A stretch of DNA of 64,000 nt from Haladaptatus sp. QDMS2 (GCF_029338295.1 NZ_CP119791.1:1674001-1738000); one strand, 5' to 3'; counted from the first letter of the stretch, positions 1-64,000 are shown. The notes: generated by a model from the letters alone, not told the origin. Program-made: numbers and translations.

Positions 1-122
1 CGGTCCACGCCCGAGTCTGCGATGGCCGCGAGCCCCGCCTCGGCGAAGAGGTCACGGGCGGTCCGTTCTGGCTGCACGCCAAAGGGTGTGAGTCCGACCC
101 CCGCGACGCGTACGGTAGTCAT
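1..122 (-). CDS. Thiolase-family protein, N-terminal fragment cut by the window edge
   Basis: Only about 40 residues are visible, beginning MTTVRVAGVGLTPFG and continuing ERTARDLFAEAGLAA. This opening, a short beta strand with a GVG.TPFG turn and then a helix starting the first thiolase half, is typical of the SCP2-like thiolase or acetyl-CoA acetyltransferase proteins common in haloarchaea. The catalytic cysteine and histidine lie beyond the edge and cannot be checked. The acyl-CoA dehydrogenase a few hundred bases away on the same strand fits a role in acyl-CoA metabolism. Many archaeal members of this group lack proven thiolase activity, and some act with a DUF35 protein, so the exact reaction is open. 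Confidence 0.7.
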   Translation of the reverse strand, partial: MTTVRVAGVGLTPFGVQPERTARDLFAEAGLAAIADSGVD

Positions 123-205
123 ACGTTGACATAAGTCGTGTGCGAGATAAAGCCCTGCCGGACGCTCCGATATTTGAAAAGTGGTGTCTGTGAACGTGAC
201 AGTCG

Positions 206-481
206 CTACATTCCCATGTCGTCTGCGGCCTCCGGAATGGGAAGGTCGTGGGGCGAGACGGCCAGGAGTTCTGCGGCGTGGTCTAAGGCCATGTCGAAGC
301 CGTAGTAGCGTTCGAGTTCGTCGCCGTCGGCACTCGGGCGCACCTTGAGCATGGCGTACCCCTCGATGTTCTGGGCGATGGCTGCCGTTTTTCCGCCTTT
401 GTCGAAGGTGAGGACGCGCTCGTGGTCGGTTTCGAAATACCGGGCCGTAATGTCGTTTTCCGTGAGTTCCGTCTCGCTCAT
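206..481 (-). CDS. Conserved-looking small acidic protein of unknown function
   Basis: This encodes 91 residues, strongly acidic, starting MSETELTENDITARYF and ending in an acidic, methionine-containing tail (EAADDMGM). The composition and third-position GC match neighbouring genes, so it is likely real. No signal peptide, membrane segment or metal motif is visible. It lies between the acyl-CoA dehydrogenase and the thiolase-like gene on the same strand, with a short spacer of about 45 bases from the dehydrogenase start-distal end, so it may be co-transcribed with them. I do not recognise the family and propose no function. Confidence 0.65.
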   Translation of the reverse strand: MSETELTENDITARYFETDHERVLTFDKGGKTAAIAQNIEGYAMLKVRPSADGDELERYYGFDMALDHAAELLAVSPHDLPIPEAADDMGM

Positions 482-526
482 TGAGAGCAGTAGTGAATGA
501 AGGCAGTCGTACCTATCGGTTCTCGC

Positions 527-1669
527 CTACTTCAGCAACTGTGCGGCGATGGTGTTGCGCAGCACCTCAGAGGTGCCCTCGTAGATTTCGTTCAGCTTCG
601 CGTCGCGGTAGAAGCGCTCTGCCGGGAAGTCCTTGGTGTAGCCGTAGCCGCCGTGAATCTGAATGCCCTCGTTCGCGACTTCGCGGGAGATTTCACTGGC
701 GTAGAGTTTTGCCTGTGCGGCCTCCTTGATGAAGTTCTCGCCGCGAATCTTCTTGTCCGCCGCGAGGTGCATGAGCATGCGGGCGGCCGATATTTTCGTA
801 TCCATGTCGGCGAGTTTGTGCTGGATGGCCTGGAACTGTGAGATGGGGCCGCCGAACTGCTCGCGCTCCTGGCTGTATGTGACAGCCTCGTCGAGTGCTG
901 CCTGTGCAATTCCAATCGACCGGGCGGCGATGGTGATGCGCCCACCGTTCAGGGTCTTGAGCGCGTGGACGAAGCCCTCGCCTTCCTCGCCGAGCAGGCG
1001 GTCTTCGGGGATGCGCAGGTCGTCAAAGCGGAGTTCGGCGGTCGGACAGCCCTTGTCGCCGAGTTTATCCTCCGTGCCTTCGACGTAGAAGCCGTCGTCT
1101 TCCTCGGGGCGGACGATGAACGAAGAGATGCCCTTGTTACCGGCGTCGGGGTCGGTTTTGGCGAACAGGGTCACGGTGTCGGCGACCGACCCGTTCGAAA
1201 TCCAGAGTTTGCCGCCGTTGATGACGTACTCGTCGCCGTCTTTCTCCGCGGTCGTGCCCATCGCGGGCACGTCGCTACCTGCCTGTGCCTCAGAGAGAGC
1301 GAACGCGCCGATGTCTTTGCCTTCGGCGAGTGGCGTGAGATACTCCTGTTTTTGCTCCTCGTTGCCGAACTCGTAGAGCATGTTGCCCGCGAGCGAAATG
1401 TGTGCCGCGACGATGGTGCCGACGCCGCCACTGCCGCGTGCAATCTCCGAGAGCCCAATCGCGTAGGAGTGGTAATCGAGGCCTGCACCGCCGTACTCCT
1501 CGGGGAAGGGCATTCCCATGAGGCCGAGTTTGCTCATCTCGGAGATGAGGGCTGCCGGGAATTCGTCGTCGTGGTCGATGTCCGCTGCAATCGGTTTGAT
1601 CTCCTCGTCGACGAACTCGGAGACCATGTCCTTTATTTGCTGTTGCTCAGCGGAGAGGCTGAAGTCCAT
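527..1669 (-). CDS. Acyl-CoA dehydrogenase
   Basis: The protein is 380 residues, the usual length for the family. It oxidises acyl-CoA to 2,3-enoyl-CoA using FAD, passing electrons to electron-transfer flavoprotein. The N-terminal helical domain begins MDFSLSAEQQQIKDMV. The flavin and substrate loop AFALSEAQAGSDVP lies near residues 122-135. The C-terminal signature YEGTSEVLRN holds the expected catalytic base Glu364, and IHGGYGYTKDFPAERFYRDA precedes it, as in short-chain and butyryl-CoA type enzymes. Chain-length specificity cannot be read from sequence. The thiolase-like gene next door suggests a beta-oxidation or branched-chain acyl-CoA context. The ATG start is well placed just before the conserved first helix. 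Confidence 0.93.
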   Translation of the reverse strand: MDFSLSAEQQQIKDMVSEFVDEEIKPIAADIDHDDEFPAALISEMSKLGLMGMPFPEEYGGAGLDYHSYAIGLSEIARGSGGVGTIVAAHISLAGNMLYEFGNEEQKQEYLTPLAEGKDIGAFALSEAQAGSDVPAMGTTAEKDGDEYVINGGKLWISNGSVADTVTLFAKTDPDAGNKGISSFIVRPEEDDGFYVEGTEDKLGDKGCPTAELRFDDLRIPEDRLLGEEGEGFVHALKTLNGGRITIAARSIGIAQAALDEAVTYSQEREQFGGPISQFQAIQHKLADMDTKISAARMLMHLAADKKIRGENFIKEAAQAKLYASEISREVANEGIQIHGGYGYTKDFPAERFYRDAKLNEIYEGTSEVLRNTIAAQLLK

Positions 1670-1744
1670 ACGGAGGAATTAGGATGGTCGTTCCTTTACT
1701 TTTCGTATCCCCGCCACGATTTGCCATCGCAGCGAGGGACGGTC

Positions 1745-2137
1745 TTACTTGTCCTCGAGAGCGTCTGCGATGCGGCCGAGTTCACGGCGGATGTCGACCA
1801 TCTCGTCGCGGACCTTGCGCACTTCACGGACGAGTTCCTCGTTCGCGCGGCTGTTGCTCTGTTCGCGCTCTGGTCGCCCGCCCATGGCACCGCCGGGGCC
1901 GCCACCGCCCATCATGCCGCCCATCATCTGGGCGAATGGGTTGCCGCCGCCACCCATGCCGCCGCCCATACCGCCACCGCCGAAGGCTTCTTCGAGGCGC
2001 TCTTCGCGGCTTCGGTCGCCCTCGCCTTCCTCTCGCTCTTTGGCTCGTTTCTCGCGAATCTCCTCGACGCGCTCGCGGAAGGACTTTTCCTGTGACTCTG
2101 ACTCGGCTTGCTTCTCCTGCTTGTCGTCTTTCGTCAT
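1745..2137 (-). CDS. Glycine/methionine-rich coiled-coil protein of unknown function
   Basis: The protein has 130 residues in three segments. The first is a highly charged lysine and glutamate helix (about residues 1-48, with REERLEEAFGG at its end). The second is a flexible middle rich in glycine and methionine (GGGMGGGMGGGG, MMGGMMGGGG). The third is a C-terminal heptad-like helix (ELVREVRKVRDEMVDIRREL) that looks able to form a coiled coil. There is no signal peptide or membrane segment. Proteins of this build are seen in haloarchaeal genomes, but I know of no assigned role. The coiled coil suggests oligomerisation, which is inference. It stands alone between the DUF2797 gene and the acyl-CoA dehydrogenase, all on the minus strand. 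Confidence 0.7.
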   Translation of the reverse strand: MTKDDKQEKQAESESQEKSFRERVEEIREKRAKEREEGEGDRSREERLEEAFGGGGMGGGMGGGGNPFAQMMGGMMGGGGPGGAMGGRPEREQSNSRANEELVREVRKVRDEMVDIRRELGRIADALEDK

Positions 2138-2184
2138 AGGCCCGGGTTGGGAGTGACCGGGGAAAAACGTTGGGGGATGTAGAC

Positions 2185-2937
2185 TTAAAACGCGAGCAGG
2201 CTCGACTGGACGGGTTTCGTCGACGCTTCCGCGGTGAGTTCGTATCCGACGAGGCCGCGAAGGTCGACAGCATAGGTCGACCCGGCGTGGCCCAGGAGTA
2301 GAACGCGCCCCTGGCTGCCGATGACGGTTCCCGTCGCGAGCGTTTCGGCGATAGGCGGTGCGTCGAGAGAAAATCCGTAGTCAAAGTCGAACTCTTCGAT
2401 GACGTCAAAGTCAGTGAGAAGGGCGTTCCACGCCGCCTCGTCAACCGTGCGGTGGAGGCCCGGAATCTTCGTCGGGACGCGCACCCGGTCAACCAGCCGG
2501 TTCGCGATTTCAGCTTCGCGCTGGCGAGCGATGCGGCCGTCTTTGACGGTGGCGATGTGCGCGCCGCGGTCTGCACCCTGCTCGGTGAGGCGTTGGCGGA
2601 GTCGCCAACTGCGGGTCACGCCGACTTTGAAGATGTCGGGGGCGAACGCGGCGAGGTAGATGGCGTGTTCCTCCTCGCAAGTGTCGACCGGTTTGTCGCA
2701 GTTTCCGGTGCAGATGGCACACGGCCACAGGTCAGAATGCAGGTCGCAGTAGGGAGCGCGAGGTTCGTCACAGGCGACGTGGTCGTCGTCGTGGACGACG
2801 CCCGCACAATGTCTTCGACCGAGCGAATAATCGAGTCGATGGCCCGGAACCAGTGGCTCGCGGTGAACTGTGCCGTCCTCGGCGACGAGGAGGGCGGCCT
2901 CGTTCTCCTGGCCCGTCCGGTACCCGACGATTTGCAC
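2185..2937 (-). CDS. DUF2797 family protein with zinc-like cysteines and a GIY-YIG-like segment
   Basis: The protein has 250 residues. The N-terminal half carries clustered cysteines and histidines (RRHCAGVVH, ACDEPRAPYCDLH, CAICTGNCDKP) that look like a structural metal site. The middle (about residues 93-150) reads AIYLAAFAPDIFKVGVTRSWR followed by RLTEQGA and REAEIANRL. This resembles the GIY-YIG nuclease fold with the first tyrosine in place and the distal catalytic glutamate possibly provided by the REAEIAN helix. DUF2797 proteins occur in archaea and actinobacteria and have no established function. A nucleic-acid role is inference from the fold resemblance only. Confidence 0.82.
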   Translation of the reverse strand: MQIVGYRTGQENEAALLVAEDGTVHREPLVPGHRLDYSLGRRHCAGVVHDDDHVACDEPRAPYCDLHSDLWPCAICTGNCDKPVDTCEEEHAIYLAAFAPDIFKVGVTRSWRLRQRLTEQGADRGAHIATVKDGRIARQREAEIANRLVDRVRVPTKIPGLHRTVDEAAWNALLTDFDVIEEFDFDYGFSLDAPPIAETLATGTVIGSQGRVLLLGHAGSTYAVDLRGLVGYELTAEASTKPVQSSLLAF

Positions 2938-3100
2938 ACTGCGGGCTACGCTCGCAGCCGGTAAAAGCCGTCCGTTACCGTCGGTCGCGATGAACTCACG
3001 AGTCGATTACCTACATCGAGACACTCCCCGCCAGAAACGTACATGAACTATCATTGAATTAGTTAGCAGGTTAATATTTTCAGAACAAAATTGCGAAAAT

Positions 3101-3107
3101 TTTAATT
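3101..3107 (+). promoter_or_regulatory. TATA-like promoter element of subtilase A
   Basis: The AT-rich sequence TTTAATT lies 29 bases before the ATG at 3130, in an AT-rich tract that contrasts with the GC-rich surroundings. A TATA box at this distance implies transcription starting at or next to the start codon, as on leaderless haloarchaeal mRNAs. The same heptamer occurs at exactly the same distance before the paralogous gene at 4773, which supports function. Confidence 0.65.
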
Positions 3108-3129
3108 GCAGACCGTCTGTCTCGCAGGT

Positions 3130-4275
3130 ATGGCTGATTTGCCAGACACTCTCACACGTCGTAACGCACTCAAACTTCTCGGAACCACGACGGCCGCCGC
3201 CGGACTCACGGGCGTCGCAGCCGGTGACCTCAGCGGCCAGACCACGCGCGTGAACGTCGGTTTCGACAATTCGAGCGCGAAGCAGGCCGCGCTCGACCTC
3301 GCGGACACCGTCCACTGGGAATTCGCGTGGAGTGCGGTCACGATTTCACTCCCGACCGCTGCTATCGACACGCTTCGTGGCGTCCCGGGTGTTCGCTACG
3401 TCGAAGTCGACCGAACGATGGAAGCAATCGCACAGGACCTCCCATGGGGCGTAGACCGCACGGACGCGGAAGTCGCGCACGCCGCGGGTGACACCGGCGC
3501 GGGAGCCGATATCGCCATCATCGACACCGGTATCGACCAGTTCCACGCAGATCTGGCAGACAACCTCGGCAACGGTCGGGCCTTCACCGGGCCAATCGCG
3601 ACGAGCAACTGGCAGGACGACAACGGTCACGGCACCCACTGTGCGGGTATCGCAGACGCTCTCGACAACGACACGGGCGTCGTCGGCGTCTCCACCGAAG
3701 CGACCCTTCATGCCGTCAAAGTTCTCACCGCCGCCGGAACGGGGATGACCTCCGACGTGGCGAAGGGTATCGAGTGGGTCGGCGACCAGGGCTTCGACGT
3801 CGGGTCGCTGAGCCTCGGCGGCGGCGCCTCCGAGACGCTCAAAGAGGCCGTCGAGTACACCACCAGCAAGGGCGTCCTGCTCGTCGCCGCGGCTGGAAAT
3901 GACGGCCCGTGTACGGACTGTGTTGGCTACCCCGCCGCCTATCCCGAAGTCGTGGCCGTCAGTTCGACCAACCAGAACGACGGCCTGTCGAGTTTCTCCT
4001 CGCAGGGACCGGAAATCGATATCGCGGCTCCGGGGTCGAACATCTACTCGACGTACACGGGTGGCAGCTACGCCACCCTCTCAGGCACGTCGATGGCCTG
4101 TCCACACGTCTCGGGCGCAGCGGGGCAATTGATGGCGCAGGGTCAGTCGGCGAGTCAGGCACGCAACACGCTTCTCTCGACGGCAGAAGACATCGGTCTC
4201 TCCGCAAACGAGAGTGGCGCGGGCCTGGTCGACGTGGCCGCCGCGCTCGGCCACAACTCCGGCGACGACCTATAA
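3130..4275 (+). CDS. Exported S8 family serine protease (subtilase), intact copy
   Basis: The protein has 381 residues from the ATG at 3130. That start gives a clean twin-arginine signal (TRRNALKLLG then a short hydrophobic stretch), whereas the upstream TTG at 3106 does not improve it. An I9-like propeptide covers roughly residues 35-105, ending near the VEVDRTMEAIAQDLPWGV processing region. The subtilisin triad is complete: Asp132 in IIDTGID, His167 in NGHGTHCAG and Ser321 in SGTSMACPHVSG, with oxyanion Asn257 in AAAGNDGP. Family knowledge: such enzymes are secreted halolysin-like proteases. Unlike classic halolysins it ends right after the catalytic domain (GHNSGDDL), with no C-terminal extension. 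A second, broken copy follows at 4773. Confidence 0.95.
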   Translation: MADLPDTLTRRNALKLLGTTTAAAGLTGVAAGDLSGQTTRVNVGFDNSSAKQAALDLADTVHWEFAWSAVTISLPTAAIDTLRGVPGVRYVEVDRTMEAIAQDLPWGVDRTDAEVAHAAGDTGAGADIAIIDTGIDQFHADLADNLGNGRAFTGPIATSNWQDDNGHGTHCAGIADALDNDTGVVGVSTEATLHAVKVLTAAGTGMTSDVAKGIEWVGDQGFDVGSLSLGGGASETLKEAVEYTTSKGVLLVAAAGNDGPCTDCVGYPAAYPEVVAVSSTNQNDGLSSFSSQGPEIDIAAPGSNIYSTYTGGSYATLSGTSMACPHVSGAAGQLMAQGQSASQARNTLLSTAEDIGLSANESGAGLVDVAAALGHNSGDDL

Positions 4276-4665
4276 GTGACATCCTCCCGCGCCTGAAGAC
4301 GCAGGCCTCCCACACCCACCAACGGGCGGTTCGTTGGGATGTTTATGGTTCGCACCCCGACGAGGTGCTGGCTATGCCACGTAGCCGTTACTCCTATCTC
4401 GTCCGGGCAACGGACGGGACTCGGAGGTACCTAGTTGTTTTGTGTCGGTCCGCCGTCCGCGGGCTTACGTTTTGATGAGGCAAACACCCAGTCAACTGCC
4501 AGGTTTCGGACTGTCAGAACCCGATGGGAAACCATCGAATCGACACCGAGTGATACGCACGGAGAGCACCTAAGACTATGCTGTACAGTGAAAGTAACCA
4601 AAGACGGCGATTCATCCACGTCCTCAAGGGCGTGGTATTCTCGCCTGCAATCCTATAAACTATCG
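4276..4665. mobile_element. Probable decayed IS200/IS605-type element, no transposase left
   Basis: This roughly 390-base block between the two subtilase genes has no credible reading frame. It opens at the subtilase stop codon with GTGACATCCTCCCGCGCC and a small hairpin around GAAGACGC. It closes with TCCACGTCCTCAAGGGCGTGG, a hairpin-forming motif, followed by TATTCTCGCCTGCAATC. From memory, both resemble the end sequences that flank TnpB-type IS200/IS605 elements in haloarchaea, but no TnpA or TnpB coding sequence remains between them. The likely reading is a non-autonomous or internally deleted element that inserted between duplicated genes. A fortuitous hairpin-rich spacer is the alternative. 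Ends are approximate. Confidence 0.5.
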
Positions 4666-4743
4666 ATTAGATAGTTCAACGGTCCTGAATTGTTTCCACT
4701 AAGCAGTTCTCTGCCAATTATTTTCATAATTAATAACAAAGAA

Positions 4744-4750
4744 TTTAATT
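4744..4750 (+). promoter_or_regulatory. TATA-like promoter element of subtilase B
   Basis: TTTAATT lies 29 bases before the ATG at 4773, the same sequence and spacing as before the first subtilase. The surrounding 80 bases are AT-rich. The conserved placement suggests the whole promoter-gene unit was duplicated and that the second copy may still be transcribed despite its frameshift. Confidence 0.6.
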
Positions 4751-4772
4751 ACTGTTGGCTTCTGGTGAGGTT

Positions 4773-5922
4773 ATGACAGAATTGTCAGAGACTGTCACTC
4801 GTCGTAACGCACTCAAACTCCTCGGTTCGACCGCCGCCGCAGCCGGGCTCACGGGTGTCGCCGCGGGCGACCTCACGGGCGACTCGATGCGGGTCAACGT
4901 CGGTTACGATACGGAGACCGCAAAACAGGCCGCACTCGACCTCGCCGACACGGTTCACTGGGAGTTCGCCTGGGACGCCCTCACCATCACGATGCCGACA
5001 GCGGGCCTCGATTCGCTCCAGGGCGTTTCGGGTATCCGCTACGTCGAGAAGGACACCGAAGTCGAAGCGCTCGCTCAGACGCTGCCGTGGGGCGTAGACC
5101 GCACGGATGCGGAAGTCGCACACGCGAACGGTGACACCGGCGAAGGCGCAGACATCGCCATCATCGACACCGGCATCGACCGTTATCACGGCGACCTCGT
5201 GGACAACCTCGGCGAAGGACGGGCGTTCACCGGGCCAATTGCCTCCGACAACTGGCACGACGACAACGGCCACGGCACCCACTGTGCGGGTATCGCGGAC
5301 GCGGTTGACAACGACACGGGGTGTCGTCGGCGTTTCGACGACCGCAACCCTTCACGCCGTCAAGGTACTCACCGCCGCCGGCAGTGGGTTCAACTCGGAC
5401 GTGGCAAAGGGCATCGAGTGGACCGTAGACCAGGGCTACGACGTTGGCTCCATGAGCCTCGGGGGCGGTGGCTCCACACAGAACGGGAAAGAAGCGGTCG
5501 AATATGCGGCGAACAAGGGTGTGTTCCTCATCGCCGCCGCTGGCAACGACGGCCCCTGTACGGACTGCGTGAGCTACCCGGCCGCATACCCCGAAGTGAT
5601 GGCCGTGAGCGCGACGAACGACCAGGACCAGCTCGCGAGTTACTCCTCACAGGGTCCTGAGGTCGAAATCGCCGCGCCCGGCACGGACATCTATTCGACG
5701 TACACCGGCGGGACGTACAACACGCTTTCCGGCACGTCGATGGCCTGCCCGCACGTCTCGGGCGCAGCGGGGCAACTGATGGCCGAGGGGCAGTCCGCCA
5801 GTCAGGCCCGGAGCACCCTCAAGAGTTCTGCTGAGGACATCGGCCTCGGCGCGAACGAAAGTGGTTCGGGGCTGCTCGACGTGGCCGCCGCACTCGGCCA
5901 AAACTCCGGCGACGACCTGTAA
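4773..5922 (+). pseudogene. Subtilase paralogue B, disrupted by a one-base insertion
   Basis: The start ATG at 4773 begins MTELSETVTRRNALKLLG, again a twin-arginine signal. The propeptide, Asp region (IIDTGIDRYHGDL) and His region (DDNGHGTHCAGIAD) are intact. At 5318-5321 the run GGGG replaces the GGG of a frame-preserving sequence, so translation leaves frame after DNDTG and ends near 5660 in a foreign frame. The rest continues perfectly in the next frame from VVGVSTTATLHAVKVL through AAAGNDGP and the serine motif SGTSMACPHVSG to GQNSGDDL. A single deleted G would restore a protein of about 382 residues very similar to copy A. A sequencing error or a slipping homopolymer is possible. The codon structure downstream is not decayed, so any inactivation is recent. 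Confidence 0.88.
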
Positions 5923-5929
5923 CCTCGGC

Positions 5930-6380
5930 AAATAGTTGTGAACTACCCTGCCCTACCGCGCTCGGGGCTACCCGCCCCTCGCTTGTTGAGGACAGGGCTT
6001 CCTGTTTCTGTGTCAAGACTTGCACCCGTGGGCACAGCGGTCTCAGACTCCGCAGGCGATTTCCCTTTACGGGCAGTTCGGAGTGTCCCACTCCTACTGA
6101 ATCGACACTCGGCCACAACCGACGATGCACGCTTGTTGTCGTCGTTCGAAAGGCGCGACGCGCCTTTCGTGATGACGAAACGGCTTCGCCGTTTCGAACC
6201 ACGTTTGAACAACGCCGGAAGCGTGGTGAGTATCTTACTACCCCCTTCGACCGAATCGGTAGTAAGCGTATCGTACATAGTGAATGTGAACTATGCGGGC
6301 GGTGTATCCCCTCCCTACTCGCGTCTTCGACGCTCGTTGAGGAAGGGGGCTTACCGCCTTCGATTATGCTAAACTACACC
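5930..6380. mobile_element. Hairpin-rich IS200/IS605-like remnant between subtilase B and the inhibitor gene
   Basis: There is no gene in this block. Near 5938 it reads GTGAACTACCCTGCCCTACC, later GACAGGGCTTCCTG, a stem-loop resembling, from memory, the terminal or guide-RNA region of TnpB-type elements. A second such stem-loop lies at about 6287-6355 (GTGAACTATGCGGGCGG, then GAGGAAGGGGGCTTACCGCC). Between them are three inverted repeats: arms 6147-6156 and 6160-6169, arms 6176-6184 and 6188-6196, and arms 6234-6242 and 6258-6266. The first two are perfect with three-base loops. No transposase fragment is recognisable. The two similar ends suggest two successive insertions or a mini-element. 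Confidence 0.5.
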
Positions 6381-6397
6381 ACCGCCTCTATCCGGAC

Positions 6398-6727
6398 ATG
6401 ACGCTCGAAAAATCGCTCACCGCGACGTCCACGAACGGAAGCGTCGATTTCGTCCTCACGCTCAGGAACACTGGCGAGGACACCGTCTCGCTCACCTTTC
6501 GCGATTCGGGGAAGGCAGACTTTGTCGTCTTAGACGGCGACGAGGAACGCTGGCGCTGGTCGGACGGGCGCATGTTCGCCCAGGTGCTCACGAATCAGGA
6601 TATCGAACCCGGAGACACAGTCGATATCGAAGCGGAGTGGGAGGACCCAGACCCCGGCGAGTACGAAGTCGTCTGCGAACTCCGGACGATGGAAGCCGAG
6701 GAAGAACGGACGACATTCTCGGTGTGA
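6398..6727 (+). CDS. BsuPI-type intracellular proteinase inhibitor domain protein
   Basis: The protein has 109 residues, all one domain. The pattern VDFVLTLRNTGEDTVSLTFRDS, then DFVVLDGD, ERWRWSDGRMFAQVLT and IEPGDTVDIEAEWE matches the BsuPI domain, an immunoglobulin-like beta sandwich. It is named after the Bacillus intracellular inhibitor of subtilisin-like proteases. There is no signal peptide or membrane segment, so it should stay in the cytoplasm. It follows the two exported subtilase genes on the same strand. The inference that it guards the cytosol against premature protease activity is attractive but unproven, because many BsuPI proteins in archaea have no tested inhibitor activity. 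A TATA-like TTATGCTA lies about 33 bases upstream, at the edge of the hairpin-rich remnant. Confidence 0.82.
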   Translation: MTLEKSLTATSTNGSVDFVLTLRNTGEDTVSLTFRDSGKADFVVLDGDEERWRWSDGRMFAQVLTNQDIEPGDTVDIEAEWEDPDPGEYEVVCELRTMEAEEERTTFSV

Positions 6728-6761
6728 CTGGGCAGTAACACCAATCAGTAACACCAGTCGG

Positions 6762-7703
6762 TTAGTGTTCCTGGTCGGGGTTTTCGAGCAGTTCCTGTAC
6801 CGCTTTCCGCACCGATTCGTGTGAGGAGAGCCGTGGCTCGTAACCGAGTGCAGAGAGTTTCTCGATAGAGAGGCGCATCTTCGGCACGTCGCCGGTCCAG
6901 CCACGGTCGCCGCCCGTGTACTCGTATTCGGGGTCGAGGCCCATCTCGTCTGCGACGATGTCCGCGATGGTCGTGACTGAGGTGGTCGTCCGGGTACCGA
7001 GGTTGTAGGAGTTCATCGGCGCGTCTGCGTGTTCGACGACGTGGGCGATGGCTTCGACGCACTCATCGACGTGCATGTAGGACTTCTCCTGGCGACCGTC
7101 GCCAAGGATGACGAGTTTCTCGGGGTCGGCCTGCAACTTCTCGACGAAGTCTGGGACGACGCCGTGGCCAAAGCGCGGGCCGACGATGTTCGCGAAGCGG
7201 AAGTTCCACACGGTGAAGTCGTAGGAGTGGGCGAACACAGAGAGGAGACTCTCCTCTGCGAGTTTCGCCGCGCCGTAGATGCTGATGGGTTCGAGTGGGG
7301 CGTAGTCTTCTGGCGTCGGACGCGGGGCCTCGCCGTACACCGTCGACGAGGAGGTGTAGACGATGTTCGAGACGCCAACGTCGTCCATCCGCTCTAAGAT
7401 GTTGTACGTGATGTCACCGTTCACCTCGAACTGCTTGCGCGGTTCGTCCGAGTTCACGTACTTCTCCGCTGCGGCGAAGTGGAACACGGCATCGAGGTCG
7501 TCGGTGATGACGTCCCCGACGGCTGATTCGTCGGTGAGGTCGGCGTTCACGAATTCAGCGTCGTCGGGGACGCTCGACCGGATGCCGTTCGAGAGGTTGT
7601 CGGCGACGACGACGTCGTTTTCGGGGAGCAACTGGGCGACCATCCGCGAGCCGATGAGACCCGCACCGCCCGTGACGAGGATGCGCTTGCCGGAAAGCTT
7701 CAT
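6762..7703 (-). CDS. NAD-dependent epimerase/dehydratase (extended SDR), UDP-glucose 4-epimerase-like
   Basis: The protein has 313 residues from the ATG at 7703. That start places the Rossmann motif TGGAGLIG at residues 11-18, as expected, whereas starts further upstream add an unconserved tail. The acidic residue that binds the NAD ribose is Asp35 in VADNLS. The active-site pair is Tyr143 and Lys147 in IYGAAKLAEE, with the serine/threonine stretch YTSSSTVYGEAP before it. Family enzymes epimerise or dehydrate nucleotide sugars such as UDP-glucose or UDP-glucuronate in the cytoplasm. The substrate cannot be read here. Glycosylation genes further along the window could use its product, but it is not in an operon with them. 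Confidence 0.9.
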   Translation of the reverse strand: MKLSGKRILVTGGAGLIGSRMVAQLLPENDVVVADNLSNGIRSSVPDDAEFVNADLTDESAVGDVITDDLDAVFHFAAAEKYVNSDEPRKQFEVNGDITYNILERMDDVGVSNIVYTSSSTVYGEAPRPTPEDYAPLEPISIYGAAKLAEESLLSVFAHSYDFTVWNFRFANIVGPRFGHGVVPDFVEKLQADPEKLVILGDGRQEKSYMHVDECVEAIAHVVEHADAPMNSYNLGTRTTTSVTTIADIVADEMGLDPEYEYTGGDRGWTGDVPKMRLSIEKLSALGYEPRLSSHESVRKAVQELLENPDQEH

Positions 7704-7851
7704 GCGCCGAGATTTGTCGGGGTGCTCAAAGTCGTTCTGGGTCGGTACGGAGAATTTGTGGTTAGGCATCAATGCACAAACACTCGCGATTTCTGGATGG
7801 GTGTCCAAGAGCCAGAACAATTATTAGTGAAATTCTGCAATACCAGACAGA

Positions 7852-9474
7852 ATGCCAACTGAGACGTACGGGTTGATTAGTTTGCTGCCTGCGTTGCTGG
7901 CAATCGTCCTGACCCTCATCTCGCGACAGGCGTTACTGTCCCTGTTCGCCGGTGTGTGGCTCGGAGCGACCATCCTTGTCGGGTGGAATCCAATCGCAGG
8001 AGGCGCAAAATCGCTCGCACTCGTCGTATCGAACGTCACCTCCGCGTTCAATGCAAAACTCCTGTTGTTCACCTTCCTCGTCGGTGCGTTACTGGGCATG
8101 GTGTTCCTCTCGGGGGGAATGCGAGCGGTGGCCGATGGAATCGTGAAGCGAATCAAAACGCGCAGACAGGCGAAAGCGGGCACGGCGTTCCTCGGGACGC
8201 TCATCTTCTTCGACTCCTACGCGAGTACGATGATTTCCGGGTCGGTCATGCGCCCGGTCACAGACCAGTTCGACATCTCGCGTGAGAAACTCGCCTACCT
8301 CCTCGACTCGACCACCTCACCGATGGCCTCTATCGCCGTCGTCTCGACGTGGCTCGGTTTCGAGGTGGGCCTCATCCAACAGCAGTTCGACGCACTCGGG
8401 ATTCAGCAAAACGCGTTCGTCGTGTTCGTCGCGTCCATCCCGTTCCGGTTCTACAGCGTGTTCGCGCTCATCCTCGTCTACATCGTCGTCTTCACCGACT
8501 GGAACTTCGGGCCGATGAAGAAGGCAGAAGAGCGCGCACAAAACGAAGGCAAACTCATGCGCGACGACGCCTCGCCGCTCATGGAGACGCAGGCGAGCGA
8601 CATCGAGACGCCCGAGCACGTGAGTCCACGCTGGTGGTACTTCGCCGCACCAATCCTCGCGCTGGTCGTGGTCACACTCGTCGGTCTGTGGTGGACCGGT
8701 GGTGGCCCGGCGAAGACGAACGCCGCGCTCGCCGGAACCAGCGGCCTCGGTGCAGTGTCTGCGTTCCTCGGGTCCTACGCAGACGCGCTGAAGGAAGCGG
8801 GAACCGCCGACGCCATCCTCTGGGCGGCGTTCGCCGGGTGTGCGACGATGCTCACCATCCTCGTCGGTCACGCCCGCATCGGCCTCGACAAGGTCAGCGA
8901 CGCCATCTTCGAGGGCTTCAAGATGGTCATGTTCCCGGTCGCCATCCTCTCGCTCGCGTGGACGATCGGAAACGTGAGCCAGTTGCTCGGCGTCGGCCCG
9001 TACGTCGTGAGCGTCGCAGAGGGCATCATCACCGCCCCGCTGCTCCCGGCCGTCATCTTCCTCACGGCCGCGCTCATCAGCTTCGCCATCGGGACCTCGT
9101 GGGGGACGATGGGGATTCTGTTCCCGGTCGCTGTCCCGCTCGCCGTCGAACTGAACGCGACCCTCACGCTGGCCATCGCGGCCATCCTCACCGGGTCGCT
9201 GTTCGGAGACCACTGTTCGCCAATCAGCGACACCACGGTCATGAGTTCGATGTTCGCTGCGAGCGACCACGTAGACCACGTCGCCACGCAGATGCCGTAC
9301 GCGATTCTCGCCGCCGTGGTGGGGACGCTTGGCTTCCTCGTGAGCGGCTACACCGCGCTGTCGCCGTGGGTGACACTCGCCGTCGGCACCACCATCATGG
9401 GCCTGAGCGCGTACCTCCTCTCTGAGTACGTCGGCAAGACCGACCGCGTTGGCGTCGGCGCGCTATTCGAATAA
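7852..9474 (+). CDS. NhaC-family Na+/H+ antiporter
   Basis: The protein has 540 residues with about a dozen hydrophobic segments. The family signature FGDHCSPISDTTVMSS lies near residue 450. Earlier marks are GMVFLSGGMRAVADGI and FFDSYASTMISGSVMRP, and a charged cytoplasmic loop (KKAEERAQNEGKLMRDDASP) lies about 220-240. NhaC proteins exchange sodium for protons across the cytoplasmic membrane. Some relatives carry malate or lactate exchange, so the ion partner is family inference. The gene stands alone, divergent from the epimerase, with AT-rich TTATTAGTG about 25 bases before its ATG. It complements the Mrp operon at 28-34 kb. Confidence 0.88.
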   Translation: MPTETYGLISLLPALLAIVLTLISRQALLSLFAGVWLGATILVGWNPIAGGAKSLALVVSNVTSAFNAKLLLFTFLVGALLGMVFLSGGMRAVADGIVKRIKTRRQAKAGTAFLGTLIFFDSYASTMISGSVMRPVTDQFDISREKLAYLLDSTTSPMASIAVVSTWLGFEVGLIQQQFDALGIQQNAFVVFVASIPFRFYSVFALILVYIVVFTDWNFGPMKKAEERAQNEGKLMRDDASPLMETQASDIETPEHVSPRWWYFAAPILALVVVTLVGLWWTGGGPAKTNAALAGTSGLGAVSAFLGSYADALKEAGTADAILWAAFAGCATMLTILVGHARIGLDKVSDAIFEGFKMVMFPVAILSLAWTIGNVSQLLGVGPYVVSVAEGIITAPLLPAVIFLTAALISFAIGTSWGTMGILFPVAVPLAVELNATLTLAIAAILTGSLFGDHCSPISDTTVMSSMFAASDHVDHVATQMPYAILAAVVGTLGFLVSGYTALSPWVTLAVGTTIMGLSAYLLSEYVGKTDRVGVGALFE

Positions 9475-9559
9475 TTCGGGACGCCGTCTCCCGCCTTTTT
9501 CGCCTCTCACCATCGCGTTCGATTGATAGACTTTTCTCCCCCGGTCTGATTGTGCGGGT

Positions 9560-10381
9560 ATGCGCCTCCCCTACGAGTGGGCAGAAGCGACGATTCCAGT
9601 CAACGGAGTCGACCTCCAGTGCTACCGAACGGGGAACGGCCCGCCACTCCTCATGGCACACGGCTTCTACGAGAACGCGCCGTGTATGGCGCAGTTGGCG
9701 AACGACCTGGCCGACGACTACGAGGTCATCCTCTACGATGCTCGCGGCCACGGAATGTCGGATGCATCCGAAGCCGGGTACACAATCGACGACCGGGTTG
9801 CAGACCTCGTCGGTGTTGTAGACCACCTCGACCTCGAAGACCCCATCCTGTTTGGTCACTCGATGGGTGGGTCTGCGGCGGCGTGGACGACCGCGACCCA
9901 TCCCGACCTCCCGCGTGCCCTCGTCCTCGAAGACCCTGCCAACCTGCGTGGTCATCACGAAATCGAGGCCGAAAAACGGGTGGCGCTCGTTCGAGACCGA
10001 CTCGAAGCCATCGACTCACAGACGGTCGCAGAACTCGCGAGCGACTACGAGCAGTACGGGCCGAACGCCGCCCGTCAAATTGCCATCGCGAACACGGAGT
10101 GTCACCCACATATCGTCGAAATCGCTCGGGAAGGGTATCCGCGGACGGCGGACGCCTTCCCGAAAATCGAGTGCCCGACGCTCGTGTTGAAATCCGATGC
10201 CGACACGGAGGTTCGAGCAGCTGACGTGGCCGCAGCAGAGCCGTTGAGACACGGCAGACTCGTCCACATCTACGATGCCGGTCACTCGGTGTTCCGCGAC
10301 CAGTACGACGCCGCGTTCGCCGAATTACAGACGTTTCTCCACCGTGTCGAAACCCGAACGTCCCAATCCGAAACCCCCTAA
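9560..10381 (+). CDS. Alpha/beta hydrolase
   Basis: The protein has 273 residues with the standard fold. The oxyanion-hole motif is LLMAHGFYENAPCMAQ near residues 31-46. The nucleophile elbow GHSMGGSA places Ser101 as nucleophile. The acid is probably Asp213 or Asp215 in LVLKSDADTEV, and His242 in DAGHSVFRDQ completes the triad. The motif DARGHGMSD near residue 60 is typical of the esterase and epoxide-hydrolase-like branch. There is no signal peptide, so it acts in the cytoplasm. The substrate is not predictable. It precedes trm56 by only 24 bases on the same strand, so the two may share a transcript without sharing a pathway. Confidence 0.88.
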   Translation: MRLPYEWAEATIPVNGVDLQCYRTGNGPPLLMAHGFYENAPCMAQLANDLADDYEVILYDARGHGMSDASEAGYTIDDRVADLVGVVDHLDLEDPILFGHSMGGSAAAWTTATHPDLPRALVLEDPANLRGHHEIEAEKRVALVRDRLEAIDSQTVAELASDYEQYGPNAARQIAIANTECHPHIVEIAREGYPRTADAFPKIECPTLVLKSDADTEVRAADVAAAEPLRHGRLVHIYDAGHSVFRDQYDAAFAELQTFLHRVETRTSQSETP

Positions 10382-10405
10382 CCGTCGCCGCCGCTTTGCT
10401 CGTCT

Positions 10406-10942
10406 ATGCAGGGAGAACCCGAAGTCGTCATCCTTCGGCTGGGTCACCGCCCCGGTCGGGACGAGCGGATGACCACGCACGTCGGCCTCACGGGCCGAGC
10501 GCTCGGCGCAGACCGCGTCATCCTCGTCGACACCGAGAGTTCGAAGGACACAATCGAAGACATCACCGACCGCTTTGGCGGCCCCTACGACGTGGAAGTC
10601 GTCTCCTCACACCGCCCGGTCATCCGCGACTGGGAGGGAAAAATCGTCCACCTCACGATGTACGGCGAGCGCGTCCAGGACGTTGAAGCCGACATCCGCG
10701 CCGCCCACGCCGAAGAACCCCTGCTCGTCGTCGTCGGCGCGGAGAAGGTTCCCTTCGAAGTATACGACGCCGCAGACTGGAACGTCGGCGTGACTAATCA
10801 ACCGCATTCTGAAGTAGCCGGCCTTGCCGTGTTCTTAGACCGCCTGTTCGAAGGCCGTGAATTAGAGCGCGAGTGGATCGGGGCGAAAAAGCGCGTCATT
10901 CCCCAGAAGAAGGGCAAGCGCGTCGAACCGGTCGAGGAGTGA
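10406..10942 (+). CDS. trm56: tRNA (cytidine(56)-2'-O)-methyltransferase
   Basis: The protein has 178 residues. This archaeal enzyme methylates the 2'-hydroxyl of C56 in the T-loop of tRNA using S-adenosylmethionine. It is a SPOUT-class, knotted methyltransferase. The visible family marks are the opening VVILRLGHRPGRDERMTTHV, the motif GLTGRALGADRVIL, and the knot region LLVVVGAEKVPFEVYDAADWNVGVTNQPHSEVAGLAVFLDRLF in separate conserved pieces (GAEKVP, NVGVTNQPHSEV). Most archaea have this gene, Pyrobaculum relatives being the known exception. The basic C-terminus (KKRVIPQKKGKRVEPVEE) probably helps bind RNA. Confidence 0.93.
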   Translation: MQGEPEVVILRLGHRPGRDERMTTHVGLTGRALGADRVILVDTESSKDTIEDITDRFGGPYDVEVVSSHRPVIRDWEGKIVHLTMYGERVQDVEADIRAAHAEEPLLVVVGAEKVPFEVYDAADWNVGVTNQPHSEVAGLAVFLDRLFEGRELEREWIGAKKRVIPQKKGKRVEPVEE

Positions 10943-11074
10943 GCGGTCGCTGTTCTCACTGACGTTCGAGCAGAAATCCGCGGTTTCAATAGTAGAAGGA
11001 GCAAAATCGGTCGATTTTCGCAGTCTTCTCCGGAAACGATGTCCCGAGAGTTCGTTTCGAGATAATGGCCACAC

Positions 11075-11468
11075 TCAGATGAAGTCGATGTCGAGGATGT
11101 CGGTGATTCCAGCGACGTCAAAATCCGAGTCAGCCACAACGAGTCGCTCATCGAGCCCCTTCGCAGTGCCAGCGATGAATGCGTCTCGCGCAGCGAGTGC
11201 CTGGCCACGCTGGTGCAGGTCGTTCTGCAGTTTTGCTGCGGCGCGTTCCAGGTTAGCTGTCTCTTCGATAACGGCCACCCACTCGAGGGCATCTTCGAGG
11301 GCGTCAACATCTGCGGGGCCGGCTTTGAAAACTTCTCCCTGGTAGACTTCGAACATCACCAGTGGGGGGTGCAATTGCGCGTTCGTCGAGGTGACTCTCG
11401 ACGTAGTCGATGGCTTCGTCGGTCCCATCGAGATAGTCGATGAGGACGCTGCTGTCGTAGAGCGTCAT
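11075..11468 (-). pseudogene. PIN-domain toxin (VapC-like), frameshifted
   Basis: Reading starts at the ATG at 11468, overlapping the antitoxin stop as ATGA. The first part, MTLYDSSVLIDYLDGTDEA, holds the first acidic residues of a PIN nuclease. After ERAIAPP the frame is lost in a run of six Gs on the plus strand (11364-11369). Removing one base gives continuous PIN sequence onward: LVMFEVYQGEVFKAG, then RDAFIAGTAKGLDERLVVADSDFD, which carries the other acidic catalytic residues, to ILDIDFI at the stop. The repaired protein would be about 130 residues, normal for VapC RNases. The downstream frame is undamaged, so the lesion is recent, a sequencing error or a reversible slip. As written, the toxin is inactive. 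Confidence 0.87.
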
Positions 11469-11677
11469 CGAGTGCCGACGCCCTGCTTCATGTCTTTTCG
11501 TGCATCGCGGGCTTTCTGTGCGGCGTCTGTCCCTTTCCAGAGTCCGGCACCGTCTCGGACGGTCTCCCGCCGTTCTTCGATGAGTCGAGAGAGCAAGTCG
11601 TCGAACGTCTCGTCGCTTCCCTTGAGCGCTGCGAGCGCTGCATGGGTGTCGTCTTTGACTCGGATACTCTTGCTCAT
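11465..11677 (-). CDS. VapB-type antitoxin
   Basis: The protein has 70 residues from the ATG at 11677, beginning MSKSIRVKDDTHAALAALKG. This N-terminus has the ribbon-helix-helix-like pattern of haloarchaeal antitoxins partnered with PIN toxins. The C-terminal half (RLIEERRETVRDGAGLWKG) is charged and should wrap the toxin. It overlaps the toxin gene by four bases (ATGA), implying coupled translation. Directly upstream is a perfect inverted repeat at 11683-11704, a likely operator for autorepression. Because the toxin frame is broken, the antitoxin may now act only as a DNA-binding protein. Confidence 0.82.
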   Translation of the reverse strand: MSKSIRVKDDTHAALAALKGSDETFDDLLSRLIEERRETVRDGAGLWKGTDAAQKARDARKDMKQGVGTR

Positions 11678-11682
11678 AGCGG

Positions 11683-11704
11683 TTGTATACAGGCCCGTAT
11701 ACAA
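11683..11704. promoter_or_regulatory. Palindromic operator of the VapBC pair
   Basis: TTGTATAC at 11683-11690 and GTATACAA at 11697-11704 form a perfect 8-bp inverted repeat with a 6-base spacer, ending six bases before the antitoxin ATG. Read on the minus strand it covers the expected TATA and start region, so a bound VapBC complex would block initiation. Autorepression is known for VapBC systems. The match here is direct, the function inferred. Confidence 0.72.
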
Positions 11705-11800
11705 GGGTGTTGCGTCGATTGACTGAACCTAGGTTAACGGATTTCGCACACATGGGCGAGAGCAGCATAATTTATCACCAAACTGCCACGTTGTCGAAAC

Positions 11801-12010
11801 ATGGCGGACACCACGCTCGAACAACGAGTGACCCGCATCGAACGCCTTCTGTACCTCGTTATCGCAATCCTCGTCGTTCCGTACCTGCTCGGATTTGCAA
11901 ATCACTTCGGCCTGTGGGTTGGCGGGAGTCTCGGCGTTCTGGTTGGCCTGGTCCTGTTGGTGCTGATTGTCGCTGTCACCCGGTGGCGCGGTGGTGCGAC
12001 GACGAGGTAA
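11801..12010 (+). CDS. Small two-pass membrane protein of unknown function
   Basis: The protein has 69 residues. It opens with a charged amphipathic helix (MADTTLEQRVTRIERLLY) and continues with two hydrophobic segments, about residues 17-33 and 38-61 (VGGSLGVLVGLVLLVLIVAV), ending in a basic tail RWRGGATTR. The positive tail suggests a cytoplasmic C-terminus. Nothing identifies a function. Codon usage matches neighbours and an AT-rich TAATTTATC lies about 30 bases upstream, in line with a leaderless start at this ATG. Confidence 0.6.
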   Translation: MADTTLEQRVTRIERLLYLVIAILVVPYLLGFANHFGLWVGGSLGVLVGLVLLVLIVAVTRWRGGATTR

Positions 12011-12121
12011 CGCCCACCGCTCAAATCGCGTGTTCGGCGTCTCGAAACGGTCCGTGACGGACGACACGACGCAACCGCGCACCCGATGGTTTTAAACTGC
12101 TGAGCGCACCACGTTCTGGTA

Positions 12122-12640
12122 ATGGCTTTTGAGGAGCTGCTCGAGGACCCTGTCATCCAAAAATATCTTCACGAGTTGGTTGGACCGACGGGTATGCCGG
12201 TCGCCGCCGCGCCGCCTGACGGCGAGGTGACTGACGAGGAATTGGCGGAGGATCTGGGGCTCGAGCTCAACGACGTGCGACGCGCCCTGTTCATCCTCTA
12301 CGAGAACGACCTTGCGAGCTACCGACGGCTCCGCGACGAGGACTCCGGCTGGCTCACCTACCTCTGGACGTTCGAATACGAGACGATTCCGGAGAACCTG
12401 GCTGACGAGATGGAGCGCCTGCTTGGCGCGTTAGAAGAGCGCCGTGAATACGAACAGAACAACGAATTTTTCCTCTGTGAAGTGGACTCCATTCGCTTCG
12501 AATTCGGCGAGGCGATGGACTTTGGCTTCCAGTGTCCGGAATGTGGCTCGCCGCTCGAATCGATGGACAACTCGCGGCTCGTCGACGCGATGGACGACCG
12601 AATCGACGCCCTCCGAGACGAACTCAACGTAGACATCTGA
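12122..12640 (+). CDS. tfe: Transcription initiation factor TFE, alpha subunit
   Basis: The protein has 172 residues. TFE helps TBP, TFB and RNA polymerase open promoter DNA. The N-terminal winged helix covers about residues 1-95 (LAEDLGLELNDVRRALFILYENDLASYRR, seen as the segments LGLELNDVRRAL and ILYENDLASY), followed by a linker helix and a zinc ribbon. The ribbon has Cys138 and Cys141 in FQCPECGSPL. The first knuckle, however, reads CEVDSIRF, with Cys119 followed by Asp122 where family members usually have a second cysteine. Metal binding may therefore be weakened or use Asp. The gene is followed without spacing by DUF2110 and a lipoprotein, an arrangement common in haloarchaea. Confidence 0.95.
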   Translation: MAFEELLEDPVIQKYLHELVGPTGMPVAAAPPDGEVTDEELAEDLGLELNDVRRALFILYENDLASYRRLRDEDSGWLTYLWTFEYETIPENLADEMERLLGALEERREYEQNNEFFLCEVDSIRFEFGEAMDFGFQCPECGSPLESMDNSRLVDAMDDRIDALRDELNVDI

Positions 12641-13306
12641 ATGGTAGTACTCGCAACGAAACTGTACGTAAAAGGAGAGGCCAGAGAGCGGTCGCTTGAC
12701 GGCCTTCGCTCGCTCATCGACAACGACATCGGCGACTTGGACGTCACCTACACCATCGGGATACTCGACAACGACTTCCCGTCGGTGACGCTCGACGGCC
12801 CAGACGCCACCGTCGCCAGAAACGCCCTCCGCGAGTCGTGGGGGGAGATTACCGACTCGTTCGCCGAGGGCGAGACCTACGTCGGTACCTTCGAACACTG
12901 GGACGACGACGGCTTCATCCTCGATGCTGGCCGCGAGATTCGGATTCCCGCTGACGAGATTGGCCTCGGAGCGGGGACGCCCGAACAGATTCGGAAACGC
13001 TACGGCCTCGTCCAGCACATGCCACTTCGGTTCGTCTACGGCGAGCCGTGTCGGCTGGCCGACGAACAGCGCGACGACCTCTACGAGTGGACTCGTGGCC
13101 TCGGACGCGTGAACGTGAACAACGCCACCCGTGGCGAGGTTCGCGCCACGGTTAACCGTGCGGGCCACGCACAGGACATCGTGACGGTCGAACGCCTCGG
13201 CCTGTTAGAACAGAGCATCGTCTGCAAGGAAGGGACCGACCCGCCGGGACTGCTCGCCAGTATCGGTGAATACGTCCCCGCAGAACTCCTCTGTGTAATT
13301 CCATGA
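12641..13306 (+). CDS. DUF2110 family protein
   Basis: The protein has 221 residues and starts on the base after the tfe stop codon, so the two are almost certainly translated from one mRNA. It begins MVVLATKLYVKGEARERSLD and includes the conserved-looking segments GEITDSFAEGETYVGTFE, HWDDDGFILDAGREIRIPA and LGLLEQSIVCKEGTDPPGL. The central part looks like a small beta barrel, perhaps an RNA-binding fold, which is inference. DUF2110 proteins are restricted to archaea and often neighbour tfe, suggesting a link to transcription or RNA handling that remains untested. No catalytic motif is visible. Confidence 0.87.
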   Translation: MVVLATKLYVKGEARERSLDGLRSLIDNDIGDLDVTYTIGILDNDFPSVTLDGPDATVARNALRESWGEITDSFAEGETYVGTFEHWDDDGFILDAGREIRIPADEIGLGAGTPEQIRKRYGLVQHMPLRFVYGEPCRLADEQRDDLYEWTRGLGRVNVNNATRGEVRATVNRAGHAQDIVTVERLGLLEQSIVCKEGTDPPGLLASIGEYVPAELLCVIP

Positions 13307-14058
13307 GACGCCGGCTGCTCGCCCTCGCTCTGCTCGTCTTGCTCACCGCATCAGCAGGCTGTATGGGGATTTTCGGTCCCGGCGAGGTCGACCAGCAACG
13401 TCTCAACGAGGATGCATCGTACGACTGGAACACGTCGGCAAACGCTACTATCGACGTCCGAAGCGGCGAGTACCAGTCGGTGTACGTCGTCTCGAATCAG
13501 TCTGAAATCGAATTCTACGAGCGTGACGGCTTCGGCACCGAACGCCCGCTCGAAATCTCCGCGCTCAAATTCCAGTACGAAAACGGCACGGTCGTAAACG
13601 CCTCCGCGCTCGACGTTTCACAGACGCGCAACCGTCTCATCGTCGGCCTCCCCGCCGCAGACGGCAAAGTCGCGTTCACCGGCGCGGCACAGGGCAAGAG
13701 TTTCGCGACGCCGACGTTCGTGACGGGCACCTACGAGGTCATCTTGCCGCCCGGCATGCGCGTCGATTACGTCCCGCTCGCGCAGGTCCAGCCCGGTGGC
13801 TACGAGACGCGCCTCGAAGACAATCGCGTCCACATCACGTGGGATGACGTCCAGAGTCGGGCGATCGTCCTCCGCTGGTACCTTGACCGCGACCTGACCA
13901 TCTTCGCGACGGCGGCGGCCGGCCTCGCCATCGCGGGGGTCGTCGGGGCGTTCTACTATCTCCGGCAAATTCGCGTCCTGCGCGAACGCCGCGAAGACCT
14001 CGGTCTCAGCGTGGATATGGACGACGACCGGCGCAGACCGCCGCCGGGAATGCGTTAA
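13303..14058 (+). CDS. Membrane-anchored lipoprotein, DUF5803-like
   Basis: The protein has 251 residues and overlaps the DUF2110 gene by four bases (ATGA). An N-terminal signal RRRLLALALLVLLTASAGC ends in a lipobox-type cysteine at residue 20, so it is probably a lipid-anchored exported protein. Residues 21-195 form a soluble beta-rich domain. A C-terminal membrane helix lies near residues 200-222 (FATAAAGLAIAGVVGAFYYL), followed by a basic and acidic cytoplasmic tail (RQIRVLRERRED). From memory this is the DUF5803 family found beside tfe in haloarchaea. The function is unknown. Confidence 0.78.
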   Translation: MRRRLLALALLVLLTASAGCMGIFGPGEVDQQRLNEDASYDWNTSANATIDVRSGEYQSVYVVSNQSEIEFYERDGFGTERPLEISALKFQYENGTVVNASALDVSQTRNRLIVGLPAADGKVAFTGAAQGKSFATPTFVTGTYEVILPPGMRVDYVPLAQVQPGGYETRLEDNRVHITWDDVQSRAIVLRWYLDRDLTIFATAAAGLAIAGVVGAFYYLRQIRVLRERREDLGLSVDMDDDRRRPPPGMR

Positions 14059-16286
14059 CTCGCTGCGAGCTGGTTCTGGTCGACTTCGTAAATCGTCACG
14101 TGCGAACTTTCGTAGGCAACGCTCACCCCGGACAGCCGTGAGAAGTCGCCGGGGTCGTAGGCTTCGCGCTCCTGTGGCCCGACGTAGATGTAGCGCACGT
14201 CGTACTGTTCGAGGACCGCGACCTGCTGGTCGGGCGTACCCGTGTAGAACTGCGTGACGTCGCCGACCCGCTCGTCGTAGGCGGCCTGCCCGCGATAGCC
14301 GATTTCGTGAGTCCACCCGAGGACGGTCGGCAAGCCGGTGAGCGCGGAGGGTGCGTTCGACCAACGGTAGGCCCGCCCCGGTGCTTCGATGATGTGTGGC
14401 TGGCCCTCCTTCTCGTCGAGCCAGTGGATGGCCTCGACCTCGCTCGCGTGATAAACGGAGACATACTGGAGACTGTCGAGAGTCATGTCGTCGGTCGCGC
14501 CATCGTCGAAGTGTCCCGCGAGGGCGAACGCGCCGTAGAACGACGTGGAGACGACGAGCAGTGCGGCGAGTACCGCGGTGCCCTTGCGCCAACTGGTCGG
14601 GATGGCGCGTCCGCCGCCCAGAAGGCGTGCGAGCATGATGGAGGCGGCGACCGACCAGAGCACCCACACCTGCATGTACACCTTGAACACCGTGTTGAAC
14701 CGGCCGGGGGCGGCGTCTTCCTGGACGAAGGCGAACTCGACGATGAGGACGAGGCCGAGGCCGGCGAGCAGCAACACTGTCTCGTAGCCGAGGTCGTCGC
14801 GGAGGCGCAACAGCACCCAGCCGACGACGAGCAGCGGGGCAAAGACGGCGATGGCGGCCAGACCACCGAGCCACGCCGTCGGGACGAACAGCGCGAGGAC
14901 CACACCGGTCTGGGCGGCGTGTTTCTTTATCTCGGGCTTGACGTGCGCGAGGAGGTAGGGGACGAACACCGCGAGGAACGCGCCGTGGACCACGAGCAGG
15001 CCCGCGAGCGGGCTTCGCTCTGGGAAGAAGCCGATACTTCGGCCGCTCGCCGTCCCGAGCCAGAACGGGAGCGTCCAGAGAAGCCCGCCGACGAGCACGA
15101 GAAGGGCGACGCCGAGTGCGCCACCGAGTCGCGACCCCTCGCGGGTAATCGGTGAGTCGAGGCGCTCGGCCCGCGTGACGACCGACGTTGGCAACAGCGA
15201 GAGCGGTCGTGCAGGGGCGAACGCGACAGAGAGCCACGTCAACCCGACGATGGTCGGGAACGACCAGGTGTTGACGACGGCAATGAAGCCCGCGAGCGGT
15301 GGAATCGCCCCGAAGACGAGGAGTCGACGTCGGGTCACCTCCCGCTCGGGCGTCCGGAAGTACGCAAACAAGAGGCCCGCGCCGAGCAGGAGAAACGGCG
15401 TGCTCATCATGTGGGCGTGGAGGTCGCCGTTCAGCCAGGCGAAGAAGGGGAACTCGTTGATGGTGCCCGGAATCACGCGACTCGGATGCCAGTAGGCGAA
15501 CTCACTCGGTGGAGCGACCACTTTCTCTGCGGCGAGTTCGTGGAGGTTCGCGGCGATGGCCTGTCCGAGTGGCCCGCCGATGGCGTCGGGAAGCGCCCAG
15601 ACGAGCACCTGCAACCCGGTGAGGATGTTGCTCGCAAAGCCGACGAAGAAGACCGCAAAGAGGCCGGCCGTCCGCCGCGAAACATCGAAGCTCCCGGCGA
15701 CCATTCCGGCGACGCTGTACGCTGCCGTGAGGAGCATTCCATAGAAGCCCGCAAGCGCGAGGTTGTACGCGAAGCGCGTCTCGGTTCCCGTGAGAATCGT
15801 CAGCAACGCGGAGATGAGGTGGCCGCCGTAGTAGTAGCGCACCGGTTCGCCCGCGTACCAGAAGTCTTCAGGGGGCAACACGGGCGACCGGAGCAGCGTC
15901 TTCAGCAGGCCGAAGTCGAGGAACTTCTCACCGCCGCCGGGCCAGACACCGGGGTCCGCCCCGCGGACGACAATAATGAACAGAAACGCGAGCGTGAACA
16001 GCAGGGGTACGTCGATGCGGTCGCGCCACCCCACTTCGACGCCCCGAGAGAGGGCGAACGCAGAACCGGCGACGAGAACGACAAGCCCTGCGGCGAGGGC
16101 AACCCAGCCAAAGGCGAGGTGGCCCACCCAGTAGGCGGTGAGCGTCATGATGCCGAGACCGAGCGGCAGGGCGAGGCCCGCCCCGCGGTCTGCGACCCGG
16201 TCGAAGATGAGCGCGGCGAGCGGCATGGAAAGCGCCCAGAGTGAGAGATACACCGCGAGCCAGAGCGCGACGAGACCGACTTCCAT
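14055..16286 (-). CDS. DUF2298 (Chlor_Arch_YYY) polytopic membrane protein, first copy
   Basis: The protein has 743 residues with many hydrophobic segments. The family is named for the YYY motif, here RYYYGGHLISAL near residue 150. Other marks are SLWALSMPLAAL at the N-terminus, the loop motif NGDLHAHMMSTPF, and GRFNTVFKVYMQVWVLW. A soluble C-terminal part (about 590-743) contains HWLDEKEGQPHIIE and VRYIYVGPQEREAYD. The architecture resembles GT-C glycosyltransferases that use lipid-linked sugars, but activity for this family has not been established to my knowledge. It is convergent with the lipoprotein gene (4-base overlap) and divergent from a GT2 gene. A second copy is at 18178-20490. Confidence 0.9.
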   Translation of the reverse strand: MEVGLVALWLAVYLSLWALSMPLAALIFDRVADRGAGLALPLGLGIMTLTAYWVGHLAFGWVALAAGLVVLVAGSAFALSRGVEVGWRDRIDVPLLFTLAFLFIIVVRGADPGVWPGGGEKFLDFGLLKTLLRSPVLPPEDFWYAGEPVRYYYGGHLISALLTILTGTETRFAYNLALAGFYGMLLTAAYSVAGMVAGSFDVSRRTAGLFAVFFVGFASNILTGLQVLVWALPDAIGGPLGQAIAANLHELAAEKVVAPPSEFAYWHPSRVIPGTINEFPFFAWLNGDLHAHMMSTPFLLLGAGLLFAYFRTPEREVTRRRLLVFGAIPPLAGFIAVVNTWSFPTIVGLTWLSVAFAPARPLSLLPTSVVTRAERLDSPITREGSRLGGALGVALLVLVGGLLWTLPFWLGTASGRSIGFFPERSPLAGLLVVHGAFLAVFVPYLLAHVKPEIKKHAAQTGVVLALFVPTAWLGGLAAIAVFAPLLVVGWVLLRLRDDLGYETVLLLAGLGLVLIVEFAFVQEDAAPGRFNTVFKVYMQVWVLWSVAASIMLARLLGGGRAIPTSWRKGTAVLAALLVVSTSFYGAFALAGHFDDGATDDMTLDSLQYVSVYHASEVEAIHWLDEKEGQPHIIEAPGRAYRWSNAPSALTGLPTVLGWTHEIGYRGQAAYDERVGDVTQFYTGTPDQQVAVLEQYDVRYIYVGPQEREAYDPGDFSRLSGVSVAYESSHVTIYEVDQNQLAAS

Positions 16287-16396
16287 TATCCGAGAGAACG
16301 GACAGGAGGAATTATACCTCTTGTGGATGCCAGAATCGCCCGCCCTGCGCTCGAAGGCGAATCGCTTTTAGCCTCAGCGATTGTCACGTAATTAAG

Positions 16397-17173
16397 ATGG
16401 AGTGGTCTGTCGGCATCGTCGTTCCTGCGTTCCAGCCAAACGTCTCACAGCTCCAGGCGTTCGTCCGGGCGCTCGACGAGACCCTCTCGCCCGCCGTGAT
16501 TCGCATCGAACTCGACGACCCGCGCCCGGGGGTCGTCGACGCTCTCTCCTCGCTCCCCGCAACCGTCAACGCCGTGGACGCTCGTCGCGGCAAAGGCGCG
16601 GCCATCGCCGCCGGCTTCGAAGCCCTCGACACCGACGTCTACGCCTTCGCCGACGCTGACGGCGCGACGCCCGCCAAATCGATTGCGGACGTAGTCAAAC
16701 CCGTCCTCGACGGCCGAGCCGACCTGAGCGTCGGGTCGCGCAGACACCCCGACGCCGTCGTCAAGAGTCACCAGACGCTCGCCCGCCGCCGCCTCGGCGA
16801 CGCATTTGCATGGATGGCCCGTCGCCTGCTCACCGTCGACCTCTACGACTACCAGTGTGGCGCAAAGGCGATGACCGCAGACGCCTGGGCCGCCGTCCGC
16901 GAACACCTCTACGAACCCGGCTTCGCGTGGGACGTCGAACTCATCGCCATGGCCGGCGCACTCGGCCAGCGCGTCACCGAAGTCCCCGTCGAGTGGCACG
17001 ACCAGCCCGACTCGACCGTCGACCCCGTCGGCACGACGAAAGCCCTCGCCAAGGGCCTGTTCGTCTCGCGCCACCGCGCGAAACTCGTCAGTCAGGACCG
17101 GTTCCACCAGGCCATCGCCAACCGCCGCGACCAGCCGACGGCGCTGGTCGATCTCGGGACGAAAGACGACTAA
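16397..17173 (+). CDS. GT2 family glycosyltransferase (dolichyl-phosphate sugar synthase-like)
   Basis: The protein has 258 residues from the ATG at 16397, chosen because the GT-A fold begins immediately (WSVGIVVPAFQPNVSQLQAF). The nucleotide-sugar binding region follows with ARRGKGAAIAAGFEALD, and the metal-binding DxD equivalent is ADADGATPAKS near residue 92. A later conserved piece is YDYQCGAKAMTADAW, and FAWDVELIAMAG holds the probable catalytic acidic residue. There are no membrane segments. Relatives charge dolichyl phosphate with hexose or modify lipid-linked glycans. Divergence from a DUF2298 gene, and GtrA nearby, fits a polyprenyl-linked sugar pathway. The specific sugar is unknown. 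Confidence 0.88.
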   Translation: MEWSVGIVVPAFQPNVSQLQAFVRALDETLSPAVIRIELDDPRPGVVDALSSLPATVNAVDARRGKGAAIAAGFEALDTDVYAFADADGATPAKSIADVVKPVLDGRADLSVGSRRHPDAVVKSHQTLARRRLGDAFAWMARRLLTVDLYDYQCGAKAMTADAWAAVREHLYEPGFAWDVELIAMAGALGQRVTEVPVEWHDQPDSTVDPVGTTKALAKGLFVSRHRAKLVSQDRFHQAIANRRDQPTALVDLGTKDD

Positions 17174-17260
17174 AGTGCCCGCAGTCGGAGGTAGGCCGGG
17201 TGTGTGACAGGTATCGCCTCCACGGCAGGCAAAATGTCGCACACGGCGGCAGAATCACAA

Positions 17261-17270
17261 CCCTTAATGG
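17261..17270 (+). promoter_or_regulatory. Promoter of the initiator tRNA gene
   Basis: CCCTTAATGG contains a TATA-like core centred about 27 bases before the mature tRNA 5' end at 17293, the usual distance in archaea. No other gene lies downstream that it could serve. Confidence 0.55.
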
Positions 17271-17292
17271 GGGTGCTCGAATACACTGTAGT

Positions 17293-17367
17293 AGCGAGAT
17301 GGGATAGCCAGGAGATTCCGCCGGGCTCATAACCCGGAGATCGGTAGTTCAAATCTACCTCTCGCTA
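17293..17367 (+). tRNA. Initiator tRNA-Met (CAU)
   Basis: The sequence folds into a 75-base cloverleaf. The acceptor arms are AGCGAGA (17293-17299) and TCTCGCT (17360-17366) with discriminator A, starting with the A1-U72 pair typical of archaeal initiators. The anticodon CAT is at 17328-17330 in the loop CTCATAA. The anticodon stem CCGGG/CCCGG carries the three consecutive G-C pairs that mark initiator rather than elongator tRNA. The T-arm reads GGTAG TTCAAAT CTACC. CCA is not encoded. There is no intron. Confidence 0.95.
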
Positions 17368-17609
17368 TCATCGTCGGGTTGACATGTTTCTTCTCAACCC
17401 GCTCCCATCCTTGTATTTTTTCGTGTATAGCTTTAGGTAGGTGTCTGTGGTTGCTTTGCTCAAAGACACGCAACTTCCACACTGTTAGATGATACGAGGT
17501 TGGAAAGTGGTTCTTAGGAAGAAGCAGAACTGCATTTCAGGTAGTAATCTTTCAGTAACCGGCATCCAGTACGCTGAGCCTTATAAACGATAACGGGGCC
17601 ACAGAGGGT

Positions 17610-18082
17610 GTGGCGAAGCAATTGACGAAGACGCTTGTCTTTCAGCTCGAATGCAACGGTGACGAGCAACTGCTCCACGAGGCGTATGTTGAAGCCCGAA
17701 ACGTGTACAACGAGACGATTCGCCTCGCGAAAACGGGGCTGAATTGGACCGAGATTTCGTCGAAGGTAGAAGACGAGGCAGCGCTCGTGAAGAACACTAC
17801 TCAGCGCATCGTCGCGAAGGCCTACAATGCCTACGAGCAGTACCTCACGCACGACGACTACAACGAGCCAAGTCACACCAAGTTCGGACCATATCCTCTG
17901 CGAATGAACTTCACTGAAGGGTACACCCTCTCGATCGAAGACGAGAAGATCAGGTTTCGGGTGAGTGCGAAACCGTACAAGCCAGTTACCGGCACTCTTC
18001 GTGGCGCTCCTGAGAGCGTAGCGTTACTCCAGACCGCCATCGAATCGAAGACGTGGCGTGTTGGGACTGCAGAGGCGATGGG
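17610..18082 (+). pseudogene. TnpB (IS200/IS605 OrfB) N-terminal fragment
   Basis: From the GTG at 17610 the frame reads VAKQLTKTLVFQLECNGDEQ, LLHEAYVEARNVYNETIRLA and then RFRVSAKPYKPVTGTLRGAP and TWRVGTAEA. This matches the N-terminal portion of haloarchaeal TnpB proteins, the RNA-guided nuclease ancestors of Cas12. After about 155 residues homology stops abruptly at the junction with a HAD hydrolase fragment on the other strand. The RuvC and zinc-ribbon regions are absent, so this is inactive. The 240 bases before it (17371-17609) are lower in GC than the neighbouring genes and probably belong to the same element, with TTATAAACG at 17581 as a relic promoter. No TnpA is present. Confidence 0.88.
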
Positions 18083-18130
18083 GACGAGCGTGCCGTCTAA
18101 ATCGTAGACGACGGCGTCGTAGTCGGTCAT
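18083..18130 (-). pseudogene. HAD-superfamily hydrolase, first 16 codons only
   Basis: From the ATG at 18130 the minus strand reads MTDYDAVVYDLDGTLV, the classic HAD motif I (DxDGT) with nucleophile Asp10 and acid Asp12. Beyond this the frame runs into the TnpB fragment and nothing HAD-like follows. Motifs II-IV are therefore missing. The start lies about 48 bases after the stop codon of the second DUF2298 gene on the same strand, so a DUF2298-HAD operon was probably broken by insertion of a TnpB element with deletion of both the HAD body and the TnpB C-terminus. Confidence 0.8.
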
Positions 18131-18177
18131 CTTCCGGATGGACTCAGAGTTGGTGCAAAAGCGTTCCCGCCGCCTGC

Positions 18178-20490
18178 TCACGATTTCCCGTATCGCTCGC
18201 GGAGCACCGACTGGTCGACGGCGTAGATGGTGACCGAGCCATGCTGGAAGGCCACGGAGATGCCCTCCTGGGCGGCGAAGTCGCGCACGTCGTAGGCGTC
18301 TCGCTCTGCGGGGCTGACGTAGATGTACTCGATGTCGTAGGTGAGCAGGTGCTGGGCGGCGATGTCCCAGCTCCCGACGTAGATGGTCTTCACGCGGCGT
18401 TCGCGGATTTCGACGGCTTCCTCGCCGTGGTAGCCCTTTTCGTGTTCCCAGCCGACCATCGTGGGGATGCCCGTGAACACGGACGCGGGGTTCGCCCAGG
18501 TGTACGTGGCTCCGGGGTGTGAGACCATGTTCGGTTGCCCCTCGCGCTGGCTCAGCCACTCGAAGGCGGCGGCCTCGTCGGGGTGCCATTGCTCGACGAA
18601 GCGCGTGGCGTCGAGGGTTGGTTCGACAGGTCGGTCTGCGGTGAGTGGCCCGCCAAAGTGCTTTGCGAGCGCGAGGCCGCCGAAGGTCGCAGACGAGAGG
18701 ACGAGCACGGCGAGGGCGACGTTCGCGACGGTTCTCCCGCGACTGCGAGAAACTGTTGGCAACAGTGACCGCTCCAGGGGAGAACCCCCGTCGAGGGCGC
18801 GGGCGAGTGCCACTGCACCGCCGACGCCCCAGAGCACCCACACCTGCATCGACACCTTGTAGACGGTGTTCCAGCGCAGTGCGTTCGGGTCGTGGGGCCA
18901 CACTTTCGCGTAGACGAACTCCACGATGAGTAGGAGGCCGAGGCCGGCGATGAACAGGAGCGTCTCGAAGCCCACGTCGCGGTCGGTTCGGAGCAAGAAC
19001 CACCCTACTGCGAGAAACGAGAGGAGCAGGAGGATAGCTCCGACAGTGAACTGGGTTGCAAGCAACGTTCCGGGACCAATCACGACTGCTCCAACGACCA
19101 CGGTTTCCGCGCGCCAGAGATCGTGCTCGCGGAGGAGTGCGGTGACTCGGGGCGCGAAGTAGCGGGCGAAGATAGCGAAAAAGAGGCCATAGACGAGCAG
19201 CAGGCCGCTGAGGTCGCTCCGCGATGGGAGGACGCCGAGACCCTCGTTCGGGGGGCGGCTCAATACGAGATACGGAGCTGCCCAGAGCGCCGCGAGCAGG
19301 GCGACGCCACCGAGGAGGAGGCCGGCGGTGACGAGTCGGGTGCATTCACCGCGGAGCGACTGGTCGGTGGTCGAATTGGTGGAACCAGTGAGGAGACTGC
19401 GGGGTGTCGTCGGCGCGAAGACGAGCGTCAGGCCGGTGAGGCCGAGCGCGGTCGGTCCCGACCAGGTGTTGATGTACGTGAGCAGGCCGGCCATCGCGGG
19501 GAGTGCGCCGAAGACGAGGAGACGGCGACGGAGCAATGCGTCTGCAGGCGTCCGGGTGTAGGCGTAACAGAGCGCCGCCGTGAACACGAGAAACGGCGTG
19601 CTCATGAGGTGAGCGTGGAGGTCGCCGTTCAGGAACTCCCAGAACGGCGTGACGTGAATGGTGTCTGGAATGATGTACCGGCCAAACCAGTAGCTGAGCG
19701 TCTCTGGATTCGTGGCGACGACGAGTGCCTCCTCGTAGGGCATTCGAATCCCATCGAGGAAGACGTGACCGAAGCGGGCGGCGAGGTCATCGGGAAGGAC
19801 GCCGAGCAGCAGCCGACCGGGCGTGGCGAGCGTCCCGGCGAAGCCGACGAAGAAGGCGCTCAGGGCTCCGGCTTTGCGGGGTGAACTCCCATGGTGTGCG
19901 GCAATCGTGGCCGCGAGGCCGTACGCGCCCGTGACGAGCGTGGCGTAGAAGCCAGCGAGCGCGAGGTTGTACGCAAAGCGGGCTTCGGTCCCCGTGAGCC
20001 ACGCGAGGGCGACCGTGAGCAGGTGGCCGCCGTAGTAGTAGTTCAGGCGCTCGCCGGCAAACCAGAAGTCCTCGGGCGGAAGGACGGTCGCACGCAGGAG
20101 CGTCTGGAGGAGGCCGTAATCGAGGAACTTCTCCCCGCCCGGGGCGTGGACTGCGGGGTCTACGGCGCGGACGGCGACGAGGAAGGCGAACGCGAGCGAG
20201 AAGACGACCATCGTCTCTGCGTAGTGGGAAAGCGAGAGCGAGACGCCGCGTCTGAGTGCGAGTGCAGTGCCCAACAGGAGTACCCAGAGGGCGATGAGAA
20301 CGGTCCAGAAGGTGAAAAACACGTGGCCGAGGAGGAAGGTCACGACTGTCAGTACGGCCAGTGAGAGGGGCAGGGCGAAGGTAGCGCCGCGGTCACGAAA
20401 CCCGGGGAAGGCGAGGGCTGCGAGGGGAGCACCTGCGAGGGTGAGGGCCGCGAACGCCACCAGCCACCAGAGGGCGAGGGCGAACTCCAT
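18178..20490 (-). CDS. DUF2298 (Chlor_Arch_YYY) polytopic membrane protein, second copy
   Basis: The protein has 770 residues and the same architecture as the copy at 14055-16286. The YYY motif is LNYYYGGHLLTVAL, preceded by GEKFLDYGLLQTLLRATVLPP. The extramembrane loop reads NGDLHAHLMSTPFL, and the later membrane motif is RWNTVYKVSMQVWVLWG. The C-terminal soluble part includes FEWLSQREGQPNMVSHP and IEYIYVSPAERDAYDVRD. Sequence similarity to copy one is spread over the full length, so the pair arose by duplication, but they have diverged well beyond near-identity. It is divergent from gtrA and was once followed by a HAD hydrolase gene. A role in handling lipid-linked sugars is inferred from context. 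Confidence 0.9.
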   Translation of the reverse strand: MEFALALWWLVAFAALTLAGAPLAALAFPGFRDRGATFALPLSLAVLTVVTFLLGHVFFTFWTVLIALWVLLLGTALALRRGVSLSLSHYAETMVVFSLAFAFLVAVRAVDPAVHAPGGEKFLDYGLLQTLLRATVLPPEDFWFAGERLNYYYGGHLLTVALAWLTGTEARFAYNLALAGFYATLVTGAYGLAATIAAHHGSSPRKAGALSAFFVGFAGTLATPGRLLLGVLPDDLAARFGHVFLDGIRMPYEEALVVATNPETLSYWFGRYIIPDTIHVTPFWEFLNGDLHAHLMSTPFLVFTAALCYAYTRTPADALLRRRLLVFGALPAMAGLLTYINTWSGPTALGLTGLTLVFAPTTPRSLLTGSTNSTTDQSLRGECTRLVTAGLLLGGVALLAALWAAPYLVLSRPPNEGLGVLPSRSDLSGLLLVYGLFFAIFARYFAPRVTALLREHDLWRAETVVVGAVVIGPGTLLATQFTVGAILLLLSFLAVGWFLLRTDRDVGFETLLFIAGLGLLLIVEFVYAKVWPHDPNALRWNTVYKVSMQVWVLWGVGGAVALARALDGGSPLERSLLPTVSRSRGRTVANVALAVLVLSSATFGGLALAKHFGGPLTADRPVEPTLDATRFVEQWHPDEAAAFEWLSQREGQPNMVSHPGATYTWANPASVFTGIPTMVGWEHEKGYHGEEAVEIRERRVKTIYVGSWDIAAQHLLTYDIEYIYVSPAERDAYDVRDFAAQEGISVAFQHGSVTIYAVDQSVLRERYGKS

Positions 20491-20554
20491 GTGGATGGTT
20501 TCAATCCTCCTACATCACGGTCGAGATAAGTGTCTTCTGGTCGGCAAGACAGCA

Positions 20555-20562
20555 GATATTTA
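20555..20562 (+). promoter_or_regulatory. TATA-like element ahead of the gtrA transcript
   Basis: GATATTTA lies about 27-34 bases before the ATG of a short reading frame at 20589 and about 80 bases before gtrA. The spacing predicts an mRNA beginning at or near 20586-20589, so gtrA would have a leader containing the mini-frame. Confidence 0.55.
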
Positions 20563-20588
20563 CCCCCGCTCGCGGTGAGTCTCAGTCA

Positions 20589-20645
20589 ATGAAGAGGTCT
20601 CTCTGTGGGGCGGTGGGGATAGCGACGGTGGAGGGGACGCAGTGA
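20589..20645 (+). CDS. Possible 18-codon leader peptide overlapping gtrA
   Basis: ATG at 20589 opens the peptide MKRSLCGAVGIATVEGTQ, ending with TGA at 20643-20645. The stop overlaps the gtrA start as GTGA, the arrangement seen in translationally coupled genes. The TATA-like element at 20555 would put the transcript start right at this ATG, making it a leaderless frame. A purine-rich GGAGG just before the gtrA GTG could allow independent or re-initiation. The peptide is too short to show homology, so it may be chance. Confidence 0.3.
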   Translation: MKRSLCGAVGIATVEGTQ

Positions 20646-21094
20646 GTCAGCCAGACGAGCGCGGGACGCTCTGGAACCTCGTCCAGTCGCTGCTTTCAGG
20701 AGTGCGTTTCGGGCAGTTTCTCTCCGTCGGCATCGTCGGCCTCCTGTTCGACAACGCCGCGCTGTTCGTCCTCCACGGCCTGCTCGAAATCCCCCTCTGG
20801 ATAGCGAAGGTGGGCAGCGCAGAGACGGCCATCGTCGTGATGTTCCTCGTAAACGAGAACTGGACGTTCTCGCGGTGGGGTGAGTCGAGTCCCGGCGAGT
20901 TAGTAAAACGCTTCCTGAAATCCAACCTCGTGCGCGTCGGCGGCGTCGCCATCGCGTGGGCCGTCCTGCTGGTGTTAAACGGTGAGTTCGGCGTCTGGTA
21001 CCCCATCGCCAACAACGTCGGCATCGGTGTCGCGTTCCTCTTTAACTACGCCTCAGAGAGCCTCGTGACCTGGCGCGTCCACGAAAACGAGTGA
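20642..21094 (+). CDS. GtrA family membrane protein
   Basis: The protein has 150 residues from the GTG at 20642, supported by GGAGG about seven bases upstream. Four membrane helices are visible: FLSVGIVGLLFDNAALFVLH, IAKVGSAETAIVVMFLVN, VGGVAIAWAVLLVL and IANNVGIGVAFLFNY. The N-terminal helix pair with FGQFLSVGIVGLL and the conserved NENWTFS and NYASESLVTWRV motifs are those of the GtrA/DPMS domain. Family members are thought to help move or present polyprenyl-phosphate sugars across the membrane, often with a GT2 partner such as the gene at 16397. Which sugar it handles is unknown. Confidence 0.88.
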   Translation: MSQPDERGTLWNLVQSLLSGVRFGQFLSVGIVGLLFDNAALFVLHGLLEIPLWIAKVGSAETAIVVMFLVNENWTFSRWGESSPGELVKRFLKSNLVRVGGVAIAWAVLLVLNGEFGVWYPIANNVGIGVAFLFNYASESLVTWRVHENE

Positions 21095-21152
21095 CTGATT
21101 GACTACTACGAAAACAGAAAACTAATCGTCTGAATCGACTGAAGTCGCCTGA

Positions 21153-21836
21153 TTATTGCTCGATGCTCAATTCGTCGAGCAGCGTCTCTGCGGCTGCGGC
21201 CGAGGAGCCCGGCCCACGCGCCGTGACGAGGTCGCCGTCGACAGTCACGCTGGTGTCCGAATCGAGTTCTGCATCCCAGTTGCCGCCCGCGGCGACGACC
21301 TCGTCTTCGACCCAGTAGGGCAGTTTCGTCCCGTCGGGGAGCACATCATCGTCGTCGACGATGTCTTGTTCCCACGCGTTCGGGAAGCCGGTGACGTCGC
21401 GCCCCTCCACGAGGAAGCCGTCGTCGCTGTCGCGGGTAAACGCGAGGATGCCTACCGCGTGGCAGATGACGAGCGCCGTGCCCGACCCCTCGACGGCGTC
21501 GCGCAGGAGCGTGCGTGCGTGGACATCTTGGTTGATGTCCCACACCGTGCCGTGGCCGCCGGGGAAGACGACGGCCTCGTAGTCGCTCGCGTCGGCTTGG
21601 GCGACCGGAATCGGATTGTTGAGTCGCTCGTCGTTCTCGTGGATGTCCATGATGTGTTCAGCCTGCTCCTCGCCGATGTCATCAGGGTCTACCGACCGCT
21701 CGTCGATGACGGGCGGTGACCCGGACGGTGTAGCCACCGTCACGTCGACGCCCGCGTCGCTGAGTTGGGTGAGCGGTTCGATGCATTCTTCGCCCCAATA
21801 CCCGGATTCGCTGACGACAAACAGTGCTGATGGCAT
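21153..21836 (-). CDS. DJ-1/PfpI (type 1 glutamine amidotransferase-like) family protein
   Basis: The protein has 227 residues from the ATG at 21836, where the fold begins directly with PSALFVVSESGYWGEECIEPL. The flavodoxin-like core has the nucleophile elbow ALVICHAVGILAF with Cys125 next to His126. The acidic residue that tunes the cysteine should be in GYWGEEC (residues 15-17). FPGGHGTVWDI near 91-101 forms the opposite wall. This matches Hsp31-like members, which are reported as chaperones, glyoxalases or deglycases. Which of these applies cannot be decided. No signal peptide is present. The gene is alone between hpt and gtrA. Confidence 0.88.
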   Translation of the reverse strand: MPSALFVVSESGYWGEECIEPLTQLSDAGVDVTVATPSGSPPVIDERSVDPDDIGEEQAEHIMDIHENDERLNNPIPVAQADASDYEAVVFPGGHGTVWDINQDVHARTLLRDAVEGSGTALVICHAVGILAFTRDSDDGFLVEGRDVTGFPNAWEQDIVDDDDVLPDGTKLPYWVEDEVVAAGGNWDAELDSDTSVTVDGDLVTARGPGSSAAAAETLLDELSIEQ

Positions 21837-21908
21837 TGTAGCCCAGGATATTGGCCCGTGGCGCATAAGCGCCACGCCCGGAGAGAAACTGACCGCCTAA
21901 TCTGACGG

Positions 21909-22478
21909 TTAGTTGTCGCCGTGTTCGTCCACGATGACGACTTTACCGTCCCGGACGTCCACGTTGATGAGCGTCTTGACGTTGTAGCCCGTCCCCTCGA
22001 TTTTGTTCTCGCCGCCGACCTTCTTGATGACCGCGACGACGTCCACGACATCCGCGCCAATCTCTTCGAGTGCGCCCGTGAGCGCCTTGAGCGTGCCGCC
22101 CGTCGAGAGCACGTCGTCGAGCAGGAGGACCCGGTCACCCTCGTCGACGTCGTTGATGTACATCTCGTTCTCGGAGTAGCCCGTGACCTGCGAGAGCGCC
22201 ATCTCGCCTTCGAGGCCGTACTGGCGCTTGCGGACGACGACGAGCGGGATGTCCGTCATCAGGGAGACGGCAGTGGAGATGTGGATGCCCATCGCCGCGG
22301 GCGTGACGATCTTGTCTACGTCCTCTAAGCTCACCTTGCGGATGATCTTGATGACGATCTCACGGAGCAGACTCGGCTCCAACATCGGAACGCCGTCGCT
22401 GATTGGGTGGACGAAGTACTGATACCCGTTTTTCTCGATGATAGGGGCCTCAAGCAGAGACTGCTTCAACTGGTCCAT
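21909..22478 (-). CDS. hpt: Hypoxanthine/guanine (or adenine) phosphoribosyltransferase-like protein
   Basis: The protein has 189 residues from the ATG at 22478, beginning [19 protein letters not shown], which is characteristic of the archaeal HGPRT-like family. The PRPP-binding motif is [13 protein letters not shown] at residues 117-129, with the two consecutive aspartates at 121-122. The purine-side loop KRQYGLEGE lies about 84-92. The enzyme salvages purine bases to nucleotides in the cytoplasm. Haloarchaeal relatives differ in whether they prefer hypoxanthine, guanine or adenine, so base specificity is left open. It lies 37 bases after the stop of the membrane GT-C-like gene, on the same strand. 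Confidence 0.9.
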
Positions 22479-22515
22479 GTCGTGGGTAGTACAACCCCCC
22501 GGTAAAAACTGACGA

Positions 22516-24411
22516 TTATCCGGCCAGCAACGGGAGTTTCTCCGCAAGCCACCCGACAAATGGGAGTGCGAAATCCCCGGCGTAGGCGAAGTATTCGATA
22601 CCCGAGAGTAGGAGAAACAGCGTCCCGACACCAGCGGTGAGGCCGAACAGCGCGGCTCCCAGTCGGTCGCCGCGGTCGGTGAAAAGACGCCAGACGGCCC
22701 ACAGCCCGAAGGCGAGTCCGACCCCGATGCCAAGCAGTGCGTGCAGCTGCACCGCCTCGCCGAGCGCGGGCCGCTGGACGAGCAGGAGGAGGACGAGCAA
22801 TTGCCCACCGACGAGTATCGTCGCGGTGTAGGCCCACGCGAGCGTCGCAAACTCGTTCTCGACGCCACGAGGAACCGAGGGGAGGCGCATCACCGCGTAG
22901 AGGAGGAACGGGAAGACGGGGAGGAGATAGCGAACCGTGATGGTTGCATGAAGCGGGAGGTTCGGGAGATACACGGCCGTGAGGCCCAGGCAGTACACGA
23001 AAACGAACACGTCAGTCGCCCCTGCAGGTGAGGACAGCCACGACGCGACGCGATTCTTCGACCGGAGTCGCTGGACACCATACACCGGAAACGCGGTGAG
23101 TGCGCCGAGCAGTGGCGCGGATTCGAGAATCGAGAGGTTGATGGCTTCGTTGCCGTCCATCTCGATACCGCGCACGTAGTAGCCCTGTCGAACGTAGGTC
23201 TGGAACAACCGTTCAGGAGAGTTGAGGGCTGTGTCGATACCCCGGGTGGCCATTTGCGTGAAAAGCGCAACTTTCCCATTGAGTGAGGCGAGCAGCGACT
23301 GGATGAGCACCCACAGACCACTTGGACTATTTCCTCCCGAACTACCGCCTCCACCGTTACCACCGCCACCCCCTCCACCGCCCGCCCCTCCACCCGACGT
23401 TCCAGAGTCGGGAATCGGGCCACCGTCGTACTGAGGCAACAGAAGCGGCGGTTCGAACGGATTGCCTGAGATGAGGAAGTTCGTCGCGAAGAATGGAATC
23501 GACGAGAGGAAGAGCGCGAGTCCAAGGACCGAAAGCGTTCGGATGTCGTTCGTCGGTGCAGTGAGAAGGTCGACGATACCGAGCGCGAGGAGCAACACGA
23601 GCGCTTCGAGCCCCTGAATGGAGGCCGTCAATCCAACGAAGACGTACGCAAGCGCCCGCATTCGGAGATCCCCCTCACGACTCCGGTAGAAGCAATAGAG
23701 CGTCCCGACCGCGAACAACGTCGTGAACACGTGACGTTTGGGAATCGACGCCCAGAACCCGACCGGCGTCGCGAGCACCGCGAACGCACCCGTGACCAGC
23801 CCGACGCGTCGGTCGTACAACTCGGTGAGCAACCGATAGAGCACGACGCCGACGAGTGCCGCGGCGACCATTGCCGTGACCTGGAGTGCAGCCTGGTGCA
23901 TCCACACCGGGTCGAGCGGGCCGGCGAGGGCGACGTTTCCCGCGAACAGGAGGAGTGCGAGACCGCTGCCGACGAGGGTGAACTGCGTGCGCCGTCCGGT
24001 CAATCCACCCGCGAGATAGAATCCTACGAGGGTGAGACCACTCCAACCGGCGACGATGGCAATGCGCGGGTCGGCGACGACGGAGACGGCTTGCAGCACC
24101 CAGAGGACGGGCAACGACATGAAAATCTGGCCGTAGTTGCGGCCGTAGAGTTTGCCGTCAAGGAGCACCATCCCAGGCGTGTCCGGGCCGGGACCGTACG
24201 GGAAGCTCTCGAGCCAGAGGTGCCCCTCGGAGACGGCGACGAAGGCGTTCACCACCGTCCACGTATCACTGATGAAGATACCGATGCGCCAGTAGCCAAT
24301 GAAAAACCAGAGGGCGACGACGAACAGGAGCAGGCCCCAGCGGTCGCGGAAGATGAGCCGTCCGACTCGTTTGCTTTTGTGGACGAGGGATTCGTCCGTC
24401 CGGTCGGTCAT
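22516..24411 (-). CDS. Polytopic membrane protein, GT-C glycosyltransferase-like
   Basis: The protein has 631 residues, starting with a cytoplasmic basic segment ([16 protein letters not shown]) and followed by about a dozen hydrophobic helices. The first extracytoplasmic loop carries acidic residues ([20 protein letters not shown]), which resembles the loop-1 acidic motif of PMT/ArnT-type enzymes that take sugars from lipid carriers. A long loop around residues 325-350 holds a glycine-rich run (GGGAGGGGGGGGNGGGG) with asparagines, probably a flexible surface linker. It overlaps the next gene by four bases. The family is common in haloarchaea and has no tested function I know of. A role in surface glycosylation is inferred from fold and neighbours. 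Confidence 0.75.
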
Positions 24412-24911
24412 CTGCGCACCTCGACAGTGACCGGCTGTCGCGCCAGTTCGCGCTCCTCGCCGCCGGCCCGAACCAAGACAATGAGTTCAGCGTCGTACTC
24501 GTCTGCGGTCACCCGTCCCGGTGCGAGCGCCTTCTGCTGAAGCGCGATTGATTTGTTCCCCGTGTCCTCCGGGCTCAAGAACAGCGTCGTCCCGTGGGTG
24601 TACCCGAGGTCGGGAATCCGTACCTTGTAGACGACCATCGGCTGGCCCGTGACCGCATTCACTCGAATCTGTGCATCGGGAACGCGAAGATAGAACGACT
24701 CAGCGCCGTACTGACCGCGAACGAGTGCGACCCCGTCGGTGGGAATCGAGTGCACAGTCACATCCACCGCTCCCGAACCAATCGGCGCTTCGGGCGTCGA
24801 TTCCTCGGGCGCGGGCGTAAGGTCAATCGCCCCGACGAGCGGGCCGGAGAGTACGGTCACGACCAACAACACGAGAACGGTCGCGGACGCGACTACTCGT
24901 TCCGGTTCCAT
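24408..24911 (-). CDS. Exported or membrane-anchored protein of unknown function, partner of the GT-C-like gene
   Basis: The protein has 167 residues and begins with a hydrophobic segment (VVASATVLVLLVVTVLSGPLVGAI, about residues 6-29) that would act as signal or anchor. The rest is a soluble beta-rich domain with PEESTPEAPIGSGAVDVTVH as a low-complexity link and VYKVRIPDLGYTHGTTLFL later. Its stop overlaps the start of the membrane GT-C-like gene by four bases, so the two are surely co-translated and may act together on the outside of the membrane. I do not recognise the domain. Confidence 0.72.
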   Translation of the reverse strand: MEPERVVASATVLVLLVVTVLSGPLVGAIDLTPAPEESTPEAPIGSGAVDVTVHSIPTDGVALVRGQYGAESFYLRVPDAQIRVNAVTGQPMVVYKVRIPDLGYTHGTTLFLSPEDTGNKSIALQQKALAPGRVTADEYDAELIVLVRAGGEERELARQPVTVEVRR

Positions 24912-24953
24912 CGTTCTCGAAAACTAACGGATAGCCCATAAATACCACCGCTC

Positions 24954-25373
24954 TCAGACCTTCGCATTCGGGCCGTGCCACTCGGTGATGATGATGTCGA
25001 CGTTTCTCTTTGGCGCGTGCCACATCACCTGGACGGTGGCCTCGGGCGGTACGCCCTCGAGTCGAAGCGTGTCCCCGGCGTTGATGGGGCCTTCCCACTC
25101 ACCGAGATACCGACCGTTCGCCGTCCGGAACCAGATTCTATCGCCCGCGAGCGAATCGCCCGATTCGTGAACGACAGTGAGCGTCTCGGTGCTTTTGTCG
25201 TACTCAAAGCTGAGAGCCACTGACGGCGCGGGTTTCGGCGACTCCGTGATCTCGGCGAACCCGAGGAAGCCAACAGAAAGGGGAACGAGCAACAGGAGCG
25301 CCACGGCTACGATGAGCGCGTTGCGACCCTGCGGACTGTTAATTAAATCTCGAACTCGGACACCCCAAATCAT
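24954..25373 (-). CDS. Pilin-like protein without the canonical prepilin signal
   Basis: The protein has 139 residues. One hydrophobic helix (ALIVAVALLLLVPLSVGFLGF, about 19-39) follows a short charged N-terminus, and there is no SPVIG-type prepilin motif. The C-terminal domain nevertheless parallels the three pilins at 26-28 kb: SFEYDKSTETLTVVHESGDS corresponds to their [20 protein letters not shown], and all end in a W.GP.A motif (here EWHGPNAKV). It therefore looks like a pilin domain placed on a different anchor. It might be a minor surface subunit or a non-assembled relative. It precedes the GT-C-like pair on the same strand, with only 42 bases between. Confidence 0.72.
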   Translation of the reverse strand: MIWGVRVRDLINSPQGRNALIVAVALLLLVPLSVGFLGFAEITESPKPAPSVALSFEYDKSTETLTVVHESGDSLAGDRIWFRTANGRYLGEWEGPINAGDTLRLEGVPPEATVQVMWHAPKRNVDIIITEWHGPNAKV

Positions 25374-25429
25374 GGTTCACCCCGGCCACAACAGCGAAGA
25401 CGCGAACCGTCTACCCCATCCCTAGCCTA

Positions 25430-26040
25430 CTCGAGTTAAGGCGGTACTAGGAGATAAAATAGTTGGCTTGAATGAGTGTTGTGAATGTTGTCATTCGGGT
25501 GGGTGAGGACTGAGATTCGGTTCGAGGTGGAATCTTCACAATTGGCCCGAATCCCCGGAAGAGACGGGTGTGTGGACGATAGAATCTGAGTGTGGAAACT
25601 GGGGTGTTTGCGGGTGAATTGGCGTTCTGCGGAACGCGAAAGCTAGAATTCAGGCGTTTCAAAGCCTGAACGCCCAGAATTTGCGTGTGGAAAACACCCG
25701 ATTGTGGGCTGATTTCGCGTCATTTTGGGTGTGTTGGGCGTAGAGAATCTCCACAATCGGTTGCTGTCTTGCGGTTTTGGTTTGTGGTGGAAATCGAGGA
25801 GGAAATTGGGTGTGTTTTTGAGAGTCTTGGTTTGGCTAGAAGCGTAGAATTTCGATGTTTGGAGCGCTCTCGCGCAATTCAGGTACTCGTTGCTTTGTGA
25901 AGCACTTTCCACAATCGGTTTGCCACACTCGCCCTTTCGGGGTCATTAACAGTACTCTTCCGGGGTTTGAACCCGATTGTGGAAAATCTGAGTGTGGAGA
26001 TTTGGAGTTGCAGGACCGATGGCTCTCGAAGAATATGTCA
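25430..26040. repeat. Low-GC gene-free spacer with dispersed CCACAATCGG repeats
   Basis: About 700 bases between the pilin-like gene and the first pilin contain no credible gene. The block is visibly richer in A and T than its flanks. Two short motifs recur. CCACAATCGGTT occurs at 25751-25762 and 25909-25920. Its inverted form CCCGATTGTGG occurs at 25697-25707 and 25972-25982. AATCTGAGTGTGGA occurs at 25583-25596 and 25985-25998. The paired orientations could form long-range stems or be binding sites. A non-coding RNA, a remnant of foreign DNA or a regulatory region for the pilins are all possible. Confidence 0.6.
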
Positions 26041-26072
26041 CGTCGATAAAAAGCGAAAATTTGGTTATTGGA

Positions 26073-26516
26073 TTACGCTTCTGGGCCGTCCCAGGTCTGA
26101 ATGGTAGAAGTATCCCCCGAACCATCGTCGAAGATTAGTCGAATAGTATCGCCGGGGTCCACTGCACCACCATTTCCTGTGGTAGAATCTACCGTAATGG
26201 ATGAACCAGCAGTAACAAATGTAGTACCACTGTTAAAGTTATCCCAGGTTTGTTCAAATCCTGCACTGGATTTCACATTAAGATTTGAACCTTTAATCTT
26301 GTCTCCTGATTCGTGGGTGATGTCCAAACTGGTAGCGCCTTCATCGTAGTCGAAGCTGAACTGTGCCTGTGGTGCAGTGTTCCCTACCTGGTCCCCGAGA
26401 CCAAGGACGAACGTTCCAATCACTGCTGCGAGGATGACCGTGATGGCGACCATCAAGATGACGCCAATCACGGGCGATACCGCGTCTTCCTCCGTAAAGA
26501 GTTGTTTGAGTTGCAT
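26073..26516 (-). CDS. Type IV pilin, PilA-like, first of three
   Basis: The protein has 147 residues. The N-terminus [18 protein letters not shown] and the following hydrophobic helix ([20 protein letters not shown]) are the standard haloarchaeal PilA prepilin signal and assembly helix. The PibD/ArlK-type peptidase should cleave just before the AVSPVIG or VSPVIG segment. The C-terminal domain (about 50-147) is a beta-rich pilin head with [18 protein letters not shown] and several Ser/Asn sites, ending TWDGPEA. Pilins polymerise into surface fibres for attachment. The three pilins share a nearly identical N-terminal half and differ in their heads, so they may be alternative subunits. A 9-bp inverted repeat lies 36-58 bases upstream. 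Confidence 0.92.
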
Positions 26517-26551
26517 GGTATGGTTCCATGCACGCCCAATGGCAATTCCAA

Positions 26552-26574
26552 TGATTTGTCATAGCGACAAATCA
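26552..26574. promoter_or_regulatory. Inverted repeat upstream of the first pilin
   Basis: TGATTTGTC (26552-26560) and GACAAATCA (26566-26574) are perfect inverted arms around ATAGC. On the minus strand they end 36 bases before the pilin ATG. The site could be a regulator target or a hairpin in the 5' leader. No equivalent is seen before the other two pilins. Confidence 0.5.
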
Positions 26575-26632
26575 GACATATTTGCCTCCGCTCAACAGAC
26601 GTGCCCGACGTTTGCCCGTCGATGTACCCAGA

Positions 26633-26645
26633 TTTGAGCGTGCTA
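26633..26645. repeat. 13-bp motif shared by two pilin upstream regions, copy 1
   Basis: TTTGAGCGTGCTA occurs here, 117 bases upstream of the first pilin start, and again identically at 27312-27324, 75 bases upstream of the second. Both are followed on the plus strand by AT-rich sequence. The shared leader segment CCATGCACGC right next to the start codons of the same two genes suggests the upstream regions were duplicated along with the genes. Confidence 0.55.
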
Positions 26646-26760
26646 GTTACTCATTTAGAGTGTCTTGTAATAAAGGTATTCAGTATTTTCATAAATTATG
26701 AATTCTATTGATTTTAGTCTGACAATAAGGGCAAAGTGAGATAAAAAACGTGTTACCGAA

Positions 26761-27237
26761 TTAGGCGTCTGGGCCGGTCCACTTCTGGAGCGTCGAGGAG
26801 TCGGAGTTGCCCGACTGCCAGACCACACGGACAGTTGCTTTTGAGAGGTCAAGGGTAGTACCAGAGGTCGTAGCTGCCTTGAGTGTCACAGATGACCCTG
26901 CCGACACATCTGTGTCCCCACCCATTCCGCTTGGTCCCCAAACTGCACTACCACTTGCGTCACCGTCTCCGGACGCACCAGACCACTTCACGGTGAGGTC
27001 AGCACCCTTAATTTTATCTCCGCTTGAGTGAGTAATCGCGAGTGTATCTGCGTTTGTATCATCAGTATAATCGAATTCGAAGCTGGCCTGTGGAGCCGTA
27101 TTCCCGACCTGGTCGCCGAGTCCCAGCACGAACGTGCCGATGACGGCGGCCAGAATCACCGTGATGGCGACCATCAGGATGACGCCGATTACGGGCGATA
27201 CCGCGTCTTCCTCTGTGAAGAGTTGTTTGAGTTGCAT
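26761..27237 (-). CDS. Type IV pilin, PilA-like, second of three
   Basis: The protein has 158 residues from the ATG at 27237, which aligns with the start of the first pilin and gives the same opening [18 protein letters not shown]. The assembly helix and the stretch to NTAPQA are identical to pilin one. The head domain differs, with a longer, glycine- and serine-rich middle ([20 protein letters not shown] within about 80-105), and ends QKWTGPDA. It shares the [16 protein letters not shown] segment with its neighbours. Likely a surface fibre subunit. The diverged head suggests altered surface properties or receptor. It is transcribed separately, since 236 bases of AT-rich spacer separate it from the third pilin. 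Confidence 0.92.
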
Positions 27238-27311
27238 GGTTTTGTTTCCATGCACGCTCTGATAGGGCGTGGCACCGAGCTAACGATTCGACACACGTGT
27301 CGCCTTACCCC

Positions 27312-27324
27312 TTTGAGCGTGCTA
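27312..27324. repeat. 13-bp motif shared by two pilin upstream regions, copy 2
   Basis: This is the second identical copy of TTTGAGCGTGCTA, 75 bases upstream of the second pilin start (see 26633-26645). It may be part of the pilin promoters or simply duplicated leader sequence. Confidence 0.55.
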
Positions 27325-27473
27325 ATTCCCTTTTCTCACTGACAGGATATAAATCTACGCCGAAAAAATTAGAACAAAACACTGTACGACTGTCAGACAC
27401 GAGTCTGACGGCTCACGCTCAGTATGTATAATTACGACTCTCAAAAATCTGTTCGGAAAACTTTACCGCGTGA

Positions 27474-27923
27474 TTATGCGTCTGGGCCAACCCACTTCTG
27501 GAGGGTCGAGCTGTCACCAGAGCCGGCGTTGTAGAGCACGCGGACGGTGTCGCCTGAGCCAACAGTCTGAGTGATGTCAGGGGCTGGAGTGCCGGAAGGT
27601 CCGACCGTGATTGAATCACCAGCAGTAACGAACGAGTCACCATCGTCTGGCCAGGTTTGTGCAGCAGTGTTTCCTACTTTGACTTGAAGGTTTGCTGCCT
27701 TAATTTTGTCACCAGATTCGTGCGTAATGGTGAGCGTATCTGCTCCCGAATCGTAGCTGAAACTGAAGCTCGCCTGCGGAGCCGTCTTCCCCACCTGGTC
27801 GCCCAGCCCGAGAACGAAGGTACCGATGACTGCTGCGAGGATGACCGTGATGGCGACCATTAAGATAACGCCGATCACGGGCGAGACTGCGTCCTCTTCT
27901 GTAAAGAGTTGTTTTAAGTGCAT
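27474..27923 (-). CDS. Type IV pilin, PilA-like, third of three
   Basis: The protein has 149 residues from the ATG at 27923. Reading further upstream is possible in frame but adds sequence unlike any prepilin, while this start gives [18 protein letters not shown]. The assembly helix is identical to that of the other two copies, followed by GLGDQVGKTAPQASFSFSYD. The head contains [21 protein letters not shown] and ends QKWVGPDA. DNA in the first 150 bases is less similar to copies one and two than they are to each other (different third positions), so it is the older branch. Same predicted role as a pilus subunit. Confidence 0.92.
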   Translation of the reverse strand: MHLKQLFTEEDAVSPVIGVILMVAITVILAAVIGTFVLGLGDQVGKTAPQASFSFSYDSGADTLTITHESGDKIKAANLQVKVGNTAAQTWPDDGDSFVTAGDSITVGPSGTPAPDITQTVGSGDTVRVLYNAGSGDSSTLQKWVGPDA

Positions 27924-28267
27924 TGTGTTTACCTCAAAGACACGCTGACCTCGTGTGGCGGGGCCGAATTCCCGCGCCCAGTTAACCTGAAGCTGGTCGA
28001 AGATTTGTTGGCAAATCCCCTTCCCCCCTCTCCAGTTCAGACCAGAGTGTTCACCCTTAGTAATGTATTCAAGTATCTTAAATGTTTCTGTTGACATTAA
28101 TTATAGACTAACGACTGGAAATGTGCGCTTACCCAGGACCGTCCGGATTTCGTGGGTATGTTCCGGCAAGGATGGGGGGAGAGTTTGGGAAATCGGAAAA
28201 TCACGCGGAGACGCGCTCACGGCGCGCATTGAGAACGGTTAAGTTGATTTACTGGTGAGAGACAGTT
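27924..28267. promoter_or_regulatory. Divergent intergenic region between pilin three and the Mrp operon
   Basis: These 344 bases hold no gene. On the plus-strand side, GGTTAAGTTGATTTAC at about 28237-28252 is an AT-rich, TATA-like stretch 16-30 bases before the GTG of mnhA and is the likely operon promoter. On the minus side, the stretch around 28060-28110 is AT-rich (AAGTATCTTAAATG, ATTAATTATAG) and could hold a pilin promoter with a long leader. I see no operator repeats. Confidence 0.5.
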
Positions 28268-30775
28268 GTGCTACCACAGACGCTGTCACTCCTGCAGGCG
28301 TCTGGCGCTCGCGAGCTCCTCTCGCTCCTTGGCTCCGGCCCCTTGTCCGGGGTCGTCGCCGCGACGTCAGCGCCTGCCCCGGACACACAAGCGTTGCTCG
28401 CGGTGCTCGCGCTGCCATTCATCGGCGCGGCACTCGTCCCGGTGGTGTACCGCGCCCTCGGCGAGCGCACGGCCTACTACGCCGCGGCAATCGCGCTGTT
28501 CTGTTTCGCGCTCGTCGCCACGCAGTACGGCCGCGTGGGTGCGGTGACCATCCCCTGGATACCTGAACTCGGCGTCTCGCTCACGCTGTACGTGGACGGC
28601 CTCTCGCTGCTCATCGGCTTCCTCGCGAGCGGCGTGGGCGTGCTGATTCTCACCTACTCCGGTGGGTACATGCACGGCGAACCGGGCCAGGCAAAGTACT
28701 ACGCCTCACTGCTCGCGTTCATGGGGTCGATGCTCGGCGTCGCCTTCGCCGCTGACCTCATCGCGCTGTTCGTCTTCTGGGAACTGACAAGCATCTCGTC
28801 GTTCATGCTCATCGGGCACTACCAGCGCAAACGCAGTTCGCAGTACGCAGCCCGCAAGTCGATGATCATCACCGTCGCTGGCGGCCTGTTCATGCTCATC
28901 GGCTTCCTGCTCCTGCACGCCCTCTCGGCGGGAGCCATCGGCGAGGCCACGTTCACCCTCGTCGGCACCGAGGGCGCGATGATTGAGAACGCAGACGCTA
29001 TGAACGAAGCCCTGCGTTCGTCTGGCCTGCTCGTGCCCGTCATCGCCCTCATCGGCGTGGGCGCGGCGGCAAAATCCGCGCAGGTGCCACTCCACATCTG
29101 GCTGCCAAACGCGATGGAAGCGCCGACGCCCGTTTCGGCGTTCCTCCACTCCGCGACGATGGTCAAGGCAGGCGTCTACCTCGTCGGACGCTTTCGCCCA
29201 CTCCTCGTCGGCGACGAGTGGATGCTCATCTTCGCCACGCTGGGCCTCATCACGATGACCGTCGCCGCCCTCCTCGCGGTAGGGGCGACCGACATCAAGG
29301 AACTCCTCGCCTACTCGACGGCGTCACATCTCGGCCTCATCATCGCCGGCTTCGGCTTCGCGAACGAACTCGGCGCGGAGACCGGCGCGTTCCACATCCT
29401 GAACCACGCGGTGTTCAAGGCCGCGCTGTTCCTCGTCGCCGGTATCATCGCCCACGAGGCGGGCACGCGACTCATCTCCGACCTCGGCGGGCTCAGAAAG
29501 GACCTGCCAATCGTGGCGGGCATCACGGCCGTCGCGGCGCTCGGCATGGCCGGCTTCCCGCCGTTCAACGGCTTCTACTCCAAAGAACTCCTGTTCGAGG
29601 CGGCCTACGAAGTCGCCGCGCACGCGGGCGGCCTCTGGTGGGTGTTCCCCGCCGTCGCCGTCTTCGGGAGTATCTTCACCTTCCTCTACTCCATCAAGTT
29701 CCTCTCGCTGTTCTTCGGCGACAAACCGGACGGCCTGGGGGAGGTCCACTCGCCACCGTGGACGATGCTCGCGCCGCCGCTCTTGCTGGCCGGCATCGCG
29801 CTGGTCATCTCCATCAGTCCGCAGACGGCCATCGACACCATCGTCCAGTCGGTGTTCGAGAGCGCGATTCCCGCCCACGGCCCGGGTGAGGAAGTCCACC
29901 ACATGACGATTGGTCTGCCGACGAAACTCAAGCCGGCGGTCATCATGAGCGCCATCACAATCGCCGTCGGCGCGGTGGCGTGGCCGTTCTACGACCGCCT
30001 TCACGCGGGCGTGAACGCGCTTACCGACGTGAAGTATCTCCGTGCAAACTGGTACTACGACAACGCGGTCTACGGCCTCACGAGCGCCTCACAGCTCTCG
30101 ATGCCACAGGTTCAGACCGGCCTCGTCCGCACCTACGTCACGTGGGCGCTCGCGGCCGTGAGCGTGCTCGCACTCAGCGCGTACCTCGCGGCAGGGGCCG
30201 CCCTGCCCGCGTTTACGGGCATCGGCCTCGGCATCCCAATCGTGCTCGTGTTGCTCGTCGCCGTCGTCGGCGCAGTCGCCGTGAGCATCGCCCCCTCGCA
30301 CATCGCGGGCGTACTCACGCTCTCGATTCTCGGGTTCATGGTCGCGGTGTTCTTCGTGCTCGCGAACGCACCCGACCTCGCCCTGACGCAGTTGGTCATC
30401 GAGACGCTCGTGCTCGTCATCTTCCTGCTCGTCCTCGACAAACTGCCGGCCTACTACGGCACGGCACGGCGAGCGGTGGCGGCACGCGACGCCGTCCTCT
30501 CGGCTGTCGTCGGCGCGACGGTGTTCCTCACCGTCCTGCTCTCGACGGCCGCGACGCCGGACGACCCAATCTACACCTACTTCATCGAACGCGCGGGTAT
30601 CCCCGAGGAACACGGCCCGCTCCTCGTCGATTACGGTGGCGGGGGCAACATCGTGAACGTCATCCTCGTGGACTTCCGAGCGTTCGACACGATGGGAGAA
30701 ATCGCGGTGGTTGCGATGGCTGCGCTGTCGGTGCTCACACTCATCGCCATGCGTGGACGAGGTGAGCGCGGATGA
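28268..30775 (+). CDS. mnhA: Mrp Na+/H+ antiporter subunit A (fused with MbhE-like C-terminus)
   Basis: The protein has 835 residues. The N-terminal two thirds are a NuoL/ND5-like proton-pumping module, with SGGYMHGEPGQAKYYASLLAFMG, the conserved glutamate helix FVFWELTSISSFMLIG and the lysine-bearing region VPLHIWLPNAMEAPTPVSAFLHSATMVKAGVYL, seen here as the pieces HIWLPNAMEAPTPVSAFLHS and TMVKAGVYLVGRF. The C-terminal part holds a DUF4040-type segment (ANAPDLALTQLVIETLVLVI) and an MbhE-like end (GNIVNVILVDFRAFDTMGEI). Subunit A works with B-G in one membrane complex that exchanges sodium for protons. The GTG start is provisional. Its stop overlaps mnhB by four bases. Confidence 0.92.
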   Translation: MLPQTLSLLQASGARELLSLLGSGPLSGVVAATSAPAPDTQALLAVLALPFIGAALVPVVYRALGERTAYYAAAIALFCFALVATQYGRVGAVTIPWIPELGVSLTLYVDGLSLLIGFLASGVGVLILTYSGGYMHGEPGQAKYYASLLAFMGSMLGVAFAADLIALFVFWELTSISSFMLIGHYQRKRSSQYAARKSMIITVAGGLFMLIGFLLLHALSAGAIGEATFTLVGTEGAMIENADAMNEALRSSGLLVPVIALIGVGAAAKSAQVPLHIWLPNAMEAPTPVSAFLHSATMVKAGVYLVGRFRPLLVGDEWMLIFATLGLITMTVAALLAVGATDIKELLAYSTASHLGLIIAGFGFANELGAETGAFHILNHAVFKAALFLVAGIIAHEAGTRLISDLGGLRKDLPIVAGITAVAALGMAGFPPFNGFYSKELLFEAAYEVAAHAGGLWWVFPAVAVFGSIFTFLYSIKFLSLFFGDKPDGLGEVHSPPWTMLAPPLLLAGIALVISISPQTAIDTIVQSVFESAIPAHGPGEEVHHMTIGLPTKLKPAVIMSAITIAVGAVAWPFYDRLHAGVNALTDVKYLRANWYYDNAVYGLTSASQLSMPQVQTGLVRTYVTWALAAVSVLALSAYLAAGAALPAFTGIGLGIPIVLVLLVAVVGAVAVSIAPSHIAGVLTLSILGFMVAVFFVLANAPDLALTQLVIETLVLVIFLLVLDKLPAYYGTARRAVAARDAVLSAVVGATVFLTVLLSTAATPDDPIYTYFIERAGIPEEHGPLLVDYGGGGNIVNVILVDFRAFDTMGEIAVVAMAALSVLTLIAMRGRGERG

Positions 30776-31248
30776 CGGACAAGGACACGACCGTCATTTC
30801 GCGGACGGTCACCCGCATCGTCGTCCCGCTCATCTTGCTTCTAGCCATCGCGCTGCTCTTACAGGGCCACAACCTGCCGGGCGGCGGCTTCATCGCCGGC
30901 GTCCTCACGGTGGCAGCGTTCGCCCTCATCTACATCATCTTCGGGCTTTCCTACCTCGAAGAAGAACTCCTGCATCGCCGGCCAGAAAGTTCGCTCGACG
31001 TTATCCAGCCGCGCATCGTCGAAGACTATCGCGGGATGTTCGCCACGGGGCTCATCCTCGCGGCGGGCAGCGGCATCGTCGCCATGACGGTCGGCTTCCC
31101 GTTCCTCACGCAGGCGGTCCTGTTCGTCTACGACGTTCCAATCTACCATGAAATCGAACTCGCCTCGGCGCTCGTGTTCGACCTCGGCGTCTACTTCGTC
31201 GTGGTCGGTGCACTGCTCACGATTCTCGGGGTGGTGGGGGCAGAATGA
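30772..31248 (+). CDS. mnhB: Mrp antiporter subunit B
   Basis: The protein has 158 residues and overlaps mnhA by ATGA. The opening MTDKDTTVISRTVTRIVVPL leads into the first helix, then LLQGHNLPGGGFIAGVLTVAAF, the hallmark of MnhB (GH..PGGGF.AG). Later segments include YRGMFATGLILAAGSGIVAM and a C-terminal helix ALVFDLGVYFVVVGALLTIL. Four membrane helices are expected. MnhB is needed for assembly and activity of the complex rather than carrying its own transport site. The stop overlaps the next gene by four bases, in keeping with the strictly coupled operon. Confidence 0.93.
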   Translation: MTDKDTTVISRTVTRIVVPLILLLAIALLLQGHNLPGGGFIAGVLTVAAFALIYIIFGLSYLEEELLHRRPESSLDVIQPRIVEDYRGMFATGLILAAGSGIVAMTVGFPFLTQAVLFVYDVPIYHEIELASALVFDLGVYFVVVGALLTILGVVGAE

Positions 31249-31595
31249 CGCAGTTTGTCCTCGCCGCCGTCCTCGGACTGCTGTTCGCCCTCGGGACGTT
31301 CCTCGTCCTGCGACGCGACATCGTCCGCGTCGTCTGGGGCGTGACCATCATCAGCCAGTCTGCGAACGTCTACCTCGTCACCATGGGCGGGCTCTCGGGG
31401 TCGGTCCCGATTCTCGCCCACGGTGCCCACGGCGACCTCTCGGGCGTGACCGACCCGCTCGTCCAGGCACTCGTCCTCACGGCCATCGTCATCGGCTTCG
31501 GGACGACGGCGTTCGCACTGGTGCTCACGTATCGCGTCCACCAGGAACACGGGACCATCGACCTGTTCGAACTCGAACGTGGAGGTGACACCTGA
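31245..31595 (+). CDS. mnhC: Mrp antiporter subunit C (NuoK-like)
   Basis: The protein has 116 residues with three membrane helices, like NuoK: FVLAAVLGLLFALGTFLVL, VVWGVTIISQSANVYLVTMG and VLTAIVIGFGTTAFALVLTY. The conserved second helix has the small-residue and SANVYLV pattern of MnhC. The TDPLVQALVLTAIVIG segment matches NuoK's third helix entry, which carries an acidic residue in complex I relatives. It sits in the membrane beside MnhA and MnhD. It overlaps mnhB by four bases and mnhD by one base. Confidence 0.92.
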   Translation: MTQFVLAAVLGLLFALGTFLVLRRDIVRVVWGVTIISQSANVYLVTMGGLSGSVPILAHGAHGDLSGVTDPLVQALVLTAIVIGFGTTAFALVLTYRVHQEHGTIDLFELERGGDT

Positions 31596-33166
31596 TGGAA
31601 CCTGCACACCTCGTCATCGCGCCGCTGCTCACCGCGCTCGTGACGGCCATCCTGACGCTCGCCACCCGCAGTTCGCTCTCGATTCAGCGCGCCCTGAGCC
31701 TGGTCGGTGGCGTTGGCTACCTCGTCGGCGTCGGCGTGCTCTACAACGCGGTGCAGACGGACGCAGACGGCGTCATCGTCTACCAGCTTTCTGACTGGGC
31801 TGCACCGTTCGGTATCACGCTCGTCGCGGACGCGCTCTCCGTGTTCATGCTGGGGCTCGCCGCGCTCGTCAGCCTCGCCGCGCTCGCCTTCTCCGTGCGC
31901 TTCATCAGCGATTACGGCCAGCGCGTCTCGTATCACCCACTGTACCACCTCATGATGGTGGGCGTGACCGGGTCGTTCCTCACGGGCGACATCTTCAACC
32001 TGTTCGTCTGGTTCGAAGTGATGCTCATGTCGAGTTACGTCCTCGTCGCGTTCTACAGCGGGAAACAACACACCCGTGCGGCGCTCACCTACGTCGTGCT
32101 CAACCTGCTCGGCAGCGCGGTCATGTTGCTCGCCATCGGCGGCCTCTACGCCACGACGGGCACGCTGAACATGGCAGACATGGCGCGTCGCCTCGCAGAC
32201 CACACGGCCTACGGCATCGACCCCGCACCCGTCCTCGGCCTCTCGGCGATTCTGTTCACCGTCTTCGCGCTGAAGGCGGGGATTGCCCCGTTCCAGTTCT
32301 GGGTGCCTGCCGCGTATCGCGCCGCACCCGCGCCGGTCGCCGCGATGCTCGCAGGCGTCGTGAAGAAAGTCGGCGTGTACGCCATCATTCGACTCTACTT
32401 CACCATCTTCGCCGCGGCCACCCTGCCTGCAGGCCTCTCGTTGCCCGGCCTCTCGGGGACCGCGTTCCTCGACTTCTTCGGGCCGGTGTTCTTCATCATG
32501 GCCGCCGCGAGCATCCTGCTCGGCGGCTACGGCGCAGTCGGTCGCAGAACCTTAGACGGGATGCTCGCCTACTCCTCGATCGGCCAGGTGGGCTTCATCC
32601 TGCTCCCACTCGCGGTGGCGGCGACCGTCCCCGAGGTGCGCACCCTCGGCATCGCCGCCGCGCTCATCTACTCGCTCAACCACGGCTTCGCGAAGGCACT
32701 CCTGTTCCTCGCGAGCGGTGTGATAGAGCGCATGACGGGCACCCTCGAATTCGCGAACCTCGGCGGCCTGACCGAACGCGCACCCGTCCTCTCGGGTGGC
32801 TTCTTCCTCGGCGCGCTCGCCCTCATCGGCATCCCGCCGCTGACGGGCTTCTTCGGGAAGTTGCTGGTGTTCGACACGGCCGCACGCGCCGGGGCTGACC
32901 TCGCGCTCGCCGTCGCGCTCGCCGGGGCAATCCTGACCATCGCCTACTTCTCTCGCGCGTGGAACCGCGGCTTCTGGGGCGACCCGGTCGAAATTCTCGA
33001 ACAGCCCTCGGGCACACTGACCGTTGCCGTCGCCGCCCTCGCCCTTGGCGTGGTCGTCCTCGGCATCGGCTTCGACCCCGTCATGGACGCCGCGAACGCC
33101 GCGGCGGGCGCCGCCTTAGACCGGGCGGGCTACGTCGAGGCTGTCGCGCCGGAGGTGGTCCAATGA
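31595..33166 (+). CDS. mnhD: Mrp antiporter subunit D (NuoN/NuoM-like)
   Basis: The protein has 523 residues with about 14 hydrophobic helices. The glutamate helix is TGDIFNLFVWFEVMLMSSYVL, split here as GDIFNLFVWFEVML and MSSYVLVAF. The central lysine region reads ALKAGIAPFQFWVPAAYRAA, followed by MLAGVVKKVGVYAIIRLY. These match antiporter-like subunits of complex I. Together with MnhA it forms the two candidate ion-pumping channels of the Mrp complex. Later family marks are SLNHGFAKALLFLASGVIE and GIPPLTGFFGKLLVFD. The stop overlaps mnhE by four bases. Confidence 0.93.
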   Translation: MEPAHLVIAPLLTALVTAILTLATRSSLSIQRALSLVGGVGYLVGVGVLYNAVQTDADGVIVYQLSDWAAPFGITLVADALSVFMLGLAALVSLAALAFSVRFISDYGQRVSYHPLYHLMMVGVTGSFLTGDIFNLFVWFEVMLMSSYVLVAFYSGKQHTRAALTYVVLNLLGSAVMLLAIGGLYATTGTLNMADMARRLADHTAYGIDPAPVLGLSAILFTVFALKAGIAPFQFWVPAAYRAAPAPVAAMLAGVVKKVGVYAIIRLYFTIFAAATLPAGLSLPGLSGTAFLDFFGPVFFIMAAASILLGGYGAVGRRTLDGMLAYSSIGQVGFILLPLAVAATVPEVRTLGIAAALIYSLNHGFAKALLFLASGVIERMTGTLEFANLGGLTERAPVLSGGFFLGALALIGIPPLTGFFGKLLVFDTAARAGADLALAVALAGAILTIAYFSRAWNRGFWGDPVEILEQPSGTLTVAVAALALGVVVLGIGFDPVMDAANAAAGAALDRAGYVEAVAPEVVQ

Positions 33167-33723
33167 AGCGTTGGCCAGTTCTCGGCGTCGCACTCGCCGT
33201 CCTCTGGCTGTTCGTCCGCGGCGCACCGTTGTTCGAACCCGTCGCGCTGCTCGGCGAGTTCCTGCTCGGTCTCGCGCTTGGCGTCCCAATCGCGTTCGCA
33301 TTCCGTCGGTTTTACGCCGACGACGTGAAACTGGGTCGCGCCACCCGGGCCGTCCCGTACGCGTTGCTCTACCTGCTCGTGTTCGTCCGCGAGTTGGTGA
33401 CGGCGAACGTGGACGTCGCCTATCGGGTGCTCTCGCCGTCGATGCCCATCCACCCGGGCGTCGTAGAGGTGCCCCTGCGCGTCACGTCCGACCTCGGCAT
33501 CACCACCATCGCAAACAGCATCACCCTGACACCGGGGACACTCACCATGGATTACGACGAGGAGAAAAACGCCCTCTACGTCCACGCCATCGACGCCCGC
33601 GACCCCGCGGCCATCGTGGCACCCATCCGGACGTGGGAGGACTACGCACTGGTCATCTTCGACGAAGAACTGAGCCCGGACGACCCCGTCCCGAAACTGG
33701 GAGGTGAGCCAGATGGCAACTGA
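33163..33723 (+). CDS. mnhE: Mrp antiporter subunit E
   Basis: The protein has 186 residues from the ATG at 33163, which overlaps the mnhD stop (ATGA) and starts at the first membrane helix. Helices are seen at LGVALAVLWLFVRGAP, EFLLGLALGVPIAFAF and YALLYLLVFVRELVTANVDV. The soluble C-terminus has the MnhE pattern VVEVPLRVTSDLGITTIANS, ITLTPGTLTMDYDEEKNALY and VHAIDARDP. An acidic tail (DEELSPDDPVPKLGGEPDGN) follows, typical of a haloarchaeal protein. MnhE helps assemble the complex. It overlaps mnhF by 11 bases. Confidence 0.93.
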   Translation: MKRWPVLGVALAVLWLFVRGAPLFEPVALLGEFLLGLALGVPIAFAFRRFYADDVKLGRATRAVPYALLYLLVFVRELVTANVDVAYRVLSPSMPIHPGVVEVPLRVTSDLGITTIANSITLTPGTLTMDYDEEKNALYVHAIDARDPAAIVAPIRTWEDYALVIFDEELSPDDPVPKLGGEPDGN

Positions 33724-34012
33724 GGCCGCGACCGTGCCCGGCTTCGTCACGCTCGCGTTGCAGGCTGGCCTGATCGTCGCAAGCGGCGTCACGCTGCTCG
33801 CGGGCTACCGCGTCATCCGTGGACCGACGACGCCAGACCGCGTCGTCGCCCTTGACACTATCGGAACGAACGTCGTCGCCATCGCCGTGTTGTTCGCACT
33901 GCTCTCTGCAGAAGGCCTGTTCATCGACGTGGCGCTGGTGCTCGCCATCATCGGGTTCATCAGCACGATTGCCGTGGCGCGCTACGTCACGGAGGGGGAT
34001 ATCATAGAATGA
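33713..34012 (+). CDS. mnhF: Mrp antiporter subunit F
   Basis: The protein has 99 residues from the ATG at 33713. This start has GGAGGTGA about five bases upstream, inside the end of mnhE, and so is preferred over the GTG at 33704. Three helices are visible: LALQAGLIVASGVTLLAGYR, GTNVVAIAVLFALLSAEGLF and ALVLAIIGFISTIAVARYV. The motif YRVIRGPTTPDRVVALDTIG is the MnhF signature, with the conserved arginine-glycine-proline turn. MnhF is a small membrane subunit, sometimes linked to bile or sodium transport in bacteria. It overlaps mnhG by four bases. Confidence 0.93.
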   Translation: MATEAATVPGFVTLALQAGLIVASGVTLLAGYRVIRGPTTPDRVVALDTIGTNVVAIAVLFALLSAEGLFIDVALVLAIIGFISTIAVARYVTEGDIIE

Positions 34013-34350
34013 CCGCCGCTATCTCCACCCTGCAGGGCGTCGTCATCGTCGCGCTCGTGGCCGTCGGCGCGTTCTTCCTCACCGTCGGGACGGTGGGGCT
34101 GATTCGCCTGCCGAACGTCTACAACCGGATGCACTCGACGAGTAAGGCGTCCACGCTCGGCGCGGTTTCGTTGTTCCTCGCCACGTTCGTCTACTTCGGA
34201 CCGCGGGCGGAGGGACTGACCGCACTCGTCGGGATTGGCTTCCTCTTCCTGACCGCACCCACAGGTGCGCACATGATTTCGCGGGCGGCCCAGAAGATGG
34301 GCATCCCCTTCTTAAACGACATCGCCTGGCCGGGCGACGAAGAGAACTAG
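34009..34350 (+). CDS. mnhG: Mrp antiporter subunit G
   Basis: The protein has 113 residues with three helices. The family motif is FFLTVGTVGLIRLPNVYNRM with HSTSKASTLGAVSLFLATFV following. This matches MnhG (GLIRLPD.Y.R.HA.TKA.TLG). The protein ends with AAQKMGIPFLNDIAWPGDEE. MnhG completes the seven-gene set, giving a group with A and B as separate genes as in Bacillus-type Mrp operons, but with the MbhE-like piece attached to A. Its stop overlaps the convergent coaBC stop by four bases, leaving no room for an intergenic terminator. Confidence 0.93.
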   Translation: MTAAISTLQGVVIVALVAVGAFFLTVGTVGLIRLPNVYNRMHSTSKASTLGAVSLFLATFVYFGPRAEGLTALVGIGFLFLTAPTGAHMISRAAQKMGIPFLNDIAWPGDEEN

Positions 34351-35501
34351 CGTTCGCCGGCCACTTCTTCTGCGACCCGCATTCCGAGGTCGAGTTTCGA
34401 CCCCTCGAACACGCGTGCGCTGTGCTCTCGGACGATGAGCGCTCGCGTCTCGTCTTGTCCCATCACGCTCGCGTCGTTCGCGACAACGAAGGAGAGATCC
34501 GCGCGGGCGAGAATCTCGCGAGCCTTCTCGATGAGCGCGGCGTCGTCCCCGTTCGATTCGGCTTTGAAGCCGACGATGGTGAGGTCGGGGAACTCCTCGC
34601 GGATGGTGTCGATGAGTTTCGGCGTGGGAACGAGCGAGAGCGAGAGGTCGTCCTGGCGGGAGCGAATCTTCTCGTCGCTCGACTCGACGGTGTAGTCGCT
34701 GATGGCGGCCACCGAGACGAGCGCATCTGCACTACCCGCAACCGCGCGGACGGCGTCGAGCATTTCCGCGGCCGACTCGACCTGTTCGACGTCGGCGTAG
34801 GGCACGTCCGGGCCGTCGTGGACGAGCGTCACGTCCGCCCCGAGGACGAACAGCGCGCGGGCGACGGCCCGCCCGGTCTTTCCTGAGGAACGATTCGCGA
34901 TGACGCGCACGGGGTCGACGGCCTCCGACGTGCCTCCACTGGTCACGACGACGTGCTTGCCAGCGAGGGGGCTGTCGGTCGTGTACCGGGCGACGTCGAG
35001 GACGATGGCTTCCTCGCTCGCGATTTTCGCCTTCCCCTCCGCTATGCGCGGTGCGACGAAGTGGACGCCCCACGATTCGACCTTCTCGATGGCTTCTAAG
35101 ACGCCCGGGTGGTCGTACATCGGTTCGTGCATGGCCGGGGCGACGATGACGGGAATGCCCGAACCGAGGGCCGTCGTCGCGCACGTCGTGACGGGCGTGT
35201 CGTCTACGGCGTGGGCGATTTTCCCCACCGAGTTGGCCGTCGCGGGCGCGATGAGGAGCACGTCTGCCCACCCATCGTAGCCACACAACTCGACGTGTTC
35301 GACCGCGCCCGTGATTTCGGTGACCACGGGGTTGTCGGTGGCGTATTCGAGCGACCACGGGTGGATGATACCCTGTGCGCTGCCCGTCATCACCCCCCGA
35401 ACGTTCGCGCCCTGCCTGCGCAACTCGTGGGCGAGTTCCACCGTCTTGACCGCCGCGATGCTCCCTGTCACGCCCAGCGCGACGTTCACTCCCTGTAGCA
35501 T
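34347..35501 (-). CDS. coaBC: Bifunctional phosphopantothenoylcysteine decarboxylase / phosphopantothenate-cysteine ligase
   Basis: The protein has 384 residues from the ATG at 35501. A start six codons earlier is possible. It makes 4'-phosphopantetheine on the coenzyme A pathway. The flavoprotein (CoaC) half opens with VNVALGVTGSIAAVKTVELA, includes ADVLLIAPATANSVGKIAHA and the catalytic-lid region IPVIVAPAMHEPMYDHPGV. The ligase (CoaB) half begins at KHVVVTSGGTSEAVDPVRVI and NRSSGKTGRAVARAL, followed by SVAAISDYTVES and VGFKAES, the nucleotide-binding elements. Length and domain order are normal. Archaea reach phosphopantothenate by their own kinase and synthetase, and then use this enzyme. 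Confidence 0.94.
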   Translation of the reverse strand: MLQGVNVALGVTGSIAAVKTVELAHELRRQGANVRGVMTGSAQGIIHPWSLEYATDNPVVTEITGAVEHVELCGYDGWADVLLIAPATANSVGKIAHAVDDTPVTTCATTALGSGIPVIVAPAMHEPMYDHPGVLEAIEKVESWGVHFVAPRIAEGKAKIASEEAIVLDVARYTTDSPLAGKHVVVTSGGTSEAVDPVRVIANRSSGKTGRAVARALFVLGADVTLVHDGPDVPYADVEQVESAAEMLDAVRAVAGSADALVSVAAISDYTVESSDEKIRSRQDDLSLSLVPTPKLIDTIREEFPDLTIVGFKAESNGDDAALIEKAREILARADLSFVVANDASVMGQDETRALIVREHSARVFEGSKLDLGMRVAEEVAGER

Positions 35502-35552
35502 TGCTCGTATCTCCGTCACCCGGGGGTAAAAATGTGGGACTGTCGCGGGTGG

Positions 35553-36305
35553 TTACTCGTCTGTCTCGCGGCGCTTCGCGACGACGCTCGGATGCATCGT
35601 CGGTTCGTCGGGGTGTGGCTCCTCGAAATACGACTGCATCAGTTCGAGCGATTGGCGCTCGCGGCGCTCGCGTTCGTCTTCCGAGATCTCCTCACAACCG
35701 GGTGGCACCTCGCGGCCGCGCTCGGTGAAGTAGCCTTCCGGGGCCACCCAGTCGTTGTAAAAGGGCACGTCCGAGTCGTGGATGAGCGTCAGCGCGACCT
35801 CTGCGCCGTGGCCAGCGGAGACCACCGTCTGGTGGTACTTGGCGGCGATGCGACCGGCGGCGTACAAGCCCTCCTCGTCGGTGCGCCCCTTCTCGTCTAC
35901 GCCGACGTACTGCTTGCTCCCGCGTTTGTCGAGTTCCACGTCGAGCCCGTCGAGGTACGTGCTGTCCGGCCACGAGGCGACGATGACGTACGTCGTCTTC
36001 AGGATGCCCTCGTCGGTGTTCACGACGAAGCCTGCATCGTCGCGTTCTACGGCGAGAACTTGCTCGTCGGTGAAGACACAGCCGTTTCGCGCGGCCTGTG
36101 CGCGGGTCATGTCGAGAAAGAGCCGTGAGTTGACGCCCGCCGGGAAGCCGGGGACGTTTTCGAGGTGGGAATTGCGGTTCAGAATCGACTCGCCGTGATT
36201 GACGACGAGCGTGTCCAGATTCGCGCGGGCGGTGAAGATGCCTGCCGTCAGGCCGGCGACCCCACCGCCGACGACGAGCACGTCGTGTCGGGGTGCTTCG
36301 GTCAT
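35553..36305 (-). CDS. FAD/NAD(P)-binding oxidoreductase, thioredoxin-reductase-like without the CxxC pair
   Basis: The protein has 250 residues from the ATG at 36305. The FAD motif is VLVVGGGVAGLTAGIFTARA, right at the N-terminus, and a second conserved piece is LYAAGRIAAKYHQTVVSAGHGAEVA in two parts (EEGLYAAGRI and GHGAEVALTLI), the C-terminal FAD site of thioredoxin reductases. The NADPH domain with its redox-active CxxC is missing or very reduced: only one cysteine occurs in the middle region (NGCVFTDEQ). This is far shorter than the usual 310-330 residues. The C-terminal tail is charged (EEISEDERERRERQSL). It may be a haloarchaeal FAD protein with another electron partner. The substrate is unknown. 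Confidence 0.82.
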   Translation of the reverse strand: MTEAPRHDVLVVGGGVAGLTAGIFTARANLDTLVVNHGESILNRNSHLENVPGFPAGVNSRLFLDMTRAQAARNGCVFTDEQVLAVERDDAGFVVNTDEGILKTTYVIVASWPDSTYLDGLDVELDKRGSKQYVGVDEKGRTDEEGLYAAGRIAAKYHQTVVSAGHGAEVALTLIHDSDVPFYNDWVAPEGYFTERGREVPPGCEEISEDERERRERQSLELMQSYFEEPHPDEPTMHPSVVAKRRETDE

Positions 36306-36384
36306 TGCCACAGACTTCGTGGGTCGGGGTAAAAACGACTGTGTTCGGGCACACCTTCATAGCCCCGCAACCCGAATCGAGCGT

Positions 36385-36909
36385 GTGGACGAAATCGAAG
36401 TCAGCACGGTGGTCTACCTGCCTCCAGCGGAAGTCTACGACTTTCTTATCGACTTTCCGCGATACACCCGCTACTCGAAGCACCTTCAGGACGTCCGGCG
36501 ACACGGCGACGGCACCCCGGGCACGGAGTACGACCTGCAATTTTCGTGGTGGAAACTCTCCTACACCGCCCGCTCGCGGGTGACCGAGGTGGACCCACCG
36601 AACGAGATTCAGTGGGACATCGTCAAAGACATCGAGGCGACGGGCTACTGGCGTATCGACGAAATCGACCCACCCGATGGCGAAGACCACGCCTGCCGGG
36701 TCTGGCTCTACGTCGAGTACGACCCCCACTCCGCCCACGTCGGCGCGCTCAACCTGCCCAGATTCGTCTCGTTCGACTGGGTCGTCAGAAAGGTCAAACC
36801 GCTCATCCTCAAAGAAGCAGAACGCGTCGTCGAACGAATCGTCGCCGACATCGAAGGCCGACGTCGCGAGGTCGAACTGACGATTCACCAACCGCCCGAC
36901 GCTATCTGA
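36385..36909 (+). CDS. SRPBCC (polyketide cyclase / CoQ-binding START-like) family protein
   Basis: The protein has 174 residues from the GTG at 36385. The fold is recognisable from VSTVVYLPPAEVYDFLIDFP and RYTRYSKHLQDVRRHGDG, followed by ARSRVTEVDPPNEIQWDI and GYWRIDEIDPPDGEDHACRV. This is the ligand-binding START superfamily. In other lineages the group includes the coenzyme Q-binding protein Coq10 and polyketide cyclases. A long C-terminal helix (KEAERVVERIVADIEGRRRE) closes the cavity. It probably binds a hydrophobic molecule, which in an archaeon could be menaquinone or a lipid, but this is inference. No signal peptide. Confidence 0.85.
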   Translation: MDEIEVSTVVYLPPAEVYDFLIDFPRYTRYSKHLQDVRRHGDGTPGTEYDLQFSWWKLSYTARSRVTEVDPPNEIQWDIVKDIEATGYWRIDEIDPPDGEDHACRVWLYVEYDPHSAHVGALNLPRFVSFDWVVRKVKPLILKEAERVVERIVADIEGRRREVELTIHQPPDAI

Positions 36910-37509
36910 TCACTCGTCGATTTCGTAGTTGCCGCCGTACTTCATGAAGAAGTAGACGAACCCGAGCACCGTAGAGAGGCCGATGGTCGTCGCGATGCCG
37001 ATGGCCTTCGCGCTGTCGGGAATCGGTGAGACCGCTCCACCGCCTGCGGGGGCCGCACCGGACTCGTTGATGACGATTTCGCCGACCATGCCGGAGGCCT
37101 TGTGTGGCTGGCAGTGGTACGCGTAGGTGCCGAGTTCCTCGAAGGTGAACTCCGTCTCGAAGCCCTCGTTTTCGAGCGATTCGTGGCCCTCCCAGCTGGA
37201 GCCGGGCTGGCTGTCGACGACGATGTTGTGGTTGTCCGATTCCCAGACGAATTTCACGGTCGTCCCGGGCGATGCGTAGAGTGGCTCTTCGGTGCCGGGG
37301 CTGAACACGAGGTCGCCACCGGGGCCGACGGCAACCTCTTTGCTCCCGCCGCCACCGCCACCACCACCGCCCGAGGAACTGTTGTTCCCGGAACCGCCTT
37401 CTTCCTGTGCGCTTGCGTTCCCCGCAGCGCCGGCGACCGCTGCGGACCCTGCGGCGGCCTGCAGGAAGCCCCGACGGCTCACCGCCTTGTCAGATTTGTC
37501 ACTGCTCAT
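36910..37509 (-). CDS. Halocyanin (blue copper protein), membrane-anchored
   Basis: The protein has about 199 residues from the ATG at 37509. The N-terminus carries a twin-arginine signal (SRRGFLQAAAGSAAVAGAAG), then a glycine-rich spacer of nine consecutive glycines. The plastocyanin-like domain shows the type 1 copper ligands: His94 in DNHNIVV, and Cys133, His136 and Met141 in YHCQPHKASGM (numbering approximate to a residue). A C-terminal membrane helix (AIGIATTIGLSTVLGFVYFF) tethers it. It is an extracytoplasmic one-electron carrier. A very similar protein at 46277-46930 opens the bc complex operon. Likely leaderless: TTTATA about 60 bases upstream is not well spaced, so the promoter is unclear. 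Confidence 0.93.
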   Translation of the reverse strand: MSSDKSDKAVSRRGFLQAAAGSAAVAGAAGNASAQEEGGSGNNSSSGGGGGGGGGSKEVAVGPGGDLVFSPGTEEPLYASPGTTVKFVWESDNHNIVVDSQPGSSWEGHESLENEGFETEFTFEELGTYAYHCQPHKASGMVGEIVINESGAAPAGGGAVSPIPDSAKAIGIATTIGLSTVLGFVYFFMKYGGNYEIDE

Positions 37510-37599
37510 GCGCGGGGCTAAGAACCAGCCCGTACTCAATACTTTGGTTCGCGTTCGCCATCCCTTATAAATGACCGGGCGGAACGACGGACAGTCAGT

Positions 37600-38664
37600 C
37601 TATAGTGAGTAGTCGTGGTCGCCAGTTTCCGAATCGAGGAATGCGACAAGCAGGTCGATGGTCGCGGCGACGTCCCCGTGGTGGGCGCACTCGGCGACGG
37701 TGTGCAGATAGCGCGTCGGAATCGAGAGCGCGCCGACCGGCTTCGCACCGTGGGAGTTCTGTAGGCCACCGGTGTCCGTGCCGCCCGCGGGCAGGATTTC
37801 CAGCTGGAAGTCGATGTCTGCGTCCTCGGCCACGCGGCGCATGCGACGGTGGACCTTCGGGTTCGTGATGACGCTTGAATCTTTGAGTTTGATAGCCGCA
37901 CCCTCGCCGAGCGTCGTGACGTAGTCGCCGGGCTCGAAGCCGGGAACGTCGTTCGCGACGGTCACATCGATGGCGAGCGCGAGGTCCGGGTCTAAGTCCA
38001 CGCCGAGGGCCGTCGCCCCGCGCAGGCCGACCTCTTCCTGGACCGTCGCCGCGAAGTGGATCGTCACGGCGGGGTTCTCGATGCGGCGGGCGGCTTCGAG
38101 CATCGCGAACAGGCAGACGCGGTCGTCGAGCGCTTTGCCCGTGATGTTGTTGCCGACCACCGTCGTCGTCTGTTCCATCGAGACGAGGTCGCCGACGTTC
38201 ACGCGCTCGCCGGCCTCTTCGCCCGAGAGCCCGAGGTCGACGTACACGTCCTCGACTTTCGCCTCCTTTTCCTTCTGGGCGTCCGTGAGCGTGTGTGGCG
38301 GCACAGAGCCGATGACGCCCGTCAGGTCGCCGTCCTCGGTGTGGACGGCCACGCGCTGGGCCTTGAGCACGGAAGCGTCCCAGCCACCGAGGGCGTCCAA
38401 CTGGAGGAAGCCCTCGTCGGTGACGTGGCGGACGATGAATCCGATTTCGTCCATGTGCGCGGCGACGACGACTTCGTAGTCCGTCTCACCTTCGATGGTC
38501 CCGACGACGTTGCCCATCGCGTCGGTCTGGATGCGGTCGACGCTCGCCTCGAATTCCCGACGGACGATGTCACGAACCTCGTCCTCGTAGCCGGGCACGC
38601 CGTGGGCCTCGGTGAGTTCTTTCAGGAGCGGGTAGTCGAACGGAAAATCCGGAGTTGCGGTCAT
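37600..38664 (-). CDS. M42 family metallopeptidase
   Basis: The protein has 354 residues. The dinuclear-metal site of M42 aminopeptidases is visible: VVVAAHMDEIGFIVRH (His and Asp ligands), NNITGKALDDRVCLFAMLEA (bridging Asp), AATVQEEVGLRGATALGVD (the catalytic and ligand glutamates) and ALAIDVTVANDVPG. The C-terminal histidine ligand is in LHTVAECAHHGDV. These enzymes form tetrahedral dodecamers, TET particles, that trim peptides in the cytosol, a role well known in haloarchaea. Family members may also be called endoglucanase M in error. The gene stands in a row of minus-strand genes with the prenyl synthase 32 bases before it. Confidence 0.92.
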   Translation of the reverse strand: MTATPDFPFDYPLLKELTEAHGVPGYEDEVRDIVRREFEASVDRIQTDAMGNVVGTIEGETDYEVVVAAHMDEIGFIVRHVTDEGFLQLDALGGWDASVLKAQRVAVHTEDGDLTGVIGSVPPHTLTDAQKEKEAKVEDVYVDLGLSGEEAGERVNVGDLVSMEQTTTVVGNNITGKALDDRVCLFAMLEAARRIENPAVTIHFAATVQEEVGLRGATALGVDLDPDLALAIDVTVANDVPGFEPGDYVTTLGEGAAIKLKDSSVITNPKVHRRMRRVAEDADIDFQLEILPAGGTDTGGLQNSHGAKPVGALSIPTRYLHTVAECAHHGDVAATIDLLVAFLDSETGDHDYSL

Positions 38665-38696
38665 GCCTACTCGTCAGGGCCGACCGACTATAAGGC

Positions 38697-39761
38697 CTAG
38701 ACGTTTCGCTCGACGACGAACCGGGTGAAGTCAGCGAGCAACTGCCCCGTCTCGGGGTCTACGTCAACCTTCGCCAGTTCCTCGCGGGCGGCTTCAGAAA
38801 GCGCGAGTGCCTGTTCGCGTGCGTACTCGACGCTCCCCGTTTCGAGGAAGATGTCGAGCACTTCGGCGATTTCCGCCTCGGTGTTCTCCTCGGCCCAGAG
38901 AATCTCTTCGAGGCGGGCGACGGCTTCGGGGTCTGCCGTCTCCGCTGCGTGAATCACCAGCAGCGTCTTCTTGCCTTCGCGGATGTCGTTGCCGAACTCC
39001 TTGCCGAAGTCGCCGCCGTCTTCTAAGGCGTTTTCGGCGTCGAGGATGTCGTCGCCAATCTGGAAAGAGATACTCATGCGCTCTGCGTAGGCGGCGAGGT
39101 GGCGTTCGACCTCGGCGGACTGACCCGTCACGATGGCCGCGAGGCGGGCGACGATGCGCCCGAGACACCCCGTCTTGCACGCACACATCTCCAAATACTC
39201 GGGTTCGCCGACGCGAATCTCCTGTTCGTTGTGCCAGTGAATGTCCATCCCCTGACCCAGATGCGTGCGGTTGAGTTCGTACATCAGCATCTCGTAGGCG
39301 GCGAGTCGTCGCTCGGCGTCGAGGTCGGCCGGATTGTGGGTGAGAATCTTCAGCGGCAGGAAGTACATCGCGTTGCCCGCGTTGAGTGCGATGTCTTCGC
39401 CATAGACGTGGTGGAGGGCAGGCCCGTCGCGGCGCAGTGTTGCGCCGTCTTCGACGTCGTCGACGATGATGGTCCCGTTGTGGAGAATCTCCGGAATCAC
39501 CGCGTAGGGGAGGTACGGCTCCGGGTCCTCGCCGAGTGCCTGGACGAGCAGTACGAAGATGACCGCACGCCAGCGTTTGCCACCGCGGTCGAGCAGCTCC
39601 CAGAGCGGCGTCGAAAGCGCCTGCTGGAGGGCGACCGAGTCGTAGCGGTAGGTCGGTTCGCCGAAGAACTCCTCGAGGTAGGCTTCGTCTACGTCGCGGG
39701 GGAGGTGTCGGGCAATCTCGTCGTCGATAATCGGGCGCCACTCCTCGAGTACATCCCGCAT
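38697..39761 (-). CDS. Polyprenyl diphosphate synthase (isoprenyl synthetase family)
   Basis: The protein has 354 residues, all alpha-helical. The first aspartate-rich motif is IIVDDVEDGATLRRDGPALH with DDVED as the DDxxD, and the second is FQIGDDILDAENALEDGGDF with DDILD. The FQIGDD context is standard for trans-prenyl transferases such as geranylgeranyl or farnesyl diphosphate synthase. Residue size before the first motif controls chain length: the region EILHNGTIIVDD gives no clear answer. It supplies prenyl chains for archaeal ether lipids, menaquinone or dolichol. The UbiA-family enzyme at 58905 and MvaD at 51636 act before or after it in the same pathway. Confidence 0.92.
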   Translation of the reverse strand: MRDVLEEWRPIIDDEIARHLPRDVDEAYLEEFFGEPTYRYDSVALQQALSTPLWELLDRGGKRWRAVIFVLLVQALGEDPEPYLPYAVIPEILHNGTIIVDDVEDGATLRRDGPALHHVYGEDIALNAGNAMYFLPLKILTHNPADLDAERRLAAYEMLMYELNRTHLGQGMDIHWHNEQEIRVGEPEYLEMCACKTGCLGRIVARLAAIVTGQSAEVERHLAAYAERMSISFQIGDDILDAENALEDGGDFGKEFGNDIREGKKTLLVIHAAETADPEAVARLEEILWAEENTEAEIAEVLDIFLETGSVEYAREQALALSEAAREELAKVDVDPETGQLLADFTRFVVERNV

Positions 39762-39847
39762 ACTGTGGTCAGTGGCAGTCGCGGAATAAAGTTCTATTCC
39801 CAGGGGAACCCGATGCCCCTATGGCCCTGTGCTGTGTGATGACCAGT

Positions 39848-41152
39848 ATGACTGACTGGATCGGCGAGACCTTCACCAGCACCGTCGGCTGGGACCATCT
39901 GGAAACGCTCGTAGACATCGGCAACCGACAGGCCGGCAGCGTCGGCGAGCGCGAGGCTGCAACAGCCACGCGCGACGCCCTCGAAGCCGCTGGCGCACGC
40001 GACGCCCACCTCGAGGACTTCCCGATTCAGGGCTGGACGCGCGGGTCGAGCAGCATCGAAGCCGGCGACACCACCCAGCGGTGTATCGCCCTCCCACGCA
40101 GCCCGAGCGGCGAGGAAACCGCAGAACTCGTGGACCTCGGTTACGGCCTCCCCGAGGACTTCGAAGACGCCGACGTCGAGGGGAAAGTCGTCATGGTGTC
40201 GACGAACGTCCCGAGTTGGTATGAGCGGTTCCCCCACCGTCGCGAGAAGTACTACCACGCCGTCGAGGGCGGCGCGGCGGCCTTCGTCTTTAGAAATCAC
40301 GTCGAAGGCGGCCTCGCACCGACTGGCAGCGTCGGCATGGACGCCGCGCCCATCGGCGAGATTCCCGCCGTCGGCGTCTCGAAAGAGGTCGGCGCACGCC
40401 TCGCCCGCCGGTTCGACGGCGAGGAAGTGACCGTCTCCGTCGAGGCAGACATCCACGAGGCGACGAGTCAGAACATCCACGCAGACCTCGGCCCGGACAC
40501 CGAGGAGGCAATCCTCATCACGAGTCACGTCGACGCCCACGACATCTGTGAGGGCGCGATGGACAACGGCGCGGGCACGGCGATGGCCGTCGAACTCGCC
40601 CGGACGCTCGCAGCCCGCGAGGGCGAACTCGACACCCGCGTCCACTTCCTCATCTTCGGCGCGGAGGAAGTCGGCCTCGTCGGTGCGAGTTACGCCGCAG
40701 AGCGCATGGACCACGACCACATCAAAGCCATCCTCAACAACGACGGCGTCGTCCGCGGGCGCGACCTCAAGTTCTACACCCACGGCTTCCCCGAACTGAA
40801 AGAAGCGGTGAACACGATTTCCGAGCGATTCGAGCACCCGATGACCGTGACCCCGCGCCTCGGGCCACACTCTGACCACTGGGAGTTCGTCCAGTGGGGC
40901 GTGCCAGGCTACCACGTCACCTCGGAGACAGGCGAAGCGGGCCGCGGCTGGGGTCACACTCGCGCCGATTCACTCGACAAACTCGAAGTGCGAAATTTCC
41001 GCGAGAGCACGATTCTCCTCACCGAACTCGCCGTCCACCTCGCGGCAGACGAGTTCAGCGTCGCACACCGAGACCCCGAGGCCATCGCAGCAGACCTCGA
41101 AGCCGAGAATCTGGACACCGCCCTCAAACTCACCGGCGACTGGCCGTACTGA
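39848..41152 (+). CDS. M28 family metallopeptidase
   Basis: The protein has 434 residues from the ATG at 39848. In-frame starts at 39821 and 39839 are also possible. Zinc ligands and catalytic residues of M28 aminopeptidases are visible: TSHVDAHDICEGAMDNGAGT (His and bridging Asp), HFLIFGAEEVGLVGASYAAE (catalytic Glu and ligand Glu), ILNNDGVVRGRDLKF (Asp ligand) and TPRLGPHSDHWEFVQWGVPG (His ligand). An inserted PA-like region (GKVVMVSTNVPSWYERFP) lies between the N-terminal part and the catalytic core. There is no signal peptide, so it is probably cytoplasmic. It is divergent from the prenyl synthase gene. Confidence 0.88.
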   Translation: MTDWIGETFTSTVGWDHLETLVDIGNRQAGSVGEREAATATRDALEAAGARDAHLEDFPIQGWTRGSSSIEAGDTTQRCIALPRSPSGEETAELVDLGYGLPEDFEDADVEGKVVMVSTNVPSWYERFPHRREKYYHAVEGGAAAFVFRNHVEGGLAPTGSVGMDAAPIGEIPAVGVSKEVGARLARRFDGEEVTVSVEADIHEATSQNIHADLGPDTEEAILITSHVDAHDICEGAMDNGAGTAMAVELARTLAAREGELDTRVHFLIFGAEEVGLVGASYAAERMDHDHIKAILNNDGVVRGRDLKFYTHGFPELKEAVNTISERFEHPMTVTPRLGPHSDHWEFVQWGVPGYHVTSETGEAGRGWGHTRADSLDKLEVRNFRESTILLTELAVHLAADEFSVAHRDPEAIAADLEAENLDTALKLTGDWPY

Positions 41153-41248
41153 GTCCGATTCGTTGTCGAATCCCGCAGTCTTTTGGCAGCCCGGTGCGTG
41201 ATTTCAGTCAATGACTGGTCGCAGGCGTCCGTGTCTGGAGGTGGCGGT

Positions 41249-41986
41249 GTGAAAATTGGCGTGCTCACACAGCCGGCGGTCGACGACACGCTCGCCGAGG
41301 CCATCGCCGCAGCCGGCGGCGACCCCGTCTCCGTGACCCCAGATACCCTCTCTGCGGTGGACGCAGTCGTGACCGTCGGGGAAGCCCAACTGCTCGCACT
41401 CGCCACCGAGTCGCGGTCGGTTCCCATTCTCCCGATAGACGCGGCCCCAGGCGTCCAGACCGTAGACCGGACAGACGCGACAGCCGCCCTCGAACGACTC
41501 GTGACTGGCGAGTTCGAAACCCAGCCCGTTCCACTGCTCGAAGTCACCGTCGGTGAGCGAACTGTGTGCGCGCTGCGCGACGTGATGCTCGTGACGACCG
41601 AACCGGCCCGTATCTCGGAGTACGCCATCGACAGCCACGGCGAGCGCGTCGCGGCGTTTCGCGCAGACGGCGTCGTCGTCGCCACGCCCGCGGGCAGCCA
41701 CGGCTACGCGCGCGCTGCGGGCGGGTCGGTGCTCGCACCCGGCGAACAGGTGAGCGTCGTCCCCGTCTCGCCGTTCGCCATCGACATGGACCAGTGGGTG
41801 CTCCCGATGGCCGGCCTCTCGCTCTCGGTGGTGCGCGACGAGGCAGAAGTCGAATTACTCGCCGATACACGCCGTGAGATGGTGGTTCCGCCCGGGACGA
41901 CGGTTTCTATCGCCCCGAACGGCACGCTTCCGGTCGCGGTCGTCACAGAAAGCCGCCCCGCGCTGACCGCCTCATCGGCCCGGTAG
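41249..41986 (+). CDS. NAD kinase-like protein lacking the GGDG motif
   Basis: The protein has 245 residues from the GTG at 41249, preceded by GGAGGTG about five bases upstream. The C-terminal half has the NAD-kinase fold pattern: ISEYAIDSHGERVAAFRADG, then VVVATPAGSHGYARAAGGSV, equal to the TPTGSTAY motif of NAD kinases with changes, and VVPVSPFAIDMDQWVLPM. The N-terminal GGDGT motif, which binds the phosphates and is essential for catalysis, is replaced by VVTVGEAQLLAL. It is therefore likely either an inactive or a differently acting paralogue. A functional NAD kinase should be encoded elsewhere. Residue identity of any bound nucleotide is unknown. Confidence 0.82.
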   Translation: MKIGVLTQPAVDDTLAEAIAAAGGDPVSVTPDTLSAVDAVVTVGEAQLLALATESRSVPILPIDAAPGVQTVDRTDATAALERLVTGEFETQPVPLLEVTVGERTVCALRDVMLVTTEPARISEYAIDSHGERVAAFRADGVVVATPAGSHGYARAAGGSVLAPGEQVSVVPVSPFAIDMDQWVLPMAGLSLSVVRDEAEVELLADTRREMVVPPGTTVSIAPNGTLPVAVVTESRPALTASSAR

Positions 41987-42017
41987 ATTGGAAAACTTCT
42001 AATGGGTAACGGACTGA

Positions 42018-42467
42018 ATGACGCGTATGCAAACCCTAGCGATGTTTGGTCCGCTTGACACCATCCTCGCTCCCATCATCCCGTTCGTCGTGCTCGGGCT
42101 CCTGGTGGCGAACATGGTGACGCGGGTTCTCGCACACCGTTCCTACGTCAAACAGAACAACGAGGGCGGCGCAGAGTCCATCACCCGCTCTACGGTACAC
42201 ACCGCGACGACGTTCCTGCTCATCCTCGCGACGTTCTACTACCTGACCGTCGATTCCTACGCCGGCCTCGTCTCCGGCGTCCTCATCCTCGGGATGGTCG
42301 TGAGCGACTTCTTCGAGTTCGAGGCACGGCTGGTCGAAGCCCGCCGCGAAGTCCCACTCGACACGCCAAAGAGCGCGATTGCCGCGTCCGTCCTCGCGCT
42401 GCTGTACGTCGCCTTCCAGACGCTGTTCTTCATCGTCGAACCGTTCTGGCAAGCAATCGTCGGCTAA
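42018..42467 (+). CDS. Conserved haloarchaeal membrane protein of unknown function
   Basis: The protein has 149 residues. Four hydrophobic stretches are visible: LAPIIPFVVLGLLVANMVTR, ATTFLLILATFYYLTV, LVSGVLILGMVVSDFF and AASVLALLYVAFQTLFFIV. Between helices two and three lies a polar turn rich in Ser and Thr. The N-terminus could begin at 42018 or 42027 (MQTLAMFG). The segment SHRSYVKQNNEGGAESITRS is a cytoplasmic-looking loop. No function is recognised, and there is no operon partner. A 365-base gene-free region follows. Confidence 0.72.
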   Translation: MTRMQTLAMFGPLDTILAPIIPFVVLGLLVANMVTRVLAHRSYVKQNNEGGAESITRSTVHTATTFLLILATFYYLTVDSYAGLVSGVLILGMVVSDFFEFEARLVEARREVPLDTPKSAIAASVLALLYVAFQTLFFIVEPFWQAIVG

Positions 42468-42832
42468 TCGGGTACCCGCTTTTTCGTTTCTCACTACCCT
42501 GAGCGACGGCGCTGTGTTACTCCGACGGCGCGGTTGGTACGAGTAGCTCCCGATTGCCTCCCGCAGACAGCGCTCTAGCGTCAGCTCCCCCCGTCACACC
42601 ACTCGACGCAAACCCCATACTGGCTGCCCGTCTGAGCTACTCGCCGTGTGGCCGAGGAGAGTCTGCCTCGTGAGAAGAGATCCGTGAGACAGCCACTGTG
42701 AGCGTCCGGCAGCTCGCTCGTGACCACGTGGTGCGCGTAGTCGCCATCACGAGCCACCGCGCTGCAGAACCAGTCCCCATCGCTCGACGAGCCGATGGCT
42801 CACCGGACGAGCACAAAGAGAGAAAGACCGTG
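42468..42832. other. Gene-free region between membrane gene and bc operon end
   Basis: No frame in this 365-base stretch looks like coding sequence, and I recognise no known RNA. It contains an inverted repeat, CGAGTAGCTC at 42540-42549 and GAGCTACTCG at 42634-42643, 84 bases apart, and two near-copies of GACGGCGC close together at about 42503 and 42521. These could be part of a structured RNA. Alternatively the region is a decayed gene, or simply the convergent 3' ends of two transcripts. Confidence 0.4.
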
Positions 42833-43105
42833 TTAATCTGCCTTCGCGCGCTCTGCGCGAGAGGCGCGATACTGGTTCACTGCCGGGATGATGACCCAGA
42901 AGGTGAGCGCGCCGAGGATTGCGAACCAGAAGAACGCGTCTCGGAGGTAGACGGCCATCGTTCCGTACAGGTCGAGTTCCTCCGGGGTTGGTCCAACAAG
43001 TTGGGCACCCTCGAAGTGGGGCGTGTTGTACCACCCTGCGAGCACCATCCAGAGGAGGCCAGCACCCGTGAAGATGCCAAGCCCCTTCGCGAATTCGTCA
43101 GCCAT
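42833..43105 (-). CDS. Small membrane protein, last gene of the cytochrome bc operon
   Basis: The protein has 90 residues from the ATG at 43105, overlapping the previous gene by eight bases. Two hydrophobic helices are visible (GLGIFTGAGLLWMVLAGWY and FFWFAILGALTFWVIIPAV), the loop between them being acidic. The C-terminus is basic and acidic (QYRASRAERAKAD). Small proteins like this accompany bc operons in haloarchaea. They are expected to be accessory subunits without a heme. No histidine pair for heme binding exists here. The function within the complex is not known to me. Confidence 0.75.
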   Translation of the reverse strand: MADEFAKGLGIFTGAGLLWMVLAGWYNTPHFEGAQLVGPTPEELDLYGTMAVYLRDAFFWFAILGALTFWVIIPAVNQYRASRAERAKAD

Positions 43106-43424
43106 TATCTGCAGGTTCGTCGGCGTCGTCTTTAGACTTTCCCATTCCCTGAGCGCGAAACCGCGTCGAGAAGGCGTAGACGACGGCCCCGAGTGCAATC
43201 AATCCGATACCCGCGAGCGCGATGGGGACGTTCACCTCCTCTGCCGACAGCGACGACTGCTGCGTCGCCACGTCGAGGACGAGAAATCCCCCGACGACGG
43301 CGAGTACCGCGAACAGCGTCGAGAACACGGTGACGGTCTTGTACAGGCGAATCGGGACCTCGATGTCCCGTGCGCGTCGCTCTTCGGACGCTGACTCCGG
43401 CGATGGCTCATCGGTTGGTGGCAT
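43098..43424 (-). CDS. Small membrane protein of the cytochrome bc operon
   Basis: The protein has 108 residues. Two membrane helices are predicted (TVFSTLFAVLAVVGGFLVL and VPIALAGIGLIALGAVVYAF) after an acidic N-terminus (MPPTDEPSPESASEERRARD). The tail QGMGKSKDDADEPADNG is charged. It lies 23 bases after the stop of the cytochrome b C-terminal subunit gene, and the next gene overlaps its end by eight bases. It should be a subunit or assembly factor of the complex, judged by position only. Confidence 0.76.
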   Translation of the reverse strand: MPPTDEPSPESASEERRARDIEVPIRLYKTVTVFSTLFAVLAVVGGFLVLDVATQQSSLSAEEVNVPIALAGIGLIALGAVVYAFSTRFRAQGMGKSKDDADEPADNG

Positions 43425-43447
43425 TGACAGAATGTGAGAAAACCGGG

Positions 43448-44206
43448 TTACCGCGGCGGCCGCAGGCGGTAGTACCGGCGATTGAGTTCGAACATGTAGC
43501 CCTCTCGCATGGCCTTCAACACCGCGTAGGTGATGAAGCCGGCGACGAACGGCACGAGGAACGTCAGGTCGAACAGCAGGTTCGCGTCCATCGGGACGAG
43601 GTTCTTCACGGAGAGGACGCTCACCGTAAACGCGAACACGACGCCGAATACACCGACGGCAGCCCAGAAGGGCTCCTCGACGGGACGGCGTGCGCTGCCT
43701 TTGTTCAGGAACGGGACGATGGCGATTACTCCGACCACGACCAGGTTCGCGACCACACCGTAGGTGCGGTCTGCCATCAACTTCGTCCCACCGAGGATGG
43801 CGAGGTCAGGGTTGAGCGGACCGAGCTTCAGCAGCCCGAACGACCAGTAGAGATACCAGTCGGGCAGGATAATCGCCGGCGTGGTACTCGGGTTGGCCGG
43901 CGGGCCGATGTGTGGTGGGAGCGTCGCCGAGAGGAACAGCAACATCCCGCTGAAGAACGCGACCAGCGAGAGGTTCCGAATCATCTCGTGGGGCCACGCG
44001 GGGAAGCCGAGCACGTCGCGTTCGACGTAACTCGACGCCATGCGCAGGTCCTGGTCCTCGCGGCGGGCGCGCTCGAAGTATTCGTAGGTCAGCCGGGAGA
44101 GACCCTCGGTGCGCTGTTTGCGCTCCAGCCACGTTGGCGTCTCATCGTCCGGCGGGACGATGCCAGTGCCGTCGGTTCTGACTTCCGTGTCGTTGTTGTC
44201 GCTCAT
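43448..44206 (-). CDS. Cytochrome bc complex, cytochrome b C-terminal (PetD-like) subunit
   Basis: The protein has 252 residues. The N-terminus is charged (TWLERKQRTEGLSRLTYEYF). The membrane part has HEMIRNLSLVAFFSGMLLF, ILPDWYLYWSFGLLKLGPLN, with the PEWYL-like quinol-site motif in altered form (PDWYL), then LVVVGVIAIVPFLNKGS. This is the PEWY loop of cytochrome b, normally PEWY, here PDWY, a variation seen in some bacteria and archaea. The C-terminal helix is DLTFLVPFVAGFITYAVL. It corresponds to subunit IV of b6f-type complexes, so cytochrome b is split as in that family. The start is four bases after the cytochrome b gene. Confidence 0.9.
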   Translation of the reverse strand: MSDNNDTEVRTDGTGIVPPDDETPTWLERKQRTEGLSRLTYEYFERARREDQDLRMASSYVERDVLGFPAWPHEMIRNLSLVAFFSGMLLFLSATLPPHIGPPANPSTTPAIILPDWYLYWSFGLLKLGPLNPDLAILGGTKLMADRTYGVVANLVVVGVIAIVPFLNKGSARRPVEEPFWAAVGVFGVVFAFTVSVLSVKNLVPMDANLLFDLTFLVPFVAGFITYAVLKAMREGYMFELNRRYYRLRPPR

Positions 44207-44210
44207 GGTC

Positions 44211-45005
44211 TTAGTGTGGCTCTGCGATACCCTGCATCCAGACGATGCCGATGTGGAGCGCGATGACCGCGGTCACCACGAACGGCAACAGGAAGACGTG
44301 CAGGATGTACATTCGCTGGAGCGTTGCCTGCCCGAGGGTGAACCCACCGAACAGGAGCTGTGCGGCCCACTCGCCGACGAGCGGGATGGACAGGGCCATC
44401 TCCACACCGATCTGGCCGGCCCAGAAGGCAAGCTGGTCCCACGGGAGGAGGTAGCCGGTGTACCCGAACACCAGCGTCAGGCTGATGAGGATGATGCCGA
44501 TAATCCAGTTGAGTTCACGCGGTTCCTTGTACGCGCCCGTGAAGTAGACACGGAGCATGTGCAGGAACACGGCGGCCACCATCACCTGGGCGGACCATCG
44601 GTGAATCGACCGCAGCATGAACCCGAAGTTCAGGTCCTGCATGATGAACACGATGGAGTTGTACGCCGTCGAGGGGTCGCCCGCCGTCGCGGGGGCGTAG
44701 TAGAACCCGAGCAGCGCGCCGCTTATCGCGGCGGCCACGTACGCCAACGTCGAGAAACTCCCGAGGGCGTACAGCGGGTACCAGTACCAGAATTTGTTGT
44801 CCAGATTGTACTGCTCGGTGTGGGACTTTGGCATCTGCATGTTGACCTTGTAGTACAGGTCTTCGAGCAGTTCCAGGTAGTCCACGAGCCGCAGGCGCTG
44901 GTCGAGCCAGATGAGTACCGTGAGGTACGTCTGCTCGACCGTCGTCAGGTCGCGTTCGCGCATCCACGCGCCGTGGTCCATTTCGTCTTTACGTTCGAGA
45001 CTCAT
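44211..45005 (-). CDS. Cytochrome b, N-terminal (b6-type) subunit
   Basis: The protein has 264 residues with about four core membrane helices. Heme ligands are seen in helix B (SIHRWSAQVMVAAVFLHMLR) and helix D (ILHVFLLPFVVTAVIALHIG). The histidines of helix D are separated by 14 residues, which is the b6-type spacing rather than the 13 of mitochondrial cytochrome b. Other conserved parts are GALLGFYYAPATAGDPSTAY and GYLLPWDQLAFWAGQIG (the quinol-site loop). With Rieske and PetD-like genes adjacent, this is a split b6f-type quinol oxidase handing electrons to halocyanin. Menaquinol is the likely donor, by what is known of haloarchaea. Confidence 0.93.
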   Translation of the reverse strand: MSLERKDEMDHGAWMRERDLTTVEQTYLTVLIWLDQRLRLVDYLELLEDLYYKVNMQMPKSHTEQYNLDNKFWYWYPLYALGSFSTLAYVAAAISGALLGFYYAPATAGDPSTAYNSIVFIMQDLNFGFMLRSIHRWSAQVMVAAVFLHMLRVYFTGAYKEPRELNWIIGIILISLTLVFGYTGYLLPWDQLAFWAGQIGVEMALSIPLVGEWAAQLLFGGFTLGQATLQRMYILHVFLLPFVVTAVIALHIGIVWMQGIAEPH

Positions 45006-45007
45006 CG

Positions 45008-45871
45008 TTAGTTATCCGGGCGTGGCAGTGCCACGAATGATTTCTTGATCGTGCTGAACGGGTCGTACACCGACTGGTGGCACTGACAGTACACGCGGTC
45101 CTCTGCGCCGAACTTCGAACTGTCGCCGAACGCCTTGAACGCGGGCACACAGCAGAAGTGCGTACACTTGTCGAGCCAGGCGATGAAGCCCTCGGCGGTG
45201 GAGGCACGCAGCCACTCTGCGAACTCGCCCTCGCCGCTCTCGACTTTGTCGAGGATGCGCTTGCTGCGGAGTACCTGAATCGGAATCTGCTCCTGGGGCG
45301 AGACGCCCTCGGAGCGCCACGTCCCCATGGCCGGTTTGCCGAGGCCGCTCGCACCGATGCCATTGCCCCACGATTCGTAGTCCTGGAAGTCGTCGATGTG
45401 GATTTTGTCGCCGCCAGAGTAGGTGCTCGATTGCCACTCGTACGGGGGCGATCCCGTCGAGCGGAAGAAGTTGTCCTGGTCTGCCGCTGGTTGGATGCCG
45501 GGCAGTGACTGGGCTCCGCAGTACTGGAACCACTCAGAGGAGTACGTCTCCCCACCAAGTTCCATCTCCGCGACCGTGATTTCTCGACCCTGCACCGTTC
45601 GCGTCTCTGGCTCCGGCCAGACTCCCTTGATGAAGCCTTCGGAGTCGATTTCGATGGGTATCTGCGGCATGCCACGAGGCGCGGGGCCGTCCGTGTTCTC
45701 GATGCCGAGATACTGTATGATACCACCACCGGCACCGGTCGGCGCGGTCGCCGAGTTGAGTGCCGCGACCCCGCCGGTTCCGACGCTGGCGAGAGTCGCA
45801 CTCCCGACGACGCCCTTGACGAAGCGCCGTCGGCCTGATTCAGTTGGATATTTGTCGTCGTCTACTGGCAT
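45008..45871 (-). CDS. Rieske 2Fe-2S protein of the bc complex
   Basis: The protein has 287 residues. A twin-arginine-like N-terminus (SGRRRFVKGVVGSATLASVG) leads into a membrane helix. The Rieske ligands lie near the C-terminus, in two boxes: CTHFCCVP with Cys and His, and CQCHQSVYDP with Cys and His. The usual second-box sequence is CPCHGS, so the Gln-Ser forms here are slightly unusual but seen elsewhere in archaea. A long inserted segment (about residues 60-210) has no counterpart in short Rieske proteins. It moves electrons from quinol to the copper carrier outside the membrane. It ends four bases before the cytochrome b start. Confidence 0.92.
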   Translation of the reverse strand: MPVDDDKYPTESGRRRFVKGVVGSATLASVGTGGVAALNSATAPTGAGGGIIQYLGIENTDGPAPRGMPQIPIEIDSEGFIKGVWPEPETRTVQGREITVAEMELGGETYSSEWFQYCGAQSLPGIQPAADQDNFFRSTGSPPYEWQSSTYSGGDKIHIDDFQDYESWGNGIGASGLGKPAMGTWRSEGVSPQEQIPIQVLRSKRILDKVESGEGEFAEWLRASTAEGFIAWLDKCTHFCCVPAFKAFGDSSKFGAEDRVYCQCHQSVYDPFSTIKKSFVALPRPDN

Positions 45872-45874
45872 AGG

Positions 45875-46273
45875 TTACCTCTTGTAGTATGGATAGACTG
45901 CGCGTTTGATGCTCTCCCACGGACCTTCGTCGGAGAAACCGGAGCCATACATGTCCTCTTCTTTGATGTAGAGGTCCTCCCACTTCCGACGCCGTTTCTT
46001 CACAATCATGACGTCAGGGAGAAACTCCTTGCGGTAGAGCATGAGAATGAACGCGAGGTCGATGAAGATGACCGACAACACGCCCCCAAGGAACATGCTC
46101 CCGAGCCCGGTCTGGTCTGCCGACGACCAGCCGGTAAGCAAGCCAAACACGAACAGGCCGACGAACGCGACTTCGATGACCGTCAGCAGGACGATTGCGA
46201 TTGCTGCGGCGGTGCTCTCGCGGGCTGGTTCGTAGCGGTGGATGTCACCGTAACTGCTCTCTGATGAACTCAT
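45875..46273 (-). CDS. Small membrane protein between halocyanin and Rieske genes
   Basis: The protein has 132 residues. Two hydrophobic helices are visible, AAIAIVLLTVIEVAFVGLFV and MFLGGVLSVIFIDLAFILML. The N-terminus is charged and serine-rich. The C-terminus is soluble and rich in charged residues (KKRRRKWEDLYIKEEDMYGSG). No heme, iron or copper ligand set is visible, so it is a structural or assembly protein for the bc complex by context. Its stop lies three bases before the Rieske start. The haloarchaeal family is widespread in this position, I believe, but I do not name it. Confidence 0.75.
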   Translation of the reverse strand: MSSSESSYGDIHRYEPARESTAAAIAIVLLTVIEVAFVGLFVFGLLTGWSSADQTGLGSMFLGGVLSVIFIDLAFILMLYRKEFLPDVMIVKKRRRKWEDLYIKEEDMYGSGFSDEGPWESIKRAVYPYYKR

Positions 46274-46276
46274 GGG

Positions 46277-46930
46277 TTAGTTACCTCCCTTCGCGTGTGG
46301 CGATTCGCCGTATTTGAGCAGGAAGAACGTGTAGATGAGCGAAACGACGAGCATCAGAATCGTCGCGATACCCACGAAGTGCGCCTGAATCGGCACACCC
46401 ATCTCTTCTGCGTCGATTTCGACTTCACCGCCCGTTGGCGGTGCACCCGACTCGTTGACGATGATTTCGCCGACCATGCCGGAGGCCTGGTGGGGCTGGC
46501 AGTGGTACGCGTAGGTACCGGTCGTCTCGAAGGTATGTTCGTATTCGAACCCCGAGTTTTCGAGTGGTTCGTGGCCTCCCCAGTTCGCGCCGTCGGGTTG
46601 GCTGTCGACGACGATGTTGTGGTTGTCCGACTCCCAGACGAACGTCACGGTCGTCCCGGGCGAGGCGTAGAGCGGTTCGTCGGTGCCGGGGGTGAACACG
46701 AGGTCACCACCGGGGCCGACGGTGACGGTTTTCGAGCCGCCACCGCCGCCACCGCCGCCGCTGCCTCCGTCCGTGCTGTTGTTGCCCGCTCCTGGCGTCG
46801 TCGTTCCCTCGCCAGAGGAGCTATTGTTGGAGGATGTGGGCTCCTCCTGGGCCACAGCGGGGGCAGCGCCGACGACGGCGGTACCGCCTGCAACACCGCT
46901 GGCGGTCAGTAGAAAGTCCCGTCGCTTCAT
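46277..46930 (-). CDS. Halocyanin (blue copper protein) leading the bc operon
   Basis: The protein has 217 residues from the ATG at 46930. The signal is twin-arginine-like (MKRRDFLLTASGVAGGTAVV), followed by a Ser/Asn/Gly-rich linker. The copper domain matches that of the protein at 36910: DNHNIVVDSQP for the first His, and YHCQPHQASGM for Cys, His and Met. A C-terminal membrane helix (FVGIATILMLVVSLIYTFFL) anchors it. It should accept electrons from the Rieske centre in this same operon. A TATA-like TTTATAC about 30 bases upstream of the ATG (46958-46965) suggests a leaderless start. It is the first gene of the six-gene cluster running down to 42833. Confidence 0.94.
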   Translation of the reverse strand: MKRRDFLLTASGVAGGTAVVGAAPAVAQEEPTSSNNSSSGEGTTTPGAGNNSTDGGSGGGGGGGGSKTVTVGPGGDLVFTPGTDEPLYASPGTTVTFVWESDNHNIVVDSQPDGANWGGHEPLENSGFEYEHTFETTGTYAYHCQPHQASGMVGEIIVNESGAPPTGGEVEIDAEEMGVPIQAHFVGIATILMLVVSLIYTFFLLKYGESPHAKGGN

Positions 46931-47075
46931 GTACGGTTGGGACTCAGTACCCGGTTTGTATAAACCCACCGAATACGGGTGTCGGGGCCTATACATCGGG
47001 GTGTAACATTGGCGCAGAAACACCACCATGAGGCGCCGGAACAGTCAACCATTCGACAATAGCGTGTGAGTCCCC

Positions 47076-48014
47076 TCACGAGGAGGTGTTCTCTGAGCGT
47101 TCCGGTTCGGTGGTTCCGTCCAGTTCTCGCGCCCGGCGCGCTGCCTGCAAGCGGTCCCGCCATTCTGCTGGCAGCGATTCGGGGTAGGACCCCGATTCGA
47201 CGTCGAGCGACCGCAACCGCTCGCGATACTCCTCGGCCCGGAACCGGTCTGAGAGGCGGGCGTTCGCCACGATAACCGAGAGGAAGAAGCCGAAGGCGAC
47301 GAAGCCGAGGCCGACGATGATGGTGAGCAGGATGGCCCGACCGACGGGGAACAGCGTCAGTTCGCCGACTGGCGTCCCGCAGACGAACCCGTCACCGCCC
47401 GGAGCGGGCGAACAGAATCGTGGGAGCAGCGGGTCGTAGATGAACGGCCCGACGAGGAGGACGAGCCCCGCGAGCAGGTTCAACCCGCCGACGGTGAGCA
47501 GTATCGTGTTACCGAGTTTGCCGGACCCCTCGCGGACGTCCTCGGGTCGGGGAAGTGCTCGTCCCTCAGGAGCGACGTGCGGCTCGTAGTCGTCCATCGC
47601 ACAGAGGGCGACGGTGGGCTTTACGTCCCGGAGCACCGTCCCGCTCCCCTCGACGCTGCCGTCCGAGTAGACGACGGCGTATCCCTCGTCAGAATAGGCG
47701 AGCAGGCACTCTTGCCCGTCGTCGCGGACGCGCTGGACGCGGGCGAACACCTCGCGGACGGCGATTTGCCAGCGAAGGTCTGACTCTACGCGGGCGAGGA
47801 GCTCTTCGCCCGTAATCCACGAATCTGCGTCGAAGGCAACGTCCCACTCCTCGGGCGTCATCTTCGCCATGTCCGCGGGCCCGAAGTTCTCGAAGTCGTA
47901 CTTCGCTTCGACCCGTCTGCGGAGTTCCTCTACTGACGGTGCCTCCTCGTCCGCCGACGAGGAGTCCTGCGTCTCGTCGGGTTCGTCGGCGCCCGTGGAA
48001 CGAGCATCTCCCAT
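47076..48014 (-). CDS. Membrane protein with a charged cytoplasmic domain, unknown function
   Basis: The protein has 312 residues from the ATG at 48014. The first 190 residues are soluble and acidic, with EEAPSVEELRRRVEAKYDFE and an apparent domain around MTPEEWDVAFDADSWITGEE. Then follow two membrane helices (LGNTILLTVGGLNLLAGLVLLV and ILLTIIVGLGFVAFGFFLSVI). The C-terminal basic helix (YRERLRSLDVESGSYPE) is soluble. It lies upstream of the bc operon on the same strand, about 145 bases from the halocyanin start. Proteins of this type are found next to bc operons in other haloarchaea. A link to the complex is inferred by position only. Confidence 0.72.
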   Translation of the reverse strand: MGDARSTGADEPDETQDSSSADEEAPSVEELRRRVEAKYDFENFGPADMAKMTPEEWDVAFDADSWITGEELLARVESDLRWQIAVREVFARVQRVRDDGQECLLAYSDEGYAVVYSDGSVEGSGTVLRDVKPTVALCAMDDYEPHVAPEGRALPRPEDVREGSGKLGNTILLTVGGLNLLAGLVLLVGPFIYDPLLPRFCSPAPGGDGFVCGTPVGELTLFPVGRAILLTIIVGLGFVAFGFFLSVIVANARLSDRFRAEEYRERLRSLDVESGSYPESLPAEWRDRLQAARRARELDGTTEPERSENTSS

Positions 48015-48114
48015 TTCCGTGAAAGTTAGGCGTCGACCGGTAAACGCTTTCCGAACCCCCGTTCCAGCGGCTGGTTTCGCCACGTTTTAGCGCGTCGCGT
48101 CGCTACGAACGGTA

Positions 48115-48606
48115 ATGCTCGGCCTGCCGGATGCCACGATTGCGGCCGTGGCTGCCCTCCTCGTGACGCTCAGTTTTCCGTTCTACCTCTACGGCGCGTG
48201 GATAATGATCGACGCAGAAGAGGTGACGTGGGGCGTTCTCACCTACCACCTCAAATTCATCTTCGTCGGGCTTACGCTGAACACCGTCCCCGTCGTGTTC
48301 TGGATGGTTCCCCGCCTGTTCGAACAGTTCGACGGCTTCGCCGCGTTTCACGCCTTTCTCGGCCTGCAAGCCTACGCGATGCTTCTCTTTGCGCTCACGG
48401 GTATCGTCCGCATCTTCCAGGCGAAGTACAAACACAACCTCTACCACGACTACGACGAGAACGTGTTGCTCTCTGAAATCGGCTCGGAGAAGATGGACTT
48501 CTGGCGTAAACGCCTTCGAATCGGCGTCTTCGGCTACGTGATATTCTGGATTTTCGCGTGGGTTGTCGGGATGGCTCGGTTCGTCACGAAGTACCAGTTC
48601 TTCTGA
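48115..48606 (+). CDS. Four-helix membrane protein near the bc operon
   Basis: The protein has 163 residues with four hydrophobic helices (IAAVAALLVTLSFPFYLYGA, FIFVGLTLNTVPVVFWMVP, FLGLQAYAMLLFALTGIVR and FGYVIFWIFAWVVGMARFV). Several histidines are near the membrane surface: THYHL-like TYHLKFIFVG, AFHAFLGLQAY and HNLYHDYDE. Such histidines could bind heme b, as in small quinone-linked cytochromes. That is a possibility only. It is divergent from the preceding gene, with a 100-base spacer, and next to the bc operon, which raises interest. Confidence 0.72.
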   Translation: MLGLPDATIAAVAALLVTLSFPFYLYGAWIMIDAEEVTWGVLTYHLKFIFVGLTLNTVPVVFWMVPRLFEQFDGFAAFHAFLGLQAYAMLLFALTGIVRIFQAKYKHNLYHDYDENVLLSEIGSEKMDFWRKRLRIGVFGYVIFWIFAWVVGMARFVTKYQFF

Positions 48607-48616
48607 GTGGTCCGGT

Positions 48617-48823
48617 TCACACCCCGTCCGCGAGCGTCAATCCGAGGTAGGAACCGGCGACCATGATGAGAAACTGCTCTACAGCCTCACGCGGCGTTCC
48701 GATTGGAAAAATTTCGAAGAGAGTGAGGTCCACGACGAGCGCCACGAGTGAGACGACACAGACGAACCCGAACCGCCGCAGGCTGACCCACTCGGAGGCG
48801 AGCACCCGCGCTGGTACTGACAT
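48617..48823 (-). CDS. Small membrane protein of unknown function
   Basis: The protein has 68 residues from the ATG at 48823. Two hydrophobic segments (FVCVVSLVALVVDLTLFEIF and FLIMVAGSYLGLTLADGV) are joined by a short acidic turn. No relatives are recognised. It is convergent with the four-helix gene and 47 bases upstream of nothing on its own strand except the endonuclease III gene, which ends shortly before its start. Confidence 0.5.
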   Translation of the reverse strand: MSVPARVLASEWVSLRRFGFVCVVSLVALVVDLTLFEIFPIGTPREAVEQFLIMVAGSYLGLTLADGV

Positions 48824-48870
48824 GGATGAGTAGTTAGCCGGTTGACATGGACCGGGAAAACGGTTCTGAC

Positions 48871-49554
48871 TTACCAGGGTTCGCCCTTTGCCAAATCGAC
48901 TTCCCGATCGATTTTCGAGGATGGACAGATGTCTTCGAGCACACACTCCTCACAGTCCGGATTGATGGCCGTACACGTTGCCCGGCCGTGACTGATGAGC
49001 AGGTGGGTGAAGTTCTGCCAGTCCTCGCGGGGGATGATGGGCATGAGGTCCTGTTCGATGTTCTTCGGACTCTTTTCCTCGGTGAGGCCGAGACGTCGTG
49101 AGATGCGCTGGACGTGGGTGTCCACGACGATGCCCTCCACGATGTCGTGGCCGTGCTGGAGGACGACGTTCGCGGTTTTCCGCCCGACGCCTGCCAGGTC
49201 GGTCAGTTCCGACATCGTGTCTGGAACCTTCCCGTCGTGAAGTTCCAGAATGTCCGCACACGCACTGCGGATGTACTTCGCCTTGTTGTTGTAGTAGGTG
49301 ATAGAGGAGATGTCGTCTGCGAGTTCTTCCTGGTCTGCGTTGGCGTAGTCCTCGGCGGAATCGTACTTTGCGAACAACTCGCGGGTGACCTTGTTCACCC
49401 GTTCGTCGGTACACTGCGCAGAGAGCATGACCGCAATCAGGAGTTCGAGTCGGTTCGAGTAGCGAAGCGAAATCGTCGTGTCGGGGAACTCCTCGTAGAG
49501 GCGGTCTAAGACCTCTTCGGCCTGTTCCTCGCGCGACGAAAGCGGCGTTCCCAT
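48871..49554 (-). CDS. nth: Endonuclease III (DNA glycosylase/AP lyase)
   Basis: The protein has 227 residues. The helix-hairpin-helix motif is LTDLAGVGRKTANVVLQHG, containing the catalytic lysine after GVGR, and the catalytic aspartate is in VDTHVQRISRRLGLT. The C-terminal iron-sulfur loop has four cysteines spaced as C-x6-C-x2-C-x5-C (CTAINPDCEECVLEDICPS). All parts are intact. It removes oxidised pyrimidines from DNA and cuts the abasic site. The start has a short upstream spacer. Its opening MGTPLSSREEQAEEVLDRL is normal for archaeal members. Confidence 0.95.
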   Translation of the reverse strand: MGTPLSSREEQAEEVLDRLYEEFPDTTISLRYSNRLELLIAVMLSAQCTDERVNKVTRELFAKYDSAEDYANADQEELADDISSITYYNNKAKYIRSACADILELHDGKVPDTMSELTDLAGVGRKTANVVLQHGHDIVEGIVVDTHVQRISRRLGLTEEKSPKNIEQDLMPIIPREDWQNFTHLLISHGRATCTAINPDCEECVLEDICPSSKIDREVDLAKGEPW

Positions 49555-49597
49555 GCCCGAGGAGAACGCCCAAAAACAATTGAGTGATTCGGTTTTG

Positions 49598-51163
49598 TCA
49601 CCAGAGCACCGCCGGCCAGACGAACATGAACAGGAGCATGATGAGCCCCGTAAGGACCGCCGTCATCACGACGTTCAACACGATGCCGGCTTTCATCATG
49701 TGTTCTTGTTTCATGTGCCCCGACCCGAACACGATGGCGTTCGGCGGGGTGGCCACCGGGAGCGCGAACGCGAACGAGGCTGCGATGGCCCCGCTCACCG
49801 CGAGGAAGATGGCTGCCTCCGGTTTCGCCACGCCGAGCGTCCCCGCGAATACGCCCCCGAGGGCGATGAGGATGGGGACGATGATGGCGGAAGTGGCGGT
49901 GTTCGAGGTCATCTCCGTGAGGAAAATGACGAGCAAGACGATGGCCCCGATGACGATGAGGATGTTCGTGCCGACGAGTTCGTTGAAGATGCCGCTGACA
50001 ATCCACTCCGTTGCGCCCGTGTCTGCGAACGCCCCAGCGAGCGCAATCCCGCCGCCGAACAGGAGGATGGTCCCCCAGTCGATGTCCACGATGTCGTCCC
50101 AGTCGACGGTGTCCGCGAGGACGAGCGCCGGGATGGCGTAGAGACCGACCATCACGTAGTAGAGCAGCCCCTGGTGGCCCTCGACGCCGAAGATGGTCAT
50201 GCCCTCACCGCCGAAGAGCGTGGTGAACACGGCCGGTGGCAGGAGGGGTTCGAACAGCAGGTCGAGGCCGCCGAGCACCCACAGGAACGCCGTTGTGCCG
50301 AAAATCCACGCGACGCGGCGGCCGCGAGTCGAGAGTGCGCCTTCCTCTGCGAGATACTCCGCTGCCTTGCGGCGTGCGGCGCTCACGTCTTCGACTTCCG
50401 GCGGATAGAGATGGAAGGTGAGGAGGTACCAGACGAGCGGCAGCGTCACGAAGACGATTGGAATGCCGATGACGAGCCAGTCGAAGAAGGTGATTTCGTA
50501 GCCGAGCAGTTCCTTCAATTGCCCGGCGACGATGGCGTTCGGCGGCGTGCCGATAAGGGTGCCAACCCCGCCGACGCTGGCGGCGTAAGCCGTCCCGAGC
50601 AGCGTGGAAATTTGCATATTTGAGAAGGCCTTCGCGTCGTCGGTCTGCTCCTGAATCTCCTCGCGGCCGATGACCTGGGTGAGGACACCGACCGCGATTG
50701 GCGTCATCATCGCCGTCGTCGCCGTGTTCGACACCCACATCGAGAGGAATGCCGTGGCGAGCATGATGGCGAGAATCAACAACCGGGCAGAAGAGCCCAT
50801 CTTCGCCATGAGCCAGAGCGCGATGCGCCGGTCGATATTGTACTTCTGGAGCGCGTTCGCGAGCATGAACCCGGCGATGAACAGGAAGATGAGGTGGTCT
50901 GCGAAGCCTTCCAGTGCCGGGTCGATGTCGTTGTAGACGCCGAAGGCGGTGAGCAACACCGGAATCGACAGCGCCGTCACGGGGAGTGGCAGCGCCCCAG
51001 TAATCCAGAGCGATCCCGCGAAGAACATGGTCGCGATGGCGTATTGCCCGCGGATGGTCAGCCCTTCGGGATTCGGGGCGAGCGCGATGAGCGCCGTCCC
51101 GAGGACAGCGATGCCAAACAACGTGACGCGTCTGCGCGAGGCGTTAGCACCCGATTGTATCAT
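49598..51163 (-). CDS. DASS/SLC13 family sodium-coupled anion transporter
   Basis: The protein has 521 residues and about twelve hydrophobic helices. Both SNT motifs of the divalent anion:sodium symporters are present: Ser145-Asn146-Thr147 in MWVSNTATTAMMTPI and Ser420-Asn421-Thr422 in MTSNTATSAIIVPI. They form the sodium and substrate sites. The GTPPNAIV motif, seen at GTPPNAIVAGQLKE and ATPPNAIVFGSGH, completes the pattern. Substrates of the family are dicarboxylates such as succinate or citrate, or sulfate, and cannot be decided here. The N-terminus could begin slightly downstream. Confidence 0.92.
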   Translation of the reverse strand: MIQSGANASRRRVTLFGIAVLGTALIALAPNPEGLTIRGQYAIATMFFAGSLWITGALPLPVTALSIPVLLTAFGVYNDIDPALEGFADHLIFLFIAGFMLANALQKYNIDRRIALWLMAKMGSSARLLILAIMLATAFLSMWVSNTATTAMMTPIAVGVLTQVIGREEIQEQTDDAKAFSNMQISTLLGTAYAASVGGVGTLIGTPPNAIVAGQLKELLGYEITFFDWLVIGIPIVFVTLPLVWYLLTFHLYPPEVEDVSAARRKAAEYLAEEGALSTRGRRVAWIFGTTAFLWVLGGLDLLFEPLLPPAVFTTLFGGEGMTIFGVEGHQGLLYYVMVGLYAIPALVLADTVDWDDIVDIDWGTILLFGGGIALAGAFADTGATEWIVSGIFNELVGTNILIVIGAIVLLVIFLTEMTSNTATSAIIVPILIALGGVFAGTLGVAKPEAAIFLAVSGAIAASFAFALPVATPPNAIVFGSGHMKQEHMMKAGIVLNVVMTAVLTGLIMLLFMFVWPAVLW

Positions 51164-51280
51164 TGATACACCGCCTCATACCAAACAATGATATTTAACA
51201 ATTGTCTTACGGAGTTACACGATAGTCGTAAAACTAACTAATCGCTGCTGATACGTCAACAAATGTGTGGAGAAAAACAA

Positions 51281-51532
51281 TCAGAAGTTCGACGTGAGTG
51301 CGCGAATCTGATCTGCGGACAATTCCGTGCTGTACAGCGAAAACAGGGCTTCGCGCCGAGAGCACGAGAGTCCTCGACTCCCGCCTTCGAGCATCGAGAC
51401 GTGCGCCTGGAGCAGGTCGTCTACGCGCCGCTCCACCTCGCGTTGCTCGAATCCCGCCGCCGTCCGCAGGAGTCGCCACGCCAGTGGCGAGATTTCGTCG
51501 ACATCGACGCCGCCCTCCTCGGCCCCTCGCAT
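51281..51532 (-). CDS. Short XRE-like helix-turn-helix protein
   Basis: The protein has 83 residues from the ATG at 51532. A helix-turn-helix is suggested by SPLAWRLLRTAAGFEQREVE, then VDDLLQAHVSMLEGGSRGLS with the SMLEGG.R.LS pattern of XRE-type DNA-binding proteins, and SRREALFSLYSTELSADQ. Such a protein could act as a local transcription regulator. It is divergent from the phosphomevalonate decarboxylase gene, with about 100 bases between their starts, so that gene may be its target. This is inference. The start is taken at MRGAEEGGVDV, and a longer N-terminus is possible. Confidence 0.68.
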   Translation of the reverse strand: MRGAEEGGVDVDEISPLAWRLLRTAAGFEQREVERRVDDLLQAHVSMLEGGSRGLSCSRREALFSLYSTELSADQIRALTSNF

Positions 51533-51635
51533 TGGTGGAACTCGCACAACCTGACGCAAAACAGTTACGTATCAGTCAGGTCACCGCGGACGACAGAGCG
51601 GAGGAATTAAGCGCGCTTCTCCCACCTCACGAAGT

Positions 51636-52607
51636 ATGAAAGCGACGGCGAAAGCCCACCCGATTCAGGGGCTCGTCAAGTACCACGGGATGCGAGACGA
51701 GGAACTCAGACTCCCGTATCACGACAGTATCAGCCTCTGTACCGCCCCGAGCCACACGAAGACGACCGTCGAATTCGACGACTCGTTAGACGCGGATCGC
51801 TTCCGCGTGGACGGCGAGGACATCACCGGGCGCGGCGCAGAGCGCATCGAACAGGTCGTAGACCACGTTCGGTCGCTCGCCGGTATCGACACCCGCGTGC
51901 GCTTCGAGAGCGAGAACAACTTCCCGAGCAACGTCGGCTTTGGCTCCTCCTCTTCGGGATTTGCCGCCGCCGCGCTCGCCGCCTGCGAAGCTGCCGGCCT
52001 CGACATGACCCTCCCCGAAATTTCGGCAGTCGCCCGCCGTGGCTCCTCCTCCGCTGCCCGCGCCGTCACGGGCGGCTTCTCCCACCTCCGGACGGGCCTC
52101 AACGACGAGGACTGTCGCTCAGAGCGCATCGAATCCGACTTAGAAGGCGAAGTGGCCATCATCGCCGCGCTCGTCCCGGCCTATAAGGAGACCGAAGAAG
52201 CGCACAAGGAAGCCGCAGACAGCCACATGTTCGACGCGCGGATGGCCCACATCCACGGCCAAATCGCCGAGATGCGCGACGCCCTGCGCGCGGCTGACTT
52301 CGACCGCGTGTTCGAGACGGCAGAACACGACTCGCTGTCGCTCACCGCGACGACGATGACCGGCCCCGCGGGCTGGGTCTACTGGAAGCCGGACACACTC
52401 CGCGTGTTCGAAACCGTCCGCGAACTTCGCGACGACGGCGTCCCCGTCTACTTCTCGACCGACACGGGCGCGAGCGTCTACGTGAACACCAAACCCGAAT
52501 ACGCAGACCGCGTCGAGGAGGCCATCGCCGCCCTCGACATCGAGACGCACGTCTGGGAAATCGGCGGCCCGGCCCGCATTCTCGACGAATCCGAAGCCCT
52601 GTTCTAG
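51636..52607 (+). CDS. mvaD: Phosphomevalonate decarboxylase (GHMP kinase family)
   Basis: The protein has 323 residues. In haloarchaea this enzyme decarboxylates mevalonate phosphate to isopentenyl phosphate, part of the modified mevalonate route followed by isopentenyl phosphate kinase. The start MKATAKAHPIQGLVKYHGM contains the lysine and histidine of the decarboxylase N-terminal motif. The phosphate loop is NFPSNVGFGSSSSGFAAAAL, and the later motif YFSTDTGASVYVNT contains the catalytic aspartate. These match the decarboxylase branch of the GHMP family. A role in mevalonate diphosphate decarboxylation cannot be excluded by sequence alone. It supplies precursors to the prenyl synthase and the UbiA-type enzyme in this window. 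Confidence 0.9.
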   Translation: MKATAKAHPIQGLVKYHGMRDEELRLPYHDSISLCTAPSHTKTTVEFDDSLDADRFRVDGEDITGRGAERIEQVVDHVRSLAGIDTRVRFESENNFPSNVGFGSSSSGFAAAALAACEAAGLDMTLPEISAVARRGSSSAARAVTGGFSHLRTGLNDEDCRSERIESDLEGEVAIIAALVPAYKETEEAHKEAADSHMFDARMAHIHGQIAEMRDALRAADFDRVFETAEHDSLSLTATTMTGPAGWVYWKPDTLRVFETVRELRDDGVPVYFSTDTGASVYVNTKPEYADRVEEAIAALDIETHVWEIGGPARILDESEALF

Positions 52608-52638
52608 CATTTTTGCGTCTGGGGGTTCTACAGGACGT

Positions 52639-53763
52639 ATGCGCGTCCTCGTCCTCGGCGCCGGCTACGCCGGCCTGACCCTCGCCTATCGTCTCGAGCG
52701 CTCACTGCCCGACCACGCGGAGCTTGCGCTCGTAGACGACACTGGCACCCACCTCATCCAGCACGAACTCCACCGCGTGATTCGTCGCCCCGCGCTCGCG
52801 GAAGCCATAACCATCGACCTCGCCGACATCTTCGACCGTGCGACGGTCGTCACCGACCGCGTGTCCCACGTCGATACCGAGGCAAAGCGCGTCGAACTCG
52901 AAGCCGGAGAGAGCCTCGACTACGACCTGTGTGCCGTCTGTCTCGGCGCGGAGACTGCCTACTACGGCCTTCCGGGGCTCGAAGAACACGCGACGCCGCT
53001 CAAAACCGTCGGCGACGCGACGACGATTCACGACACGTTCGTCGAAAGCGCCGACGACGACGGCCACGTCCTCGTCTGTGGGGCGGGTCTCTCGGGGATT
53101 CAGGCGGCGGGTGAACTCGCCGCGCTCGCCGCAGAACGCGGCTGGGAGCCGAAGATTCGACTGCTCGAACAGGCCCACAGCATTGCTCCCGGTTTCCCCG
53201 AGAACTTCCGGGTGGCGGTTCGAGACGCGCTCACGAGCGAGGGCGTCATCATCGAAACCGAGACCACGGTCACGAGCGCGGACGACGACGAGGTTCATCT
53301 GGAAGACGGGTCGATGGCCTACGACCAGTTGCTCTGGACCGGCGGTATCGCGGGTCCCGAGGCGCTTTCGGGCGAGCGTCGCCGCGTCCGAAGTACGATG
53401 GAAGTCGCAGACGGGACCTTCGTGGTCGGCGATGCGGCGGACGTTATCGACGCGGACGGCCAGCAGGTGCCCGCGAGCGCTCAGTCGGCTATCCGCGAGG
53501 CGCGCGCCGTCGCAAAGAGCATCGAACGACTGGCGACCCGCGACACCGCAGACGGATTCGCGCCGCGACTTGAGGCGTTTCGCTTCGACTCACCGGGGTG
53601 GATCGTCACCGTCGGCGAACAGACCGTCGCGCAGGTTGGACCGACAATTTTCACGGGAACGCCGGCCCTCGCGCTCAAGGCGTCGATTGGCGCGGGCTAC
53701 CTGACGCAGGTCGGCGCGGTACAGTCGGCAATCGACCTCGTCCGGTCGGAATTTGCCGACTAA
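52639..53763 (+). CDS. NADH dehydrogenase-like FAD oxidoreductase (type II NDH family)
   Basis: The protein has 374 residues. The FAD motif VLVLGAGYAGLTLAYRLE is at residues 3-20, and a second dinucleotide motif VLVCGAGLSGIQAAGELA near 150 binds NAD(P)H. FAD contacts follow at LWTGGIAGPEALSGE and FVVGDAADVIDADGQQVPAS (the flavin-binding ATG/GD segment). Type II NDH proteins pass electrons from NADH to quinone at the membrane. The C-terminal amphipathic end (GAGYLTQVGAVQSAIDLVRS) could hold it there. Direct evidence of quinone reduction is not available, and sulfide:quinone reductases have a related fold. The gene follows mvaD by 31 bases. Confidence 0.9.
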   Translation: MRVLVLGAGYAGLTLAYRLERSLPDHAELALVDDTGTHLIQHELHRVIRRPALAEAITIDLADIFDRATVVTDRVSHVDTEAKRVELEAGESLDYDLCAVCLGAETAYYGLPGLEEHATPLKTVGDATTIHDTFVESADDDGHVLVCGAGLSGIQAAGELAALAAERGWEPKIRLLEQAHSIAPGFPENFRVAVRDALTSEGVIIETETTVTSADDDEVHLEDGSMAYDQLLWTGGIAGPEALSGERRRVRSTMEVADGTFVVGDAADVIDADGQQVPASAQSAIREARAVAKSIERLATRDTADGFAPRLEAFRFDSPGWIVTVGEQTVAQVGPTIFTGTPALALKASIGAGYLTQVGAVQSAIDLVRSEFAD

Positions 53764-53774
53764 AAAGGGGCCGC

Positions 53775-54122
53775 TCAGACGCCGGGAATGCCGATGGCGC
53801 TGAGCGAGATGATATTAAGCGTGCCGAGGATGAACAGCACGACGGTGGCGGTCACCCAGGCGACGAGCGCGATGGCGATTGCGTTCACCCAGCCGCCCGG
53901 ATACCGCCAGTTGACCACGGCGATGTAGGCAATGAGCGCGAGCAACGTCCCGATAAGCGGGAGGAAACTCAAAACCGCCCACACGACGGCCCCGATGAGC
54001 GCCGTGATGACCGCTTGGCCGTAGTCGTCTACGTCGGTAATGACCCTCGCACCGACGTAAATGCCAAATCCACCGACGAGCAGGCTGACGACGAACAGGA
54101 TGACCGAATCGATGAGCGCCAT
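53775..54122 (-). CDS. Small polytopic membrane protein
   Basis: The protein has 115 residues from the ATG at 54122. It is almost entirely hydrophobic, with helices ALIDSVILFVVSLLVGGFGI, AVITALIGAVVWAVLSFLP, LIGTLLALIAYIAVVNW and NAIAIALVAWVTATVVLFIL. The acidic pair ITDVDDYGQ lies in the first loop. No motif is recognised. It is convergent with the NDH-like gene (11-base spacer) and divergent from the MDR oxidoreductase. Confidence 0.7.
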   Translation of the reverse strand: MALIDSVILFVVSLLVGGFGIYVGARVITDVDDYGQAVITALIGAVVWAVLSFLPLIGTLLALIAYIAVVNWRYPGGWVNAIAIALVAWVTATVVLFILGTLNIISLSAIGIPGV

Positions 54123-54237
54123 ACGTATCGTACGTTCGTCGCAGCAGTATATATTCATTGGCCAACTGACGTATCCTCTCGCCGATGGTCGGTTCCGCCA
54201 TCCCAACCGTAAACTGCGTGGCGACCACAGGGCCTGT

Positions 54238-55263
54238 ATGTCCGAAATCAACAGACAGTTTCGCCTCGCGAGTCGACCGACCGGAGAACCCGACCTGGAC
54301 GACTTCGACCTCGTCGAATCCGAGGTTCCGACGCCCGAGCACGGCGAAGTGCTCGTCAAAACCTGTTATCTCTCCGTCGACCCGTACATGCGCGGTCGAA
54401 TGCGTGACGCAGACTCGTATGCCGAACCGTGGGACGTCGGCGACGTGATGAAAGCCGGCGTCGTCGGCGAAGTCGTCGAATCGAACCACGACCAGTTCGC
54501 GGAAGGCGACATCGTCGCTGGGAACCTCAACTGGGCCGAGTACGCCACCGCAAAGGGCCACCAGCTTACCGCCGTGAATCCCGAGCACGCGCCAATCTCG
54601 ACGGCCCTCGGCGTCCTCGGGATGCCCGGTCGGACCGCCTACTTCGGCCTCCTCGAAGTCGCAGAGCCAAAACCCGGCGACACCGTCGTCGTCTCCGGCG
54701 CAGCAGGCGCGGTGGGTTCGGTCGTCGGCCAACTGGCGCAACTCGCCGGCTGTCGCGTCGTCGGCTTCGCTGGCAGCGACGAAAAGACGGCGTGGCTCAC
54801 CGAAGACCTCGGGTTCGACGCCGCCATCAACTACAAAACGACCGATTCGCTCGACGCGGCGCTCACAGAAGCGGCTCCCGAGGGTGTGGACGTGTACTAC
54901 GACAACGTCGGCGGCCCGATTACGGACGCCGTGATGCGCCAGTTGAACGTCGATGCACGCGTCGCTGTCTGCGGCCAGATTTCGCAGTACAACGCGACCG
55001 AGCCACCGCAGGGACCGCGAAAGTTCGGCCAACTCATCGTGAGTCGGGCGCGCGTTGAAGGCTTCCTCGTCCGCGACTTCGAATCCCAGTACGAAGAAGC
55101 GACCGAGCGCCTCGCCTCCTGGGTTGCTTCGGGCGACATCGAATACCGCGAGTCCGTCGTCGAGGGCTTCGAAAACGCACCCGAGGCCTTCCTCGGGCTG
55201 TTCTCGGGTGACAACATCGGAAAACAGCTCGTGAAGGTCGCAGAGCCGTCACTCACAGCGTGA
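54238..55263 (+). CDS. NADP-dependent oxidoreductase, medium-chain (quinone reductase-like, zinc-free)
   Basis: The protein has 341 residues from the ATG at 54238. The opening matches zinc-free medium-chain dehydrogenases: NRQFRLASRPTGEPDLDDFD, and YLSVDPYMRGRMRDADSYAE, which is the leukotriene B4/2-alkenal reductase branch. The NADP-binding motif is VVVSGAAGAVGSVVGQLAQL with GFAGSDEKTAWL following. The conserved YYDNVGGPITDAVMRQLN comes later. Relatives reduce the double bond of alpha,beta-unsaturated ketones and aldehydes. No zinc ligands are present. The gene is separate from its neighbours. Confidence 0.91.
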   Translation: MSEINRQFRLASRPTGEPDLDDFDLVESEVPTPEHGEVLVKTCYLSVDPYMRGRMRDADSYAEPWDVGDVMKAGVVGEVVESNHDQFAEGDIVAGNLNWAEYATAKGHQLTAVNPEHAPISTALGVLGMPGRTAYFGLLEVAEPKPGDTVVVSGAAGAVGSVVGQLAQLAGCRVVGFAGSDEKTAWLTEDLGFDAAINYKTTDSLDAALTEAAPEGVDVYYDNVGGPITDAVMRQLNVDARVAVCGQISQYNATEPPQGPRKFGQLIVSRARVEGFLVRDFESQYEEATERLASWVASGDIEYRESVVEGFENAPEAFLGLFSGDNIGKQLVKVAEPSLTA

Positions 55264-55350
55264 AAACAGGTGAGGACGGAGTGAGTCAGTCGGAGGGTGC
55301 GACCGGAGGAAGTCGCAGGCTGACACTCGCCGTAATGGACGCTTTCTTTT

Positions 55351-55986
55351 TCAGAGGAACCGCTGGCCGAGAGCCGTGATGCCGAAGGCGGCGACCGTGA
55401 GGACGCTCAGCAGGTAGCTCGACAGGAGCGCCGCTGGAACGAGGCTCAGGGAAATCGCGCCGAGGAGGAGGGCGCTCACGGACGAGAGGCCGAGGTAGTA
55501 GTTCGACCACGCGAGGTCGTCGTCGTTCGCGTCGGCCTCTGCGTCCTCGGCCTCGCCTACGTGTTCCGAACGGTCCTGCGTTGCCGGAGTCTCGGTCGGA
55601 TTCGCCGTTTCGATGAACGGGTACAGCTGGTCTGCGTGGTTCGTCGGGGTGACGATCCCGCGGCTCTGGTTGTACTCGATGACGCCGGAGTCGTCAAGCT
55701 TGGGGAGGTGGGTCTGGTAGAGCGCGATGTACACGCGCTGGCGCTCGTCAGAGTGGAGCTGCTGGACCGTCGTGTCGTTCTCCCACGCGGCCACCTGCTC
55801 TGCCACGTCACGCATGCGGACGCTGTCCTCGTCCGATTGCGCGAGGTACCGGAGTACCGCACGTCGGCGTTCGTTCTGCAGTAGGTGGAAGATGTCATCC
55901 TGCGTGAGTGGTTCGACTGTGGGTTCCGAGTCCGCGTGGGGTTCGGATTGCACGTTCGCGGTTGGGGAGTCGGTGCTTGCCGTCAT
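55351..55986 (-). CDS. Membrane-anchored winged-helix regulator (DUF7344-like)
   Basis: The protein has 211 residues from the ATG at 55986. The helix-turn-helix part begins with DIFHLLQNERRRAVLRYLAQ and includes RMRDVAEQVAAWENDTTVQQ and YIALYQTHLPKLDDSGVIEY, the recognisable pattern of haloarchaeal winged-helix regulators grouped, from memory, in DUF7344. An acidic linker (GEAEDAEADANDDD) leads to two C-terminal membrane helices (LSSVSALLLGAISLSLVPAA and LLSSYLLSVLTVAAFGITAL). A membrane-tied DNA-binding protein could sense membrane state. Just upstream is a 10-bp phased repeat (56031-56075), a candidate operator. Confidence 0.85.
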   Translation of the reverse strand: MTASTDSPTANVQSEPHADSEPTVEPLTQDDIFHLLQNERRRAVLRYLAQSDEDSVRMRDVAEQVAAWENDTTVQQLHSDERQRVYIALYQTHLPKLDDSGVIEYNQSRGIVTPTNHADQLYPFIETANPTETPATQDRSEHVGEAEDAEADANDDDLAWSNYYLGLSSVSALLLGAISLSLVPAALLSSYLLSVLTVAAFGITALGQRFL

Positions 55987-56030
55987 CACAACTTCGAGAA
56001 GAGAGGGGGAGACAATAAAGGGGGCCTGTG

Positions 56031-56075
56031 GTTTCGACCCGTTTCGAGAAGTTTCAGACCGTTTCAATCGGTTCA
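56031..56075. repeat. Helically phased GTTTC repeats upstream of the HTH-membrane regulator
   Basis: GTTTC starts at 56031, 56041, 56051 and 56061, and the near-copy GTTCA at 56071, so five copies recur at exactly 10-base intervals. On the minus strand they read GAAAC and end 45 bases before the regulator ATG, just upstream of a TATA-like TTTATT at about 56013-56018. One turn of the helix per repeat means all copies face the same side, as expected for cooperative binding. The remaining part of the 305-base gap (55987-56291) holds a further AT-rich stretch near 56150 and no gene. Confidence 0.7.
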
Positions 56076-56291
56076 CGTATTGCGGTTAAACGGAATTGAA
56101 CGATCCGTGCGTGGTGCTGTCAAACAGGTTCGGAATCCGGAGTCACACCGATTTAATTTCGATTCAGTTACATTTGAACACAGTCGGGATTGCGGCGGCA
56201 TCTTAGGTCCCTATATTGTGTCTTATCCACACCGGTGTTGTTCGTGTATGCACCCCTCCACCTAGGGTGTATAAAGACAGGAACGTGGGGG

Positions 56292-56636
56292 TTACCGCGA
56301 CGCGGTAACTCCCCGCTGGGCTGCTCCGATGAGGAGCAGGGCGAAGAACGCCACGACGAGCCACTGGCCTGTCTGTGAGCTGAGCGCTTCCGCGACCATG
56401 CCCAGCAGATTCGCACCAACGGCTTGACCCAAGGCGAACAGGAGCAGGACGAAACCGATGAGGACGACGCCTACGCGGATCGCGGTGTTCGCGAACCACG
56501 ACGCCTGCGACGTCTGGGCCGGTTGCTGGCCCTGCTGGCCTGCACCCTGCTGGGTGCCGCCCTGTTGTGTTGCACTCTGCTGATTCGAGCGCTGTTGTCC
56601 GGAATTATGCCGGGAGTTTGTTCCTGATTGGGGCAT
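56292..56636 (-). CDS. Small membrane protein with glutamine-rich N-terminus
   Basis: The protein has 114 residues. The first 42 are low-complexity and rich in Gln, Gly, Ser and Thr (QQSATQQGGTQQGAGQQGQQ). Two membrane helices follow, IRVGVVLIGFVLLLFALGQA and GQWLVVAFFALLLIGAAQRG. No motif is recognised. The glutamine-rich part may be a flexible cytoplasmic tail. It lies between the HTH regulator and the desuccinylase-like gene on the same strand. Confidence 0.65.
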   Translation of the reverse strand: MPQSGTNSRHNSGQQRSNQQSATQQGGTQQGAGQQGQQPAQTSQASWFANTAIRVGVVLIGFVLLLFALGQAVGANLLGMVAEALSSQTGQWLVVAFFALLLIGAAQRGVTASR

Positions 56637-56753
56637 TGTGGGTCACCCCAGATAGCCCATAGAACAGTACCCTTGTTATTATACGGCGGCTAAGCGGCGA
56701 GAAATCAACGGCTTAGAGCAGTTTAGGGGGCCAACACGCCGCGCGGGGGTCGG

Positions 56754-57032
56754 TTACCCACCACCGAGCCCAGAGAGCGCCCACCGGTAGACGAACCCGA
56801 CGCCGACGGAGATGGCGTAACTCGCGAGAACGAACGGTGCCCAGAACACGTAGAACTCGAACGTCGGGAACAGCGCCTTGCCGAGCGCAGACCCGATAGT
56901 GAGAATGAGATAGCCGGGAAGCGCGAGCGGCGTCATCCACTCGGTGTTCCACGCGCCGAGCGCGAGTGGCACGACGAGGAAGAAGAACACAGCCAGGACT
57001 ACCGGACCGGCGAACACGCGTTTTAGTTCCAT
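56754..57032 (-). CDS. Small three-helix membrane protein of unknown function
   Basis: The protein has 92 residues from the ATG at 57032. An alternative GTG at 57041 would overlap the preceding stop codon. Three hydrophobic helices are visible: GPVVLAVFFFLVVPLALGAW, ALPGYLILTIGSALGKALF and FWAPFVLASYAISVGVGFVY. It directly follows the desuccinylase-like gene, so the two are probably translated together. No function is evident. Confidence 0.65.
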   Translation of the reverse strand: MELKRVFAGPVVLAVFFFLVVPLALGAWNTEWMTPLALPGYLILTIGSALGKALFPTFEFYVFWAPFVLASYAISVGVGFVYRWALSGLGGG

Positions 57033-57033
57033 C

Positions 57034-57825
57034 TCAATCACCGTTAATCCGTTCGATACCGTGTCGTTCGAGTAGTTCCGCCGCCGCGCGCGTCGTCCAC
57101 GCGGTGCGCGTGGGCAGGTCGAGCAGGAAACTCGTCGATTCGACGACGTACGCGGGCGTGCCCAGGTCCTGACCGACCTTATTCGCGATGAGGGGGCCGG
57201 ATTCGGGCATCGGACCGCCCGAGTGATATTTGTGGAGGGGCATGTACCACGGAACCACCTCGTCGTTCAATAGCTCTGCGACCGCCCGTGCGTGTTGCTG
57301 GGCGTCGCCCGCCGCCGACGGGAAGATAGCCTGCCCGACGTAGCCGGGCTGGACGCCGTAGATGCCGAGCGAGCGGTGGAGGTCCATGAACACGTCCGGG
57401 TCGTGGCGCTCGATTTCGGCCCAGAGTCCGCGTGCCAGTTTGGATTCGGGTTCCTCCCCGGGCGGAAACAGGCGGTTCAGGTCGCCGCCGGTTCCCTCAC
57501 GGGTTCCTCGCTCGATCGCGACGACGTTCACACGCGGGACGACGACGAGCGTCCCACGGGCGATGTCCCAGGACGCGACGTTCTCGGCCGCCCGAAGCCC
57601 GGAAGTTTCGTCCCCGTGGACACCTCCGGTGACCATCGCCGTCGGGCCCGGTTCGGAGCCCTCGATGACGTGAACGGTCGTGGCGTGGTCCGTGTCCGGC
57701 AGGAGGGTGTACGTTTCACGGGTTGCCGTAGCAAAATCACTGTGCTCGCCGGTCGCTGGCGCGCTGCCCGCGACTGCAAGCGCAAGAGCAGCGACTGACC
57801 GGGAGAGCACGGTGCGACGTTTCAT
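57034..57825 (-). CDS. Exported succinylglutamate desuccinylase/aspartoacylase-family protein
   Basis: The protein has 263 residues. The N-terminus is a signal peptide, twin-arginine-like (MKRRTVLSRSVAALALAVAG with Ala-rich end). Zinc ligands of the AstE/M14 family are in MVTGGVHGDETSGLRAAENV (His and Glu) and PDVFMDLHRSLGIYGVQP (His). A conserved arginine pair for the substrate carboxylate is likely in VVPRVNVVAIERGTREG. So the catalytic zinc centre is complete, but the substrate need not be succinylglutamate, and an exported location points rather to a peptide or surface amide. It is the upstream partner of a small membrane protein. Confidence 0.85.
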   Translation of the reverse strand: MKRRTVLSRSVAALALAVAGSAPATGEHSDFATATRETYTLLPDTDHATTVHVIEGSEPGPTAMVTGGVHGDETSGLRAAENVASWDIARGTLVVVPRVNVVAIERGTREGTGGDLNRLFPPGEEPESKLARGLWAEIERHDPDVFMDLHRSLGIYGVQPGYVGQAIFPSAAGDAQQHARAVAELLNDEVVPWYMPLHKYHSGGPMPESGPLIANKVGQDLGTPAYVVESTSFLLDLPTRTAWTTRAAAELLERHGIERINGD

Positions 57826-57931
57826 CGGTGTCTGGTTTGCACGTGACGACTAAACTTATGTGGCCGGTAAGCGGTGGAACACGCACGAACTTGCATAGTA
57901 AATATAAATCCCTGGGGTGACAATTAATTCC

Positions 57932-58258
57932 ATGGACGAGTGGGTTGAAAACCGGACAATCGGTGAGGGGCGCCAGTATCGCGTCGCAATCGTCGAATCT
58001 CCAGACGCCTTCGGTATCGCGATACAGACCCGTGACGACCCGGCTGACGCGTTCAGCGAACGCATCGTCCTCAACCCCGCAGAAACGGAATCGTTCATGG
58101 AGTTTTTAGAACAGGGCGTCGGCGTCGCCCGATATCGCGCTCTCGCAGAAGTCGTCGGCCCCGACGCTCTCGACCTCTACAAACGCGGTGAGATAACCGC
58201 CGACGAACTGGTCGAGAACTTCGGCAACGAAGTTCAACGAGAAGTAAACGACAGCTAA
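57932..58258 (+). CDS. Conserved-looking cytoplasmic protein of unknown function
   Basis: The protein has 108 residues from the ATG at 57932. The TATA-like sequence ATAAATCC about 27-30 bases upstream fits a leaderless transcript at this ATG, so the start is well supported. The sequence MDEWVENRTIGEGRQYRVAI has the look of a small beta-barrel, and ETESFMEFLEQGVGVARYRA and LYKRGEITADELVENFGNEV look helical, the latter resembling a regulator tail. No motif is known to me. The stop overlaps the stop of the convergent VOC gene by four bases. Confidence 0.7.
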   Translation: MDEWVENRTIGEGRQYRVAIVESPDAFGIAIQTRDDPADAFSERIVLNPAETESFMEFLEQGVGVARYRALAEVVGPDALDLYKRGEITADELVENFGNEVQREVNDS

Positions 58259-58623
58259 CTCGTCCGTTCTATCACCTCGATTCGATTCCCGAACGGGTCG
58301 CGGAAGGAAAACCGCTCGCGGCCCGGAATCGGCGTCTCTTCTTGAATGACCACGTCGTGTGCTTCGAGTCCCTCCCGCACCGCCAGGAGGTTCGCAACTT
58401 CGAGCGCGACGTGCTGTTTCGAGCGCTGGTCGTGGGAGGCTTCGACGCCGAGGTGGAGTTCTATCTCGCCCGCACGAAACCAACACCCACCGTTTTGCTG
58501 GAGGGAGGCTGGCTTCGGAATCTGTTCGAATCCGAGGATGCCGCCGTAGAATTTTCGGGCTTCGGGTTCTGTGCCCGGTGGAATCGGAAGCTGAACGTGG
58601 TCAATGCGAGACCAGGAAATCAT
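58255..58623 (-). CDS. Glyoxalase/VOC superfamily protein
   Basis: The protein has 122 residues, the size of one VOC domain pair. It begins ISWSRIDHVQLPIPPGTEPE and ARKFYGGILGFEQIPKPAS, the paired beta-alpha-beta modules of the fold. Candidate metal ligands are His9 in the first module and the glutamates of GEIELHLGVEASHDQRSKQH and RFSFRDPFGNRIEVIERT. VOC proteins include glyoxalase I, dioxygenases and resistance proteins. The activity of this one cannot be read off. It is convergent with the preceding gene and lies before the tRNA-Arg. Confidence 0.86.
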   Translation of the reverse strand: MISWSRIDHVQLPIPPGTEPEARKFYGGILGFEQIPKPASLQQNGGCWFRAGEIELHLGVEASHDQRSKQHVALEVANLLAVREGLEAHDVVIQEETPIPGRERFSFRDPFGNRIEVIERTS

Positions 58624-58704
58624 TGGTCACTGAGGGTGCTGATGGCTGAAAACGGTGGCTGTTCGTGAATGGAGGATTTCGACGTGTAACGCGAGACGAG
58701 TCCT

Positions 58705-58734
58705 GCGGCTCACGTGTTTGTGAGCCGCAAAAAA
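58705..58734 (-). terminator. Terminator of the tRNA-Arg transcript
   Basis: Just after the tRNA 3' end (58738), the minus strand has a run of six T residues (58729-58734) followed by a hairpin with 9-bp perfect arms, GCGGCTCAC at 58705-58713 and GTGAGCCGC at 58720-58728, around a 6-base loop. Archaeal polymerases stop at T-runs, so the T-tract is likely the main signal and the hairpin may protect the end. Confidence 0.6.
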
Positions 58735-58737
58735 TGA

Positions 58738-58812
58738 CGAGCGCTGAGAGATTTGAACTCCCGACAACTTGGTCCGAAGCCAAGCACTCTGTCCAGGCTG
58801 AGCTAAGCGCCC
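58738..58812 (-). tRNA. tRNA-Arg (UCG)
   Basis: Read on the minus strand, 75 bases fold into a cloverleaf. The acceptor stem pairs GGGCGCT with AGCGCTC, discriminator G. The D-arm stem is GCTC/GAGT. The anticodon stem CTTGG/CCAAG surrounds the loop CTTCGGA, anticodon TCG, reading the CGA codon for arginine. The T-arm is GGGAG TTCAAAT CTCTC. No intron is needed for the fold. CCA is not encoded. Confidence 0.95.
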
Positions 58813-58836
58813 TCATCCGATTATTCCATGCGGTCT

Positions 58837-58844
58837 ATGTTAAA
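58837..58844 (-). promoter_or_regulatory. Promoter of tRNA-Arg
   Basis: On the minus strand TTTAACAT lies about 27 bases upstream of the tRNA 5' end at 58812. It is the only AT-rich element at this distance and is preceded by GC-rich sequence, consistent with a BRE-TATA arrangement. Confidence 0.5.
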
Positions 58845-58904
58845 CCCCGCGATTTTCCCCGCGGGATTCGCGCCTTTTATCCTCCCCCCGACGACAGTTT
58901 GCCC

Positions 58905-59750
58905 ATGTCGATGGGAGACCGCGTCCGTGGCCTGCTGGAACTCACTCGCCCGGTCAACGCCGTCGCAGCGGGTGTGCTGACGTTCATCGGTGCGTTCGTC
59001 GCGGGCGGCGCGTTCGACCTGCCGGTTCCCACGGCCGCAGCGGTAGGAGCGACCATCTTCGCCACGGGCGCGGGCAACGCCATCAACGACTACTTCGACC
59101 GGGAAATCGACCGCATCAACCAGCCCGAGCGGGCCATTCCCCGTGGAGCCGTCACGCCGCGTGAGGCACTCGTCTTCAGCGTCGCGCTGTTCGCGGCCGC
59201 GGTCGTCCTCGCGCTGTTGCTCCCGGTTGCGGCAATCACCATCGCGGTGGTGAACCTCGTCGCGCTCGTCGCGTACACGAAGTTGTTCAAAGGACTCCCC
59301 GGCGCGGGCAATCTGGTCGTGGCGTATCTCGGCGGGAGCACGTTCCTGTTCGGCGGCGCAGCAGTCGGCGTCCTCAACGAGGCCGTCATCGTCCTGTTCG
59401 CGCTCGCGGCCATCTCGACGCTGACCCGGGAAATCGTAAAGGACGTAGAGGACATCGCCGGAGACCGCGAAGAGGGATTACACACGCTCCCGATTGCGAT
59501 TGGAGAACGAAACGCGCTCGTCCTCGGCGTCGCGCTGCTGGTGGTCGCCGTCGCTGCGAGTCCCGCGCCGTATCTCCAGCAAACCTTCGGCCTCGCCTAC
59601 CTGCTCGTTGTCGTCCCGGCTGACCTCGTAATGCTCTACGCCGGATACGAGAGTTTTCACGACCCGACCGCCAGCCAGTCACACCTGAAAGTGGGCATGT
59701 TCCTCGCCGCGTTCGCCTTCATCGCCGGGCGAATCGGTGTCATTCTCTGA
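58905..59750 (+). CDS. UbiA-family digeranylgeranylglyceryl phosphate synthase
   Basis: The protein has 281 residues from the ATG at 58905, which starts at the first helix. About eight membrane helices are visible. The first Asp-rich motif is NAINDYFDREIDRINQPERA (NDxxDxxxD), and the second is EIVKDVEDIAGDREEGLHTL (DxxxD). These are the Mg and prenyl diphosphate sites of UbiA enzymes. In archaea the branch with IPRGAVTPREALVF adds the second geranylgeranyl chain to geranylgeranylglyceryl phosphate, giving the ether lipid core. Other UbiA members act on menaquinone or heme, so the identity is probable rather than sure. Confidence 0.9.
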   Translation: MSMGDRVRGLLELTRPVNAVAAGVLTFIGAFVAGGAFDLPVPTAAAVGATIFATGAGNAINDYFDREIDRINQPERAIPRGAVTPREALVFSVALFAAAVVLALLLPVAAITIAVVNLVALVAYTKLFKGLPGAGNLVVAYLGGSTFLFGGAAVGVLNEAVIVLFALAAISTLTREIVKDVEDIAGDREEGLHTLPIAIGERNALVLGVALLVVAVAASPAPYLQQTFGLAYLLVVVPADLVMLYAGYESFHDPTASQSHLKVGMFLAAFAFIAGRIGVIL

Positions 59751-59875
59751 CTGTCGTGGCAGTATATGGGTTTATGAGGGTGTATCGCATTGACCTGTGT
59801 AGATGCGCAGGTGTGAACGGGACGTTCACGGACCGCGTTCATCGACGATAGTTTCTCGTGGGTTCGGGGGCGACG

Positions 59876-60496
59876 ATGTATAATCTCGGACCACGACTTG
59901 ACGGGCACTCGGTGAACCCGGGCTCGAACATCCTCATTACAGGGCCGCCACTCTCCGGAAAGCGACAGCTCGCGCTCAACATCCTCAGTCAGGGCATCGA
60001 AGACGAGGAGGGCGCAATCGTCGTCTCCACGAAGGAGAGCGGCGAACGAATCAAACAGGAGTACGAGGCGACCCACGGGCCCGTCGGCGACCGCCCGCTC
60101 GGCATCGTCGATTGCGTGACCAAACATCAGGGCCTTGGCCCTGCGACCGAGAGTCAGACGCTCAAATTCGCCTCCTCACCCGGAGACATGACCGGCATCG
60201 GAATCAAGCTCTCAGAGATTCTCGAACACTTCTACCGCGACCGGAACGTCCAGCACAATCGGGTGTTGCTTCACTCGCTTTCGACGCTGGTCATCTACTC
60301 GAACCTCCAGACTGTGTTTCGCTTCCTGCACGTGTTCACCGGGCGAACCCAGAGCGCGGACGCCCTCGGAATCTACATCCTCGAATCGACGGCCCACGAC
60401 GAGAAGGCGCTGAGCACGCTCGCCCAGTTGTTCGACGGAGTCATCGAAACCACCCAGGAGGCGGAGACGGTTCGGCTCAAGGGGTCGGTTGCTTAA
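59876..60496 (+). CDS. RecA/RAD55-like ATPase with degraded Walker motifs
   Basis: The protein has 206 residues from the ATG at 59876. The RecA fold is recognisable from LGPRLDGHSVNPGSNILITG and GPPLSGKRQLALNILSQGIE (Walker A, but GKR where GKT or GKS is usual) and VSTKESGERIKQEYEATHG. The Walker B strand reads NRVLLHSLSTLVIYS, where an aspartate is normally followed by SLSTL; here it is histidine. So ATP binding and hydrolysis are doubtful, and the protein may be a non-catalytic relative of KaiC/RAD55-like regulators, common in haloarchaea. It has no receiver or HTH domain. Its role is unknown. Confidence 0.8.
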   Translation: MYNLGPRLDGHSVNPGSNILITGPPLSGKRQLALNILSQGIEDEEGAIVVSTKESGERIKQEYEATHGPVGDRPLGIVDCVTKHQGLGPATESQTLKFASSPGDMTGIGIKLSEILEHFYRDRNVQHNRVLLHSLSTLVIYSNLQTVFRFLHVFTGRTQSADALGIYILESTAHDEKALSTLAQLFDGVIETTQEAETVRLKGSVA

Positions 60497-60566
60497 TCCG
60501 CCACTGAATGCAGGCAAATCGCACACCTGCGGTACGCTTTTCCGACGCGATTTCATCTGTAGCGGT

Positions 60567-60974
60567 ATGCCAGTCGAGACGGACGCGGAGCTCCGTGAGA
60601 TACTCGGACTCGAGACGATCGCCGTCGTCGGGTGTTCATCTACACCCGGCAAAGACGCCCACAACATCCCTCGCTACATGCTGAACCACGGGTACACCAT
60701 CATTCCGGTGAACCCGTACGCCGAGGAAATCTTCGGCATGGAACCCTACGATTCACTCGCCGAGGTCGAAGAAGAAATCGACATGGTGGACGTGTTTCGC
60801 CCCTCGGACGAGGTTGCCGGCATCGTCGATGCCGCCATCGAACGCGGCGACGTGAAGGTCATCTGGACGCAACTCGGCATCCGCGACGACGAGGCGGCAA
60901 AAAGGGCAGAAGAGTCGGGAATGCGAGTCGTACAGGACCGCTGTCTGAAAGTCGAACACGCCCGGTTGCTCTAG
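60567..60974 (+). CDS. CoA-binding protein, small Rossmann-fold
   Basis: The protein has 135 residues from the ATG at 60567. The Rossmann core starts LGLETIAVVGCSSTPGKDAH followed by NIPRYMLNHGYTIIPVNPYA, and ends with MVDVFRPSDEVAGIVDAAIE and VIWTQLGIRDDEAAKRAEES. The pattern is that of the stand-alone CoA-binding domain related to succinyl-CoA synthetase and acyl-CoA synthetases (ADP-forming). The single domain without the ligase part may bind CoA as a carrier or sensor. No enzymatic residues are evident. It follows the RecA-like gene by 70 bases. Confidence 0.88.
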   Translation: MPVETDAELREILGLETIAVVGCSSTPGKDAHNIPRYMLNHGYTIIPVNPYAEEIFGMEPYDSLAEVEEEIDMVDVFRPSDEVAGIVDAAIERGDVKVIWTQLGIRDDEAAKRAEESGMRVVQDRCLKVEHARLL

Positions 60975-60987
60975 GACGCTCGCGCGG

Positions 60988-61968
60988 TCAGTTTTCCCAC
61001 TCGTCGAAGGACCGATAGATACCCTTCGAGAGGTAGCGCTCGCTCGAATCGGGGAAGATAGTGACGACCGAGTTGTGGGGTGCATCGACGTCACCAAACT
61101 CGATTTTTCGCGCGAGTCGGAGTGACGCGACGCTCGCCGCGCCCGCACTCGACGCCACGAGGTGGCCCTCCTCGCGGGCGAGACGTTTGAGTTCGTCGTG
61201 GGCGTCCCGGTCTGCAACCTGCTCGACGCTGTCGACGATGTCCGGGTCGAACAGTTCGTTCGTCGCGACGTTGTGCGTCCCGATACCCTCGATTTTGTAC
61301 TCGGCCTCTGGGACGTCCTTGCCCTTCGTCGTCGAGTAGAGCGACCCCTCCGGTTCGACGGCGCAGATGTGCGTGTCGGGATTCTGTTCGAGCGCGTAGC
61401 GGGCGATGCCCATGAGCGTCCCGGCGGTTCCACACCCGGCGACGATTGCGCCGACCGCACCGTCCAGCGCGTCGAAGATTTCCGGGGCGGTCAACTCGTA
61501 GTGCGCCTCGGCGTTGAGCGGGTTCGCGAACTGCTGGGGGACGACGGCATCGTCGAGTTCGTCAGCAAGTTCGTGAGCGCGGTCGATGGCTCCACCCATG
61601 CCGTCCTCCGTCGGCGTGTTGATGATTTCTGCGCCAAGGGCGGTCATGAGCTGCTGTTTCTCGACACTGAAGCGTTCGGGGACGACGAAAATCGCGTCCA
61701 GTCCGAGTTGTCCCGCGGCGATGGCAAGGCCGATGCCCGTGTTCCCGGCTGTCGGTTCGATGACCGTCCCGCCTGGCGAGAGTTCGCCGCGTTCGAGCAT
61801 CTGCTCTAACATGTAGAGCCCGATGCGGTCTTTCACGCTCGCGCCCGGGTTGAACGATTCGAGTTTCGCGTAGACGGGAACCGTATCGGGCGAGGCGTGG
61901 ACACGGACGAGCGGGGTTTCGCCGATGGTGTCAAGAACCGAGTCGAGGGGTTCTCGGTGCGAGGTCAT
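60988..61968 (-). CDS. Cysteine synthase / cystathionine beta-synthase-like PLP enzyme
   Basis: The protein has 326 residues from the ATG at 61968. The PLP lysine is in FNPGASVKDRIGLYMLEQML (about residue 46) and the phosphate-binding glycine loop in IVAGCGTAGTLMGIARYA. The asparagine-glycine patch EPTAGNTGIGLAIAAGQLGL is the substrate loop of beta-family enzymes. It makes cysteine from O-acetylserine and sulfide, or cystathionine from serine and homocysteine. The family includes both, and this branch (with HYELTAPEIFDALDG) is often annotated cystathionine beta-synthase in archaea. There are no CBS domains. It stands next to the CoA-binding gene, convergently. Confidence 0.92.
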   Translation of the reverse strand: MTSHREPLDSVLDTIGETPLVRVHASPDTVPVYAKLESFNPGASVKDRIGLYMLEQMLERGELSPGGTVIEPTAGNTGIGLAIAAGQLGLDAIFVVPERFSVEKQQLMTALGAEIINTPTEDGMGGAIDRAHELADELDDAVVPQQFANPLNAEAHYELTAPEIFDALDGAVGAIVAGCGTAGTLMGIARYALEQNPDTHICAVEPEGSLYSTTKGKDVPEAEYKIEGIGTHNVATNELFDPDIVDSVEQVADRDAHDELKRLAREEGHLVASSAGAASVASLRLARKIEFGDVDAPHNSVVTIFPDSSERYLSKGIYRSFDEWEN

Positions 61969-62014
61969 ACCCGGTGGTTCGCGGCCCACCAGTTAAAGCG
62001 GCAGGTTTTACCAG

Positions 62015-62335
62015 TCAGTTCGTGCCGTCGGTCGGCGTTTCGGCGGCCGGTTCTGCATCCGATGCCGCCGATTCAGCGACCGTCTTCTCTTCCTCTTCGA
62101 CGGCGGCCTCCGCGAGCAGTTCGTCCACGTCGAGGCCCTGTTTCTCCGCCAACGCGGCGAGAATGACCTGCTGGCGCTCGATAGTCGCTTCCATCGAATC
62201 GACCTTCTCGCCGGTCGTCTCGACCTGCGCCCGGAGCGCCTGAATCTGCTCGCGCAATTCGTTCAGCCGTCGGTAGAGTTCCTCTGCTGTGTCCGCAACC
62301 TTCTGGAGTTTCTTTGCAGTTCCGCCAAGTCCCAT
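62015..62335 (-). CDS. Coiled-coil protein, DUF5798-like
   Basis: The protein has 106 residues. It starts MGLGGTAKKLQKVADTAEEL and continues as one long amphipathic helix (RLNELREQIQALRAQVETTG, then EKVDSMEATIERQQVILAAL) with heptad-like leucine and alanine spacing, clearly coiled coil. The tail after residue 80 is low-complexity and acidic (EEEEKTVAESAASDAEPAAE). From memory this fits the haloarchaeal DUF5798 family. A scaffold or oligomer role is plausible and nothing more can be said. Confidence 0.8.
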   Translation of the reverse strand: MGLGGTAKKLQKVADTAEELYRRLNELREQIQALRAQVETTGEKVDSMEATIERQQVILAALAEKQGLDVDELLAEAAVEEEEKTVAESAASDAEPAAETPTDGTN

Positions 62336-62384
62336 GCCCGGGCGTTTGGGGCGAGGCTACGTGTGCGTTGCGGCTTTCGCTGGC

Positions 62385-62786
62385 TTACTCGTCGGGGTAG
62401 GACTCAAGCGGAAGCCGGTCGAGACCAACTGTGTCGTAGTCTTTTTCACTGGACAATACTGCTCCACCTCCGGTCGCAGCCATCCCGGCGTGAAGTGCAT
62501 CGAACGGCGTCATGTGGTGCTCCTCAAGAAAGCTTGCAGCGGCGAGAACCGCTTCTTCGTGTTCCACAGGTCGAATCGGTACCAATTCGAGAAGGTTTGC
62601 GATTGCACGTGGGGCATCAATCTCGTAGGCTGACTGTTCCCGGTCGTAGAAGAGCACCAGTACCTCTGCATAGGCTAAGATTGACGTGTGAATGTCTTCT
62701 CGGTCATCGAGCGCTTGAAGAGCCGACGCTTGGAGCCAGTCTTCGTCCTTGATGAGTGCCGTCAGAAAATCCGTTTCGACGTACAC
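62385..62786 (-). CDS. PIN-domain ribonuclease toxin (VapC-like)
   Basis: The protein has 133 residues. PIN acidic residues are in MYVETDFLTALIKDEDW (the first Asp), SILAYAEVLVLFYDRE (Glu), and MTPFDALHAGMAATGGGAVLSSEKDYD (two Asp positions; given here as TPFDALHAGM and SSEKDYD). The spacing matches VapC, which usually cuts tRNA or rRNA when freed from its antitoxin. The start ATG at 62786 lies three bases after the antitoxin stop. The gene is intact, unlike the pair at 11 kb. Confidence 0.88.
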   Translation of the reverse strand: MYVETDFLTALIKDEDWLQASALQALDDREDIHTSILAYAEVLVLFYDREQSAYEIDAPRAIANLLELVPIRPVEHEEAVLAAASFLEEHHMTPFDALHAGMAATGGGAVLSSEKDYDTVGLDRLPLESYPDE

Positions 62787-62789
62787 TGG

Positions 62790-63056
62790 TCAGTCCTTTC
62801 GCCCTTTGGAACGCGTTTTTTCCTCTGCTTGTACCTCTTCGTCGATGCACTTTCGCGCAGTCTTTTTCAATTGACCCGCATCCTCGCCTTCGAAGGCGTC
62901 ACCGACCGCCTCGCGGATCCCTTGAAGTGGGTCGTCATCGACAGGGAACAGCGCGACGTGGCTTGGGAGTTCGACAATGCGGTACTTGTCTCCGAATCGT
63001 TCGCGCACGGCTTTTGGGAGGTAGATGCGACCGCGCTCGTCGGTGGATTTCGACAT
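62790..63056 (-). CDS. AbrB/SpoVT-type antitoxin
   Basis: The protein has 88 residues. The swapped-hairpin AbrB DNA-binding domain is at the N-terminus: MSKSTDERGRIYLPKAVRERFGDKYRIVELPSHVAL, shown by the pieces DERGRIYLPKAVRERF and RIVELPSHVALFPV. The charged C-terminus (KTARKCIDEEVQAEEKTRSK) binds the PIN toxin. It is the first gene of the two-gene operon. A dyad in its promoter at 63072-63119 fits autoregulation. AbrB-type antitoxins with PIN toxins are a known type. Confidence 0.87.
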   Translation of the reverse strand: MSKSTDERGRIYLPKAVRERFGDKYRIVELPSHVALFPVDDDPLQGIREAVGDAFEGEDAGQLKKTARKCIDEEVQAEEKTRSKGRKD

Positions 63057-63071
63057 CCTTGTACAGAGTAC

Positions 63072-63119
63072 TACGGGAAAATATTAAAAATTTCCCACGG
63101 GTTCGAAAATACTCCCGTA
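63072..63119. promoter_or_regulatory. Promoter and dyad of the AbrB/PIN operon
   Basis: Upstream of the antitoxin ATG (63056) is an AT-rich stretch with nested dyads: GGGAAA (63075-63080) with TTTCCC (63091-63096), and the outer TACGGGA (63072-63078) with TCCCGTA (63113-63119). The stretch ATATTAAAAAT between the inner arms includes the TATA box on the minus strand. A regulator binding here would block transcription. Confidence 0.55.
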
Positions 63120-63228
63120 CCAATCTGTTTTCGGTCAGGGACACTTCGAAGTGCGTATCAATTTGCCCAAATCGAACGCGTGTCGCTAGAACGGGGCGTT
63201 TAATTCGATTCCCCGACAACTCCCGGCA

Positions 63229-63678
63229 ATGGCAGAGGAACCGACCGTCAGTACCCCCGCCCCCGTGCTCGGTATCGTGGCAGATGTCGCCGTCCTCGTG
63301 GCGATAGTTGTCCCCTATCTCATCGTCCCGGAGAGCGCCTACTCCGGACTCACAGTGTACTACACGAGCGGCCTCGCCGGGGTGTTCGGCGCGGCCGGGT
63401 TCGCACTCGTCACGCTCATCGCGTTCGCTGCGGGCTACAAGAACCGCACCGAGCCGGTGACCGTCGCCGGGGCGACCATCGCGCTCGGCGTGTTCATGGT
63501 CGTGCTCACGTTGCTGTGGGCGCTCGCGGTTCCCGCGGACGTGATTGGAAGCATCGCCACGCTCGAGAGTTCGCTTGCAGCCACGTTGATGGAGAATCAT
63601 CGTTGGCTCATCCTCCTGTTCTCGCTCGGCGTCCCCGCGAGCGGGGTGTGGTATGCCCGCGCCCTCAAGTTGTTTTAA
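63229..63678 (+). CDS. Four-helix membrane protein of unknown function
   Basis: The protein has 149 residues. Hydrophobic helices: LGIVADVAVLVAIVVPYLIV, GLAGVFGAAGFALVTLIAFA, TIALGVFMVVLTLLWALAVP and HRWLILLFSLGVPASGVWYA. A short polar loop, GYKNRTEPVTVAG, joins helices two and three. The haloarchaeal relatives that I recall are uncharacterised. It is the last protein gene before the SRP RNA, about 50 bases away. Confidence 0.75.
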   Translation: MAEEPTVSTPAPVLGIVADVAVLVAIVVPYLIVPESAYSGLTVYYTSGLAGVFGAAGFALVTLIAFAAGYKNRTEPVTVAGATIALGVFMVVLTLLWALAVPADVIGSIATLESSLAATLMENHRWLILLFSLGVPASGVWYARALKLF

Positions 63679-63697
63679 CGCAGGGGAGTCGAAAGGC

Positions 63698-63705
63698 CCT
63701 TAAGC
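63698..63705 (+). promoter_or_regulatory. Promoter of the SRP RNA gene
   Basis: CCTTAAGC lies about 27 bases before the likely RNA start near 63729. It is AT-richer than its surroundings and preceded by purines, a BRE-TATA arrangement. Confidence 0.5.
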
Positions 63706-63728
63706 CGCAACCGGATATCTGGTAACTG

Positions 63729-64000
63729 GACTAGGTCGGGCAGTTAGGCCCTGCTCGTCACCCACGCTATGGTCTTTAGTGGGGACCGAACAGCGGGCGC
63801 GTCCGGTCAGACCGGCACGGGCCCCGGGAGCCAACGTAGAAGCCTCGTCCTTCGGGGACAGCGGTCCACCGGCGAACGTCTGCAGGGACGTCACGCCGTG
63901 GTTAATCGCGAGCAACCCGTCAGGCGCGGAAGCGAGCAGCGAACTCGCGGACACCTGTCGCTCGAAGGGGTGCGGGGTGGAGGCGGCAACCGGGATTCCC
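63729..64000 (+). ncRNA. Signal recognition particle 7S RNA, cut by the window edge
   Basis: The sequence from CTAGGTCGGGCAGTTAGG onward matches the layout of haloarchaeal 7S RNA. Domain I is GGGCAGTT...CCCTGCTCGTCACCC with loops that can pair. The SRP54-binding helix 8 is at 63919-63940: GTCAGGCGCGGAAGC and GAGCAGC, with the symmetric loop motif CAGG...AGCAG and the GGAA tetraloop-type segment. The 5' end should pair with a 3' CCCGACCTAG-like end that lies past base 64000. The RNA therefore continues out of the window, and at most about 30 bases are missing, judged by the usual length near 300. Not a coding region. Confidence 0.9.

Follow-up and report, generated by a model that had tools for sequence, protein, structure and literature searches.

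Genes and inserts at the locus

The window analysed here is a stretch of 64,000 nucleotides of Haladaptatus sp. QDMS2 (GCF_029338295.1 NZ_CP119791.1:1674001-1738000). It holds two copies of a subtilase gene (family S8) followed on the same strand by a gene for a BsuPI-domain protein, which is the only BsuPI gene in the source genome (Table 1).

Table 1. Features of the subtilase-BsuPI locus, numbered from the first nucleotide of the window.
Feature	Position	Strand	Remarks
DUF2797 protein (PF10977), divergent neighbour	2185-2937	-	Pfam 65 bits; considered to lie outside the module
Subtilase 1 (S8), 381 aa	3130-4275	+	ATG at 3130, stop at 4275; PF00082, 181.5 bits
Dispersed repeat between both subtilases	4276-~4640		72-92% identity to 7 further partial copies in the genome
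Subtilase 2, frame-interrupted	4773-5922	+	~77% identical to copy 1
Second dispersed repeat (non-autonomous element), gap between subtilase 2 and BsuPI	5937-6373		22 other partial matches in the genome
TATA-like stretch TTATGCTA	6364-6371	+	27-34 nt before BsuPI, at the A+T peak seen in relatives; pattern only
BsuPI protein, 109 aa	6398-6727	+	PF12690, 95 bits (cut-off 22.9)
NAD-dependent epimerase/dehydratase, convergent neighbour	6762-7820	-	Pfam 172.9 bits, synteny; considered to lie outside the module

Subtilase 1 is an open gene with the catalytic Asp, His and Ser and the oxyanion Asn all intact. It encodes a Tat signal (twin-arginine LTRRNALKLL, motif TRRNAL), an I9-like prodomain and the catalytic domain, in this order and without a C-terminal extension. 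The AF2 model of the protein gives the prodomain (residues 37-92) a beta-alpha-beta-beta-alpha-beta arrangement and matches unprocessed pro-subtilisin E (3whi) across prodomain and catalytic domain (TM 0.83, 357 columns). Subtilase 1 shares with halolysins the Tat signal and the N-terminal prodomain, but it ends about 24 residues past the S8 domain match and has no halolysin-type C-terminal extension.

The initial annotation described two tandem twin-arginine subtilases followed by a BsuPI-domain protein. We confirmed the intact subtilase 1 and the BsuPI gene, but subtilase 2 is not a single open gene. It presents a +1 frameshift at a G4 run (5318-5321, one extra G, where copy 1 reads GGGC), and its open halves fall within ORFs 4755-5660 and 5107-5922. 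The frameshift reflects either decay to a pseudogene or a sequencing error in the homopolymer. On the minus strand of the same window, a VapC-like frame (~11075-11470) is apparently split at a G6 run (11364-11369). Since this gene also seems split at a run of G, a sequencing error is possible in subtilase 2.

The insertion remnants that had been proposed between the three genes are real: both are dispersed, transposon-derived repeats, of which further partial copies occur elsewhere in the genome. For the second repeat, the best genome match is 85% identical over 436 nt, and the repeat ends 24 nt ahead of the BsuPI start codon. The first one would be a remnant of an IS200/605-like element or a MITE. 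Because no inverted repeats of at least 12 nt were found inside either insert, we infer the IS200/605-like class rather than assign it. An Rfam scan of 2500-7500 gave no match.

The end of the second inserted element contributes the TATA-like stretch ahead of BsuPI. Among the sampled loci, A+T-rich stretches are found at about -34 to -25 ahead of the S8 starts and of many BsuPI starts, as expected for leaderless transcripts; therefore, expression of the putative inhibitor could be independent of the protease.

For the BsuPI protein, a phmmer search hit the intracellular proteinase inhibitor IPI of B. subtilis (3ISY, E 2.7e-11). The same structure was the top PDB match of its AF2 model (pLDDT 91.8) with a TM of 0.91, the next best reaching about 0.6. 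The loop RMFAQVL (residues 58-64) aligns with the IPI loop KMFTQAF, which we assigned to IPI residues 62-68 from the chain numbering. Residues 62-68 of IPI have been proposed to enter the active site with Gln at P1 (PMC3901451). Gln occupies the P1 position in 93 of 101 BsuPI proteins and Met in the other eight, and linked and unlinked BsuPI alike keep the loop. By eye, no signal peptide was seen ahead of the BsuPI domain in the loci examined, and the protein of the window starts with MTLEKSLT. The BsuPI protein is a candidate cytoplasmic subtilase inhibitor.

Linkage and co-occurrence of subtilase and BsuPI genes

Of 243 Halobacteriales genomes, 134 carry BsuPI, in nearly all cases as a single gene. 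To the window we added 100 BsuPI loci, each with some 8 kb of flanking sequence per side, ordered by BsuPI score and contig size and blind to subtilases (101 loci in total), and the expected linkage was derived from the S8 number and size of each genome itself. An S8 gene was found within 5 kb in 31 of the 101 loci against 2.4 expected (~13-fold), so the enrichment over random expectation on which the initial annotation had staked its proposal was observed. Restricted to S8 genes directly upstream, on the same strand and at 300 bp or less, the count was 28 against 0.03 expected (~1000-fold). These values rule out pure chance as the cause of the linkage. A further 16 Halobacteriales BsuPI loci, 12 of them with linked S8, were added later and stand outside the enrichment count, since some were picked knowing that S8 was nearby.

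The linkage spans eight families of Halobacteriales. All 74 S8 pieces near BsuPI lie on the BsuPI strand, with up to five in tandem in one family (f17), and a Tat-type RR motif was found in 66 of the 67 linked S8 analysed. On the other hand, 70 of the 101 BsuPI genes (~70%) have no linked S8, both same-genus relatives of our genome included.

The usual order at the locus is a divergent DUF2797 gene, zero to five S8, BsuPI, and a convergent epimerase. DUF2797 is the left border of this conserved locus in most haloarchaea and adjoins BsuPI in 85 of 101 loci; the NAD-dependent epimerase/dehydratase is the right border. When S8 is missing and DUF2797 is near, BsuPI lies within 300 bp of DUF2797 in 38 of 57 loci, as it does in the two same-genus genomes (G001 and G002, 132 bp, no S8 there). 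S8 thus comes and goes at one site, because BsuPI without S8 keeps the same place near DUF2797.

This constancy of place could mean that the gap between DUF2797 and BsuPI is merely a tolerant landing site, where S8 was inserted with no functional tie to its neighbour. The borderline result of the strict phylogenetic contrasts given below would also agree with it. However, none of 40 genomes without BsuPI has S8 at the DUF2797 locus (one of them, G012, has a sub-threshold BsuPI match), with Fisher values of 8e-6 overall and 5e-6 for loci with DUF2797 only. We therefore rejected hitch-hiking on DUF2797 as the main explanation. Every S8 near BsuPI being on its strand argues in the same direction, and so do the co-occurrence that persists where the genes are unlinked and the pairs found at other loci and outside the order. 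Altogether, we consider a neutral landing site improbable. Within one genus (g51), a single genome (G195) has both genes at the locus and four (G126, G191, G238, and G241) have neither. In another genus (g26), the pair sits at a second haloarchaeal locus without DUF2797 (L086 and L118), where a third representative (L126) has BsuPI alone.

At the genome level, we defined the S8 subfamily by a match to subtilase 1 at E 1e-85 or better. It was present in 74 of the 243 genomes, and BsuPI in 72 of those 74 versus 62 of the other 169 (Fisher 1.6e-21). Stratified by family, co-occurrence was observed in 71 genomes against 57.6 expected (z 5.7). Independent contrasts on the DUF2797 tree gave about five pairs that agree and 0.3 that oppose (median p 0.06), with few informative pairs; after this correction for descent the direction is consistent and, alone, not significant.

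BsuPI could also be a general regulator of intracellular proteolysis, acting on any S8 of the genome or on foreign subtilases, with the linkage to one clade as only one of its arrangements. Most BsuPI are unlinked, yet some S8 occurs in 130 of the 134 BsuPI genomes (no S8 was found in the other four), and for the namesake, IPI, the reported target is an intracellular subtilisin whose gene lies elsewhere (PMC3901451). Nevertheless, BsuPI correlates best with the linked subfamily and clearly less with other S8: among genomes carrying only the latter, BsuPI was found in 58 of 132. Moreover, all linked S8 fall in one fully supported clade, apart from the long-form halolysin-like S8 (mostly 530-600 aa in the sampled genomes), and we regard such a general role as quite improbable.

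The S8 tree was a quick one with some long branches, and its clade of linked S8 also contains unlinked genes. The S8 of the window is closest to BsuPI-linked S8 of four other genomes (G108, G082, G151, and G121), while its BsuPI groups with those of the two same-genus relatives (100/99). The BsuPI tree, in which few branches are resolved, mostly follows families. S8 linkage changes about 13 times on it, and at least six of these changes are forced by well-supported branches.

Two archaea outside Halobacteriales have strong BsuPI matches, and both carry the pair. In the first (L239, genome G394), the subtilase at 4525-6486 is followed by BsuPI at 6544-6903 after a gap of 57 nt; in the second (L240, genome G413), the subtilase at 7981-6791 precedes BsuPI at 6740-6372 on the minus strand with a gap of 50 nt. 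By eye, these subtilases present a hydrophobic Sec-type signal and no Tat motif, and their BsuPI proteins have no signal. Since both enzymes carry Sec-type signals, the pairing is not peculiar to Tat export, and a Tat-specific pair is ruled out. No S8 was found near the two weaker BsuPI matches outside the order (L241 and L242).

A putative protease-inhibitor cassette

We propose that subtilase and BsuPI probably form a cassette of a protease and its cognate cytoplasmic inhibitor. The pair is adjacent, on the same strand and co-inherited, as in a protease-immunity module. The subtilase would be synthesised as a Tat-signal pro-enzyme that works outside the cell. BsuPI, encoded by the next gene downstream and carrying no export signal, would remain in the cytoplasm, where it may bind and block any enzyme that folds and activates itself before it is exported. 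The conserved wedge loop (RMFAQVL here, KMFTQAF in IPI) would most likely insert into the active-site cleft.

A need for a cytoplasmic inhibitor exists, because late in growth the halolysin SptA becomes active by itself within cells, and because a mutated Tat signal in Hfx. volcanii left active enzyme inside the cells and killed them (Du et al. 2015, cited in PMC6085418). An internal safeguard also fits the compartments, since BsuPI has no signal peptide and nearly all linked subtilases have the Tat motif. The initial annotation had likewise suggested an exported protease with a cytoplasmic safeguard, and linkage, co-occurrence and compartments agree with it. Its reason for the safeguard –Tat substrates fold before export and would be active inside– is weakened, because the subtilase already has an inhibitory-type prodomain of its own and Sec-type pairs exist. 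This prodomain, the high proportion of unlinked BsuPI, the four BsuPI genomes without a detected S8, the borderline phylogenetic contrasts, and the dispute over inhibition by this family are the points against the cassette.

Alternatively, BsuPI could be a cytoplasmic chaperone or export escort that binds the folded pro-subtilase, maintains its solubility and passes it on to the translocase, as proofreading chaperones do for Tat substrates. A small soluble protein of the cytoplasm whose gene directly follows that of an exported enzyme would suit this role, and the IPI fold is typical of protein-protein interaction, with inhibition unproven according to the IPI paper (PMC3901451). We find an escort unlikely: it would be needless for the paired Sec-signal subtilases, many S8 genomes have no BsuPI, and the feature conserved in the family is the aligned counterpart of the inhibitory loop proposed for IPI.

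Returning to the protease-inhibitor cassette, in the source genome it looks partly eroded, as copy 2 is frameshifted and elements lie in both gaps, and it may be decaying there. In haloarchaea, the recurrent order of a subtilase and then BsuPI suggests a built-in safety catch for the cell's own secreted protease. More tentatively, several archaeal orders could carry an exoprotease-immunity cassette, that is, an exported subtilase (by Tat or Sec) and a specific BsuPI inhibitor encoded directly downstream, often with its own leaderless-type promoter; we consider this slightly less probable than not. If true, BsuPI/IPI proteins would be settled as real inhibitors, and a main role of the family would be to guard the cytoplasm from the cell's own exported protease. 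The linkage is also relevant to the way in which cells escape self-digestion when the proteases that they export are folded and self-activating.

Comparison with known systems

IPI has been reported to inhibit subtilisins with a Ki of about 1e-9 M, but MEROPS withdrew the family because an inhibitor and a competing substrate had not been distinguished, and the inhibition is disputed (PMC3901451). According to the 2013 structure paper, complete genomes contain no IPI gene in the vicinity of a subtilisin gene (PMC3901451). The linkage described here is real (31 of 101 loci against 2.4 expected, 0 of 40 in the genomes without BsuPI, 72 of 74 in co-occurrence, and pairs outside the order) and contradicts that statement. 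It provides the missing genomic evidence on whether BsuPI/IPI proteins inhibit proteases, and it names the clade of the partner protease. The literature searched was open-access, so an earlier report of the linkage elsewhere is possible.

In toxin-antitoxin and protease-immunity pairs, too, an enzyme that may harm its own cell is inherited together with the adjacent gene of a small protein presumed to neutralise it. Here, no sign of addiction or of a mobility benefit was seen, the neutralisation is putative, and BsuPI, unlike the partners in such pairs, is often kept without a linked enzyme.

The halolysins SptA, Nep, 172P1, and HlyR4 are also Tat-exported S8 pro-enzymes with a prodomain and a catalytic domain of the same type. 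In contrast to them, the linked enzymes are mostly about 380-420 aa long, lack a C-terminal extension, and are placed by the tree outside the long-form S8 cluster. No halolysin with a linked inhibitor was described in the open-access literature searched.

Finally, B. subtilis IPI (formerly MEROPS I22, 3ISY) with its protease Isp1 shares with the haloarchaeal pair the family, the fold, the aligned loop, the short form without a signal, and the presumed S8 target. The two systems differ in the location of that target: it is intracellular in Bacillus, whereas the linked proteases of haloarchaea are exported and encoded directly upstream of BsuPI.

Oxyanion-hole asparagine in the linked subtilases

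In the family with up to five tandem subtilases (f17), eleven subtilases linked to BsuPI lacked the oxyanion-hole Asn and kept an intact Asp-His-Ser triad. The residue was replaced by Gly in ten of them and deleted in one; none of the 40 unlinked subtilases compared had lost it. The Asn-less copies might have little or no proteolytic activity and serve a regulatory function beside BsuPI.

Features discussed in this part and their positions
Feature	Position	Strand	BsuPI loci
Linked f17 subtilases without oxyanion Asn			L078, L085, L090, L093, L095, L100, L101, L107, L110, L115, L116
Subtilase of split locus	G212 C25:76420-78288		L257
Subtilase of split locus	G146 C1:471993-473962		L123
Tandem subtilase array	G010 C3:14840-29647		L243
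Conserved neighbourhood	window 1745-10942		
VapB-like/VapC-like pair	window 11075-11704	minus	
G6 run in VapC-like frame	window 11364-11369		

Subtilases apart from BsuPI

The locus was split in two cases, with the subtilase still adjoining DUF2797 and BsuPI elsewhere, next to the epimerase; both genes were nonetheless retained in each genome. Genome G010 carried about six tandem subtilases of the same clade as the linked ones, distant from BsuPI, and on another contig (C32) a subtilase interrupted by a stop immediately before BsuPI.

Homopolymer runs and the conserved neighbourhood

In the window, the VapC-like reading frame was apparently broken at a G6 run. Together with the frameshift of subtilase 2 at a G4 run, this split suggests homopolymer errors or young pseudogenes.

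DUF2797 and BsuPI, together with the epimerase and a protein similar to tRNA cytidine-56 methyltransferase, formed a haloarchaeal gene neighbourhood that was conserved in the window and in 85 of the 101 loci. DUF2797 itself was found in 232 of the 243 genomes.
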